From positions 1 through 43,370 of the forward strand of contig JAKSOF010000017.1 of NCBI GenBank assembly GCA_024405735.1: a stretch of 43,370 nt of DNA. The letters are read 5' to 3'. Positions 1-43,370 of the stretch are shown here, one piece after another. This DNA comes from Victivallaceae bacterium. GTDB lineage: Bacteria > Verrucomicrobiota > Lentisphaeria > Victivallales > Victivallaceae. A program made the translations under genes and the position numbers. Within the stretch, counting starts at the first letter, position 1; each line of letters starts with the position of its first letter. A model generated the notes under the pieces. That model was not told the origin of the DNA, did no database searches, and worked only from the letters and a program-made list of their open reading frames with translations.

Positions 1-71
1 GGCATAGCCAAGCGGTAGGGTGGGGGGCTGTAAACCACTGGGTCGAAGGTCGGAACCCCCCTGCGGGAGCA
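1..71 (+). tRNA. Partial or degenerate tRNA-Tyr-like gene (anticodon GTA)
   Basis: The window opens inside a tRNA-like sequence. A D-arm (GCC...GGT) is followed by an anticodon-loop-like CTGTAAA, which gives anticodon GTA (Tyr), and the 3' part TGCGGGAGCA resembles an acceptor strand. The first few acceptor bases lie outside the window. The anticodon stem (GGGGG against CCACT) and the T-arm are imperfect, and the expected GGTTCGAA-type T-loop is scrambled. It is either a real tRNA with sequence errors at a contig end or a decayed copy. Confidence 0.45.
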
Positions 72-87
72 AGTTTTTTCCAGGCCC

Positions 88-120
88 AACCGGTCGAAAA
101 TTTTGCAACGGTTTTTTTTT
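88..120 (+). terminator. Weak terminator-like hairpin after the tRNA
   Basis: AACCG and CGGTT flank a 16-nt loop and a run of nine T follows. The stem is only five pairs, so the call rests mainly on the T tract and its place downstream of the tRNA-like sequence. Confidence 0.3.
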
Positions 121-138
121 GCTGATCCAGTAAAGAAC

Positions 139-978
139 TTAAAACCGGGGAAATGCGGTTTGAATGTTTTCGCTGACTTCGGCGACTTGATCGGAGGAGA
201 GCTGATTTTTTTGGAAGATTTCAGAGAGAGAAACGGTACCGTGCAGCAATTCGTTGATCTCGACGGGGACATCGGTCAACCCGAATGCCGAACGGTAATC
301 ATTGAATTTGAATGTTCCTTCCGGCAGTTGACCGCAAATGAGATGGCGACAGGGGATCCCGAATGCGTCGGCGGCGACGATACCATGAAGCGATGTCGAA
401 AAAATCATCTCGCAAGAGGCGATTTTTCGCAATAACTCCAACAATCTTTCCTCGATGCGTTCGTTTCCGAAAATTTCCGGCGAGATGATGACTGCCTGCG
501 GAAATTTTTGCAAAAGCCGTTGTATTTGTGCAGACCCCACTTCGCTGTGATGAGGAATGATGCCTAATTGAATTTGTTTCGGCGGAAGTTCTGTGAGCAG
601 TTTCGGCATCAGAAGTCCGCCGTCACCGAGCGGAACTTCGATTTTATGACCGAGGAGTTTTTCCAAGTATCCTTGCGATAACTTGCCGCGCAATGCGGCA
701 ATTTTCAGCTTGCGGCACAAAACTGTATGGACGGTCGGTGGGACTAAAAAGCCGCTTGACCAAATCGTCGCCGGTGTTTGAAAGTATCCTTTGATCCGCC
801 GTCCCAAATCGTAGCGTGGCGAAGTCACTTTTTCCAAAATGGAACCAACTGCAAAAAATTCTGCCTTATGGTATTTGACGAGATGTGTGTCAACGTGAAA
901 AAGGTTTCGCAATAGAATGGGGTTGATCGCATCACCTAAATTGATATGCTTGCGTGAGTAATAGATGGGAATACTCAT
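139..978 (-). CDS. Polysaccharide pyruvyl transferase family protein
   Basis: A 279-residue protein of the polysaccharide pyruvyl transferase family (PF04230 type), which typically adds a ketal pyruvate from PEP to an exopolysaccharide or cell-wall sugar. Visible marks are the N-terminal INLGDAINPILLRNL segment, a central GDGG, and the C-terminal STSLHGIVAADAFGIP block followed by FNDYRSAFG, in the usual order. An in-frame TTG lies 78 bp upstream, but it falls inside the -35 box of the promoter found at 1028-1056, so transcription would begin after it. The ATG at 978 is therefore chosen, although its ribosome site is weak. The acceptor glycan cannot be told from sequence. A minus-strand PP-loop gene (1886-2986) lies nearby, with trmO inverted between them. 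Confidence 0.8.
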   Translation of the reverse strand: MSIPIYYSRKHINLGDAINPILLRNLFHVDTHLVKYHKAEFFAVGSILEKVTSPRYDLGRRIKGYFQTPATIWSSGFLVPPTVHTVLCRKLKIAALRGKLSQGYLEKLLGHKIEVPLGDGGLLMPKLLTELPPKQIQLGIIPHHSEVGSAQIQRLLQKFPQAVIISPEIFGNERIEERLLELLRKIASCEMIFSTSLHGIVAADAFGIPCRHLICGQLPEGTFKFNDYRSAFGLTDVPVEINELLHGTVSLSEIFQKNQLSSDQVAEVSENIQTAFPRF

Positions 979-1027
979 TTTTTTTGTTTTCTCTATTGAT
1001 AAAAAATTATTTGACTTTATATTACCT

Positions 1028-1056
1028 AAAATAGCATTTATCCAAAGACTTTTCAA
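1028..1056 (-). promoter_or_regulatory. Promoter of the pyruvyl transferase gene
   Basis: On the minus strand TTGAAA (1051-1056), a 17-bp spacer and TATTTT (1028-1033) lie about 50 bp upstream of the ATG at 978. This promoter rules out the upstream TTG as the start. Confidence 0.55.
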
Positions 1057-1067
1057 GTTGCAAGATT

Positions 1068-1850
1068 ATGAGATTTTGTTTTTTACCGATTGGATGTTAC
1101 GCATCGCCGCAGAAGTTCCGGTTTGAAACGCCGCGGCAGGGGGCGTTTTCGGCAAGTGGCGGCGTGATCGAACTCGTCGATGATCCCAAAATCATCGATG
1201 CCTGCCGCGATCTTGCCGGAGTCGAGAGGATCTGGGTGATTTTCTGCTTTCATCTCAATGAGAATTGGAAGCCTTTTGTCCGCCCGCCCGTCGCTCCGGA
1301 AAAAGGCAAGATCAGCGTCCTGGCGACGCGCGCGCCGTACCGTCCCAATCCCATCGGTTTAAGTTGTGTCAAATTGGACGGCATAGAGGGAAGAAAACTT
1401 TTCATTTCGCAGAGCGATCTGCTTGACGGTACGCCGATCTTAGACATCAAACCCTACATCCCGGAAGTCGATGCCTTCCCCGATGCCAAAGTCGCGTGGC
1501 GCGATGCGTTGACCCCCAAAGAATTTACCGTTCGATTTTCCGCGAACGCGATGGAAAAAATTCTTTTTTTGCGCGAAGCGGGCGGTCCCGATTTGGAAAA
1601 TTTTTCCAAAGTGCAGTTGTCGCTCGACCCCTTGAATCAGGAACGCAAGCGCGTTGCTCCCGACGGGGCAGGGGGCTTTTTCATCGGCTGCCGCACCTGG
1701 CGGATCGCATTTGTGATGCAAGATGACCGCGTGACGGTAACGGATGTTGTGTCGCATTATACGCCGCAGGAACTTGCCGACGGCGACGACCGCTACGGCG
1801 ACAAGGCTCTTCACCGCGCTTTTTCGACAAAATTCAAGCGCTGTCTTTGA
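1068..1850 (+). CDS. trmO: tRNA (adenine-N6)-methyltransferase TrmO (TsaA/YaeB family)
   Basis: A 260-residue member of the TsaA/UPF0066 family. The E. coli member, TrmO, methylates N6 of t6A37 in certain threonine tRNAs using S-adenosylmethionine. The N-terminal beta-barrel domain carries the family signature PYRPNPIGLSCVKL (about residues 90-103) and DLLDGTPILDIKPYIP (117-132). The C-terminal domain (about 160-260) ends in the typical DDRYGDKALHRAF segment. Length is slightly above the usual 235 residues. It stands alone between two minus-strand genes. No strong Shine-Dalgarno precedes the ATG, and a TTGACT at 1011-1016 lacks a convincing -10, so its promoter is unclear. Confidence 0.85.
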   Translation: MRFCFLPIGCYASPQKFRFETPRQGAFSASGGVIELVDDPKIIDACRDLAGVERIWVIFCFHLNENWKPFVRPPVAPEKGKISVLATRAPYRPNPIGLSCVKLDGIEGRKLFISQSDLLDGTPILDIKPYIPEVDAFPDAKVAWRDALTPKEFTVRFSANAMEKILFLREAGGPDLENFSKVQLSLDPLNQERKRVAPDGAGGFFIGCRTWRIAFVMQDDRVTVTDVVSHYTPQELADGDDRYGDKALHRAFSTKFKRCL

Positions 1851-1885
1851 CGACGGCAGATAAGAGGGAGACAAATTGCCTGCAA

Positions 1886-2986
1886 TCAGCGGAAATGCTT
1901 TTTCTTGTTCGAGAAAAAGTATTTGACGATTTCCATAATATAGCAATCGCGTTTCCTGATTCCTTTCAAGAGTCCCTTCAGATTGCTCCAGAATGATTCT
2001 TTTTGGGGATCAAAAACGTGATTAAAGCGATCTCTGACGCCAAGGGCTTTCAGCGTGAGGATTGTCCGTACGCACTTTTTGCATCGACAGCAGTTGTCCG
2101 TTTCTCTGGTGCAGACGTAGAGGTGTTTTTGTGCAATCAGAGAATTGGAGAGAGAGGCGGTTTTTTGAAAACGGGTAGCATCTTCCGCATCAGCGTGAAA
2201 ACGCAAGTTGGATGTAGAAATGATCCCCTGTAACACCAAATAGTAATCGGCGCAATTTTTGCGCTCCCAGTCTTGATACTCGTTGTTTCCCGGAAAATAG
2301 CCTGCCGAGGCATAGGAATAATCCGACCACAATTTTTGCAGAGAAAAGACGGCGAATGCCGAGGTGTACATATCAATGGCTGCGTGATGCTGTCTGAATT
2401 CGTCCATTAAATTTGAATTGACGACGACCAGTTTGTAGTTATACTCCCGGGCAAAAGCCTGTACTTTTTGTAAATGCGCTTTATTGAGTCGAGTCGCTTC
2501 TGTTCCTCGTCCGTGAGAGCCGACATTGAAATAACCTAAATGGGTAAGTTTCAGAAGAGAGTCGGAATTTTGAGTATGACGCTGAATGGTGTAGAGACTG
2601 TCAATCCCAAGCGAAACGCCGGTGCCGACGGCGCACTGATTGGGGAGTTTGTCATTGGCGGTGGGGATATTCAAGCGGATAGGATGTGCCTTTTTAGACG
2701 TCTGCAACAGCAAAGGCAACCAGATTTCCTTGATCTTGTAGAGCAATTCAAGCGTAGCGGGGGTGTCCGATGAGATATCGTGTCCTTTCAGTATTGCATA
2801 AGGTAAAAGTCCGATCAGCAGAGCATCACAACGCTCCGTGCATAAATATTCTGCGTATTCGATCCCCGTTTCACACCATAGGCAATGGTCGATGCTTTTG
2901 CCGTCAGGGAAATTTTCTGTAACGATGGTTTCGATACGGGCCGTATCCTCATTTTGTGAAATTTGCGAGCGATGAAAATAAAGCAT
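1886..2986 (-). CDS. PP-loop (QueC/ExsB-like) protein of unknown function
   Basis: 366 residues. A PP-loop-like motif SLGIDS (residues 125-130, compare SGGxDS) suggests ATP pyrophosphatase chemistry. Near the C-terminus a cysteine cluster C292-x6-C299-x2-C302-x2-C305 closely resembles the zinc site of QueC, the 7-cyano-7-deazaguanine synthase. The rest does not look like QueC, and no queuosine genes are nearby. Relatives of this shape occur in polysaccharide clusters, and here a pyruvyl transferase lies 0.9 kb away on the same strand. The substrate is unknown; a nucleotide- or sugar-activating or amidating role is only a guess. The start is firm: AGGAG lies 5 nt before the ATG, and a near-consensus promoter sits at 3022-3050. 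Confidence 0.6.
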   Translation of the reverse strand: MLYFHRSQISQNEDTARIETIVTENFPDGKSIDHCLWCETGIEYAEYLCTERCDALLIGLLPYAILKGHDISSDTPATLELLYKIKEIWLPLLLQTSKKAHPIRLNIPTANDKLPNQCAVGTGVSLGIDSLYTIQRHTQNSDSLLKLTHLGYFNVGSHGRGTEATRLNKAHLQKVQAFAREYNYKLVVVNSNLMDEFRQHHAAIDMYTSAFAVFSLQKLWSDYSYASAGYFPGNNEYQDWERKNCADYYLVLQGIISTSNLRFHADAEDATRFQKTASLSNSLIAQKHLYVCTRETDNCCRCKKCVRTILTLKALGVRDRFNHVFDPQKESFWSNLKGLLKGIRKRDCYIMEIVKYFFSNKKKHFR

Positions 2987-3021
2987 ATTTTTCTCCTACA
3001 AATCGCCAATGTTTATTGTAT

Positions 3022-3050
3022 AATATAACTCGATTGAATTTTTTTGTCAA
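3022..3050 (-). promoter_or_regulatory. Strong promoter of the PP-loop gene
   Basis: On the minus strand TTGACA (3045-3050), a 17-bp spacer and TATATT (3022-3027). The -35 box overlaps the stop codon of the upstream mutarotase-like gene, so this promoter separates the PP-loop gene from the glycyl-tRNA synthetase transcript. Confidence 0.75.
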
Positions 3051-3688
3051 GATACAGAAAAAACGGTCGTCAAGGTGCGATTGGAAACGGGGGCAACGGG
3101 AGTATCGCTCTGCAATCCGGCGCAGAAAAATTTTCCTCCCCGTCTGATGTCCCATTGCGAGTAGGCGGGATCGACCGTGTAGGCGATGTGCAACTCTTTT
3201 GCCGGATGGTGAATGACTGCTCCCGAAAATCCGCTCGGGCGAGGGGCAACTTCCATATTTTTCCCCGCCGTGATCTCCGTCGCGGAATTTTCCGTCAGGC
3301 GGAAACAAGGGGACAGCACAAGTTCAAGCGGAAGCGTTTTTTTGCTGAAATTCTGTATAAAAATGCTCTGCCGCACTGTGCGGGGATAAAACTGATAGCG
3401 GAGCCACACGTCAAAGGTGAAATCAAAACTTTTTTCTCTGGCGTGATGATAACGCGCCCCGAAGCCGTCGGCGTACTCCTCCAAATCAAAAAGCGTGCTT
3501 TTTATCTCCAGCGGCGCAAGAGAAAAGGAAACGCCCCGTCTTTCCTGCGGTTGGATTTCCCGGTCGACGGGGTGTGTCGTATGCAGGAGTTGAAAGTTTT
3601 TCCTGCGGTAACGCAATTGGAGCAACTCCCCGCCGCGACCGGCAAGCGTCGCTTCCCAGTCGGCGGAGAGGTAATGGACAAACGTCAT
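3047..3688 (-). CDS. Short aldose 1-epimerase (mutarotase)-like protein
   Basis: A 213-residue protein whose beta-rich pattern resembles galactose mutarotase-like sugar-binding folds (strand-rich N-terminus, FTFDVWLRYQFYP, LVLSPCFRLTE). It is well below the roughly 280-350 residues of true aldose epimerases, and I cannot place the catalytic His and Glu pair with confidence. It may be a non-catalytic sugar-phosphate-binding relative. The ATG overlaps the stop of the glycyl-tRNA synthetase gene by one base (TGATG), so translation is probably coupled and the two are co-transcribed. The assignment is tentative. Confidence 0.45.
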   Translation of the reverse strand: MTFVHYLSADWEATLAGRGGELLQLRYRRKNFQLLHTTHPVDREIQPQERRGVSFSLAPLEIKSTLFDLEEYADGFGARYHHAREKSFDFTFDVWLRYQFYPRTVRQSIFIQNFSKKTLPLELVLSPCFRLTENSATEITAGKNMEVAPRPSGFSGAVIHHPAKELHIAYTVDPAYSQWDIRRGGKFFCAGLQSDTPVAPVSNRTLTTVFSVS

Positions 3689-5022
3689 CAGATGTCCATT
3701 TTCTTTTCGAGATAGTCGCGCAACTGCGTGACGTTGACGCGCTCTTGCTGCATCGTGTCGCGGTCGCGCACGGTGACGGCGTTGTCGTTGAGCGAGTCGA
3801 AGTCAAAGGTGATGCAGTAGGGCGTACCGATCTCGTCCTGACGGCGGTAACGTTTGCCGATACTGCCAGTTTCATCGTATTCACTGCGGAAGTGACGGTC
3901 GATGCTCTTGTAAAGGTTATAGGCGTTTTCCTTGAGCTTTTTCGACTGCGGCAGCACGGCAACCTGGATCGGCGCGACGGTGGCGGGCAAGTGGAGGATG
4001 ACGCGGGTGTCTTCCTCCATATCCGCCTTTTGCGTCGCCGCTTTTTCCTCGTCGTAGGCGAGGCTGAGCAAGGCAAGCATCGTGCGGTCGAGCCCGACAC
4101 TGGTCTCGATGACGGTCGGCATCAGTTTGCGGTGATTGTCGTGGTCGATGTATTGCAGATCCTGTCCGGAAAATTCGCTGTGGCGCGAGAGATCCCAGGT
4201 GCCGCGGTGGTGGACGCCCTCAAGTTCGCCCCAGCCGAAGGGATACTTGACTTCGATGTCGATCGCGGCGTGCGCGTAGTGCGCGAGTTTCTCGTGGACG
4301 TAGATGCGCATGAAATCCTCGGGGAAGCCGAGTTTTTCGCGGTAATACCTGATGCGCTGCTCTTTCCAGTACTCGAACCACTTCATCCCCTCTTCGCCGT
4401 CGCAGAAAAATTCCATTTCCATCTGAGTGAATTCGCGGCTGCGGAAAGTGAAGTTGCGCGGATTGATCTCGTTGCGGAAGCTCTTGCCGATCTGCGCGAT
4501 GCCGAAAGGCAGTTTCTGACGGGTCGCGACCTGAACGCTGTGGAAGTCGACGAAAATCGGCTGGCAGGTCTCGGCGCGCAGATAAGCGACGTGCTCGTCG
4601 TCGAAAACGGGACCGACAAAGGTTTTCATCATCAGATTGAATTCGCGCGGCTCGGTCATTTCCTTGCTGCCGCAGGCGGGGCAGGTGGTCGGGTCTTCCA
4701 TCTGATCGACGCGGTAGCGCGCCTTACATTTCTTGCAGTCGGTCATGAGATCGCTGAATTGATCGAGGTGACCGGAGGCTTTCCAGACGGTCGGATTGCA
4801 GATGATCGTCGAATCCAGTCCTTCGACGTTGTCGCGCATTTCGACCATTTCGTGCCACCACAGATTTTCGATCGCGCGCTTCATCCGCGAACCGTAGGGA
4901 CCGTAATCCCAGAAGCCGTTGAAGCCCCCGTAGATTTCCGAACTCGGAAAAACGAAACCGCGCCGTTTGCATAACGCGACGATCTTGTCCATCAACGCCT
5001 GATTCTTTTCTTCGTCAGCCAT
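3688..5022 (-). CDS. glyQS: Glycyl-tRNA synthetase, alpha2 type
   Basis: A 444-residue class II synthetase that charges tRNA-Gly with glycine. It is the single-chain, homodimeric type found in archaea, eukaryotes and many bacteria, not the alpha2beta2 bacterial type. The N-terminal motif 1 region includes GGFNGFWDYGPYG (32-44). A zinc-ribbon-like insert has C96, C99, C114 and C117. Motif 2 appears as GKSFRNEINPRN, motif 3 as ETSVGLDRTML (about 306-316), and the C-terminal 120 residues form the anticodon-binding domain. AAGGAG precedes the ATG by 8 nt, and a promoter lies at 5082-5110. The mutarotase-like gene follows with a one-base overlap. Confidence 0.95.
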   Translation of the reverse strand: MADEEKNQALMDKIVALCKRRGFVFPSSEIYGGFNGFWDYGPYGSRMKRAIENLWWHEMVEMRDNVEGLDSTIICNPTVWKASGHLDQFSDLMTDCKKCKARYRVDQMEDPTTCPACGSKEMTEPREFNLMMKTFVGPVFDDEHVAYLRAETCQPIFVDFHSVQVATRQKLPFGIAQIGKSFRNEINPRNFTFRSREFTQMEMEFFCDGEEGMKWFEYWKEQRIRYYREKLGFPEDFMRIYVHEKLAHYAHAAIDIEVKYPFGWGELEGVHHRGTWDLSRHSEFSGQDLQYIDHDNHRKLMPTVIETSVGLDRTMLALLSLAYDEEKAATQKADMEEDTRVILHLPATVAPIQVAVLPQSKKLKENAYNLYKSIDRHFRSEYDETGSIGKRYRRQDEIGTPYCITFDFDSLNDNAVTVRDRDTMQQERVNVTQLRDYLEKKMDI

Positions 5023-5081
5023 CGTTCTGTCTCCTTTATGTAAAATGATGAAAAAGAGTTGTCTTGCAATAATTGTTATTT

Positions 5082-5110
5082 AATATAGTCCGCATTTGTG
5101 TTTTTTGCAA
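5082..5110 (-). promoter_or_regulatory. Promoter of glyQS
   Basis: On the minus strand TTGCAA (5105-5110), 17-bp spacer, TATATT (5082-5087), about 60 bp upstream of the start codon. It lies back to back with the plus-strand promoter at 5131-5159. Confidence 0.65.
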
Positions 5111-5130
5111 AGTTTTTACGCGTAGACGGC

Positions 5131-5159
5131 TTGTTTTTTTTATATTTGCGGAGTATATT
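5131..5159 (+). promoter_or_regulatory. Promoter of the first Gfo/Idh gene
   Basis: TTGTTT (5131-5136), 17-bp spacer, TATATT (5154-5159), about 50 bp upstream of the ATG at 5210. Confidence 0.6.
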
Positions 5160-5209
5160 CAAAAAGTAAGTTCCTTTTAACAATTGTCCTTGACAACAGG
5201 AGTTCGGCT

Positions 5210-6292
5210 ATGAAAAAAATCACGGATCGCAAAGTGCGTTACGCCATCATCGGATTCGGCGGCATCGCGGAAAACCGCATCGCCAAGGAGGGGTTCGCGT
5301 GCGACACGAAACGTTTTGCCCCGCTCAAAAATGCGGAACTTGTCGGTGTGACCGATATCAATCCGGCTCGTCAGAAAGCGGCGGCGGCGCTCGGTCTTAA
5401 ATTCTACAAAAATCAGGATGAGATCTTTGCCGACCCCTCGATCGATGCCGTTTTCGTCGCCGTCAACAACACCAATCACGTCCACGCGACGTGTGCCGCA
5501 CTTGCCGCCGGCAAACACGTGATCGTCGAAAAGCCGCTGGCGACGAGCGTCGCCGATGCGCGCAAAATGCTTACGCTTGCGTCGCGCAAGCGTTTGTCGC
5601 TCTCGGTCGATCACATGATGATCCACAATCCCCGCAATGTTTTGGCGAAACGCTACATCAAAGAGGGCAAAATCGGAGAGATCAACGACGGCTGTTTCCA
5701 TATGGAATTCGCCTGCGGTTACACTCCGGCGGAAGCGGCGACCTGGCGTTGCTCCAAAATCGAGGAAATGGGCGGTCCCATTGGCGACGTCGCTTCGCAT
5801 TGCTTCTACGTTGCGGAATATCTTTTCGACAGCGAGATCACCGGGCTTGCCGCCTGCTACTATCCGAAACAGATGCCGATGCGCGCCGAAGACGGTGCCT
5901 ACATCCGCTTCGATCTCGCCTGCGGTTTGCAGTTGAGCGCGCGCGTCGCTTTTTGCGAACGCCGCGGCGGACTGGTCGGCAATCTTTCCAATCTCGGATT
6001 TGAAGTTTACGGCGAAACCGGGGTGTTGCGCTCTTTCGGAACGATGTTCCAGCTTTCCGGTTACGCCGATGAAGCCTATCCGATCCGCCTGGAGTTGGAA
6101 AACGCTTCCGGCGTCAAGAATCTCGTGCCGCGCAAGATCGTCAACATCTATCAGCAGGTGATCGAAAATCACGCCAAGTCGATCCTCGACGGCAAACCGG
6201 TCAACGCCGATGCGGGATTGCACAATTTAAAATGCTGTCTCGCCGCTCACCGTTCCGCTCAAAACGGCGGCAAGTATTATAAGGTGAGATAA
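5210..6292 (+). CDS. Gfo/Idh/MocA-family NAD(P)-dependent oxidoreductase
   Basis: A 360-residue cytoplasmic oxidoreductase. Residues 8-130 form the Rossmann domain, with the dinucleotide loop GFGGIA (15-20) and the hallmark EKP (107-109), whose lysine belongs to the catalytic apparatus. The C-terminal alpha/beta domain includes GGPIGDVASHC, the usual position of the Asp-x-x-x-His active-site pair. Members oxidise or epimerise sugars, inositols or amino sugars; the substrate cannot be read here. AGGAG lies 9 nt upstream of the ATG. It is monocistronic: its own promoter precedes it and a 500-bp repeat element follows. Confidence 0.88.
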   Translation: MKKITDRKVRYAIIGFGGIAENRIAKEGFACDTKRFAPLKNAELVGVTDINPARQKAAAALGLKFYKNQDEIFADPSIDAVFVAVNNTNHVHATCAALAAGKHVIVEKPLATSVADARKMLTLASRKRLSLSVDHMMIHNPRNVLAKRYIKEGKIGEINDGCFHMEFACGYTPAEAATWRCSKIEEMGGPIGDVASHCFYVAEYLFDSEITGLAACYYPKQMPMRAEDGAYIRFDLACGLQLSARVAFCERRGGLVGNLSNLGFEVYGETGVLRSFGTMFQLSGYADEAYPIRLELENASGVKNLVPRKIVNIYQQVIENHAKSILDGKPVNADAGLHNLKCCLAAHRSAQNGGKYYKVR

Positions 6293-6299
6293 GAAGAAG

Positions 6300-6799
6300 A
6301 GTTTTAAGTTTTAAGTTATAAGTTTTAAGTGCTTGGCAGGGAGCTTTTCGGCTCCCTGACCCTCCGGCAGCGCCGATGCATCCCCCTCCGCCAAGGCTAC
6401 GGCGGGACAAGTCGTGCCGGCTTAAAAAAGCAAACGGTAAAATGCCACTCTCGCGGCATTTGCCGCGAAATTTACGGGGCGATGGGAATATTGGGAGTTG
6501 TGGGATTTGTGGGAATTTTGAGATAAGACAATCCTGCGATAATCACAACTCTGCGGCAATGAGCGCGATAGAGAGCGTATTGTCCCACAACTCCCACCAA
6601 TCCCACATAGTCACGTTTCTTTCGCGCTCGCGGCGCGATGCTTAAAAAGCAAACGGCAGTACGCATTGACCAAACCAATCGCGTACTGCCGTTTTGTATC
6701 GCTCTGTAAGCCGATGCGATGCATCGGCGCAATTCAGGAGTCTTGAGGACGACGCCCTCAAGCCAAGCACTGTAAACTAAAAACTTATAACTTAAAACT
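6300..6799. repeat. 500-bp element with AT-rich terminal inverted repeats
   Basis: The left end (6300-6337) and right end (6762-6799) are near-perfect inverted copies. Each runs from AGTTTTAAG-type repeats to a shared GTGCTTGGC. The interior has no convincing gene but several hairpins, including GGGAGTTGTGGGA at about 6494 with its complement near 6582. Its core (6462-6641) is similar, in the same orientation, to 24717-24922. The element fills the gap between the convergent oxidoreductase and lipoprotein genes. It may be a non-autonomous (MITE-like) element or a composite intergenic repeat. No target-site duplication was recognised. Confidence 0.6.
6651..6694. terminator. Long hairpin, possible bidirectional terminator
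   Basis: A perfect 14-bp stem AAACGGCAGTACGC (6651-6664) pairs with 6681-6694 around a 16-nt loop. The plus side ends in GTTTTG and the minus side in GCTTTTTAAG, so it could serve both convergent genes. It lies inside the 6300-6799 element. Confidence 0.5.
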
Positions 6800-6805
6800 T
6801 TTTCC

Positions 6806-7567
6806 CTAAAACACCGGCGGGCGGAACTCTTTTTCTTCCAGTTTCGGATTGACTTTGTAAAAAAGCACTTTCCCTGTTTGCTTGAGGCCGTCCTGATCGA
6901 TGATGGTTTCGTCGGCGAGCAGTAAGCCTTCGCGCATCTGGTAGCGGAGGATCCGGGAATCGTAATGCGTCGAGCCGCCGCCTGCCAGTTTGATGTCGCT
7001 GATGATCCGGCGCGGCAGATAGTCCGTCGCGGAAATAAAGACGTAAAAGGGATTTTTACCGGGGTTGACGCAACTCAAACGGTAGAGCGGCTCGTCGTCG
7101 ATCGTACAGCGTTCAACGGTGATTTTTTCAAAAATTTCGCTCATCTTGGTATTCGGTTTGACGAGTTTCTGCATAAACTTCACGTCGGCAATTTTTTCCG
7201 AACCGATCGCATCGACGGTTTTCTGTCCGTAATCGACCCGCCAAGCCTGATCGCCGTCGATGATCCACCCGGAAACCGGTTGGTTTTCGTCGAAAGTCGT
7301 CCAGCTCAACTTGTCGGGAGCCTGGTATTTGATCTCGACCATTTCGACGGTTTCCGGCTCCAGAAACCCGTTGCTTGTCTTGATCTCCTGACGGAGGATC
7401 GACGTTTGGATGGTATTGATCCGTTTGCCGGGATCGACGGCGCGCATTTGTTTTGCTTCCAGCTCCGCAACGGTAAGGTCGCTCGGCGTCACGTCTTTTA
7501 CGGAAGAACATCCTGCCGCAAAGAGCGTAACGCTTGCGGCGGCGAGAAACATTCGGCAGATTTTCAT
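6806..7567 (-). CDS. Outer-membrane-type lipoprotein, LolA-like fold suspected
   Basis: 253 residues with a lipoprotein signal peptide: a basic MKICR, a hydrophobic stretch, and a lipobox ending AAGC with Cys20 as the lipidation site. The mature part reads as beta-strands (VEIKYQAPDKLSW, SGWIIDGDQAWRVD, RRIISDIKLAGG), a pattern seen in LolA/LolB-like and outer-membrane lipoprotein-sorting proteins that bind acyl chains. I do not recognise a specific family. A longer frame upstream exists, but the ATG at 7567 is chosen because GGAG lies 9 nt upstream, the signal peptide begins there, and a promoter lies at 7607-7635. Confidence 0.65.
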   Translation of the reverse strand: MKICRMFLAAASVTLFAAGCSSVKDVTPSDLTVAELEAKQMRAVDPGKRINTIQTSILRQEIKTSNGFLEPETVEMVEIKYQAPDKLSWTTFDENQPVSGWIIDGDQAWRVDYGQKTVDAIGSEKIADVKFMQKLVKPNTKMSEIFEKITVERCTIDDEPLYRLSCVNPGKNPFYVFISATDYLPRRIISDIKLAGGGSTHYDSRILRYQMREGLLLADETIIDQDGLKQTGKVLFYKVNPKLEEKEFRPPVF

Positions 7568-7606
7568 TTTCCGGAACTCCTGATGGTATCGCTTTCCTAT
7601 ACCTTT

Positions 7607-7635
7607 AATATACAGCATAGATGTATTTACGCCAA
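7607..7635 (-). promoter_or_regulatory. Promoter of the lipoprotein gene
   Basis: On the minus strand TTGGCG (7630-7635), 17-bp spacer, TATATT (7607-7612), 40 bp upstream of the chosen start. It supports the shorter reading of the gene. Confidence 0.5.
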
Positions 7636-7674
7636 TCCAAAACACGGAAATTTTAAAATTTTTTGCAAAAACGC

Positions 7675-7704
7675 TTGACATTCACCGCCGCTTGGGGGTA
7701 TTAG
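7675..7704 (+). promoter_or_regulatory. Promoter of topA
   Basis: TTGACA (7675-7680), 18-bp spacer, TATTAG (7699-7704). The roughly 90-nt leader that follows carries a GC-rich hairpin, CCGCGC-TTGT-GCGCGG at 7746-7761, before the AGGAG of topA. Confidence 0.5.
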
Positions 7705-7796
7705 TAATTTTGTGCACACATACATATGCGTATAGGTGTATATGCCCGCGCTTGTGCGCGGAAAAGCGCGTGTTTTTCAATTAGGAGTTTAAAAAT

Positions 7797-10307
7797 ATGT
7801 CGAAACTTTTGATCGTCGAGTCTCCCACCAAGGCGAAGACCATCAGCCGGATGTTGGGCAAGCAGTTTGATATTATCGCCTCAATGGGGCATATCCGGGA
7901 TCTGCCGGAGCACGATCTCGGCGTCGATGTCGGGCACGACTTCGCGCCGCAGTACGTCGAAACCCCGCGCAGCCGTCAGGTGGTGAAAAATCTGAAAGCC
8001 GCCGCCAAAAAGGCGGAAAGCATTTATCTCGCCCCCGACCCTGACCGCGAAGGGGAAGCGATCGCGTGGCATTTGCAGAGCGTCCTCGCTCCGGTGTGCG
8101 ATGCACCGTTTTACCGGGTGACGTTTCACGAGATCACGCGCCATGCGATCGAGAATGCCCTCGGAAACACCGGAGAAATCAATTTGAATTTAGTTGACGC
8201 CCAGCAGGCGCGCCGCGTGCTCGACCGCATCGTCGGTTACAAGGTAAGTCCATTGTTGTGGCGTAAACTGGAAAAGGGCCGCAGTGCCGGACGCGTGCAG
8301 TCGGCGGCATTGCGTCTTGTCGTCGAGCGCGAACGTGAGATCGGCGCTTTTGTCCCCGAGGAATACTGGGCTTTTTCCGCTGTTTTTATGCGTTCCGGCA
8401 AAGAAAAAATTGCCGCACGTCTTTTTAAGATCGACGGCAAGGATTTCAAGATACCCGACGAAAAGCGCGCGCTCGAATTGAAACACGCGGTGGAAAACGC
8501 TTCATCGCATCGTGTCGACGCCTTGCTGTCGCAGGAAAAACGCCGCCATGCGCCGCCGCCCTTTACCACAAGCACCTTGCAGCAGTCGGCGAATACGTCG
8601 TTGCATTTCAGCGCGTCGAGCACGATGCGTTATGCCCAGCAACTTTACGAGGGCGTCGATCTCGGTAACGGCGGCGCGGTCGGTCTCATCACCTATATGC
8701 GTACCGATTCGGTGACGCTTTCGCGTGAATCGCAGGTCGCCGCGGCGAAATTCATTGAGGAAAACTACGGGAAAAACTATCTTCCCGCAAAATTCAATTA
8801 CTACAAAAACAAGGCGGCGGCGCAGGAAGCGCACGAAGCGATCCGCCCGACCGACGTGCGCCGCACGCCGGAAGCGGTCGCGCCTTATCTTGACCCGCAG
8901 CAGTTGAAACTTTACACTTTGATCTGGAAACGCTTTGTCGCAAGTCAAATGGATTGCGCCATCCAGAATCAGTATACGCTCGATGTCGAAACGCAGGGCG
9001 CCGATCAACGCAGTTACCGTTTCCGCGCGGTGGCGACGGTGACGACTTTCCCCGGTTACACGGTGCTTTTCAACGACACCGCCAAAGAGGAAAACGACGC
9101 GAAACAGGCGGCTTTGATCAACGCCTTTGTGCAAGGCGAAGCGTTGCGTCTGGAAAAACTCGATCCGGCGCAGAAATTCACCGAGCCGCCGCCGCGCTAC
9201 AGCGAAGCGGCTTTGATCAAGGCTTTGGAGGAAAACGGCATCGGCCGTCCTTCGACTTACGCGACGATCTTGCGGACGATCCAGGACCGGGAATACGTCA
9301 AGCGGGAACAAGGTAAACTTGTCCCCAGTGAACTGGGATTTTCGGTCAACGATTTTCTCGTTGCGCGGCTCCCCGAACTTTTCGATATCGGCTTTACCGC
9401 CAATATGGAAAAGCAACTTGACGAGATCGAGGAAGGCAAGCGCGGCTGGGTCGAGATGATGCACGAATTTTACGAACGTCTGATGCCCTGGATCAAAGCG
9501 GCGGGCGAATATGACGCGCCTCCGGCGGAAACTTCACAGCCTTTGATCGAAATTCTGAAAAAGGTCACTTTTTCCGCTCCGGAAAAATCCGGAAGCCGGA
9601 TTTTCGACGATAAAAAGTTTTTCGCTTCGGTGGAAGAAAAGTTCGTCAAAAGCGGCAAGATCAGCGCCCGTCAGCAACAGGCGCTGATCGCCCTGATCGC
9701 CCGGTACCGCGATCAGATTTCCGATGACGAGATCGGCCGTTTGCCGGAAAACGTGCGGGAAGCCCTGCAACAGGCGCAACAGGCGCGCGCCGCCCGGGAG
9801 GTGGCGGGGAAAAAACTGCCCGAATTGGATTACAAAAAACTTTTCGGCGCCTTTGACAAGGTCGAATTTGCCGCGCCGGAAATGCGCGGACGCATTTCCT
9901 ATGATGACAAAAAGTTTTTTCTGTCACTCAAAAAGCAGGCGCTTTCCGGCAGGGCGCTTTCGGAAAAACAGCGTCAGGCGCTCGGACGGCTCGCGCAGAA
10001 GTATCAATCTTCTCTTGCCGGAGCGGACGAGGTTTTTTCCGCGTTGGGATTGACGCCCGCGCCCGATAAGGAAGAGAAAGCCGGTGCCGGTACGGCGGTC
10101 GATCCGGCGAAACTTGCCGCGCTTTTTGCCGCTTTGGACAAAGTCGAATTTGCCGCGCCGGTGCGGCGCGGACGTTTCGTTTTTGACGATAAAAAATTTT
10201 TCGAATCGCTGAAAAAACAGTTTTCTTCCGGCAAGGCGTTAAGTGAAAAACAAATTGTCGCGCTCAACAAGATGGCGGCAAAATACGAGGTGACCGATGA
10301 GCAGTAA
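7797..10307 (+). CDS. topA: DNA topoisomerase I with unusual C-terminal repeats
   Basis: 836 residues; a type IA topoisomerase that relaxes negative supercoils. Residues 1-115 form the TOPRIM domain with DPDREGEA (81-88). The core contains VDAQQARRVLDRIVGYKVSP (133-152), the active-site Y300 in ITYMRTDS, and GIGRPSTYA. The core ends near residue 575. The usual C-terminal tetracysteine zinc fingers are absent. Instead there are three repeats of about 55-60 residues (about 582-640, 679-740, 773-836). Each has the pattern K-V-x-F-x-A-P, R-x-x-x-DDKKFF, and LSEKQ(or SARQQ)-x-x-A-L. The repeats probably replace the DNA-binding tail. AGGAG precedes the ATG by 9 nt. The next gene starts inside the last codons. 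Confidence 0.95.
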   Translation: MSKLLIVESPTKAKTISRMLGKQFDIIASMGHIRDLPEHDLGVDVGHDFAPQYVETPRSRQVVKNLKAAAKKAESIYLAPDPDREGEAIAWHLQSVLAPVCDAPFYRVTFHEITRHAIENALGNTGEINLNLVDAQQARRVLDRIVGYKVSPLLWRKLEKGRSAGRVQSAALRLVVEREREIGAFVPEEYWAFSAVFMRSGKEKIAARLFKIDGKDFKIPDEKRALELKHAVENASSHRVDALLSQEKRRHAPPPFTTSTLQQSANTSLHFSASSTMRYAQQLYEGVDLGNGGAVGLITYMRTDSVTLSRESQVAAAKFIEENYGKNYLPAKFNYYKNKAAAQEAHEAIRPTDVRRTPEAVAPYLDPQQLKLYTLIWKRFVASQMDCAIQNQYTLDVETQGADQRSYRFRAVATVTTFPGYTVLFNDTAKEENDAKQAALINAFVQGEALRLEKLDPAQKFTEPPPRYSEAALIKALEENGIGRPSTYATILRTIQDREYVKREQGKLVPSELGFSVNDFLVARLPELFDIGFTANMEKQLDEIEEGKRGWVEMMHEFYERLMPWIKAAGEYDAPPAETSQPLIEILKKVTFSAPEKSGSRIFDDKKFFASVEEKFVKSGKISARQQQALIALIARYRDQISDDEIGRLPENVREALQQAQQARAAREVAGKKLPELDYKKLFGAFDKVEFAAPEMRGRISYDDKKFFLSLKKQALSGRALSEKQRQALGRLAQKYQSSLAGADEVFSALGLTPAPDKEEKAGAGTAVDPAKLAALFAALDKVEFAAPVRRGRFVFDDKKFFESLKKQFSSGKALSEKQIVALNKMAAKYEVTDEQ

Positions 10308-11457
10308 AGCCAAACGCAAAAAAATTCTCCGTCTGCGCAAGATCCGCCGCATTGTCAAAACGATCGTCGTTTTGCTGTTGCTTTTTTTCGCCCTTGTCTG
10401 GTCAAGCGACTGGATCGTCGGAAAAATCCTGACCTCTCAGCTCGGAGAATACTGCGGTTCGGAAATATCCTATGATTCGCTGAGTGTCAATTTCAAAAAG
10501 GGCAGGGTGGATGCCCGCAACGTCAGCGTCGCCAATCCGGAGGGGTTTTCCGCCCAGCCGGTAATGTCCGCCGAATCGGTCATTTTCGACGTCAATCCGG
10601 CGACATTGGGGGAACGGGAACTGGAAGTGGATGAGGTCTGCATCACCGGATTGAACCTTTTTTATGAAAGACACCCCGCCGGCAAAAACAATTTTTCCAC
10701 TTTTGTCGACAATTTCTCCAAAAAGGATGCGTCCGATTCCATAATGCTCTACCGGGTGAAAAAACTGCGCATCCTCGGGACCCGGGCGTCTTTGCTCATC
10801 AACGGGCGGCTCAATGTCGTCAAAATCGACGATATTATCCTCGACCGTATCGGCGAGGACGAACCGGTGACCTGGGATGAACTCGTCGATTACGTCGTCA
10901 GTCATTTCTCGGGCATTTTCGATGCCGAGGATTTCGCCGTCCGCAATCCGGAAGGGTTTACGGAAACGAATTTCATCAAGGTCGGCGAATTTCACGTCGA
11001 ACTGGATATGAAAGACGTGCCGAACCGCCGTTACCGCATCCGAAAGGCGTTTGCCGAAAGTTTCATGCTCAACATGGAAACACTGCCCAACGGACGCAAC
11101 AATATGCAGGAATTGGCGGCGTCCTTGATGCGGGATGAGCAAAAAGCCAAAGCCAATCCCGGTGCGGCGACGGTCGAAATCGACGAATTCGTCATCGAAA
11201 ACGTGACGCTGGTCCTCTCGAATAACGGCATGTCCAGACGGCTTTCGCTCGGCAGAATGTCGTTGAAAGACATCGGCAAGGACAGGTCGATTTCGGCGGA
11301 GGAAGCATCGATCTTTCTGCTGATGCAACTCAATAATTTCGTCAATGCGTCGGGAGCAAAAGTGGCGGCGGTGTTGAAGATCTTGATGCTGGAGTCCGCC
11401 GGCAACCCGGCGGAATCGGAAAACGCGCCTGCCGCGACACCGGCGGAGCAACCGTAA
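10297..11457 (+). CDS. AsmA-like membrane-anchored protein
   Basis: 386 residues. A very basic N-terminus is followed by one transmembrane helix (about 18-38) and a long extracytoplasmic part. The motif NPEGF occurs twice (VANPEGF and VRNPEGF), in positions typical of AsmA/DUF748-type repeat proteins of the Gram-negative envelope, which have been linked to lipid transport and outer-membrane homeostasis. The ORF begins 11 bp before the topA stop, with GAGG upstream, so it is translationally coupled to topA. The C-terminus is an Ala/Pro/Glu-rich tail. A strong terminator follows. A topoisomerase-envelope functional link is not implied. Confidence 0.65.
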   Translation: MSSKAKRKKILRLRKIRRIVKTIVVLLLLFFALVWSSDWIVGKILTSQLGEYCGSEISYDSLSVNFKKGRVDARNVSVANPEGFSAQPVMSAESVIFDVNPATLGERELEVDEVCITGLNLFYERHPAGKNNFSTFVDNFSKKDASDSIMLYRVKKLRILGTRASLLINGRLNVVKIDDIILDRIGEDEPVTWDELVDYVVSHFSGIFDAEDFAVRNPEGFTETNFIKVGEFHVELDMKDVPNRRYRIRKAFAESFMLNMETLPNGRNNMQELAASLMRDEQKAKANPGAATVEIDEFVIENVTLVLSNNGMSRRLSLGRMSLKDIGKDRSISAEEASIFLLMQLNNFVNASGAKVAAVLKILMLESAGNPAESENAPAATPAEQP

Positions 11458-11483
11458 ACGGGCTTTTCCCTGATCGGAAAGGC

Positions 11484-11521
11484 AAAGGGAAACCGCGAAA
11501 TGCGCGTTTCCCCTTTTTTTT
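11484..11521 (+). terminator. Rho-independent terminator of the topA operon
   Basis: AAAGGGAAAC (11484-11493) pairs with GTTTCCCCTTT (one bulge), GCG/CGC extends the stem, and a T run to 11520 follows. It lies 27 bp after the AsmA-like stop. Confidence 0.75.
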
Positions 11522-11554
11522 CTTAAAAAAAGGGCGATTTTGAGCAAAAACAGC

Positions 11555-11582
11555 TTGTTAAAAAGGATTACCGGATTATATT
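11555..11582 (+). promoter_or_regulatory. Promoter of the gyrA-nfu operon
   Basis: TTGTTA (11555-11560), 16-bp spacer, TATATT (11577-11582), about 90 bp upstream of gyrA. It sits just after the upstream terminator and is the only clear promoter before the operon. Confidence 0.6.
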
Positions 11583-11673
11583 ATTAGTATGTAGGTAGTC
11601 GCATCGGATGCGCCCTGCTGCTTTTTTGTATTTAAAAGGGATCTTATAACCATAAAAGGCAAAGGTGTTTGGA

Positions 11674-14340
11674 ATGAGTGATCTTACGACCCGGGATATT
11701 CCGCTTGATATTGAAGACATCATGCATACTGCGTATTTGCAGTATTCTCTCAGCGTCAACGTCGGCCGCGCCATCCCCGATGTGCGCGACGGTTTGAAGC
11801 CCGTCAACCGCCGTATTCTTTACGCGATGCGGCAGATGCACATCGGCAAATCCCACGCGACGGTCAAGTGCGCCAAGGTCGTCGGCGAAGTGATGGGTAA
11901 CTATCACCCCCACGGCGACGCGGCGATCTACGACGCGCTGGTGCGTCTCGCCCAGCCTTTCTCGATGCGCGCGCCGCTGGTCGAGGGGCAGGGCAACTTC
12001 GGTACGCTCGACGGCGACCCCGCCGCCGCGGCGCGTTACACCGAGTGCCGCATGGAGCGTCTCGCCGAGGAAATGCTTTCCGACATTGAAAAAGACACCG
12101 TCGATATGGTGCCGACTTTCGACGAATCCGATACGGAGCCGGCGGTGCTTCCGGCGAAATTCCCGCAACTTCTGGTCAACGGCACGACCGGTATCGGCGT
12201 CGGTATGGCGACCTATATCCCGCCGCACAACCTCGGCGAAGTGATCGACGCCACCGTCTATTTGCTGGAAAAACCGACCGCTTCGGTCGATGAATTGCTG
12301 CAGTTCCTGCCCGGTCCCGACTTTCCGACCGGAGCCATCATCCGCGGCCGTATGGCGATGCGCCAGTTCTATCAGACCGGACACGGCAGTGTCAAAGTCC
12401 GCTCCCGCGCCGACATCATCGAAAAGGACGGCCGCGAGCAGATCATCATTTCCGAGATCCCCTACGCGATCAACAAGGCGACCGAAGTCAAACGCATCGC
12501 CGATCTGGTGCGCGACAAGGTGATCACCGGAATTTCCGAACTCAAGGATGAATCCAGCGAACGCAACGGCGTACGCATCGTCATCGACATCAAGCGCGGC
12601 GCGATGGCGCAGGTGGTGCTCAATCAGATTTTCGCCCACACGCAGTTTGAAACGACGATCGGCTGTACGATGCTCGTCGTCGACCACAACCGCCCGCGCA
12701 CGATGAATCTCGTACAGGTGCTTCAGGCTTACATCGATCACCGTCTTGAGGTGATCCTGCGCCGGACGCTTTTCGACTTGGACAAGGCGAAAGCGCGCGC
12801 CCACATCCTCGAGGGCTTCAAGATCGCGATCGACAATCTCGACGAAGTGGTCAGGATCATCCGCGAATCGCGCACCCGTCAGGATGCCGCCGCCGCGTTG
12901 ATGGCGCGTTTCGGTTTGTCGCAGGTGCAGACCAACGCGATCCTCGATATGCGTCTGCATCAGTTGACCGGGATGGCGATCGACGACGTATTGAATGAAT
13001 TGGCGGAAGTCCATCAGCAGATCGCCTATCTGACCGAACTTGCCGAAAGCCGCGAAAAGCGCATCGGCGTCGTGCGCGAGGAATTGCTCGAAGTCAAGGA
13101 AAAATACGCCGATCCCCGCCGCACCGAGATCACGGCGGACGATACCGATCTCAACATCGCCGATTTTATTCCGCGCCACAGTTGCGTGATCACGGTTTCC
13201 GACACGGGGTACATCAAACGCGTGCCCGCCGAAACTTATCACACGCAGCATCGCGGCGGCAAGGGCATCATCGGGATGAGCACCAAGGAAGAAGATACCG
13301 TTGAACATATTTTCAACGCCAACAGTCACGACATTATTTTCTTCTTTACCGACCGCGGCTTTATGTACTGGCTCAATGTCTATGAGATCCCCGAAGGCAT
13401 CCGCACCGGCAAAGGCAAGGCGATCATCAATCTGATCAAGGTCGAACCGGGTGAAAAGATCTGCGCGATGCTGACGGTCCGCCGCGAGGATTTCGACGAT
13501 CCCAACAAATTCATCGTGATGGCGTCCCGCAAGGGCTACATCAAAAAGAGCGAACTTGCGCTTTTCCGCAATCTGCGCCGTACCGGGTTGCGCGCCCTCG
13601 TCATCGAGGAGGACGACGATCTGATCGGCGCGGCGATCGGTGCCAACGGCAACGAAGTGCTGCTTTCGACCCGTCTGGGAATGGCGTGCCGTTTCGACCT
13701 CACCGACGAGGAAGTCCGCCCGATGGGGCGTACCGCCCGCGGCGTGACCGGGATGCGTTTCAAACTTGCCGGAGATGACGTCGTGAGTCTGGAAATCATC
13801 AGCGAACCGACCTATGACGAGGCGGAAGCGACGGACGGCGAAGAAGATGCGCCCGAAGTCGAGCGGGAAACGGCGGAAAACGCCGACGAGGAAGTTTTCG
13901 GCGTCGGGCCGGAAGTGATGGTCGTCACCAACGGCGGTATGGGCAAGCGTTCCTTTGTTTCGACTTACCGCAAGACCCGCCGCGGTGCCAAGGGCGTCGT
14001 CAACATCAAACTCCGCGAAAACGAAGAAGTGTTGAGCGTTGTTCAGATCACTGAAAGCGACGAGTTGCTGTTGACCACCGAGCGCGGTCAATTGGTGCGT
14101 ATCCCCGCCGGAGAAGTCCGCCGGGTCGGACGCGCTTCGCGCGGCGTGAAGATCATGAACCTCAAAGCAGGCGACAAGATCACGAGCGTCGCCAAACTGG
14201 TCGATTTCACCACGATCGCGCCGGAGGAAAAATCCGCGCCGGAAAGCGGTGAAGCCACTCAGGAGCAGGAAGTTCCTGCCGTTGAAACGCCGGAAGTCCC
14301 CGTCGCACCCGCGCCGGAAAATCCGGAAACCGAAGCGTAA
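11674..14340 (+). CDS. gyrA: DNA gyrase subunit A
   Basis: 888 residues; the breakage-reunion subunit of gyrase, which introduces negative supercoils with GyrB. With the ATG at 11674 the numbering matches E. coli: the catalytic Tyr is Y122 in RYTECRM. The GyrA box is QHRGGKG, which supports gyrase rather than topoisomerase IV. The C-terminal beta-pinwheel follows, with an acidic insertion (about 710-750) and an acidic Pro/Glu tail. In the quinolone region [13 protein letters not shown], position 83 is Ala instead of Ser and position 87 is Asp. An in-frame GTG nine bases upstream is possible, but AAAGG is better spaced for the ATG. First gene of a six-gene operon. Confidence 0.95.
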
Positions 14341-14356
14341 AAAAGGAAATCTTTTC

Positions 14357-15157
14357 GTGCCGGATTCTCCGAAAATCGTCGCCATCGTCAATGTGACAGG
14401 CGATTCTTTCAGCGACAGCGGCGATTCCGCTCCCGAAACGGGCGGCGAGCGTGCGAAGTCGTTGCTTGAATCGGGCGCCGACATCGTCGAATTCGGCGCG
14501 GAATCGACCCGCCCCGGAGCGGAAGTCGTCCCCGTGGAGGTGGAACTTGTGCGGTTGCAGACGGCGGTCAAGGCTTTTCGCGCACTCTGCCCCGATGCTC
14601 CTTTTGCGGTGGATACCCGAAATCATCTTGCCGCCCGTTTCGCTTTGGAAAACGGGGCGCGGTATATCAGCGACATTTCGATGTTGCGGCACGATCCCGT
14701 GATGGCGGGGGAGTTCGCCCGTTTCCCTGAAGCGAAGCTGGTGCTTTGCCATTCCCGCGGGACTCCGCAGGATATGTGCGGGGAAAAATTTCTGGATTAC
14801 GGCAGTGATGTCGTTGATACGATCTGCCGTGAATTGGAAATGGCGGCGAAAAAGTCGGAATTGCCGCGTGAAAGGATCATTTTCGATCCCGGTTTCGGCT
14901 TTGCCAAAAGCATTCAGCAGCAATGGACGATGCTCCGCAACATCAAACGTTTTTCCGCACTTGGTGAAGTTTTCGTCGGAGTTTCGCGGAAATCGTTTCT
15001 CGGCGCATTGATCGGAGAAAATTCGCCCGCCTGCCGCGGCGCCGCGACCTTGGCGACGGAACTTTATCTCGCCCGGTGCGGTGTCGGTTATTTGCGGACG
15101 CACGATCCCAAGGCTTTTCGCGACGCGTGGCGCGTAGAGGAGGAATTGACAAAATGA
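14357..15157 (+). CDS. folP: Dihydropteroate synthase
   Basis: 266 residues, a TIM-barrel enzyme joining p-aminobenzoate to dihydropterin pyrophosphate in folate synthesis. Family motifs are all present: NVTGDSFSDSG near the N-terminus (usually NVTPDSFSDGG), AESTRPGA, FAVDTR, DPGFGFAKS and GVSRKSFLG, with RTHD at the end. The open frame extends back into gyrA, but the GTG at 14357 is preferred: AAAAGGA lies 9 nt upstream and the reading starts just before the first barrel strand. The gap after gyrA is 16 bp, and the stop overlaps the cdaA start (ATGA). A folP-diadenylate cyclase pair is also known from other phyla. Confidence 0.9.
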   Translation: MPDSPKIVAIVNVTGDSFSDSGDSAPETGGERAKSLLESGADIVEFGAESTRPGAEVVPVEVELVRLQTAVKAFRALCPDAPFAVDTRNHLAARFALENGARYISDISMLRHDPVMAGEFARFPEAKLVLCHSRGTPQDMCGEKFLDYGSDVVDTICRELEMAAKKSELPRERIIFDPGFGFAKSIQQQWTMLRNIKRFSALGEVFVGVSRKSFLGALIGENSPACRGAATLATELYLARCGVGYLRTHDPKAFRDAWRVEEELTK

Positions 15158-15990
15158 CAAATTTTCTGAATTTTATCGGGATCAGCCCCGGCATCGACTG
15201 TTGGCGCGCAGTGATCGAGATATTGATCCTCTTTCTGATGATCTACGGTGTTCTTTCTTATCTGCGCAGCGCGATCGGCGCGGTGATCCTCACCTGCATT
15301 TTCTTCTGCTGGGCGGGGGCGGGGATGCTCTGCCGTTATTTTGCCCTGCCGGTGACCGAATATATTTTCAACATCATCGGCGATTCCATGGTGGTGATTC
15401 TGCTGATCATCTTTCAGCCGGAATTGCGCCGGGCGCTCGCCCAGTTGGGCAGTTACCGTTTCGGCGTCGGCAAGATGCGCCGCGAAGTCATCGACAGCGT
15501 CGTTCAGGCGGCGGAGGATATGTCGCGCCGCCGTTGCGGGGCTTTGATCGTCCTGGAGCGCAACATCCAGTTGCACAGCCTTATCAACGACGCGGTGCCG
15601 CTTGACAGCCGTTTGACCGCGTTGATGCTGGAATCGATTTTTTATCCCAATTCCCCGCTGCACGACGGCGCGGTGATCGTCCGCAACGACCGGATCGTCG
15701 CGGCGCGGGTGATTTTGCCGCTGACGCAGGCGGAAAACGTTTCCCGCCGGATCGGGACCCGTCACCGGGCGGCGATCGGGATTTCCGAGGAATGCGATGC
15801 CGTCACCGTGATCGTTTCCGAAGAAACCGGTGCGATCGCCTTGACATACCGCGGCAACCTTTACCGCGACCTTTCCGCGCAGGCGCTGGAAAATCTGCTT
15901 CACGCCGTGATGATCAAAAAAGATGACGGCGAAGTGGAGGAAACTTTGCGTATGCTCGAGGAAAAAAGCGAAACGGAGCGTCTGCAATGA
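15154..15990 (+). CDS. cdaA: Diadenylate cyclase CdaA
   Basis: 278 residues; makes cyclic di-AMP from two ATP at the inner membrane. Three hydrophobic helices fill residues about 18-90. The DAC (DisA_N) domain follows, with the catalytic DGA motif (171-173, in SPLHDGAVIV) and the ATP-binding RHR (203-205, in GTRHRAAIG). The ATG overlaps the folP stop as ATGA, and a longer in-frame reading into folP is rejected. The next gene encodes the CdaR/YbbR partner, again with an ATGA overlap. glmM, often third in this cluster, is not here. Confidence 0.95.
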   Translation: MTNFLNFIGISPGIDCWRAVIEILILFLMIYGVLSYLRSAIGAVILTCIFFCWAGAGMLCRYFALPVTEYIFNIIGDSMVVILLIIFQPELRRALAQLGSYRFGVGKMRREVIDSVVQAAEDMSRRRCGALIVLERNIQLHSLINDAVPLDSRLTALMLESIFYPNSPLHDGAVIVRNDRIVAARVILPLTQAENVSRRIGTRHRAAIGISEECDAVTVIVSEETGAIALTYRGNLYRDLSAQALENLLHAVMIKKDDGEVEETLRMLEEKSETERLQ

Positions 15991-17024
15991 AATATCTCGG
16001 TCAAAAAATCCTGCATTTTTTCTTTTCCAACGGGTTGCGTAAAATCATCGCTTTGCTTCTGGCGGTGATCATCTATGCGGCGATTTACAATTTTTTGCAG
16101 AAAACGCAAACGCTGATCGGTGTCATCGTCGACGTCAAAGCCGAAGATAAACTTTTTCTTGATACCTATCCGAAACCTAAAATCGAAAAAGTCGACATCG
16201 TCGTTTCCGGACCGCCCCGGGAGATCGCCAATGTCGTCGCCGGTGATTTCCGCGGCGAAGTGACCGTCCGGGAGTTGGATGCTTTTACCCCCGGTTTCTA
16301 CCGGGTGCCGATCTCGCCCAAAAATTTTCAAAACGACGGGCAGGTGAGAGTCATCAAGGTGCTGGGCAAATCGTATATCCCGATCAACGCACAGCGCCGG
16401 ATGCGTCAGTATTTTGATGTTCAGGTCAAAACGACGGGGAACCTTTCCGGGGATTACAAACTCGGCAGTGTCAATTGGGAACCGCGTCAGATCCAGGTCG
16501 AGGGTCCGGAAAACATTCTCAAACAACTGCAGTTGCCGACGCTTGAGATCGCGCTTGCCCCGGAAAACATCTCCAGTTTCGACCGGAGCGTGGAGTTGTG
16601 CATCGACAATCCGGACGATCTCATCGGCGAAGTCCTGCCGGGAGACGTGATCAATCCGCTGAAACAAAAAGCGATCAAAGTCACCGTCGAAATTCTGGCG
16701 GAAGATCCGGTTTCCGCAGTCATTCCCGAGGTGGGGATCAAAATCAAACAGGACCCTGTCAGCAAATATGAGATCAAGTCGGAAACGCGTACGGCGGAAT
16801 TGATCGTCATCGGTGTGCCGTCGCAGGTCGCGGCGCTGAAAAGAGATCCCAAAAATATCGAAATCTACGCCGACATCGCGGCGATCGCGGAAAAGCCCGG
16901 CACTCATTCGGTACCGTTGCTCTATTCGCTCCCGAAAGACGGTGTCAAAGTGCAGAAAATCACGCCGGAGCGCATTGACGTTGTGGTTGCCGAGGCAAAA
17001 AAAGGTTTTTTGAATTTGAAATAA
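15987..17024 (+). CDS. cdaR: YbbR-domain regulator of CdaA (CdaR)
   Basis: 345 residues. One N-terminal transmembrane helix (about 17-37) anchors an extracytoplasmic chain of YbbR-type domains, seen as repeated blocks such as KVDIVVSGPPREIANV, QIQVEGPENILKQL and AELIVIGVPSQVAAL. In Firmicutes CdaR binds CdaA and modulates c-di-AMP production. The four-base overlap with cdaA supports the same partnership. The number of repeats (about three to four) is estimated by eye. Confidence 0.85.
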   Translation: MKYLGQKILHFFFSNGLRKIIALLLAVIIYAAIYNFLQKTQTLIGVIVDVKAEDKLFLDTYPKPKIEKVDIVVSGPPREIANVVAGDFRGEVTVRELDAFTPGFYRVPISPKNFQNDGQVRVIKVLGKSYIPINAQRRMRQYFDVQVKTTGNLSGDYKLGSVNWEPRQIQVEGPENILKQLQLPTLEIALAPENISSFDRSVELCIDNPDDLIGEVLPGDVINPLKQKAIKVTVEILAEDPVSAVIPEVGIKIKQDPVSKYEIKSETRTAELIVIGVPSQVAALKRDPKNIEIYADIAAIAEKPGTHSVPLLYSLPKDGVKVQKITPERIDVVVAEAKKGFLNLK

Positions 17025-17053
17025 AAAAATAGACTATACGGAAAGGATTTGTT

Positions 17054-18535
17054 ATGGTCATCAAAAAAATGAATCAGGTGTTTCACAAACACAGCCGCTG
17101 GCTTTTCGGCGCGTTTACCGTTATTATCATCGTTTCCTTTCTCGGATTTCTGACGCCGGGCAATTTCGGCGTCGGCGGTTTCGGTTCCGCCCGGGATATG
17201 GAAATCGGAAGCGTTTACGGCAAAAAAGTCACCTATGACGATTTGATGAAGCAAATGCGCGCTTTTGCTTCGGTCGGTTACAACGCCGACGAGCAAACGG
17301 CATTCGGCGCGCTCGCGATCCGGGCCAAGGCGGAGCAAATCGGCGTCGTGGTAACGGATGCGGAAATGATGGATCTGCTCCGCAGCCAATTTCAGACGGA
17401 CGGCAAATACGATCCGGCGAAGTACCGCGCTTTTGTCGGTGAGCGGCGCAAGTCGGGTTTCAGTGAAGAGGAGATTTTCGACGGTTTCCGCTCGCTGGAG
17501 CTCTATCAGAAACTGAGCCGCTCGATCCGGGATTCGATCATCGTCACCGATTCCGAAGTGCAAAAGGCGTACCGCGAACTCAATACCCGTTTCAGCGGCA
17601 AGGCTTATACATTGAAACCGCAGGAAAGCAAAGAGGCGATCCCGACGGAAGAAGTCAAAAAATTCTTTGAAGATCACGCCTCCAACTACAATATCGACGG
17701 CACGGTTGCCGCACTCGTGATCGAATTCCCTTATGCCGCCTACAACGATGCGGCAAAAAAAGCGGAAAAAGATCCCGCCAAGGTCGCGGGAAAGGCGAAA
17801 GAACTTGCCAAAAGCGCGGCGGAAAAGTTTTCCGACGATGTCTACGACAGTTTGAAAACACTTCCCGTCAAAGAGCAACTTGCGGCATTCCAAAAAATGG
17901 TTTCCGACCGGAAACTGACGACGAAAGAGCGGAAATTTGATTTCAACGCCGGCAACGTCGGCAATTTGTCGCAGACCGATTACGCTTTGTTGCAGTCCGC
18001 CGACCCCGTCGAGATCAGTTTGCCGGCACTGGAGGAAAAGGCCGCCGTCGTCGGTTTTGTGACCCGTCGCGTCGCACCCCGTCCGGCAAAATTCGAGGAA
18101 GTCGCCAAACAGGTTTTTAAGGATTGCAAGCAAATGCGTACGCTCCTTGCCACCGAAGCAAAGGCAAAGGAAATCGCTGAAAATTACGCCAAGTGCAAGG
18201 ATGATGCGGCGCGCGCCGCTTTGCTGAAGCAGATCCCCGTTGCCAAAACCGTCGATTTCTCCCTGACCGCGATGGAAAACCTTAAAAATCGGGAAAAACA
18301 GGATCTTTTCGTCGCCGCCATCGGCATCGCGCCCGGAAATGCCGCCGTTTCCGGCGACACGCTGGTCGTGCTCGCCAAACGCGAAGCTCCGACCGCATCT
18401 GCTACGCCGGAGGCCTTGACGGAGTGCCGTATCTTGACCCTCGGCAGTAAACAGCAGTTGGCGCAAATGGAATTGCAGGAAGATATTCAAAGCCATTGCC
18501 TTTATCGCGGCCCCGGCAACGATGCGGCAAAATAA
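17054..18535 (+). CDS. SurA/PpiD-like membrane-anchored chaperone lacking a visible PPIase domain
   Basis: 493 residues. A transmembrane segment (about 16-36) is followed by a SurA_N/PpiD-like helical chaperone region (about 50-180: GKKVTYDDLMKQM, SEEEIFDGFRSLELYQKL, ITDSE-like VTDSEVQKAYRE). In PpiD a parvulin domain would follow; here I see no parvulin signature, and the middle is Lys/Ala-rich helix. The likely role is folding or quality control of secreted proteins at the inner membrane. AAAGGA lies 8 nt before the ATG. The gap after cdaR is 29 bp, so it is probably part of the same operon. Confidence 0.65.
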   Translation: MVIKKMNQVFHKHSRWLFGAFTVIIIVSFLGFLTPGNFGVGGFGSARDMEIGSVYGKKVTYDDLMKQMRAFASVGYNADEQTAFGALAIRAKAEQIGVVVTDAEMMDLLRSQFQTDGKYDPAKYRAFVGERRKSGFSEEEIFDGFRSLELYQKLSRSIRDSIIVTDSEVQKAYRELNTRFSGKAYTLKPQESKEAIPTEEVKKFFEDHASNYNIDGTVAALVIEFPYAAYNDAAKKAEKDPAKVAGKAKELAKSAAEKFSDDVYDSLKTLPVKEQLAAFQKMVSDRKLTTKERKFDFNAGNVGNLSQTDYALLQSADPVEISLPALEEKAAVVGFVTRRVAPRPAKFEEVAKQVFKDCKQMRTLLATEAKAKEIAENYAKCKDDAARAALLKQIPVAKTVDFSLTAMENLKNREKQDLFVAAIGIAPGNAAVSGDTLVVLAKREAPTASATPEALTECRILTLGSKQQLAQMELQEDIQSHCLYRGPGNDAAK

Positions 18536-18548
18536 GAGGAGTCAAAAA

Positions 18549-18779
18549 ATGGATGAACTGAACAAAAAAATTATGGACCGCCTTGAAGAACTTCGCGCCT
18601 GTCTGCAGGCCGACGGCGGGGACCTTGAAGTCGTCGCCATCGAAAACAAAGTCGTGCAGTTGAAATTGCGCGGCGCCTGCGGCGGTTGCCCGCACGCGAC
18701 GATGACGATCAAAAACGGACTGGAACGCATTCTCCGCGAAGAGATCGATCCCGAGATCACGATCGAGCGCGTCCTGTAA
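18549..18779 (+). CDS. NifU C-terminal-domain (Nfu-type) iron-sulfur scaffold
   Basis: A 76-residue stand-alone NifU C-terminal domain. The motif RGACGGCPHATMTIK carries Cys44-x2-Cys47, which bridges or transfers a 4Fe-4S cluster, and ADGGDLEVV near the N-terminus is also conserved. The role is cluster delivery to client proteins. A longer in-frame reading starts inside the previous gene, but AGAGGAG just before the ATG at 18549 fixes the start. Gap from the previous gene is 13 bp. It is the last gene of the operon; a terminator lies 20 bp downstream. Confidence 0.88.
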   Translation: MDELNKKIMDRLEELRACLQADGGDLEVVAIENKVVQLKLRGACGGCPHATMTIKNGLERILREEIDPEITIERVL

Positions 18780-18796
18780 GTTTACAGTCGGCAATA

Positions 18797-18847
18797 AAAA
18801 AAGGCTGTTGCGAAATCTCCGATGATTTTACGACAGTCTTTTTTTAT
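18797..18847 (+). terminator. Terminator of the gyrA-nfu operon
   Basis: An 11-bp stem with two G-T pairs joins 18800-18810 (AAAGGCTGTTG) and 18831-18841 (CGACAGTCTTT), followed by a T run. The stem resembles the terminator at 24372-24418 in sequence. Confidence 0.75.
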
Positions 18848-19336
18848 ATGCCAATCGTCCATCAGGCAGTCGGACGGATGGCTTGTCACAGGTTGGCAGA
18901 GCAACTGCGTTGTCATCTGCTGCGGACTTTTACGGACAAGACCGACATTAACGGACCAAACGGACGCGTCACTTTGGCGTGATTTTGTCTTTTTTTCATC
19001 ACGCTATTGCCCTTTTCTGCCTTTTATTTCGCGGCGACATCCGCGAGACAGACATCAGCATAAGTGCCTCATACATTAGGCAGTCGGGCGGACGGCTTGT
19101 CACGGCGTAGCCCGTAGGGCGAAGACGGAAGCATTAGCCCGCGTGGAACGCGCGTCCTCTTTACAGTAACAAACAGACGAGCCCGCGGAGATTTGCGGAG
19201 ATATTCGCTGGTAGTGCGATAAAAGCGTTAGTCCGCAAATATCTGCGGCAATTGCAAAGTCCAGCCCGCACCTGGTTGAGGGGAGTTTCAGAGGGGGCGA
19301 AACCAGCCCCCTCCGGCTCCCATTGCGCCGGAAGCG
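18848..19336. repeat. Hairpin-rich intergenic repeat block B, no gene
   Basis: No credible coding region. A 29-nt segment (AGGCAGTCGG...GGCTTGTCAC) occurs twice in direct orientation, at 18861-18889 and 19075-19103, with three differences. Positions 19131-19250 match 24514-24633 in inverse orientation, and 19096-19132 match 25108-25144 in direct orientation with one difference. The block lies between the ends of the convergent nfu and flavodiiron genes. Confidence 0.7.
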
Positions 19337-21130
19337 TTACTCTTTGATTTTCTCGAAATCGGCGGCGCCGTGCTTGCAGAGGGGGCAGATGAAATCGTCG
19401 GGCAGGGTGTCGCCCTCGTAGATGTAGCCGCAGATCTTGCAGACAAAACCTTTCTTTCCGGCGGTCTGCAGTTCCGGTCTGACATTTTGCTGATAGTAAT
19501 TGTAGGTCATCGTTTCGACGCGGGAAATGACTTTTGCTTCCGTGATGCTGCAAATGAACATGCCGTGGGTGCCGAGATCGACGTATTCTTCGACTTTGAG
19601 CGACAAAAAGGAGTTGATGCAGTTGCTCAAAAAGGCGAGACCGTTTGCGGAGCGGAGGACGGGGAAGTCCTTGAACTTGTCGACCGATCTGCCGCTGTTG
19701 AAGCCGAAACGCTGAAAAATGTCGAATGTCGCTTCGGTCGAGAGGCAGTTGATATTCATGATGCCGCTTTGCTTGATGACGCGGTGCGAAAAGTTGTCCT
19801 TGTTGATCGTCACTGCGATGCGGTTGGGTGTGTTGGTGACCTGTGTCACGGTGTTGACGATCAGTCCGTTGTCGCGATCACCGTCTTTACAGGTGACGAC
19901 GTAAAGTCCGTACCCGATGTTGAAAAGCGCGGAAAGGTCGTTTTGCACGGAATTCGTCTCCTTTTCCGCAAGGTATGCGCTGCAAAGTTCCTCTGCGAGG
20001 GCGGAAATTTGCTCCATGTTTTCTGCCGAAAGGGCGGAACGGATGGAAACGTTGTTTTCCGTATAGGTGATGTTTTTGCAGTTTTTCAGCATTTCGCGCA
20101 TCGTCTTGGCGGCGAGTGGGGCCCAGGAACCGTTTTCGATCATCGCAACGGTACGGTTCTGGAAGTTCCGCTCGGTCAGGTGATGGATGAATTCTTTCAT
20201 AAACGGGAAGACGTCAGCGTTGTACGTCGTCGTCGCGAGGACGATTTTTCCGTAGCGGAAAGCATCTTCGACGGCTTCCGCCATGTCCTCGCGGGCGAGG
20301 TCGCAGACCGTCACCTTGGGACATCCGCAAATGCGCAGTTTTTCCGCGAGGAGTTCGACCGCCTTTTTCGTATGCCCGTAGACCGAAGTGTAGGCGATCA
20401 GGATGCCTTCGCTCTCAATGGCGTAACTGCTCCAGAGATTGTACAAATGAAGATAATATCCGAGATTTTCGGTCAGCACGGGACCGTGAAGCGGGCAGAT
20501 CTTGGCAATGTCGAGCGTTGCCGCCTTTTTGAGCAATGCCTGTACTTGCGCGCCGTACTTGCCGACGATGCCGATGTAGTAGCGGCGGGCTTCGCACGTC
20601 CAATCCTCATCGACATCGAGTGCGCCGAATTTGCCGAAACCGTCGGCGGAAAAGAGCACCTTGTCGCAATCGTCGTAGGTGACGATGACTTCGGGCCAGT
20701 GAACCATCGGCGCCGTGACAAAGTGGAGCGTGTGTCTGCCGAGGCAAAGCGTATCGTTTTCTCCGACGACGATGCGGCGGTTTTCATATTCGGTGCCGAA
20801 AAAGTTTTTCATCATCGTGAACGCCTTGGCGGACGACACGATCGTCGCTTCGGGGTAAAGTTCCATAAACTTCGCGATGTTGGCGGAGTGATCCGGCTCC
20901 ATGTGCTGAATGACAAGATAATCGATTTTTTTACCCTGCGCCGCCTGGGAAAGATTGTCGATCCACTCGTGGGCAAAGCGGAGATCGACCGTATCCATCA
21001 CCGCAAGTTTCTCATCGCAAATAAGATAGGAGTTGTATGCCATTCCGTTTGGAACGACGTATTGACCTTCAAAAAGATCGATCGCGTGATCGTTGACACC
21101 GATGTAGAGAATATCGGAAGTGATTTTCAT
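19337..21130 (-). CDS. Flavodiiron protein fused to flavin reductase and rubredoxin
   Basis: 597 residues in four modules. Residues 1-240 are the metallo-beta-lactamase diiron core with all ligands present: H76, E78, D80 and H81 (in HMEPDH), H144, D163 and H215. Residues 243-395 are a flavodoxin domain (LIAYTSVYGHT). About 400-545 is a flavin-reductase-like domain. The C-terminus is a rubredoxin with C564, C567, C582 and C585. Such proteins reduce O2 to water, or NO to N2O, in the cytoplasm of anaerobes. The built-in reductase and rubredoxin suggest NAD(P)H-driven turnover with few separate partners. A promoter lies at 21177-21204. The gene converges on the nfu operon across repeat block B. 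Confidence 0.93.
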   Translation of the reverse strand: MKITSDILYIGVNDHAIDLFEGQYVVPNGMAYNSYLICDEKLAVMDTVDLRFAHEWIDNLSQAAQGKKIDYLVIQHMEPDHSANIAKFMELYPEATIVSSAKAFTMMKNFFGTEYENRRIVVGENDTLCLGRHTLHFVTAPMVHWPEVIVTYDDCDKVLFSADGFGKFGALDVDEDWTCEARRYYIGIVGKYGAQVQALLKKAATLDIAKICPLHGPVLTENLGYYLHLYNLWSSYAIESEGILIAYTSVYGHTKKAVELLAEKLRICGCPKVTVCDLAREDMAEAVEDAFRYGKIVLATTTYNADVFPFMKEFIHHLTERNFQNRTVAMIENGSWAPLAAKTMREMLKNCKNITYTENNVSIRSALSAENMEQISALAEELCSAYLAEKETNSVQNDLSALFNIGYGLYVVTCKDGDRDNGLIVNTVTQVTNTPNRIAVTINKDNFSHRVIKQSGIMNINCLSTEATFDIFQRFGFNSGRSVDKFKDFPVLRSANGLAFLSNCINSFLSLKVEEYVDLGTHGMFICSITEAKVISRVETMTYNYYQQNVRPELQTAGKKGFVCKICGYIYEGDTLPDDFICPLCKHGAADFEKIKE

Positions 21131-21176
21131 AAGCGTATTTCCTTTGATTGTTTTTAAAGAGACCGCATCCGTTTCA

Positions 21177-21204
21177 AATATAGCACAGTTTTTGTTTTTT
21201 TCAA
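21177..21204 (-). promoter_or_regulatory. Promoter of the flavodiiron gene
   Basis: On the minus strand TTGAAA (21199-21204), 16-bp spacer, TATATT (21177-21182), about 50 bp before the start. Only 11 bp separate its -35 from the -35 of the divergent promoter. Confidence 0.6.
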
Positions 21205-21215
21205 TGAATTTTATA

Positions 21216-21244
21216 TTGACTTTTGATACGGGAAAAAGTATATT
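21216..21244 (+). promoter_or_regulatory. Promoter of the RNB exonuclease gene
   Basis: TTGACT (21216-21221), 17-bp spacer, TATATT (21239-21244), 36 bp upstream of the TTG start at 21281. Confidence 0.7.
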
Positions 21245-21280
21245 TTACATCATATCTGTCATCGCCAAAAGGAGAATGTT

Positions 21281-23119
21281 TTGAATATCGGAGCATTCGT
21301 TGTTTTTCACGGAAAAAGTGCGGAAATCACCGCCGTCAACGGTGAAAAGATCCAAATCCGCATCGAGGGCGGCGCGACCAAAAGCGTCCGTCCGAAAGAT
21401 GTCGAGTTTCTTCACGCCGGTCCCGTCGGCAGTTTGCCGCCGCCGGAACTTCCGGCGCCCGATTTCGCGGAAATTGCGGAACTTCTGGCAAATGAAACGG
21501 TAAGTTTCGCCGATTTTACGCAACTTGCCTATGACAAAAACGATGCCGCCGCCGCTTATGCCGCTTATCGCATTTTGCAGGAAAAACGTTATTTTTCAGG
21601 AAGCGTCGAAAGCGGTGTTACCGCATTGCCGAAAGCGGAGATCGACGCCCGGCTTGCCGCGCTGAAGGAAAAGGAAAATCAGCGTCAGGAGCGGGAGGCG
21701 TTTCTGGAACGCATACGCAAGCGCGCCGTCGAAACGGCGGATTTTCCGAAATTACGGGAAATCGAAGCGGTCGCTCTCGGCGATGCGCCGGGTAGCCGGT
21801 TGATGCGCGATCTGGAAATCGAAGCGACTCCGGAAAAGGCGCACCGGCTTTTACTGGAGCTTGGCGTTTGGGATGTTTTGCGTGACCCGTGGCCGGCGCG
21901 GCTCGGAGTGGAAACAAAAAATGCCGAAATCCCGCTTCCCGTTTCGCGGAAAATCGATCGGGTCGATCTTGCAGCGATGCGTGCATTGGCGATCGACAAT
22001 GCGGGAAGCAACGATCCCGATGACGCGATAAGTTTTGCCGACGGTCTGCTTTGGGTGCACGTCGCCGATCCCGTCAGCGCGATCGACTACGGCGATGAAA
22101 TCGATCTTGAAGCGCGTGAGCGCGGGACATCCAGTTATCTGCCGGAAAATGTGACAGGCATGTTGCCCGACGCGGCGCGTCTGCGTTTCGGTCTGGGATT
22201 GCAGGAAACATCGGATGCGCTGTCTTTCGGCATCGAAATCGACGGACAGGGGGATGCGGTTTTAAAAAAAATGTGCCTGTCGACGATCCGCGTCGAAAGA
22301 TTCACCTATGAAGACGCCGCCGCCATCTGGGAGGAGTCGCCGTTGCGGGAGATTCGCGAAGTGTTGACGCGATTCCGGCAGCGCCGCGAAGCCAACGGGG
22401 CGCTTTTTCTGCGTTTGCCGGAAGTGGAGATCAAAGTCGTTGACGGCAAAGTGAAAATTTCCCCTTCGCCCGTCACTCCGGAGCGGGAACTTGTCGCCAA
22501 TGCGATGCTTGCCGCCGGGCAGGCGGTCGCGCGGCACATGGCGGAAAAAGGCATCGCCTTTCCTTTTGTCACGCAAGCGCCGCCGGAAATCGAAACGCGC
22601 GGGACGTCGCTACCTGAAATGTACGCGCTGCGCCACAATGCGGCGTCAAGTGTAGTCGAATTGTCGCCCGGCAGACATTACGGTTTGGGATTGGAGCCCT
22701 ATTGCCGCGTCACGAGTCCCTTGCGCCGCTACTCCGATCTTTTGGCGCATTATCAGTTGCATCGTTTCCTTGAGGGGAAAACGCCGCTTCCCGTCGAAGA
22801 AATGGAAAACGCGATCACGCCAAGTGAAAACGCCGCCGCCGTCCGCCGGAAACTGGAGCGTTATGCCGATGAATATTTTCTGATGGTCTATTTACAGGAT
22901 CATCCCGATTGGGAAGGGGAGGGCGTTGTCATCGACAGGCAGGGGGACCGCTTCGCCATTGCGATCGAAGACCTTGCGTATGAATACAAAAGCCGTTATC
23001 AGGGGAAATTCAAAGTCGGGGATAGAGTGCATCTGAAACTTGTCGCCGCCGACCCGGTAACGCTGAAAAGCGTTTTTCACTTCGACGTGCCGCCGATGGA
23101 AAAAGACCCCTCGGAATAA
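21281..23119 (+). CDS. RNase II/R-family 3'-5' exoribonuclease
   Basis: 612 residues. The RNB catalytic domain fills about 230-540. It begins with AIDNAGSNDPDDAISF, which carries the Asp cluster binding the two metal ions, and includes YCRVTSPLRRYSDLLAHYQL near its end. The N-terminal 220 residues are strand- and helix-rich but lack an obvious pair of cold-shock domains; a degraded S1-like tail may lie at 545-605. It probably degrades single-stranded RNA processively in the cytoplasm. The start is TTG: AGGAG lies 8 nt upstream, a good promoter sits just before it, and no ATG fits better. The 3' end overlaps the convergent small secreted-protein gene by 43 bp. Confidence 0.88.
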   Translation: MNIGAFVVFHGKSAEITAVNGEKIQIRIEGGATKSVRPKDVEFLHAGPVGSLPPPELPAPDFAEIAELLANETVSFADFTQLAYDKNDAAAAYAAYRILQEKRYFSGSVESGVTALPKAEIDARLAALKEKENQRQEREAFLERIRKRAVETADFPKLREIEAVALGDAPGSRLMRDLEIEATPEKAHRLLLELGVWDVLRDPWPARLGVETKNAEIPLPVSRKIDRVDLAAMRALAIDNAGSNDPDDAISFADGLLWVHVADPVSAIDYGDEIDLEARERGTSSYLPENVTGMLPDAARLRFGLGLQETSDALSFGIEIDGQGDAVLKKMCLSTIRVERFTYEDAAAIWEESPLREIREVLTRFRQRREANGALFLRLPEVEIKVVDGKVKISPSPVTPERELVANAMLAAGQAVARHMAEKGIAFPFVTQAPPEIETRGTSLPEMYALRHNAASSVVELSPGRHYGLGLEPYCRVTSPLRRYSDLLAHYQLHRFLEGKTPLPVEEMENAITPSENAAAVRRKLERYADEYFLMVYLQDHPDWEGEGVVIDRQGDRFAIAIEDLAYEYKSRYQGKFKVGDRVHLKLVAADPVTLKSVFHFDVPPMEKDPSE

Positions 23120-23619
23120 TAACGGATCTTCATTTTCCCGCGAACTGCTTTGCCGACGGAGAAACAGAAAATTTTTTCCCGCGGTTCAAACTCGATTTCG
23201 TATTTGGGCATCGAGCCATAGCTGACGTTGCCGTTGCCGGTCACCATCGCCTGCGGTCCGAGACGGCATACATTGCCGTTGGCATCGTAGGTCGCCCAAG
23301 CAAGAGACGGCGCTCCGGAGCTGGCGCGGAAATCAATACGCTTGAGGTTTCCGATCTGTATTTCGTAGACCTGATTATCGGGGTTTTCTCCGAAATTGCC
23401 ATTGGCAAAAATAACCGCTCCCCCCATCGACAGACGATCACGGATGCTTTGTCCCCCTTGTGTGGAAAGTTGTTTTTTTTCCGTATTTCGTTTGAAATTG
23501 GTATAAACTGTACGCGGAGTAGCGAGAAAATCCGTATCGACGGTGCGTTCATCAGCAAAAATCAGCGATGTGATGCATAATAATGCGACGGTCCCTGATG
23601 TGGACAATAATTTTTTCAT
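23077..23619 (-). CDS. Small secreted protein of unknown function
   Basis: 180 residues with an N-terminal signal peptide (MKK, hydrophobic core to about residue 20, cleavage probably after SLIFA). The mature part is polar and probably beta-rich (VYEIQIGNLKRIDFRA, PKYEIEFEPREKIFCFSVG). I do not recognise a family. GGGAG lies 9 nt upstream of the ATG, and a promoter is present at 23646-23674. Its last 43 bases overlap the 3' end of the RNB gene on the other strand. Confidence 0.6.
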   Translation of the reverse strand: MKKLLSTSGTVALLCITSLIFADERTVDTDFLATPRTVYTNFKRNTEKKQLSTQGGQSIRDRLSMGGAVIFANGNFGENPDNQVYEIQIGNLKRIDFRASSGAPSLAWATYDANGNVCRLGPQAMVTGNGNVSYGSMPKYEIEFEPREKIFCFSVGKAVRGKMKIRYYSEGSFSIGGTSK

Positions 23620-23645
23620 TTCACATTTCTCCCGTTTTCACGTTT

Positions 23646-23674
23646 AACATAATACATACTTTTCAGGATTGCAA
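23646..23674 (-). promoter_or_regulatory. Promoter of the small secreted-protein gene
   Basis: On the minus strand TTGCAA (23669-23674), 17-bp spacer, TATGTT (23646-23651), about 27 bp before the start codon. Confidence 0.5.
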
Positions 23675-23749
23675 ATGATTTTTGCGGTTTTGCCATCACG
23701 TCGCAATGATTTTTATAGAAATCTTCAGCAAAATTTCATTTGAAACAAT

Positions 23750-23778
23750 TTGACAAAAAGGGAAAAGCATTGTAACTT
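23750..23778 (+). promoter_or_regulatory. Promoter of the secreted binding-domain gene
   Basis: TTGACA (23750-23755), 17-bp spacer, TAACTT (23773-23778), about 50 bp before the ATG at 23830. GGAGG lies 4 nt before that ATG. Confidence 0.6.
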
Positions 23779-23829
23779 AAGGAAGTTCCGTAGCAATACG
23801 GCGTTTTTTTAATTAAAATTGGAGGAAAA

Positions 23830-24345
23830 ATGAAAAAACTGCTCTGCTTGATGGCGCTTGCCGCCGGGGTGCTCGGTGCGGCGGAATACCGCATCGAAGG
23901 AAACAATATGAATTATGACGAAGATTGGCAAAAAGGCGTCGGCGGCGGAACCGGCGGTTCGATCCTCTATGCTCCTAAAAAAGGACTGAAAGCAACGGGG
24001 ACCTACGCGATTCCCACTGCGGGCAAATATGTGGTTTGGGTTCACGGAGAAACCCGTAACGAAGGCTGGCGCAAGGCGCAAATCAAGATCAACGGTATTC
24101 CCTTCGGAAAATTCGGCGACGACAAGATCAAAGGCTTTACGAAACCGACGTTTTACTGGAAAAAATTGATGCTTCCGCTCGAAGTCAAGACGGATGGCGA
24201 AGTTATCAAAGTGGAAGTCGTTTCGTTGTCCGGCAGTGCCCGTTTCGACAGCATCGTGCTCAGCAGTACGCCTGATTTCACGCCCGTCGGCAAAACCGAT
24301 GCCGAAGTCGAGGAAGCCGCCGAGGAACTCGAATCCGGCGAATAA
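23830..24345 (+). CDS. Secreted stand-alone carbohydrate-binding-like protein, paralogue 1
   Basis: 171 residues: a signal peptide (cleavage probably after GAA at 18) and one beta-sandwich-like domain, with an acidic C-terminal tail. It shares a pattern with the proteins at 40524-41027 and 41024-41551: G-x-Y-x-x-W-V, then IKINGIPFGKFGD (compare IYLNGKKVGTFGD), a W-rich strand, GE-x-IK-x-x-VS, and ARFDSIVLS. Lone domains of this fold usually bind glycans, as in CBM6-like or golvesin-type modules. No enzyme is attached. A ligand is inferred only. Monocistronic, with its own promoter and a strong terminator. Confidence 0.65.
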   Translation: MKKLLCLMALAAGVLGAAEYRIEGNNMNYDEDWQKGVGGGTGGSILYAPKKGLKATGTYAIPTAGKYVVWVHGETRNEGWRKAQIKINGIPFGKFGDDKIKGFTKPTFYWKKLMLPLEVKTDGEVIKVEVVSLSGSARFDSIVLSSTPDFTPVGKTDAEVEEAAEELESGE

Positions 24346-24371
24346 TTTCCGTTCGTTTCCGACCGGATCGC

Positions 24372-24418
24372 AAAAGGACTGTTGCAAAACCTTTATGGTA
24401 AAGCAACAGTCCTTTTTT
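24372..24418 (+). terminator. Strong Rho-independent terminator
   Basis: A perfect 14-bp stem (24372-24385 with 24403-24416, AAAAGGACTGTTGC and its complement), a 17-nt loop and a T run. It lies 26 bp after the stop of the binding-domain gene. Confidence 0.88.
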
Positions 24419-25196
24419 GTATCATCAAACTCTGACGCAATGGGAGCACGAGGGGCGCTCACGCCGCCCCCTCGTGACACCCCAAGCGCCCGCCGAAGGC
24501 GGGATCTGTACCTGCCGCAGATATTTGCGGATGATCGCTTGGTCCGCGCTCTAAACAAATGTTCCCGCAAATCTCTGCGGTCGTCTATATTTGTTACTGC
24601 AAAGAGGATGGGCGTCCCACGCGGGCTAATGCTCCGCTTTACGCTCCGCCCGCCCGACTGCCTGATGTGCGATACTCCCACACCAAGGATCGTCTCGCGG
24701 ATGTCACCGCGAAATTTACGGAACGATGGGAATATTGAGATTTGTGGGAATTGTGGGATTTGTGAGATAAGACAAACCTGCGAACTCCGGCACAAAAATG
24801 CGAGTTGTAACTCTTACGTCACCGATTGCGGGAGAGAGCGTATAGTCCCACATCTCCCACAGCTCTCACGCCTCCCACCTCTCTCACTTGCTCCCGCTTC
24901 TTTCGCGCCCGCGGCGCGATGCATTGCTCCGCGTAGTGCGATCTCATCTCTCATAACTCATCTCTATCCGCAGGAGATTTTAAGGGGGCAGGGGGATCTT
25001 TAACAAAAAGTAAAAAACTACCATACGCGAAGCCGCGAGTACCGGAGGTGCGAAGCACCGAGGAACGGATGCGCGGGAGCGCGGGGGCTCCCCCGAAAAT
25101 CGACCGACTTGTCACGGCGTAGCCCGCAGGGCGAAGACGGAAGCCGCGAAGCGGGGCGATGGCTCTTACGCCATCGCAGGAGATTTTAAGGGGGAA
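24419..25196. repeat. Intergenic repeat block C, no gene
   Basis: 780 bp without a convincing gene. Three parts match other blocks: 24514-24633 is an inverted copy of 19131-19250; 24717-24922 is a direct relative of 6462-6641; and 25108-25144 is a direct copy of 19096-19132. There is also a hairpin at about 24448-24479 (CACGAGGGGCG...CCCCTCGTG), and CAGGAGATTTTAAGGGGG occurs twice, near 24972 and 25176. The block separates the binding-domain gene from the convergent ABC operon. Confidence 0.7.
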
Positions 25197-26312
25197 TTAC
25201 GATTGCACCATCGTTTTCCTGAACCGCACAAGCGAAACGAAAAAGAGCACCGCGCCGATGATGAAAAGTTTGGCGAAGGAAACTGCCGCAACCCGGAGTC
25301 CGGCGCCGCGGTAGAGGATCGCCTGACTGAATTCGACGAGGTGGGTCGTCGGCGCCGCCTGCATCACAAATTGAACCAGTTGCGGCATGCTTTCGCGCGG
25401 CGTGACGCCGCCGGAGAGCAATTGCATCGGGATCAAAATCAAAATGATCATGATTCCGAGTTGCGGCATATTGCGGGCGATGCAGGCAAGGAAAATCCCG
25501 AGCGAGGTCACGGCAAACAAATGCAACGCCACTCCGACGAAAAAGAGTCCCGCCGAGCCTTCGATCGGGACGCCCAGGATTTCCTTGATGACGACAAAAA
25601 GCGAAATTCCGGTCGCGAGCAGTACGATCAGCGCCATCGACCAGACTTTGGAAAGCATGATCTCAAAGGCGGTGACCGGCATCACGAGCAGATGCTCCAA
25701 CGTCCCGTTTTCCCGTTCGCGGATCAATGCGGCGCCCGTCAGGATGATCGCGAGCATCGTGATGTCGTCGATCAGCTGAACGACCGACCCGAACCAGGCG
25801 CGCGTCAAATTGGGATTGAAGCGGTTGCGCACGACGACCGACGCTGCCGGCGGGCTTGAAGCGTGATAATACTTTTGGATCTCCTGCTGAATGATTTGCT
25901 GGATGTGCCCGTTGCCGATAAACGCCTGACTCATGCGGGTCGCATCGACGTTGAGCTGAATGTCGGTCGCGCGTCCGTAGATGACGTCGCGCTGGAAATT
26001 GCGGGGGATCACGATGACAAAAGTGTAGGTGCCGCGGTCGAGCGCATTGTCGATCTCATGAAGTTTCAGCGGTTCCGGTTTGACGAAATAAGGCGGCAGA
26101 AAGGCATCGGTCAGCCGTCCGGAAAGTTGCGAATTGTCTTCGTCGACGATGGCGATCGTCGTGCGGTTGAGGGTGTCGGGTGTCGCCGTCGAAGAAATGT
26201 AGACCCCGAGCGTAAAGGCGTAAATGATCAAGCCGATCAGCAACGGGTCGCGCAATAGACCGCGCAACTCCTTGATGCCGAGACGCCAGACGTTGAGAAA
26301 AGTTTGCAGCAT
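25197..26312 (-). CDS. ABC-2 type permease, YhhJ-like
   Basis: 371 residues. An N-terminal membrane helix (about 20-42), a large periplasmic segment (about 45-175), then five hydrophobic helices to the C-terminus: the layout of ABC-2 permeases of the YhhJ/YbhR type. It forms the exporter with the upstream fused ATPase-permease. Three bases separate it from that gene, and AGGA precedes its ATG. It is the last gene of the YhiI-RbbA-YhhJ-like operon. The substrate is unknown. Confidence 0.85.
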   Translation of the reverse strand: MLQTFLNVWRLGIKELRGLLRDPLLIGLIIYAFTLGVYISSTATPDTLNRTTIAIVDEDNSQLSGRLTDAFLPPYFVKPEPLKLHEIDNALDRGTYTFVIVIPRNFQRDVIYGRATDIQLNVDATRMSQAFIGNGHIQQIIQQEIQKYYHASSPPAASVVVRNRFNPNLTRAWFGSVVQLIDDITMLAIILTGAALIRERENGTLEHLLVMPVTAFEIMLSKVWSMALIVLLATGISLFVVIKEILGVPIEGSAGLFFVGVALHLFAVTSLGIFLACIARNMPQLGIMIILILIPMQLLSGGVTPRESMPQLVQFVMQAAPTTHLVEFSQAILYRGAGLRVAAVSFAKLFIIGAVLFFVSLVRFRKTMVQS

Positions 26313-26315
26313 AGC

Positions 26316-29084
26316 TTACGATTCCTGTTTTTTCAAGAGCGACACGCCGAAAACGACAAAACAAGGCACCATCACGAGCATCGGCAGAAGGAAACGGAAA
26401 AGTTCGGCAAAGCCGAGCGATTTATTGAAAACGCCGCGGCAGATGAGCAGCATATAGGTCGTCGGATAAAAAGCGGCGATCGTTTGCGCCAGCGGATTCT
26501 GCGCTCTGACCGGCGTGATCAGTCCGCAAAGTTGGGATGCCGGCAAAATCGTGCCGAGCATCGTCAGAAAGATCACGGCGATCTGACTGCGGGTGACCGA
26601 CGAGGCGAGAAGCCCCATTCCCGTTGCCAGGATCGAGTAGATCAAAATCGAAAACAGCAGAAACGGCACACTTCCCTTGACGGGTACGTCAAAGACGAAA
26701 ACCGCCATCAGGATTTGCAGAATGCCGCTGAAAGTGGCGAAAATCACATAGGGGCATTGTTTCCCCAAAAGGAATTCCAGCCGTGTCAGCGGCGTCACGT
26801 ACAAATTGATGATGGAGCCGTTTTCCTTTTCGCGGACGACTGCAAGCGCGGCGAGCACGGCGGGGATCATCAACAGCAAAAGCGGGATCACCGCCGGCAC
26901 CATCGCGGGCAGACTGCGGACGTCGGGATTGTAGTGATAGCGCACCTGTATTGCGACGGATGTGCCGCCTGGCGCGAGCGGAAGCTTGTATTTTGCGAAA
27001 TTTTGCAGCCACTCCTGATGAAGCATGGAAACGTAACCGTTGATGGTTTCGGCGCGCATCGGCATTGCCCCGTCGACCCAGAATGCGATCTCCGGTTGCA
27101 GACCGTGCTCCAGTTTCTGACCGAAATCAGGCGGTATCTCCACGACGAGCGAAAGTTCCCCGCTGCTCATGCGTCGGTCGATGTCCTGATAGTTTATGAT
27201 GGGCGGATGCTCGATGAAATAGCGGGAACCCGCGATGTTGTTGGCGTAATCGATGCTCAATTCACTGTGGTCGTTGTCCCAGACGGCATAACGCAGATTT
27301 TCCACGTCCATACTGATCCCGTACCCGGTGACCGCCATCAGCAGCATCGCGCCGAAAAGGGCGAGCGTCGCCCGGATCGGGTCGCGGGCGAGTTCGAGCG
27401 TTTCGCGCCACATGCAACTGTACCAGCGCCGGATGTTGAAGTATCCGGCAAAGAAGTGCCACCACGGAGTTTTTGGGGGGATTTCCGCTTTGACCGGGAT
27501 GTTTTCCTGCATTGCCGTGTCCCCACTCGTACCGGAAGCCTCCTCCAGAAAACTGATGAAGGCTTCTTCCAGATCCCGGGCTTGGCGCGCCTTGACGAGA
27601 TGGACGGGGGTGTCGCAGGCGAGCGAACGCCCCTGGTGCATCAGAGAAACGCGGTCGCAACGCTCCGCTTCATTCATAAAGTGGGTGGTGATGAAAATCG
27701 TCACTTTGTCGCGGCGCGAAAGCTCGATGATGAGTTCCCAAAAGGTGTCGCGCGCGACCGGGTCGACGCCGGAAGTCGGTTCGTCGAGGATCAGAAGCCG
27801 CGGATGATGGATCACCGCCGCCGCGAGCGAGAGCCGCTGTTTGATGCCGAGCGGCAGTGATTTCGGATAGACCCCGGAAACTTCCTGCAACTGGAAACGC
27901 TGAAGCATTTCGTCGACGCGACCGGAAACCTGATCGGCGGGAATGCGGTAAAGGTGCGCATACAATTCCAGATTCTGCCGCACCGTCAGTTCGCCGTAGA
28001 GGGAAAAACTCTGCGTCATGTAGCCGAGGTTGAGCCGGCTTGCCATCGTGTTGTGATCCGCCTTGACGCCGAAAATTTCGGCATTGCCCTCCGTTACCGG
28101 AAGCAATCCAGTCAGCATCCGCATCGTCGTCGTCTTGCCGCACCCGTTGGAGCCGAGGAAACCGAAAATTTCGCCGCGCGGTATCTCAAAACTGACGTGA
28201 TCGACGGCGGTGAATTTGCCGAAGCGTTTGGTAAGTCCGGTCGCTTTGATCGCGATTTCGTTATCGGCGGAGTCGGGCAGCGGCGGCACGACGAGTGTGT
28301 GGTGATCCTGCCGTTTGCTTTCGGGAAGCAACTGGATGAATGCCGCGTCAAGATTTTTCTGCTGCGTCTTTGCCAGTAATTCCTGCGGTGTCCCGGTCGC
28401 GAGGATCAGTCCGCCGTCCATCGCGATCAACTGGTCGAATCGCTGTGCTTCATCCATATAGGCGGTGGCGACGATGACGCTCATATTTTTCCGCTCGTTG
28501 CGGATGCGGTCGATGAGATCCCAGAATTGCCGGCGCGCCAGCGGGTCGACGCCGGTCGTCGGTTCGTCGAGGATCAGGAGATCGGGGTCGTGGATCAGCG
28601 CACAGCAAAGCCCCAGTTTCTGCTTCATGCCGCCGGAAAGTTTCCCTGCCGGGCGGTCGAGAAACGGATATAATCCCGTACTTTTCGTCAAATGATCGAT
28701 CCGGCGGCGGCGTTCCGCGGCGTCGTGTCCGAAAAGCCGGGCGAAAAACTGCAGGTTTTCCTCCACCGTCAGCGTGAAATAGAGATTTTTACCCAATCCC
28801 TGCGGCATATAGGCAATGCGCGGACAGACTTTTTGACGGTGCGCGATGCTGCGCAAGTTGCCGCCGAGGACAAAAAGATCGCCTTTTTGGATGGCGCGGG
28901 CGCCGGAAATGAGCGAAAGCAACGTCGATTTGCCGACGCCGTCCGGTCCGATCAAGCCGACCAGTTTCTGCGGCGCAAGCGTAAATGAGACATCCTTGAG
29001 CGCCTGTGTCTTACCGTAACGGTACGACAAATGGCGAAAACATACGGCGCTCCGGTTCTCCTTTTCCCGTGGAAGCGGTTTCAT
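26316..29084 (-). CDS. RbbA-type ABC exporter: two ATPase domains fused to an ABC-2 permease
   Basis: 922 residues, close to E. coli RbbA (911). NBD1 has Walker A GPDGVGKS (46-53) and signature LSGGMKQKL. NBD2 has Walker A GSNGCGKT (about 310-317) and the divergent signature LPLGIKQRL, usual for this subfamily, with Walker B LLILDEPTSGVDP. The C-terminal 360 residues are an ABC-2 permease with one helix, a periplasmic loop and about five more helices. With the HlyD-like and YhhJ-like neighbours it probably exports hydrophobic compounds across the envelope. RbbA itself has also been linked to ribosomes, which is not assumed here. Starts directly after the stop of the HlyD-like gene. Confidence 0.9.
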   Translation of the reverse strand: MKPLPREKENRSAVCFRHLSYRYGKTQALKDVSFTLAPQKLVGLIGPDGVGKSTLLSLISGARAIQKGDLFVLGGNLRSIAHRQKVCPRIAYMPQGLGKNLYFTLTVEENLQFFARLFGHDAAERRRRIDHLTKSTGLYPFLDRPAGKLSGGMKQKLGLCCALIHDPDLLILDEPTTGVDPLARRQFWDLIDRIRNERKNMSVIVATAYMDEAQRFDQLIAMDGGLILATGTPQELLAKTQQKNLDAAFIQLLPESKRQDHHTLVVPPLPDSADNEIAIKATGLTKRFGKFTAVDHVSFEIPRGEIFGFLGSNGCGKTTTMRMLTGLLPVTEGNAEIFGVKADHNTMASRLNLGYMTQSFSLYGELTVRQNLELYAHLYRIPADQVSGRVDEMLQRFQLQEVSGVYPKSLPLGIKQRLSLAAAVIHHPRLLILDEPTSGVDPVARDTFWELIIELSRRDKVTIFITTHFMNEAERCDRVSLMHQGRSLACDTPVHLVKARQARDLEEAFISFLEEASGTSGDTAMQENIPVKAEIPPKTPWWHFFAGYFNIRRWYSCMWRETLELARDPIRATLALFGAMLLMAVTGYGISMDVENLRYAVWDNDHSELSIDYANNIAGSRYFIEHPPIINYQDIDRRMSSGELSLVVEIPPDFGQKLEHGLQPEIAFWVDGAMPMRAETINGYVSMLHQEWLQNFAKYKLPLAPGGTSVAIQVRYHYNPDVRSLPAMVPAVIPLLLLMIPAVLAALAVVREKENGSIINLYVTPLTRLEFLLGKQCPYVIFATFSGILQILMAVFVFDVPVKGSVPFLLFSILIYSILATGMGLLASSVTRSQIAVIFLTMLGTILPASQLCGLITPVRAQNPLAQTIAAFYPTTYMLLICRGVFNKSLGFAELFRFLLPMLVMVPCFVVFGVSLLKKQES

Positions 29085-30062
29085 TTAAAGCGACTTCAAT
29101 TCCAGTTTCTGGGGCCACGGAGCGTTGGGGTCGATTTTGATCCACGCCACGCCGGGAACGCCGGTTTTGACGATGTCGACGTATTTTTTTAGCAACGACG
29201 GGTCGATTTTCGCTTTGACGCGGAACATCAGTTTCTGCCGTTCCACTTTGGTTTCCACCGTTTTCGGCGTGAACTGCGCGATGTCGGAAACAAAGGAAAC
29301 GCGTGCGGGGATCGGGAAGTCCGGCAAGGCGTCGAGGACGATCCGCACTTCCGCGCCGATCTTGATTTTGCCGACCAGTTGCTCCGGCAGGAAAAAATTC
29401 ATATAGACATCGGTGAGGTCGACGAGATTCAGCACCCGTCCGCCGGGGGAGAGCACTTCGCCCGGTTCGGCGATGCGGTACTGGATCCTGCCGTCGATCG
29501 GCGCCAGAAGATTGCTGTCGTCGAGGTTCGCCTGGACGACGGCGATCTCCGCTTCGGCGGCTTCGATGTTGGCAATGGCACCCTCAAGGTCGGCTTTGGC
29601 AAGCAGAAGCGCCGCTTGGGCGGAATTGTATTCCGTTTCCGCATTTTCGAAATTCTGCTGGGAAGTCGCTTTGTTTTTCCACAATTCGGACTGACGCTTG
29701 TAGGTTTTTTCGGCGCCGTCGAATATGCTTTGTTTCTGATTGACGGTCGCTTCCTTGCTCAGTTTTGCCGCTTTCGCCTGATGGAGTTTTGCTTTGGAAG
29801 TGGCTAAAATCGCCGAAAGCACGTTGGTCTGACTGCGGGCGAGCAATTGTCCTTTGACAACGTAATCGCCTTCATCGACCGTGATTTCCTCGATGCGTCC
29901 GCCGAGTTTCGTCGCGATGCTCACTTCGGTGGCTTCCAGTCTGCCGTTGCCGTGGGCGAGGGCGGGGTTGTTGTCCAGTCGGCTCCCCTCGTAAACGCGA
30001 TAAACGCAATACCCCGCACCGAGGACGGCGAGGATCAAAATGGCGATCCAGATTTTTCTCAT
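29085..30062 (-). CDS. HlyD-family membrane fusion protein, YhiI-like
   Basis: 325 residues. An N-terminal membrane anchor (about 4-22), a lipoyl-like half-motif (GGRIEEITVDEGDYVVKGQ), a long helical hairpin (about 85-185, Ala/Gln/Glu-rich), the second lipoyl half (LLAPIDGRIQYRIAEPGE) and a beta-barrel domain. It bridges the inner-membrane ABC exporter to an outer-membrane channel, which is not encoded nearby. First gene of the operon, with AGAGG before the ATG and a promoter at 30101-30128. Confidence 0.9.
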   Translation of the reverse strand: MRKIWIAILILAVLGAGYCVYRVYEGSRLDNNPALAHGNGRLEATEVSIATKLGGRIEEITVDEGDYVVKGQLLARSQTNVLSAILATSKAKLHQAKAAKLSKEATVNQKQSIFDGAEKTYKRQSELWKNKATSQQNFENAETEYNSAQAALLLAKADLEGAIANIEAAEAEIAVVQANLDDSNLLAPIDGRIQYRIAEPGEVLSPGGRVLNLVDLTDVYMNFFLPEQLVGKIKIGAEVRIVLDALPDFPIPARVSFVSDIAQFTPKTVETKVERQKLMFRVKAKIDPSLLKKYVDIVKTGVPGVAWIKIDPNAPWPQKLELKSL

Positions 30063-30100
30063 AAGAAGACCTCTTGGTTGTTGTAGAAATTACAAGACAT

Positions 30101-30128
30101 AATATAGCATTTTTTTCTTGTTTTTCAA
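30101..30128 (-). promoter_or_regulatory. Promoter of the ABC exporter operon
   Basis: On the minus strand TTGAAA (30123-30128), 16-bp spacer, TATATT (30101-30106), about 40 bp before the HlyD-like start. Divergent from the promoter at 30168-30196. Confidence 0.6.
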
Positions 30129-30167
30129 GAAAAACGGGATTTTGGCATTTTTATCCGCAAGCCCTGC

Positions 30168-30196
30168 TTGACACAAGGGAAATATCGTGATATATT
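30168..30196 (+). promoter_or_regulatory. Strong promoter of the phosphatase-mutY operon
   Basis: TTGACA (30168-30173), 17-bp spacer, TATATT (30191-30196), 27 bp upstream of the ATG at 30224. Confidence 0.75.
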
Positions 30197-30223
30197 TTCC
30201 GAAATACAGGAGAATGGAATCTC

Positions 30224-31384
30224 ATGCGGAAAAATTCAATCGTCTTTTTGGGGATCCTTGTCGCTGCGGCGCTTCGGGGCGCGCCGCCGGTCTATATTCT
30301 CGCCGACGGGAAGCGTACCGCCGCATCGCCGGAAATTTCTTTGCCCGCGGCTGAAATCGTTCTGACGACTCCGGTAAACAAGACCGTCGTGCCGCTTTTG
30401 AGTCCGAAACAGAAAAGTTTTCTTGAAATGCCCCGTCCCGAGCGGATCGCTTTTTTTGCCGACCGGGAAAAACGTCAGAAAATGGTCTCTTACGGTTCCT
30501 TTCCGAAAACGGTCACGCTCAGTTGGAATCCGTCCGGTAAAAATTGCATCTACACCGTGACCGTTTCGGAAAAGCCGGATATGTCGGAAGCCGTTTGCGC
30601 AATGACGACGGCGACTTCCCTTCGTCTCGGCAATCTCAAGATCGCCCAATGCTATTACTGGTGTGTTTCCGACGGCAAAGGTATTTCGGAAACCGCCTCG
30701 TTTCAAACGGAGGACGTCGCTCCGCGGCTCCTTAAAATTTCCGGCATCCCCAACGCGCGCGACCTCGGAGGACGCAAAACGCTTGACGGCAGACGGGTCA
30801 GACAGGGTATGATCTACCGCAACGCCGGATTGAATGACAACGCTTTCGGCGACAAACCCGGCAAAGTCCGTTTTACCGCGCAATCCAAAGCCTATTTCGT
30901 CGAGGATCTCGGCATCAAAACCGATCTTGATCTGCGTAGCGAAAAGGAATGTGCCGGGATGACCGCTTCCCCCGCCGGAAACAAGGTGAAATGGTGTCAT
31001 ATATCGTCCTCGCAATATCAGTATATGCAGGGCGATTTCGGACGGCGCGCCTTTCAGCGGGATTTCCGGCTTTTTCTCGACGAAAAAAATTATCCGGTCG
31101 ACTTTCACTGCATTGCCGGACAGGACCGCACCGGCGCGCTCGCTTTCATCCTCAACGGACTGCTCGGAGTGCCGGAGGAGGAGCTCTATCTCGACTGGGA
31201 AACGACCGGATTCTGTAATCCGAGCACCCGCTTCTCCCACGCAAGATTATTTGATCACCTCGTCACCGGATTTCAGAAATACGAGGGGAATTCGATCAAC
31301 GAAAAGATCGAAAAATACGTCCTTGACAACGGATTTTCGCCGGAAGATATTGAAAAATTCCGCTCCATTATGCTGGAAAAATGA
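30224..31384 (+). CDS. Secreted tyrosine/lipid phosphatase with N-terminal beta-sandwich domain
   Basis: 386 residues. A signal peptide (1-20) precedes a fibronectin-III-like region (about 85-165, including SWNPSGKNCIYTVTVSEKPDMS) and then a Y_phosphatase3-type domain (about 170-386). The catalytic P-loop is HCIAGQDRTG with C296 and R302, and IPNARDLGG (about 180) is the family's N-terminal motif. The enzyme probably removes phosphate from phosphotyrosine, phosphoinositide-like or sugar-phosphate substrates outside the cytoplasm. It is first in a six-gene operon, which suggests an envelope role. An overlapping ATG just after AGGAG opens another, short frame and is rejected. Confidence 0.85.
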   Translation: MRKNSIVFLGILVAAALRGAPPVYILADGKRTAASPEISLPAAEIVLTTPVNKTVVPLLSPKQKSFLEMPRPERIAFFADREKRQKMVSYGSFPKTVTLSWNPSGKNCIYTVTVSEKPDMSEAVCAMTTATSLRLGNLKIAQCYYWCVSDGKGISETASFQTEDVAPRLLKISGIPNARDLGGRKTLDGRRVRQGMIYRNAGLNDNAFGDKPGKVRFTAQSKAYFVEDLGIKTDLDLRSEKECAGMTASPAGNKVKWCHISSSQYQYMQGDFGRRAFQRDFRLFLDEKNYPVDFHCIAGQDRTGALAFILNGLLGVPEEELYLDWETTGFCNPSTRFSHARLFDHLVTGFQKYEGNSINEKIEKYVLDNGFSPEDIEKFRSIMLEK

Positions 31385-31388
31385 ATTT

Positions 31389-32129
31389 TTGAAAAAAATC
31401 GTTTTGATAACAGGCGCGTCAAGCGGGCTCGGTCTTGCGATGGCGAAGTGCTTTTTGTCGCACGGTCACATTGTGATCGGCGTCAGCCGGCATCGTCCCC
31501 CCGTTGAACTGCCGTACTGGATCGAAGCGGACGTGACGACGCGCTCCGGTCAGGAAAAGATCGCCGCTTTTGTCGCGGAAAAATTCGGCAGGCTCGACGT
31601 CCTTGTCAACAATGCAGGGAAGGGCAGTTACGCGACGTGGGAGGAGCTTCCCGAAACCAAATTGCGCGAACTTTTTGAACTTGATTTTTTTGCCGTCGTC
31701 GCGTTGACGCGCATTCTCTTGCCGCAACTGGAAAAAGCGCACGGCTCCATCATCAACATTTCCAGCGCGGCGGGGAAACTCTGGGTTCCCTGTATGGGGG
31801 CTTACTGCGCCGCCAAAGCCGCCGTCGCGATGTTTTCCAACACGCTCGGCATCGAATTGAGCCGCCGCAATATTCACGTGCTGGACGTCGCCCCCCGTCA
31901 GATCAACACCGGATTTTCGCGCCGCGCCTTTGTCTGCCGCGAAGTGCCGGATTCGCCCGGTTCCCGCCGGACGACACCGGAAAGACTGGCATCGTTTGTC
32001 TACCGCGCCTGGGAAAGGAAAAAACGGCGCGTCACTTATCCGCCGATGCTTGACGCCGCGCTCTTTTTCCTGCGCGCGGTCATCCCCGGCATCTATCAGA
32101 AAGTCAGTTTGAAATTATGGAAACTTTAG
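31389..32129 (+). CDS. Short-chain dehydrogenase/reductase
   Basis: 246 residues, the usual SDR length. Cofactor motif TGASSGLG (8-15), NNAG (74-77), catalytic Ser near 125-126, Tyr139 and Lys143 (YCAAK). It oxidises or reduces a hydroxyl or carbonyl group with NAD(P)(H); the substrate is unknown. The frame stays open far upstream inside the phosphatase gene, but the SDR fold begins at KKIVLITG, so the TTG at 31389, five bases after the phosphatase stop, is the likely start. The last 13 bp overlap the SGNH gene. Confidence 0.85.
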   Translation: MKKIVLITGASSGLGLAMAKCFLSHGHIVIGVSRHRPPVELPYWIEADVTTRSGQEKIAAFVAEKFGRLDVLVNNAGKGSYATWEELPETKLRELFELDFFAVVALTRILLPQLEKAHGSIINISSAAGKLWVPCMGAYCAAKAAVAMFSNTLGIELSRRNIHVLDVAPRQINTGFSRRAFVCREVPDSPGSRRTTPERLASFVYRAWERKKRRVTYPPMLDAALFFLRAVIPGIYQKVSLKLWKL

Positions 32130-32815
32130 ATCCCGAAGCATTGTTGCGGGCAACGACGCCCGTGCCGCGCGAAACCGATCCCGCGAACTGGTGGTGTGTC
32201 CGCTACCGCGAAAAAGCCGAAATCGCCAAGCGTCTCGGCAAGGCGGTCGAAATCGTCCTTTTCGGCGACAGCATCACGCAGAATTTTGAACGGGAGGGCT
32301 TCGGCAAAGATGTTTCCGATGCCGCGATGAAAAATTATTGCTGGCTTGACCTCGGATTTATCGGCGACCGCACCCAGCAGATGCTTTACGTCATCGAGCA
32401 CGGCGACTTTTTTCCCGCGCTTCAGCCGCAGCTTGCCGTCATTTTGATCGGCACCAATCACTTTGAATTCAACGAGTCGGGACCGCGCGAAGCGGCGGCG
32501 GGGATCCGACGCGCGGTCGATTCCCTGCGGCGGCTGACGCCGGAAACCAAAATCCTGCTTTTGGGCGTATTGCCGCACGCCGATGGCGGAGATTCCGGGC
32601 ACAATGCCGGAAATCGGGAGATCAATGCCATCATTTCCGCTTTTGCCGATAACCAAAAGGTCTTTTTTGCCGATTTTTCCCCTCTTTTTATCGACGGGGA
32701 GGGGCGTTTGAAAAAGGAACTTTATCTCGACGATCATCTCCACCCCTCGGAAGCGGGATACCGGGTTTACGCCGAAGCGTTGCGTCCTTATCTCGAGCGA
32801 TTTGTGCAAAAGTAA
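32117..32815 (+). CDS. SGNH/GDSL hydrolase, PAF-acetylhydrolase-like
   Basis: 232 residues without a signal peptide. Block I is LFGDSIT with nucleophile S52, block II includes FIGDRTQ, block III is IGTNH with N114, and block V is DDHLHPS with D206 and H209. The arrangement resembles the platelet-activating-factor acetylhydrolase type of lipase/acylhydrolase. It probably deacylates a lipid or acetylated sugar. It overlaps the SDR stop by 13 bp. Confidence 0.88.
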   Translation: METLDPEALLRATTPVPRETDPANWWCVRYREKAEIAKRLGKAVEIVLFGDSITQNFEREGFGKDVSDAAMKNYCWLDLGFIGDRTQQMLYVIEHGDFFPALQPQLAVILIGTNHFEFNESGPREAAAGIRRAVDSLRRLTPETKILLLGVLPHADGGDSGHNAGNREINAIISAFADNQKVFFADFSPLFIDGEGRLKKELYLDDHLHPSEAGYRVYAEALRPYLERFVQK

Positions 32816-32867
32816 CTGGCAAATTCCGGCGGAGAGGGCTATCTTATGAAAAAGCGGAGTTTTGCAA

Positions 32868-33938
32868 ATGGAAAAACAGCCTGAACGGATACTCATCATC
32901 AAGCCGAGCAGTCTCGGCGACATCGTCCACGCGCTTCCGGCGGCGCGAATGATCGTCCGTCATATCCCCGATGTCGTGATCGACTGGGTGGTGACTCCGG
33001 CGTTTGCCGAATTGGTCGATTACTGCCCCAATCTCGGTCGCAAGATTCTCTTTCACCGTCGCGAAATGGGCAAAATCAAAAGTTTTCTGCCGGTGTTTTA
33101 TCATTTTCTGCGCGATCTGCGGCGTGAAAAATACGATGCCGTCATCGACTTGCAGGGACTTCTGCGCAGCGCGGTCTTTTCGTTTTGCGCGAGAAGCACG
33201 CTTGCTTTCGGTCCGGCATACAGCCGTGAATTCGGGATGTCGCTCGGGTACAACCGCCACATCGTCATTCCCACCGGGACAACGCATGCGATCGAGCGCA
33301 ATCTGACGATGGTCGCCAAAGCTTTCGGATGGGACGACCGCGTTGTGGAATTTTCTCCGCTGCCGGAAAAGGAAGATGCGGCGTTATCCGCCCGGACGCT
33401 TTTGAATTTTTACGGAGCCGCCGCAGGCGATGCACTTTTTGGCATCATCCCCGGTGCCAACTGGCAGAGCAAGTGCTGGCCCGCCGATTTTTTCGCCGCC
33501 TATCTCAAGGAAACGGTGAAACTTCGCCCCGCGCTGAAATTCGTTTTTTTCGGCACGGCAAAGGAGTTGCCGATGATCGTGGAGATCATCAGAAAAAGCG
33601 GACTTCCTCCGGAAAAGTGTCTGTCGCTCGCCGGAAAGACCGGAGTCGCCGTCCTTGCGGAAGCGTTGCGGCTGATGCAATGCGTCTGCGGCGGCGATAC
33701 CGGAGCCATCCATCTCGCCGCGGCGGTCGGTACGCCGACGGTTTCGCTCTACGGACCGACGCGTCCGGAATTGACCGGGGTGCGCGCTCCCCGCAATCTT
33801 ACGCTGACCCCGAAAATCCCCTGTCTCGGATGTCTGAAACGCATTTGCCCGCAACCGGAAAATCTCTGTCATATAGGCATTGATCCCGTTTCGGCGGCGC
33901 GGCAGAGCATTGAATTGTGCGGAGATACGCTTCGATGA
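32868..33938 (+). CDS. Glycosyltransferase family 9 (heptosyltransferase-like, LPS core)
   Basis: 356 residues. The N-terminus [17 protein letters not shown] (8-24) is the classic WaaC/heptosyltransferase signature. The C-terminal donor-binding half has [14 protein letters not shown] and [16 protein letters not shown] (about 276-291). A four-Cys cluster near the C-terminus ([16 protein letters not shown]) is common in GT9 relatives. It probably adds heptose or another sugar to lipid A core. ATG at 32868 is preferred over an upstream TTG, as CGGAG lies 8 nt before it. It overlaps the macrodomain gene as ATGA. Confidence 0.9.
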
Positions 33939-34438
33939 GGACGGTGGAAGCCGTTTGCGCGGACATCACGAAACTTGCGCTCGACGCGATCGTCAATGCC
34001 GCCAATACGACCTTGCTCGGCGGCGGCGGCGTGGACGGCGCGATCCACCGCGCCGCAGGCAGCGAACTTTTGGCGGCGTGCCGTGTTTTCGGCGGTTGTC
34101 CGACGGGGGAAGCGCGGATCACCCCGGGATTTTTGCTTCCGGCAAGATTCGTGATCCATACCCCCGGTCCCGTATGGTATGGCGGAAGTCATCGCGAAGA
34201 CGAGTTGTTGAGAAATTGCTATGACAATTCTTTGCGGCTTGCCGCGCAAAATCGTTGCCGCTCGATCGCCTTTCCCTGCATCAGTACGGGCGTTTACCGT
34301 TTCCCCAAGGAACGCGCGGCAAAGATCGCACTGCAAGCCGTGCGCGAATGGCGGGAAATTCTGCCGGAAAAAGTGATTTTCTGCTGTTTTTCTCCGGCGG
34401 ACTGCGAACTTTATCAAACGCTTCTTTTGTCGCGATGA
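33935..34438 (+). CDS. Macrodomain protein (O-acetyl-ADP-ribose deacetylase-like)
   Basis: 167 residues, a stand-alone macrodomain of the YmdB/MacroD type. Asp10 (CADIT), IVNAAN (19-24), [14 protein letters not shown] (29-42), and ISTGVYRFP for the distal phosphate loop are all present. Members hydrolyse O-acetyl-ADP-ribose or remove ADP-ribose from proteins. The ATG overlaps the GT9 stop (ATGA), and its own stop overlaps the mutY start the same way. Confidence 0.92.
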
Positions 34439-35460
34439 ATCCTTTGCCGGAAATGCTTCCCCGCTTGCTGATCGACTGGTACCGGACGCACCATCGCGAT
34501 CTGCCGTGGCGCAAAACGCGCGATCCCTACGCGATACTGATTTCCGAAGTGATGTTGCAGCAAACGAGAGTCGAAACGGTGATCCCTTATTACCGGAGAT
34601 TTTTGGAGCGTTTGCCCGATTTTGCATCGTTAAGTCAAGTTCCCGACGAGGAATTGCTGAAATTATGGCAGGGGCTCGGCTATTATCGCCGCGCCGCGAT
34701 GCTGAAAAAAACGGCGATCGCCGTGATGCGCGAGTACGGCGGCGTTTTCCCCGTTGATTTTGAAACGGTTTTGAAATTGCCGGGCATCGGAGATTATACG
34801 GCGGGCGCGATTTTTTCCATCGCCTTCGGACAAAAGCGCGCCGCCGTCGACGGCAACGTTTTGCGCGTGATTTCCCGCTTGAATGACGACGCGCGCGATA
34901 TGACGGCGCGTGCCGTGCGGCGGGAAATAGGGAATGCGCTGGAAAGTTTGTATCCCGATAATGCGGCATCGGAATTTACCCAGAGTTTAATGGAAATCGG
35001 CGCGACGGTCTGTCTGCCCAACGGCGCGCCCCGTTGCGCGGAATGTCCTTTGCAAACGCTGTGTCTTGCCTTGAAACGCGGGATTGTCGCGCTCCGCCCG
35101 TTGAAAAAACATCCCAAAGCGCGGAAAATCGAAAAAAAGACTTTTTATCTTTTGCGGTGCAACAACAAGATCGCACTGGTGCGCCGTCCGGGGCAGGGGA
35201 TGCTTGCCAACCTTTACGGCTTTCCCGGAGAGGACGGGCTCTTGCCGCTTGCCGAATGCCGCCGCCGCCACCGCGATTGGGAAATCCGCCCGAAAAGTTT
35301 GGCGGCAAAGCATATTTTCACTCACATCGAGTGGCGTATGCGCTGGTTCCGGGCGGAAACCGTACGGGAGGATCCCCGTTTTATCTGGGCGACGCGCGAA
35401 GAGTTGGAGGAAAAATATCCCGTCCCCAACGCCTTTTCCGCATATCGGAAACTTCTTTGA
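34435..35460 (+). CDS. mutY: A/G-specific adenine DNA glycosylase MutY
   Basis: 341 residues. It removes adenine opposite 8-oxoguanine. Catalytic E38 lies in [13 protein letters not shown]; the helix-hairpin-helix [12 protein letters not shown] and D139 (AVDGNVLRV) follow. A 4Fe-4S loop has C193, C201, C204 and C210, one residue longer than the usual C-x6-C-x2-C-x5-C. The C-terminal 110 residues form the NUDIX-like 8-oxoG recognition domain. The start is the ATGA overlap at 34435; the longer reading in the macrodomain gene is rejected. Last gene of the operon, ending 18 bp before the convergent mntP. Confidence 0.95.
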
Positions 35461-35477
35461 TATGACGCGTTTTGCCG

Positions 35478-36026
35478 TCAGAAAAAGTTTTTGATGCCGA
35501 GCAAAATCAGCACACAGCCGCCGGCGATCATCGCTTTGTCGGGAGAAAGGTGTTTTCTGCCCCGTTTGCCCGCGAGCGCGCCGCCAAGCGCGATCAAAAA
35601 CGTGACGACTCCGATGATCGCGCTTTCGATATAAAGACTGGTGTATCCGAGGCAGGCGAAACTTACTCCGACGACAAACGCGTCGACGCTGGTCGCGACG
35701 GCGAGGATGAACAATGCGTCGAACGAGGTGGAAATGCTGCTTTTTTCATCGCGGTCGCGGATCATTTTGACCCCGATCCCGATGAGCAGCGCCGCCGCGA
35801 TAAAGCGACCGTAAAACTGGATCAGCGTACCGCAGAGCGTCCCGCCGAAAAACCCCGCGACCGGCATCAGAAACTGAAAAAATCCGAAAAGGGAGGAAGA
35901 AAGCAGGATCTTTTGCCAGTTGTAACGCTCGTTTTCCACGACACCGAGCGTGACGCTGACGCCAAAGGCGTCCATCGCCAGCCCGATGCCGAGCAAAACC
36001 GCTTCGATGATCGTCCAGATCGTCAT
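35478..36026 (-). CDS. mntP: Manganese efflux pump MntP
   Basis: 182 residues, six predicted membrane helices. The conserved acidic residue D19 (GLAMDAFGVS) and a second copy of the motif (ATSVDAFVVG) mark the two-fold repeat of the MntP family, which exports Mn(II). The ATG follows the stop of the esterase gene directly, so it is translated as part of that operon. I do not see a yybP-ykoY-type Mn riboswitch just upstream, so expression probably follows the operon. Confidence 0.9.
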   Translation of the reverse strand: MTIWTIIEAVLLGIGLAMDAFGVSVTLGVVENERYNWQKILLSSSLFGFFQFLMPVAGFFGGTLCGTLIQFYGRFIAAALLIGIGVKMIRDRDEKSSISTSFDALFILAVATSVDAFVVGVSFACLGYTSLYIESAIIGVVTFLIALGGALAGKRGRKHLSPDKAMIAGGCVLILLGIKNFF

Positions 36027-37208
36027 TCAGAGTTCGGCGACGTCCGTCGAAACGGGCCATTGCCACGCTCCGGCGTATTCGCGGTCAAAAATGTTGAGAT
36101 AAACGGCAGTCGCGCCGGACGGGATCGTCGCGGAAACGATGTCGCCGTGGATTTCGGCGGGGAGCGTTTTCCATTCGCGTTTGACGCCGGGGGCGCCGGA
36201 AGCGTAATTCAACTCCGCGCGTTTGACGCCTTCACCGGGGTCGAGGATCGTCGCGCGTACCCGGTTCCCGCAAACGGAGAGCGCGGAAATGCGCGCGTGA
36301 GCGCGGTCTTTGCCGCAAAAAGCATCGACGTAACGCTGAAGCCCCGCGTAATCCCAGCCGACGTGATCGTGATCGAGCCGGACGACGAGAGCGGCGCCTT
36401 GCGTTCCCGGCGCCTGCTGATAAGTCTTTTGCCACTGGGCGATCTCAAAGGCTTCATCGTTGGTCCCGGCGAACCAGAAGGTCGGCACGGTGAGATTTTG
36501 CACGAAGTATTTCGGCTCAAACGAGTCTTTGGCGTATTTCACAAAGCTCCCGTCGGCGCCGCGGTCCCAGTTGCCGCACCCGTAGCACAAGGCGGCAAAG
36601 GCGAAACGGCGGTCAAGCGAACAGGCGATCGACCCCATCACGCTGCCCCACGAAATGCCGAGCAGTCCGATCTTGTCGGGATTGATTTCCTTTTGTTGAC
36701 GCAAAAAGGTGTTGGCGCGGACGGCGAGCGCAACGCCGTTATGCACCCACAAGTGACGCTGGGCGTCATTGCCTTCGGAGAAACCGCCCGATCGGTCCTG
36801 CCACGAATCTTTCAGCACCGGACGTTTGGGGCGCGCGACTTCCGTCGCCGGTTCCTGACCGTAATGGTCAAAGGTGATCACGGCGTAACCGCGGTCGCGC
36901 CACTTTTGGACGTAGTTTGCAAACGCCGTGCCGCCGCCCCCGTGAAAGAGGACGACCGCCGGAAATCCGCCCTGCGGGACCGGAGTCGAAGGCAATGCGT
37001 AATAGGCGTAGGCTTTCGTTGTTTTGCCGTCGGAAGTTCTGGGCCCTTCCAGCAGGAAAGAGAGGACTCCTTCGGCGCGGTATTTTTCCAATCCGGTGTC
37101 GGCAAAAGTCTGCGGGACGGCAAAAAGTTCCTCCTTGGTCCATTGCATCGGCTCTGCGGCGCAGACCGCCGTCGTCAACGTCGTGGCGAGAAGCGTTTCT
37201 TTCATCAT
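36027..37208 (-). CDS. Secreted alpha/beta hydrolase (dienelactone hydrolase/acetyl esterase-like)
   Basis: 393 residues with a short signal peptide (1-18, ending VCAA). Oxyanion loop HGGGG (89-93), nucleophile S186 in GISWGS, Asp251 in GTNDEAF and a His near 280-282 (HDHVGW) give a plausible triad. The C-terminal 90 residues are a separate beta-rich segment. Such enzymes often remove acetyl groups from plant or mucin glycans. ATGATG start; either Met could be used. Three bases separate it from the symporter gene upstream, and mntP follows without a gap. Confidence 0.8.
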   Translation of the reverse strand: MMKETLLATTLTTAVCAAEPMQWTKEELFAVPQTFADTGLEKYRAEGVLSFLLEGPRTSDGKTTKAYAYYALPSTPVPQGGFPAVVLFHGGGGTAFANYVQKWRDRGYAVITFDHYGQEPATEVARPKRPVLKDSWQDRSGGFSEGNDAQRHLWVHNGVALAVRANTFLRQQKEINPDKIGLLGISWGSVMGSIACSLDRRFAFAALCYGCGNWDRGADGSFVKYAKDSFEPKYFVQNLTVPTFWFAGTNDEAFEIAQWQKTYQQAPGTQGAALVVRLDHDHVGWDYAGLQRYVDAFCGKDRAHARISALSVCGNRVRATILDPGEGVKRAELNYASGAPGVKREWKTLPAEIHGDIVSATIPSGATAVYLNIFDREYAGAWQWPVSTDVAEL

Positions 37209-37211
37209 CTT

Positions 37212-39275
37212 TTATTTCCCTTTTTTATCTTCGACCGTACCGTCGTCGTTGGCAAGCGAGAGATGCTCCCGCATGTCACCGGGCAGCAAGTAGGCATTGT
37301 AAAGACCGCCGAGCGTCAGCCACGCGGTGGCGACGACCATGATGACCAGTTGGACGACGAAATAGGTTTTCCAGTATGCGCTCCAGACGAAAAGCGGGAT
37401 CTCGTCCACTCCGGGGATCCACCCCGCCTCGATCATCAGAAATGCGCAGGTGCCGATCAGCAGACAGACCCACCAGATCAGGCAGTAGCAGATTGTGAAC
37501 CAGAAAAGGAAACCGTCGAATTTGCCGAATTCCAGGGAGTAGCCGATCATTTCTTTCCAGTTGCGCCTGGCTTCGGTGGATTCTCCTGGCGTTTTGTCGT
37601 CGGCGATCCGGTATTTCCCCCGGTGGAGCATCCGGTCGAGGTTAAAAGGCGGTTGCGGAAACACGAGCGACAAAACAACGTAACTTAATGTCGCGACCGC
37701 CATCGCGATAAAGTAGATCACCTGACCATTGATCGGGAATTGGTCGAGATGGTCGGCAAGCCAGTTGCAGTCGGGGAATATTTCAAGCAGTTTCAGCGCG
37801 AATGCGTGCCACAATGCTTTGGTCTGGAGCAACGCCCCGGCAAAGGAAAGAGTTCCACCTGAAATCATCGAGACCCACGCGGCAAGCGTCGTGCCGCGTT
37901 TCCAGTAAAGACCGCCGAAAATGACGATCCCTGCGCCGCCGAGATAGATGGAGCCGGTGACGGCGTAGTACATAAAAATCGGGATTTCAAAGTCGTAGTG
38001 CTTTTCCAAAAGATAAAGCCCGCAACTGAAAAGAAAGGCGAAAACCGCGACCGATGTGATCGAAAGACGCAACCAGCGGATGTGCCGTTTGGCGTCGATT
38101 TTCTTTTTCTGCAACGGCAACAGAAAGTCCTGGACGAAAATACTTCCCCACGTGTGCAGACAAGTGTCGTCGATACTGACCGAACAGGCGAAAATCATCG
38201 CGGCGAAGCCGCCGAAAACCCACCCGGGCAGATTGAGTTGCAGAAAACTGGTGACGACGACCATCGCGCTTTTAGTCGCTTCCGCATTGACGTCGCCGCC
38301 GAGCGAATCGCGCAACGGCGCCGCATACTCCGCCAGATCGGGGTTGTGCAGTACCGCATAGGCGATGAGCGGCGGCAAAATGTAGCAGACCTGTGTCGCG
38401 AGGTGACGCCAGCGTCCGAGCACGCCCGACATCTGAGCGTCGTGCGGCGTTTTGGCGGAGGAATCGTATCCGGCGCCGCCGCCCCAGCTTTTCGCGTTGT
38501 AGATACTGCCGTAGACACCGATCAGAAAGTACCAGATGTTGAATTGGTCGATCTTGGTCGTATTAAACGGATTGACGAATTCGTTGCGCACGGCAAGTCC
38601 GGCGAAAACGTCGTTCCAGCAGAAACGGGCGACGAGGAAACAGAGCATCACGGCGATCAATATTTTGCAGATGACTTCCTGATAGAAGTCCGTCAGCATA
38701 ATACTGATCTGACCGCCGACGATCGCGATGAAAAGGGCGAGTCCGAGATTGAAAAACATCACGACCATCGCCATATTGCATTGAAACGTGATTTCGCCGA
38801 TCGAAACGGGAAACGTTTCCGGCAGACCGAGCAAACCGAGGGTCAGTTCGGCGACGACCAAAGGCATGATCGCATAGTTGATCACACCGGATATCCAACT
38901 CAAAAAGCCGGCGAAAATACGGAATTTCCGGCTGTAACGCATCTCAAAAAACTGAAAGAGGGTAAGCGCGCGGGTCTCGCGGAAACGGTAGCTGATGAAG
39001 CCGGTCACGGCGACGACAAGACCCACCGGCACGCCGATCTGATCCCACCAGATCGGCGTCACGCCCGCCGAATAATACATTTCCCAGGTGGCGACCATTC
39101 CGGCGCCTCCCGTCATGCCTCCGGCGACGGTCAAAAGATATTTGCGAGCCATGCGGTTCGCGGAGAGGAAATCGGCAACGCCTTTGACATATTTATTCGA
39201 CCAAATGGTGACCGCCAGCATGCCGAAAAGCAGAATGCAGAAAAAAATCCAAAACGATGGAGAGGAAAATACCAT
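37212..39275 (-). CDS. Sodium:solute symporter (SSS family)
   Basis: 687 residues with about 13 to 14 hydrophobic helices in the LeuT-like SSS arrangement. The N-terminal helix is followed by VADFLSANRMARKYLLTVAGGMTGGAGM, here split by the membrane. A long polar segment (about 570-600) lies before the last two helices, which makes it larger than typical 500-residue members. It imports a solute, probably a sugar, sugar acid or related compound, with sodium. No good Shine-Dalgarno precedes the ATG, and three hairpins lie in the 147 bp upstream. Confidence 0.9.
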   Translation of the reverse strand: MVFSSPSFWIFFCILLFGMLAVTIWSNKYVKGVADFLSANRMARKYLLTVAGGMTGGAGMVATWEMYYSAGVTPIWWDQIGVPVGLVVAVTGFISYRFRETRALTLFQFFEMRYSRKFRIFAGFLSWISGVINYAIMPLVVAELTLGLLGLPETFPVSIGEITFQCNMAMVVMFFNLGLALFIAIVGGQISIMLTDFYQEVICKILIAVMLCFLVARFCWNDVFAGLAVRNEFVNPFNTTKIDQFNIWYFLIGVYGSIYNAKSWGGGAGYDSSAKTPHDAQMSGVLGRWRHLATQVCYILPPLIAYAVLHNPDLAEYAAPLRDSLGGDVNAEATKSAMVVVTSFLQLNLPGWVFGGFAAMIFACSVSIDDTCLHTWGSIFVQDFLLPLQKKKIDAKRHIRWLRLSITSVAVFAFLFSCGLYLLEKHYDFEIPIFMYYAVTGSIYLGGAGIVIFGGLYWKRGTTLAAWVSMISGGTLSFAGALLQTKALWHAFALKLLEIFPDCNWLADHLDQFPINGQVIYFIAMAVATLSYVVLSLVFPQPPFNLDRMLHRGKYRIADDKTPGESTEARRNWKEMIGYSLEFGKFDGFLFWFTICYCLIWWVCLLIGTCAFLMIEAGWIPGVDEIPLFVWSAYWKTYFVVQLVIMVVATAWLTLGGLYNAYLLPGDMREHLSLANDDGTVEDKKGK

Positions 39276-39300
39276 TGCCGGCGTCTTTTTTATTTACGGT

Positions 39301-39327
39301 AAAAAAATGGACTGCACAGGGCAGTCC
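39301..39327 (-). terminator. Terminator or attenuator before the symporter gene
   Basis: GGACTGC (39309-39315) pairs with GCAGTCC (39321-39327) around a 5-nt loop. On the minus strand the stem is followed by a seven-T tract (39301-39307), only 25 bp before the symporter start. It could end the oxidoreductase transcript or attenuate the downstream genes. Confidence 0.7.
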
Positions 39328-39353
39328 GGAAACGCTTTTTCAAGCGGAGCATA

Positions 39354-39403
39354 CCCCCCTCACGGGGGGCATCGGAAATACCTCCCGGAAACCCGGGAGG
39401 TAT
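39354..39403. other. Two tandem perfect hairpins in the leader before the symporter
   Basis: CCCCCC-TCAC-GGGGGG at 39354-39369 and an 11-bp stem ATACCTCCCGG/CCGGGAGGTAT with loop AAAC at 39378-39403. Neither has its own T tract. They lie between the oxidoreductase stop (39423) and the terminator-like hairpin at 39301-39327, and may stabilise an mRNA end or act in a leader. Confidence 0.6.
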
Positions 39404-39422
39404 CCGTCATCCGGACGGGGAA

Positions 39423-40358
39423 CTACTTGCTCATCGAGCGGATGTCTTCGATCATGCGGGTCATCGCGATCGCGGATTCCGCGGTCAGCGTGTTCTCGCA
39501 TTTGCCTTCGACCGCATCGCGGAAGTGCTCGAGTTCGCAGACGAACGCGCTCTTTTCCGCCGCGGGAACTTCGATCACGCGGTATTCATCGGTGTGGATG
39601 ATGATGCGGTCGGGACGCTCCACGCGCATATAGCCGTTGTCGCCGAGGAAAGTGAAGGTGAGATCCTTGAAGCAGAAGGTCTCTTTCTTGGCGTACATGC
39701 CTTCGAGCAACGCGGTCACGCCGTCGCCGTAGTTGACCATCGCGTTGAAGCTGTCTTCCATTTCCCAGCCGAAGCGGTGTTCGCAACGGGAGAAAAGGAC
39801 TTCCTGCGGCAGTTTGCCGGTGATGTAGCTGATGAGGTCGAAATCGTGGATGCTCAATTCATACATCGCGCCGACTTTTTTGACCCACTGCCCCTCGGGA
39901 CGGTCGTGGAATTCCTGACTCTTGGTGCTGGTGATCGAAACGAGCTTGCCGATCTCGGGCAGGTGTTTTTTCGCTTCGATGAAAATGGGTTCATAACGCA
40001 TTTTGAAACCGACCGCGAGCACCTTGCCCATTTTTTTGGCGAGGGCGTCGAGTTCCATGCCGCTGGCGACGTCGGTGGTCAGCGGTTTTTCCGAGAAGAC
40101 GTTGTAGCCCGCTTCGAGCAACGCCTTGACCACGGGGTAGTGGGCGCGCGGCGGAGTAACGACGCTGACGCCGTCGAGATCCTTGGGCAGATCTTTCATA
40201 TCCGTGATGGGGGTCGCGCCGCAAAGTTCGGCGCAGGATTTCGCCATCTCTTCCTTGAGGTCGCAGACCGCGACGACTTGCACGCCGGGGATCGACGCCC
40301 AGCTGCGCGCGTGCGCTTTACCGATGCCACCGCATCCGACAATACCAACTTTAAACAT
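39423..40358 (-). CDS. Gfo/Idh/MocA-family NAD(P)-dependent oxidoreductase
   Basis: 311 residues, a compact member. Dinucleotide loop GCGGIG (8-13), EKP (90-92), and the C-terminal domain with SIHDFDLISYI, the likely Asp-x-x-x-His-type position (here D and H neighbours). It probably oxidises a sugar or inositol released from a glycan. It lies between the two secreted binding-domain genes and the symporter, all on the minus strand. AAGGAG lies 8 nt upstream of the ATG. It is clearly different in sequence from the member at 5210-6292. Confidence 0.88.
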   Translation of the reverse strand: MFKVGIVGCGGIGKAHARSWASIPGVQVVAVCDLKEEMAKSCAELCGATPITDMKDLPKDLDGVSVVTPPRAHYPVVKALLEAGYNVFSEKPLTTDVASGMELDALAKKMGKVLAVGFKMRYEPIFIEAKKHLPEIGKLVSITSTKSQEFHDRPEGQWVKKVGAMYELSIHDFDLISYITGKLPQEVLFSRCEHRFGWEMEDSFNAMVNYGDGVTALLEGMYAKKETFCFKDLTFTFLGDNGYMRVERPDRIIIHTDEYRVIEVPAAEKSAFVCELEHFRDAVEGKCENTLTAESAIAMTRMIEDIRSMSK

Positions 40359-40388
40359 TTTGTTATCTCCTTATGTTATTGCGTCCGG

Positions 40389-40404
40389 CGGAAAACTTTT
40401 TCCG
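40389..40404. promoter_or_regulatory. Palindromic operator-like site
   Basis: CGGAAAA-CT-TTTTCCG, a perfect 7-bp inverted repeat just upstream of the Gfo/Idh gene. It lies next to a minus-strand TTGACG (40403-40408). No clear -10 was found, so the role is uncertain. Confidence 0.3.
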
Positions 40405-40523
40405 TCAAACCGTTGGTTGCAAAAAATTTTTTACGCTTTTTCACAAGAAACACGCTCCCCGCACCGGCGTTGATTGCCGCCTGAAATACCGGAAGCGCGT
40501 TCTGCATTGCGTCAAAGAATGAT

Positions 40524-41027
40524 TCAGTCAAAAAGTTCCAATTCGGCAACATCATCGACGCTGCCTTCGGGCTTGTAGTTTTCATCCGTGGTGAGGATGA
40601 TCATATCAAAACGGGTGTATTCCGACTGCGAAACGAGTTTGATCACAAGTTCGCCGGCTTCCAGATGGCTCTTGAGCAGCGAGCGGTTCCACTGCCAGAC
40701 GCCGCCCTTGCCGTCGGCGGTCTTTTTGTCGCCGAACGTGCCGACTTTTTTGCCGTTGAGGTAGATCACGGCCTTACGGCTGTTGCCGCACATCGTGTAG
40801 TCGCGAACCCAGAGATAGTAATCGCCGGCTTCGGGAATGGCGGTCCGGGTGGAAACGGTGGCGCCTTTTTTATTCATCCGCAGATATTTGCCCTGCGAGG
40901 CCTTGCCCATGTATTCGACGACAAAACCGTCGGCTTGGGGAAAGTTTTCGCATTCGACCATGAATTCGGCGGCTCCGACTCCGGCGGTCAGCACGGCGGC
41001 GGCGATCATTGACGTCATTTTTTTCAT
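40524..41027 (-). CDS. Secreted stand-alone carbohydrate-binding-like protein, paralogue 2
   Basis: 167 residues: signal peptide (1-19, ending VGAA) and one beta-sandwich-like domain beginning FMVECENFP. Key shared pattern: GDYYLWVRDY, GNSRKAVIYLNGKKVGTFGD, WQWNRSLLKSHLEAGE, IKLVSQSEYTRFDMIIL. It is closest to the next gene upstream and more distant from paralogue 1. The ATG overlaps the stop of the upstream paralogue (ATGA), so the pair is made together, perhaps in equal amounts. The ECENFP start recalls CBM6/CBM35-type modules, but the ligand is not known. Confidence 0.7.
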   Translation of the reverse strand: MKKMTSMIAAAVLTAGVGAAEFMVECENFPQADGFVVEYMGKASQGKYLRMNKKGATVSTRTAIPEAGDYYLWVRDYTMCGNSRKAVIYLNGKKVGTFGDKKTADGKGGVWQWNRSLLKSHLEAGELVIKLVSQSEYTRFDMIILTTDENYKPEGSVDDVAELELFD

Positions 41028-41551
41028 TTTTCTTCCTTTTTGGGTTGGAGGGGAATTGTGGTCAATTCCGTAATTCCTGTTTGTATTCCTTTAGGCAGAA
41101 ATGCCGTATCGGTCGAAAAGATCAGCGCGTCGACGCGCGTGTAGGGAGAAGTCGATACCAGTTTGATTTCCAGCTCCCCCGCTTCCAAATGAGTGAGGGC
41201 GGGGGCGTGATACCAAGTGAATGCTCCGGCGCGGTTGTTTTCCGGCGTGCCGTCGCCGAGAGAAGCGGTTTTTTTGCCGTTGAGATAAATATCGACTTTG
41301 CGGAAATTGCCGCCGAAACTCATTGTGCGTGCCCAAAGCGCGTAATCTCCGCTTTGCGGCAAATTGAAACGCGCAGTCGTTTCCGCGTTTTCATCGGTGA
41401 AGTGGAGAAATGCGCCGTTTTGCGCCAGTTCGTCTTTGGCAAGTTTGACATTGCGGCTTGCCGGGAAATTTTCGCATTCGACACCATACTCCACCGCGTA
41501 AAGCGAAAGCGCCGCCGAAAGGCAGAGAAATGCGAAAGCAACGTTTTTCAT
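41024..41551 (-). CDS. Secreted stand-alone carbohydrate-binding-like protein, paralogue 3
   Basis: 175 residues: signal peptide (1-19, ending LYA) and one domain beginning YGVECENFP. It shares GDYALWARTM, GNFRKVDIYLNGKKTASLGD, LTHLEAGELEIKLVSTS and YTRVDALIFSTD with paralogue 2, so the two arose by tandem duplication. No catalytic motif is seen and no enzyme is attached. A near-consensus promoter lies at 41600-41628. Together with Gfo/Idh and the symporter downstream, it points to glycan capture and use. Confidence 0.7.
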   Translation of the reverse strand: MKNVAFAFLCLSAALSLYAVEYGVECENFPASRNVKLAKDELAQNGAFLHFTDENAETTARFNLPQSGDYALWARTMSFGGNFRKVDIYLNGKKTASLGDGTPENNRAGAFTWYHAPALTHLEAGELEIKLVSTSPYTRVDALIFSTDTAFLPKGIQTGITELTTIPLQPKKEEK

Positions 41552-41599
41552 AGCGACCTGAAACTACCGTAAAAAGCCGATTTTTTTTGTACAAGACCA

Positions 41600-41628
41600 A
41601 CTATACCACACAAATATGGTTTTGTCAA
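41600..41628 (-). promoter_or_regulatory. Promoter of the paired binding-domain genes
   Basis: On the minus strand TTGACA (41623-41628), 17-bp spacer, TATAGT (41600-41605), about 50 bp before the start at 41551. Confidence 0.75.
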
Positions 41629-41639
41629 TGAAAAAACTT

Positions 41640-42127
41640 TAAAAAAACGCATTTGTTGAAAGAGAAGAGAGAGAAACTGCATACGCTTTGATTGCCGTCG
41701 GATGCGAGTCGGTTGCCGACGAGCGCGCAGTCGGATGGGAGCGATTTTACGCATTGCGAGCAATGCGGAAATGCGCAAACAGTTGTTTGCGCAAGCGACC
41801 GTAGACGAGCACGGTAGCCGCGAGCGAAGAGGAGCGAGGAACGAAGCGACGATGAAGCGCAGGCGTATGGGAGTAAAAGGGGGAACATCCTCATCCGTCA
41901 CGATCGCAGTCGCACGGGAAAAGGGGTGGTCAAGGAGGGGAAAGCTGACAGAGTACGGCTGTCTCCTCCTTGCTCCGATCCCGTCAGGCATACCACAGAA
42001 CCTCCCTGTTTTTCTCACTTAAAACCCACGGCGAGAGTTATGAAAGATGGGAGAACCTATGGAGAGGGGGTCTCGCGCCTGCGGCACGACGCATTGATTT
42101 GCGCAATACTCTCTCTTAAAAAGTCTC
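41640..42127. repeat. Hairpin-rich intergenic block D, no gene
   Basis: 490 bp with no convincing coding region. A weak minus-strand open frame covers part of it but has no ribosome site and no recognisable protein. Tandem hairpins are clear: GCATTGC/GCAATGC at 41751-41766 and TGCGCAAAC/GTTTGCGCA at 41772-41793. The style (GAGCGAGGAACGAAGCGACG) recalls blocks A to C, but a long shared segment was not found by eye. Confidence 0.5.
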
Positions 42128-43255
42128 TTATTGAATTTTTCGCCATAATTCGGCAAGGGTTTCCGGCGGAGCTTCCCGGATGTACGAAAAGAGGTCGCGC
42201 CGCATGGATTCTTCCTTTTTTGGAGCGGGTGTAAAGCAGGTCAGATGGTCCATTTTACGCATGGCTTCGATGCGCGCTTCGCGGTCGGCGTGATCCTGGT
42301 AATGCCGGGTCATTTCGGGGGAAAGATGTCCGACGATCCGCTGAACGACGAAAAGGGGGATCCCCCGCATTCCGGCGTAATAGCAGAACGTATGACGGAG
42401 CGAGTGGAAATCCTTGACGCTCTGCCGCCGTTTTCTGCCGGGAACGACGATATTGGTCTGAATGCCGAGTGAATGTAAAAATGCGTGAATTTTGCGGTTG
42501 AGGACATTCTGATGCTCCAGATAAAGTTTTGCCGCTTCCGGGAGCACGAAAGTTTCATCGGGATATTTTTGATGTTGTTCCGAGAGAAAATCCGCCAGTT
42601 CGTCGACGACGGGGATCTCGACGGTGTTTCCGGTTTTGCGGGTGCGTCGGCGGATCTCCCCGCCGCGGAAATTGGAATTTTTTTCCGCATCGATTTCCGC
42701 CCAGCGGAGCGTCGCCACATCGCCGAGCCGGAGCCCGGTGTAAATCCCGATGGTGAAAAGTCCGCGCATCAAGGGGGGAGGGGCGGTGAAAATTTTCCGC
42801 AACTCAAAAGAGGTGAAAATCTCCCTTCCGATCGCCGCTTTGGGCAAAGGGAAAATCAGGGAAAAGGGATTTTCCTTTTTACCGAGATCGGGAAGCAATG
42901 CGGTAAAAACCGCTTTGCAGACCGCCTGATAACGGTTCAAAGTGGAGGCGCTCAAGATGTCGCCCGTCTGGTAATTGCGGAAAAAGGGGCGTTGCGGACA
43001 ATTTTCTTCGCGGTAGCGGACGACCCGATCCCATCTTCCGTAAGAACGGATGTAACTGATGTACGCTTCGGCGTGTTGTCTTTTGACCTGATGGAGGAAC
43101 TGGAGCCGGTACCGGTCGCGTAAAAAAGCCGTAAAATCAAGCCAGTAACGCCGGGTGACTTTGACGAATTGCTCCGAAGCCGTTTTGCGTCGCGGTTTCT
43201 GCCGTGCGAGATCGAAAGCTTCTTCAAGCGGAATCAGGATTTGACGATGAGACAT
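42128..43255 (-). CDS. Tyrosine recombinase (phage-type integrase)
   Basis: 375 residues. An N-terminal core-binding region (about 25-150) precedes the catalytic domain with R176 (TGLRLGD), K207, H284 and R287 (HSLRH), H310 (VGH) and the nucleophile Y319 (TRHYQDH): a full active site, so it could be functional. The reading frame stays open upstream, but the ATG at 43255 has AAAGGA 8 nt before it and a promoter at 43286-43314. It is too long for XerC/D (about 300 residues). No excisionase, phage or conjugation gene is in view, though the window ends 115 bp upstream. Confidence 0.88.
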   Translation of the reverse strand: MSHRQILIPLEEAFDLARQKPRRKTASEQFVKVTRRYWLDFTAFLRDRYRLQFLHQVKRQHAEAYISYIRSYGRWDRVVRYREENCPQRPFFRNYQTGDILSASTLNRYQAVCKAVFTALLPDLGKKENPFSLIFPLPKAAIGREIFTSFELRKIFTAPPPLMRGLFTIGIYTGLRLGDVATLRWAEIDAEKNSNFRGGEIRRRTRKTGNTVEIPVVDELADFLSEQHQKYPDETFVLPEAAKLYLEHQNVLNRKIHAFLHSLGIQTNIVVPGRKRRQSVKDFHSLRHTFCYYAGMRGIPLFVVQRIVGHLSPEMTRHYQDHADREARIEAMRKMDHLTCFTPAPKKEESMRRDLFSYIREAPPETLAELWRKIQ

Positions 43256-43285
43256 AAAATGATCCTTTCTTTGGTTGAAAGTGCA

Positions 43286-43314
43286 AATATACACATTCAT
43301 CCAAAAGCTTGCAA
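43286..43314 (-). promoter_or_regulatory. Promoter of the integrase gene
   Basis: On the minus strand TTGCAA (43309-43314), 17-bp spacer, TATATT (43286-43291), 31 bp upstream of the chosen start. It supports 43255 over the longer reading, whose start would lie upstream of the promoter. Confidence 0.65.
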
Positions 43315-43370
43315 GACGCTTCGGGGGTTTGAGGGTAAATTTCTCAAGCTGCCACAATAGCGATCATCGG

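Follow-up and report, generated by a model that had tools for sequence, protein, structure and literature searches.

Three small proteins encoded in a stretch of Victivallaceae DNA (P1, P2 and P3) are probably secreted, single-domain carbohydrate binders of the CBM6/CBM35/CBM36 type that were freed from the N-terminus of a large GATase-like/GH-like enzyme and act in trans. The three share the same domain and the same fold, the domain is fused to the enzyme elsewhere, its stand-alone copies are restricted to one lineage, two of the genes sit in a conserved locus, and all three are under purifying selection. The stretch analysed (hereafter the window) is 43,370 nucleotides long and constitutes the entire contig C9 in the genome of an uncultured gut bacterium of the Victivallaceae, Lentisphaeria (G000; 1.9 Mb, 97% complete).

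Three small proteins with a CBM-like domain

The genes, and a promoter candidate upstream of the tandem pair, are the following:

41024..41551, minus strand: P2, stand-alone secreted CBM6/35-like protein of 175 residues, first gene of the tandem
40524..41027, minus strand: P1, stand-alone secreted CBM6/35-like protein of 167 residues, ATGA overlap with P2
23830..24345, plus strand: P3, stand-alone secreted CBM6/35-like protein of 171 residues, second stand-alone clade, acidic C-terminal helix
41600..41628, minus strand: sigma-70-like promoter candidate 5' of P2, TTGACA-17-TATAGT with TG, 11/12 matches

A sequence-only reading had described three ORFs of 167, 175 and 171 residues with signal peptides. 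Their coordinates were borne out, the tandem pair lying on the minus strand (unstated in that reading), and each of P1, P2 and P3 has a signal-peptide-like start. No lipobox was found in the three proteins by eye or by pattern search, and their mature forms are acidic (pI 5.3-5.6). When aligned over their full length with MAFFT, the other two proteins are 37% and 35% identical to P1; a search of their own genome with P1 matched them at 1.1e-32 and 1.4e-18, plus 15 further loci, and the own-genome profile match of P2 reached 4.2e-53. At the sequence level, the similarity of P1, P2 and P3 is far beyond chance. Of the motifs said to be common to the three, all three proteins match G-x-Y-x-x-W and R-x-D exactly, but the other two motifs are each exact in only two proteins: I-x-x-NG-x-x-x-G-x-x-GD has A for the second G in P2, and GE-x-x-IK-x-VS deviates in P3.

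The ATGA overlap of the tandem genes is real (41027-41024, read on the minus strand). However, in G029, the closest relative, a gap of 12 bp separates the two corresponding genes (L051 4182-4682 and 4695-5252), and we rejected the overlap as a functional hallmark. P2 has orthologues in G029 and G059, and the P3 orthologue in G029 is 85% identical. Between G000 and G029, dN/dS was 0.17 for P1, 0.26 for P2 and 0.11 for P3 (Nei-Gojobori, one genome pair, dS near 1); therefore, these are retained proteins under purifying selection and not decaying stubs. The promoter search found 2 sites where 2.5 were expected from shuffles, which leaves 41600..41628 as a candidate only. The C-terminal helix of P3 (..EELEsaE; window 24259-24342) is acidic and conserved among the stand-alone proteins of its clade, and may be a docking tail. 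Just before P3, the window encodes a 180-residue protein with a signal-peptide-like start and no Pfam match (23077-23619), convergent with an RNase-R-like gene as judged by eye.

AlphaFold2 models of P1 (pLDDT 82.7, pTM 0.77) and P3 (pLDDT 86.4, pTM 0.81; helix at 157-163) are both beta-sandwiches of the CBM6/CBM35/CBM36 type, a single shared fold that agrees with the domain proposed from sequence; P2 aligns with P1 throughout. In Foldseek, the best match of the P1 model was the CBM35 2w47 (9.8e-8). VIA-align Z scores against CBM35, CBM36 and CBM6 structures rose to 14.6 for P1 and 13.5 for P3, and values of 11-14.6 over about 114-130 residues place the two models, and P2 by alignment, within this fold. 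Pfam returned no family at E<=1 for P1 or P2 and none relevant for P3; in particular, the trio matched no enzyme or pilin family, and we rejected both identities. The best Pfam values among 18 members of the domain were 6.6e-4 for CBM_6 (PF03422) and 0.018 for CBM_35, and the trio thus falls short of the curated cut-off of either family model. A profile of the 18 copies searched against the PDB matched best the CBM35 2vzp (5.9e-5), the module of the CsxA exo-beta-D-glucosaminidase, followed by other CBM35s and a GH98-attached module. Neither IMG/VR nor phage records yielded a relative, and viral origin or carriage was likewise rejected.

Together with 2w47 (a C. thermocellum CBM35), 2vzp is also among the best fold matches, with a same-length beta-sandwich and an Arg aligned with R84 on the same strand. 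Identity to these two is ~20%, they have the region-C Asn (GPNVD) where the domain here has Arg (TRFD), and the present domain occurs as free secreted proteins as well as in enzyme modules. CBM6 and CBM36 structures (5fui, 2cdp, 1ux7, 7ay3) share the fold at VIA Z 12.4-14.4 with P1 and P3, although the trio has no Pfam CBM match and lacks their near-invariant Asn.

In CBM6/35 modules, a region-A tryptophan stacks on the sugar, and a structural calcium site is formed by an E-x-E on strand 1 and an Asp near the domain end. Across 56 copies of the domain, W113, the candidate for that tryptophan, is present in 56/56 and R84 and D100 in 54/56. For the candidate calcium site, E25 and E27 are found in most copies and D141 in 49/56, P3 having Asn for the second Glu, as read from the alignment of sequences. 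Residue 139 is Arg in 54/56 copies and Lys in the other 2, and R139 aligns, by sequence and not by coordinates, with the region-C Asn of 2vzp. That Asn, at the base of the site, is the signature of CBM6/35 ligand sites (PMC9843283), and the domain here appears to lack it. It is likewise absent from BT0996-C of Bacteroides thetaiotaomicron (7zvo), a Foldseek match of P1 with a CBM6/35 fold but without the canonical signatures, which still binds polygalacturonic acid (PMC9843283). BT0996-C differs from the acidic P1-P3 in being strongly basic (pI 9.43), and it has no region-A Trp, whereas W113, the putative equivalent, is invariant here. Because Arg replaces the region-C Asn, while the signature-less BT0996-C still binds a polysaccharide, the domain looks CBM-like by its fold and company, yet is not one to file as a canonical CBM35 or CBM6.

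The same domain in enzymes and across the order

Work on CBMs has mostly treated them as components of enzymes. P1-P3 are not enzyme modules, but elsewhere in their genome the same domain is fused to enzymes. G000 has 18 copies: 7 stand alone (P1, P2, P3 and one each on contigs C5, C8, C11 and C12), 7 are N-terminal in GATase-like/GH-like enzyme proteins of ~1070 residues (one cut by a contig end), and 4 are N-terminal in AXE1/CE7-type esterases of ~580 residues (PF05448, 1e-21 to 1e-31). Fifteen of these, 11 of them enzyme-fused, were beyond the reach of the sequence-only reading. As a statement of homology, its proposal of soluble glycan-binding proteins has good support from the modelled fold, the CBM35 profile similarity and the fusion to esterases and the GH-like enzyme. 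The esterases include two tandem pairs in which each member has the N-terminal domain (L013 2645-6147 and L019 3078-6561, on contigs C7 and C21), and G029 encodes a 326-residue protein with a signal-peptide-like start that consists of two domain copies and nothing else (L052 5338-6318).

A core of about 885 positions is common to the long proteins; in it, a GATase1-like part (PF07090, up to 2.6e-8) is followed by a TIM-barrel region with weak similarity to GHL15, GHL6 and melibiase. Against the PDB, the best values were 8e-6 for GHL15 and 6e-5 for an alpha-galactosidase. We rejected a named GH family for this enzyme and left it unassigned because its matches are weak (Pfam GHL15 3.2e-4 at best, GATase1_like 2.6e-8); the literature yielded nothing specific on GHL15 or on Lentisphaerota CBMs. 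Matches to the core in G000 number 18, of which 7 have the CBM, 10 do not and 1 is a fragment, so that the module is absent from 10/17 full or near-full copies. In three places, a stand-alone CBM gene directly adjoins a CBM-less enzyme (contig C12 of G000, L018; contigs C14 and C39 of G029, L058 and L057), an arrangement that reads as the fused protein divided over two genes. The 1.9-Mb genome has about 18 paralogues of a secreted GATase1-like/GHL15-like enzyme of ~900-1070 residues, on contigs C1, C3, C4, C5, C6, C7, C8, C12, C15, C20, C21, C24 and C25; there are 14-19 in three close relatives and 0-2 in the family's other genomes.

We surveyed 137 genomes of the order by profile search with the subfamily alignment, taking E below 1e-38 as a strong match. 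Stand-alone copies of this CBM subfamily were found only in a four-species group (G000, G029, G058 and G059). Strong matches outside it were one per genome and inside the enzyme ORF (G043, G054, G063, G113, G114, G118 and G133; in G063 the ORF runs into a contig end). On the simplest reading, the fused state is the older one. In a tree of 56 domains with poorly resolved branching order, stand-alone copies fall in at least 2 places, which requires that the stand-alone form arose independently at least 2 times, or an equal number of losses. Two weaker matches lay in ORFs of ~620-640 residues, the one in G009 being FAD-oxidoreductase-like by eye. FAD-dependent oxidoreductase-like proteins of the same bacterial family (L027, L028 and L031; the enzyme judged by eye) have an N-terminal domain with the same R-x-D ending and W-x-W region, found by the same profile, but these domains are more distant (E 1e-17 and weaker), fused in all cases seen and present in one or few copies.

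The locus around the tandem pair

Downstream of P2 and P1, the window encodes:

39423..40358, minus strand: Gfo/Idh/MocA oxidoreductase of 311 residues, PF01408 2.2e-29, no signal peptide seen
37212..39275, minus strand: SSF-symporter-like polytopic membrane protein of 687 residues, 11 TM-like stretches
36027..37208, minus strand: alpha/beta hydrolase, dienelactone-hydrolase/AXE1-like, of 393 residues, signal-peptide-like start, PF00561 2.3e-6 and PF01738 4.8e-6

The Gfo/Idh enzyme named by the earlier reading was confirmed by its PF01408 match. For the symporter of that reading Pfam gave no match, but a homologue located next to Gfo/Idh in G027 (L137:3019-5271) matches SSF (PF00474, 9.8e-8). 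The hydrolase is linked in G029 as well (81%).

The usual form of this locus comprises LacI, a xylose-isomerase-like TIM barrel (PF01261), a pilin-like gene (N_methyl/DUF1559), the CBM-enzyme and Gfo/Idh, all or most in the same direction; we found it in G054, G043, G118, G113 and G133, and partially in G114, G020 and others. In the close relatives G029 and G059, LacI-TIM-pilin and Gfo/Idh flank the P2-P1 pair, which stands in the enzyme's slot. The pair in the window likewise precedes Gfo/Idh, near the end of C9, and contig C16 terminates in LacI-TIM with the start of a pilin gene. These two parts were probably split by a break in the assembly, because they lie at or near contig ends and P2-P1-Gfo/Idh sits beside a dispersed repeat with 37 matches. 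This repeat (~360 bp, window 41660-42025) has several of its 37 genomic matches at contig ends, and the stand-alone CBM gene on C12 has a copy beside it too. Upstream of P2, at the contig end, lies a phage-integrase/Xer-type recombinase (42128-43357, PF00589 3e-17) that was not found at the G029 counterpart. A tblastn search of the intervals separating P2, P1 and Gfo/Idh detected no remnant of the enzyme, so that its loss in place is only conjectural.

The Gfo/Idh orthologue is present in 14/14 enzyme-holding genomes and in 16 of the 137 genomes in all, often directly downstream of the enzyme (E<=1e-60 limit fixed in advance). Counted by genus, the overlap is 7 within 9 of 48 (hypergeometric about 5e-7, kinship uncorrected). 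The earlier suggestion that the proteins feed a catabolic locus is plausible, since P2 and P1 immediately precede Gfo/Idh in a type of locus that is conserved throughout the order; that they feed the transporter would be speculative. Against the PDB, the Gfo/Idh protein matched DgpA2 at 2.1e-15, but inositol dehydrogenases gave better scores. For the TIM barrel of the locus, the closest relatives are an uncharacterised xylose-isomerase-domain protein (3tva) and psicose epimerases. For these reasons, we considered a 3-keto-glycoside (DgpA-like) pathway and kept it as a lead only.

Possible roles of the stand-alone proteins

We infer that a binding module was freed from the large secreted enzyme and retained as a stand-alone protein, and that each of P1-P3 binds a glycan through the usual, here putative, CBM face. 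As binders they would then act in trans, retaining substrate for the enzyme paralogues or close to them, and the LacI/TIM-barrel/pilin-like/Gfo-Idh/SSF-like locus at P2-P1 may take up and oxidise the released sugar. Several observations count against this reading: only some stand-alone genes adjoin an enzyme gene, and P3 does not; in the window, the gene that follows the pair is Gfo/Idh; the near-invariant CBM6/35 Asn is Arg here; the tree calls for two or more stand-alone origins, or as many losses; and the locus retains no enzyme remnant.

The same replacement, in nearly all 56 copies, would fit a protein-docking or assembly module in which the arginine-based site is structural and the stand-alone copies dock on the enzymes or on the pilin-like protein. 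The acidic helix of the P3 clade, modelled with high confidence, and the pilin-like gene adjoining P2 in G029 and G059 point the same way. We nevertheless consider this unlikely: the domain heads esterases and GH-like enzymes, a CBM's usual place, its nearest solved relatives bind sugars, and BT0996-C binds polygalacturonic acid without canonical signatures too (PMC9843283). It is less probable still that the proteins capture soluble ligand for the neighbouring SSF-like transporter, as substrate-binding proteins do. The order P2-P1-Gfo/Idh-SSF-like in the window and in G029 suggests such a role, but the enzyme fills the corresponding position in other genomes, many loci have no transporter beside Gfo/Idh, the fold differs from that of periplasmic binding proteins, and the remaining stand-alone copies lie elsewhere in the genome. 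The pair occupies a slot where relatives have the full enzyme, which would fit the idea that the proteins are N-terminal stubs of decayed enzyme genes, expressed without function. This is very improbable given the dN/dS of 0.11-0.26 between G000 and G029, complete ORFs with C-terminal ends conserved in several species, duplication and diversification of stand-alone copies in two clades, and the absent downstream remnant.

Within the reading of P1-P3 as binders in trans, we raise, tentatively and as a rather doubtful extension, that in this lineage the freed module became a set of 7 secreted binders whose site is arginine-based, that two of these took over the operon slot of the enzyme, and that the enzyme itself expanded to ~18 copies, so that binders and catalysts combine freely rather than in one chain. 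If this is true, the tight coupling of the enzyme to a Gfo/Idh oxidoreductase would point to an unusual oxidative glycan pathway. Closely related genomes in which the same module is fused, absent and freed, even in the same operon slot, amount to a natural experiment on the contribution of a CBM to its enzyme. They also bring to light a type of locus, a GATase/GH-like enzyme with Gfo/Idh in 14/14 genomes, whose enzyme makes up a notable share of a 1.9-Mb gut genome.
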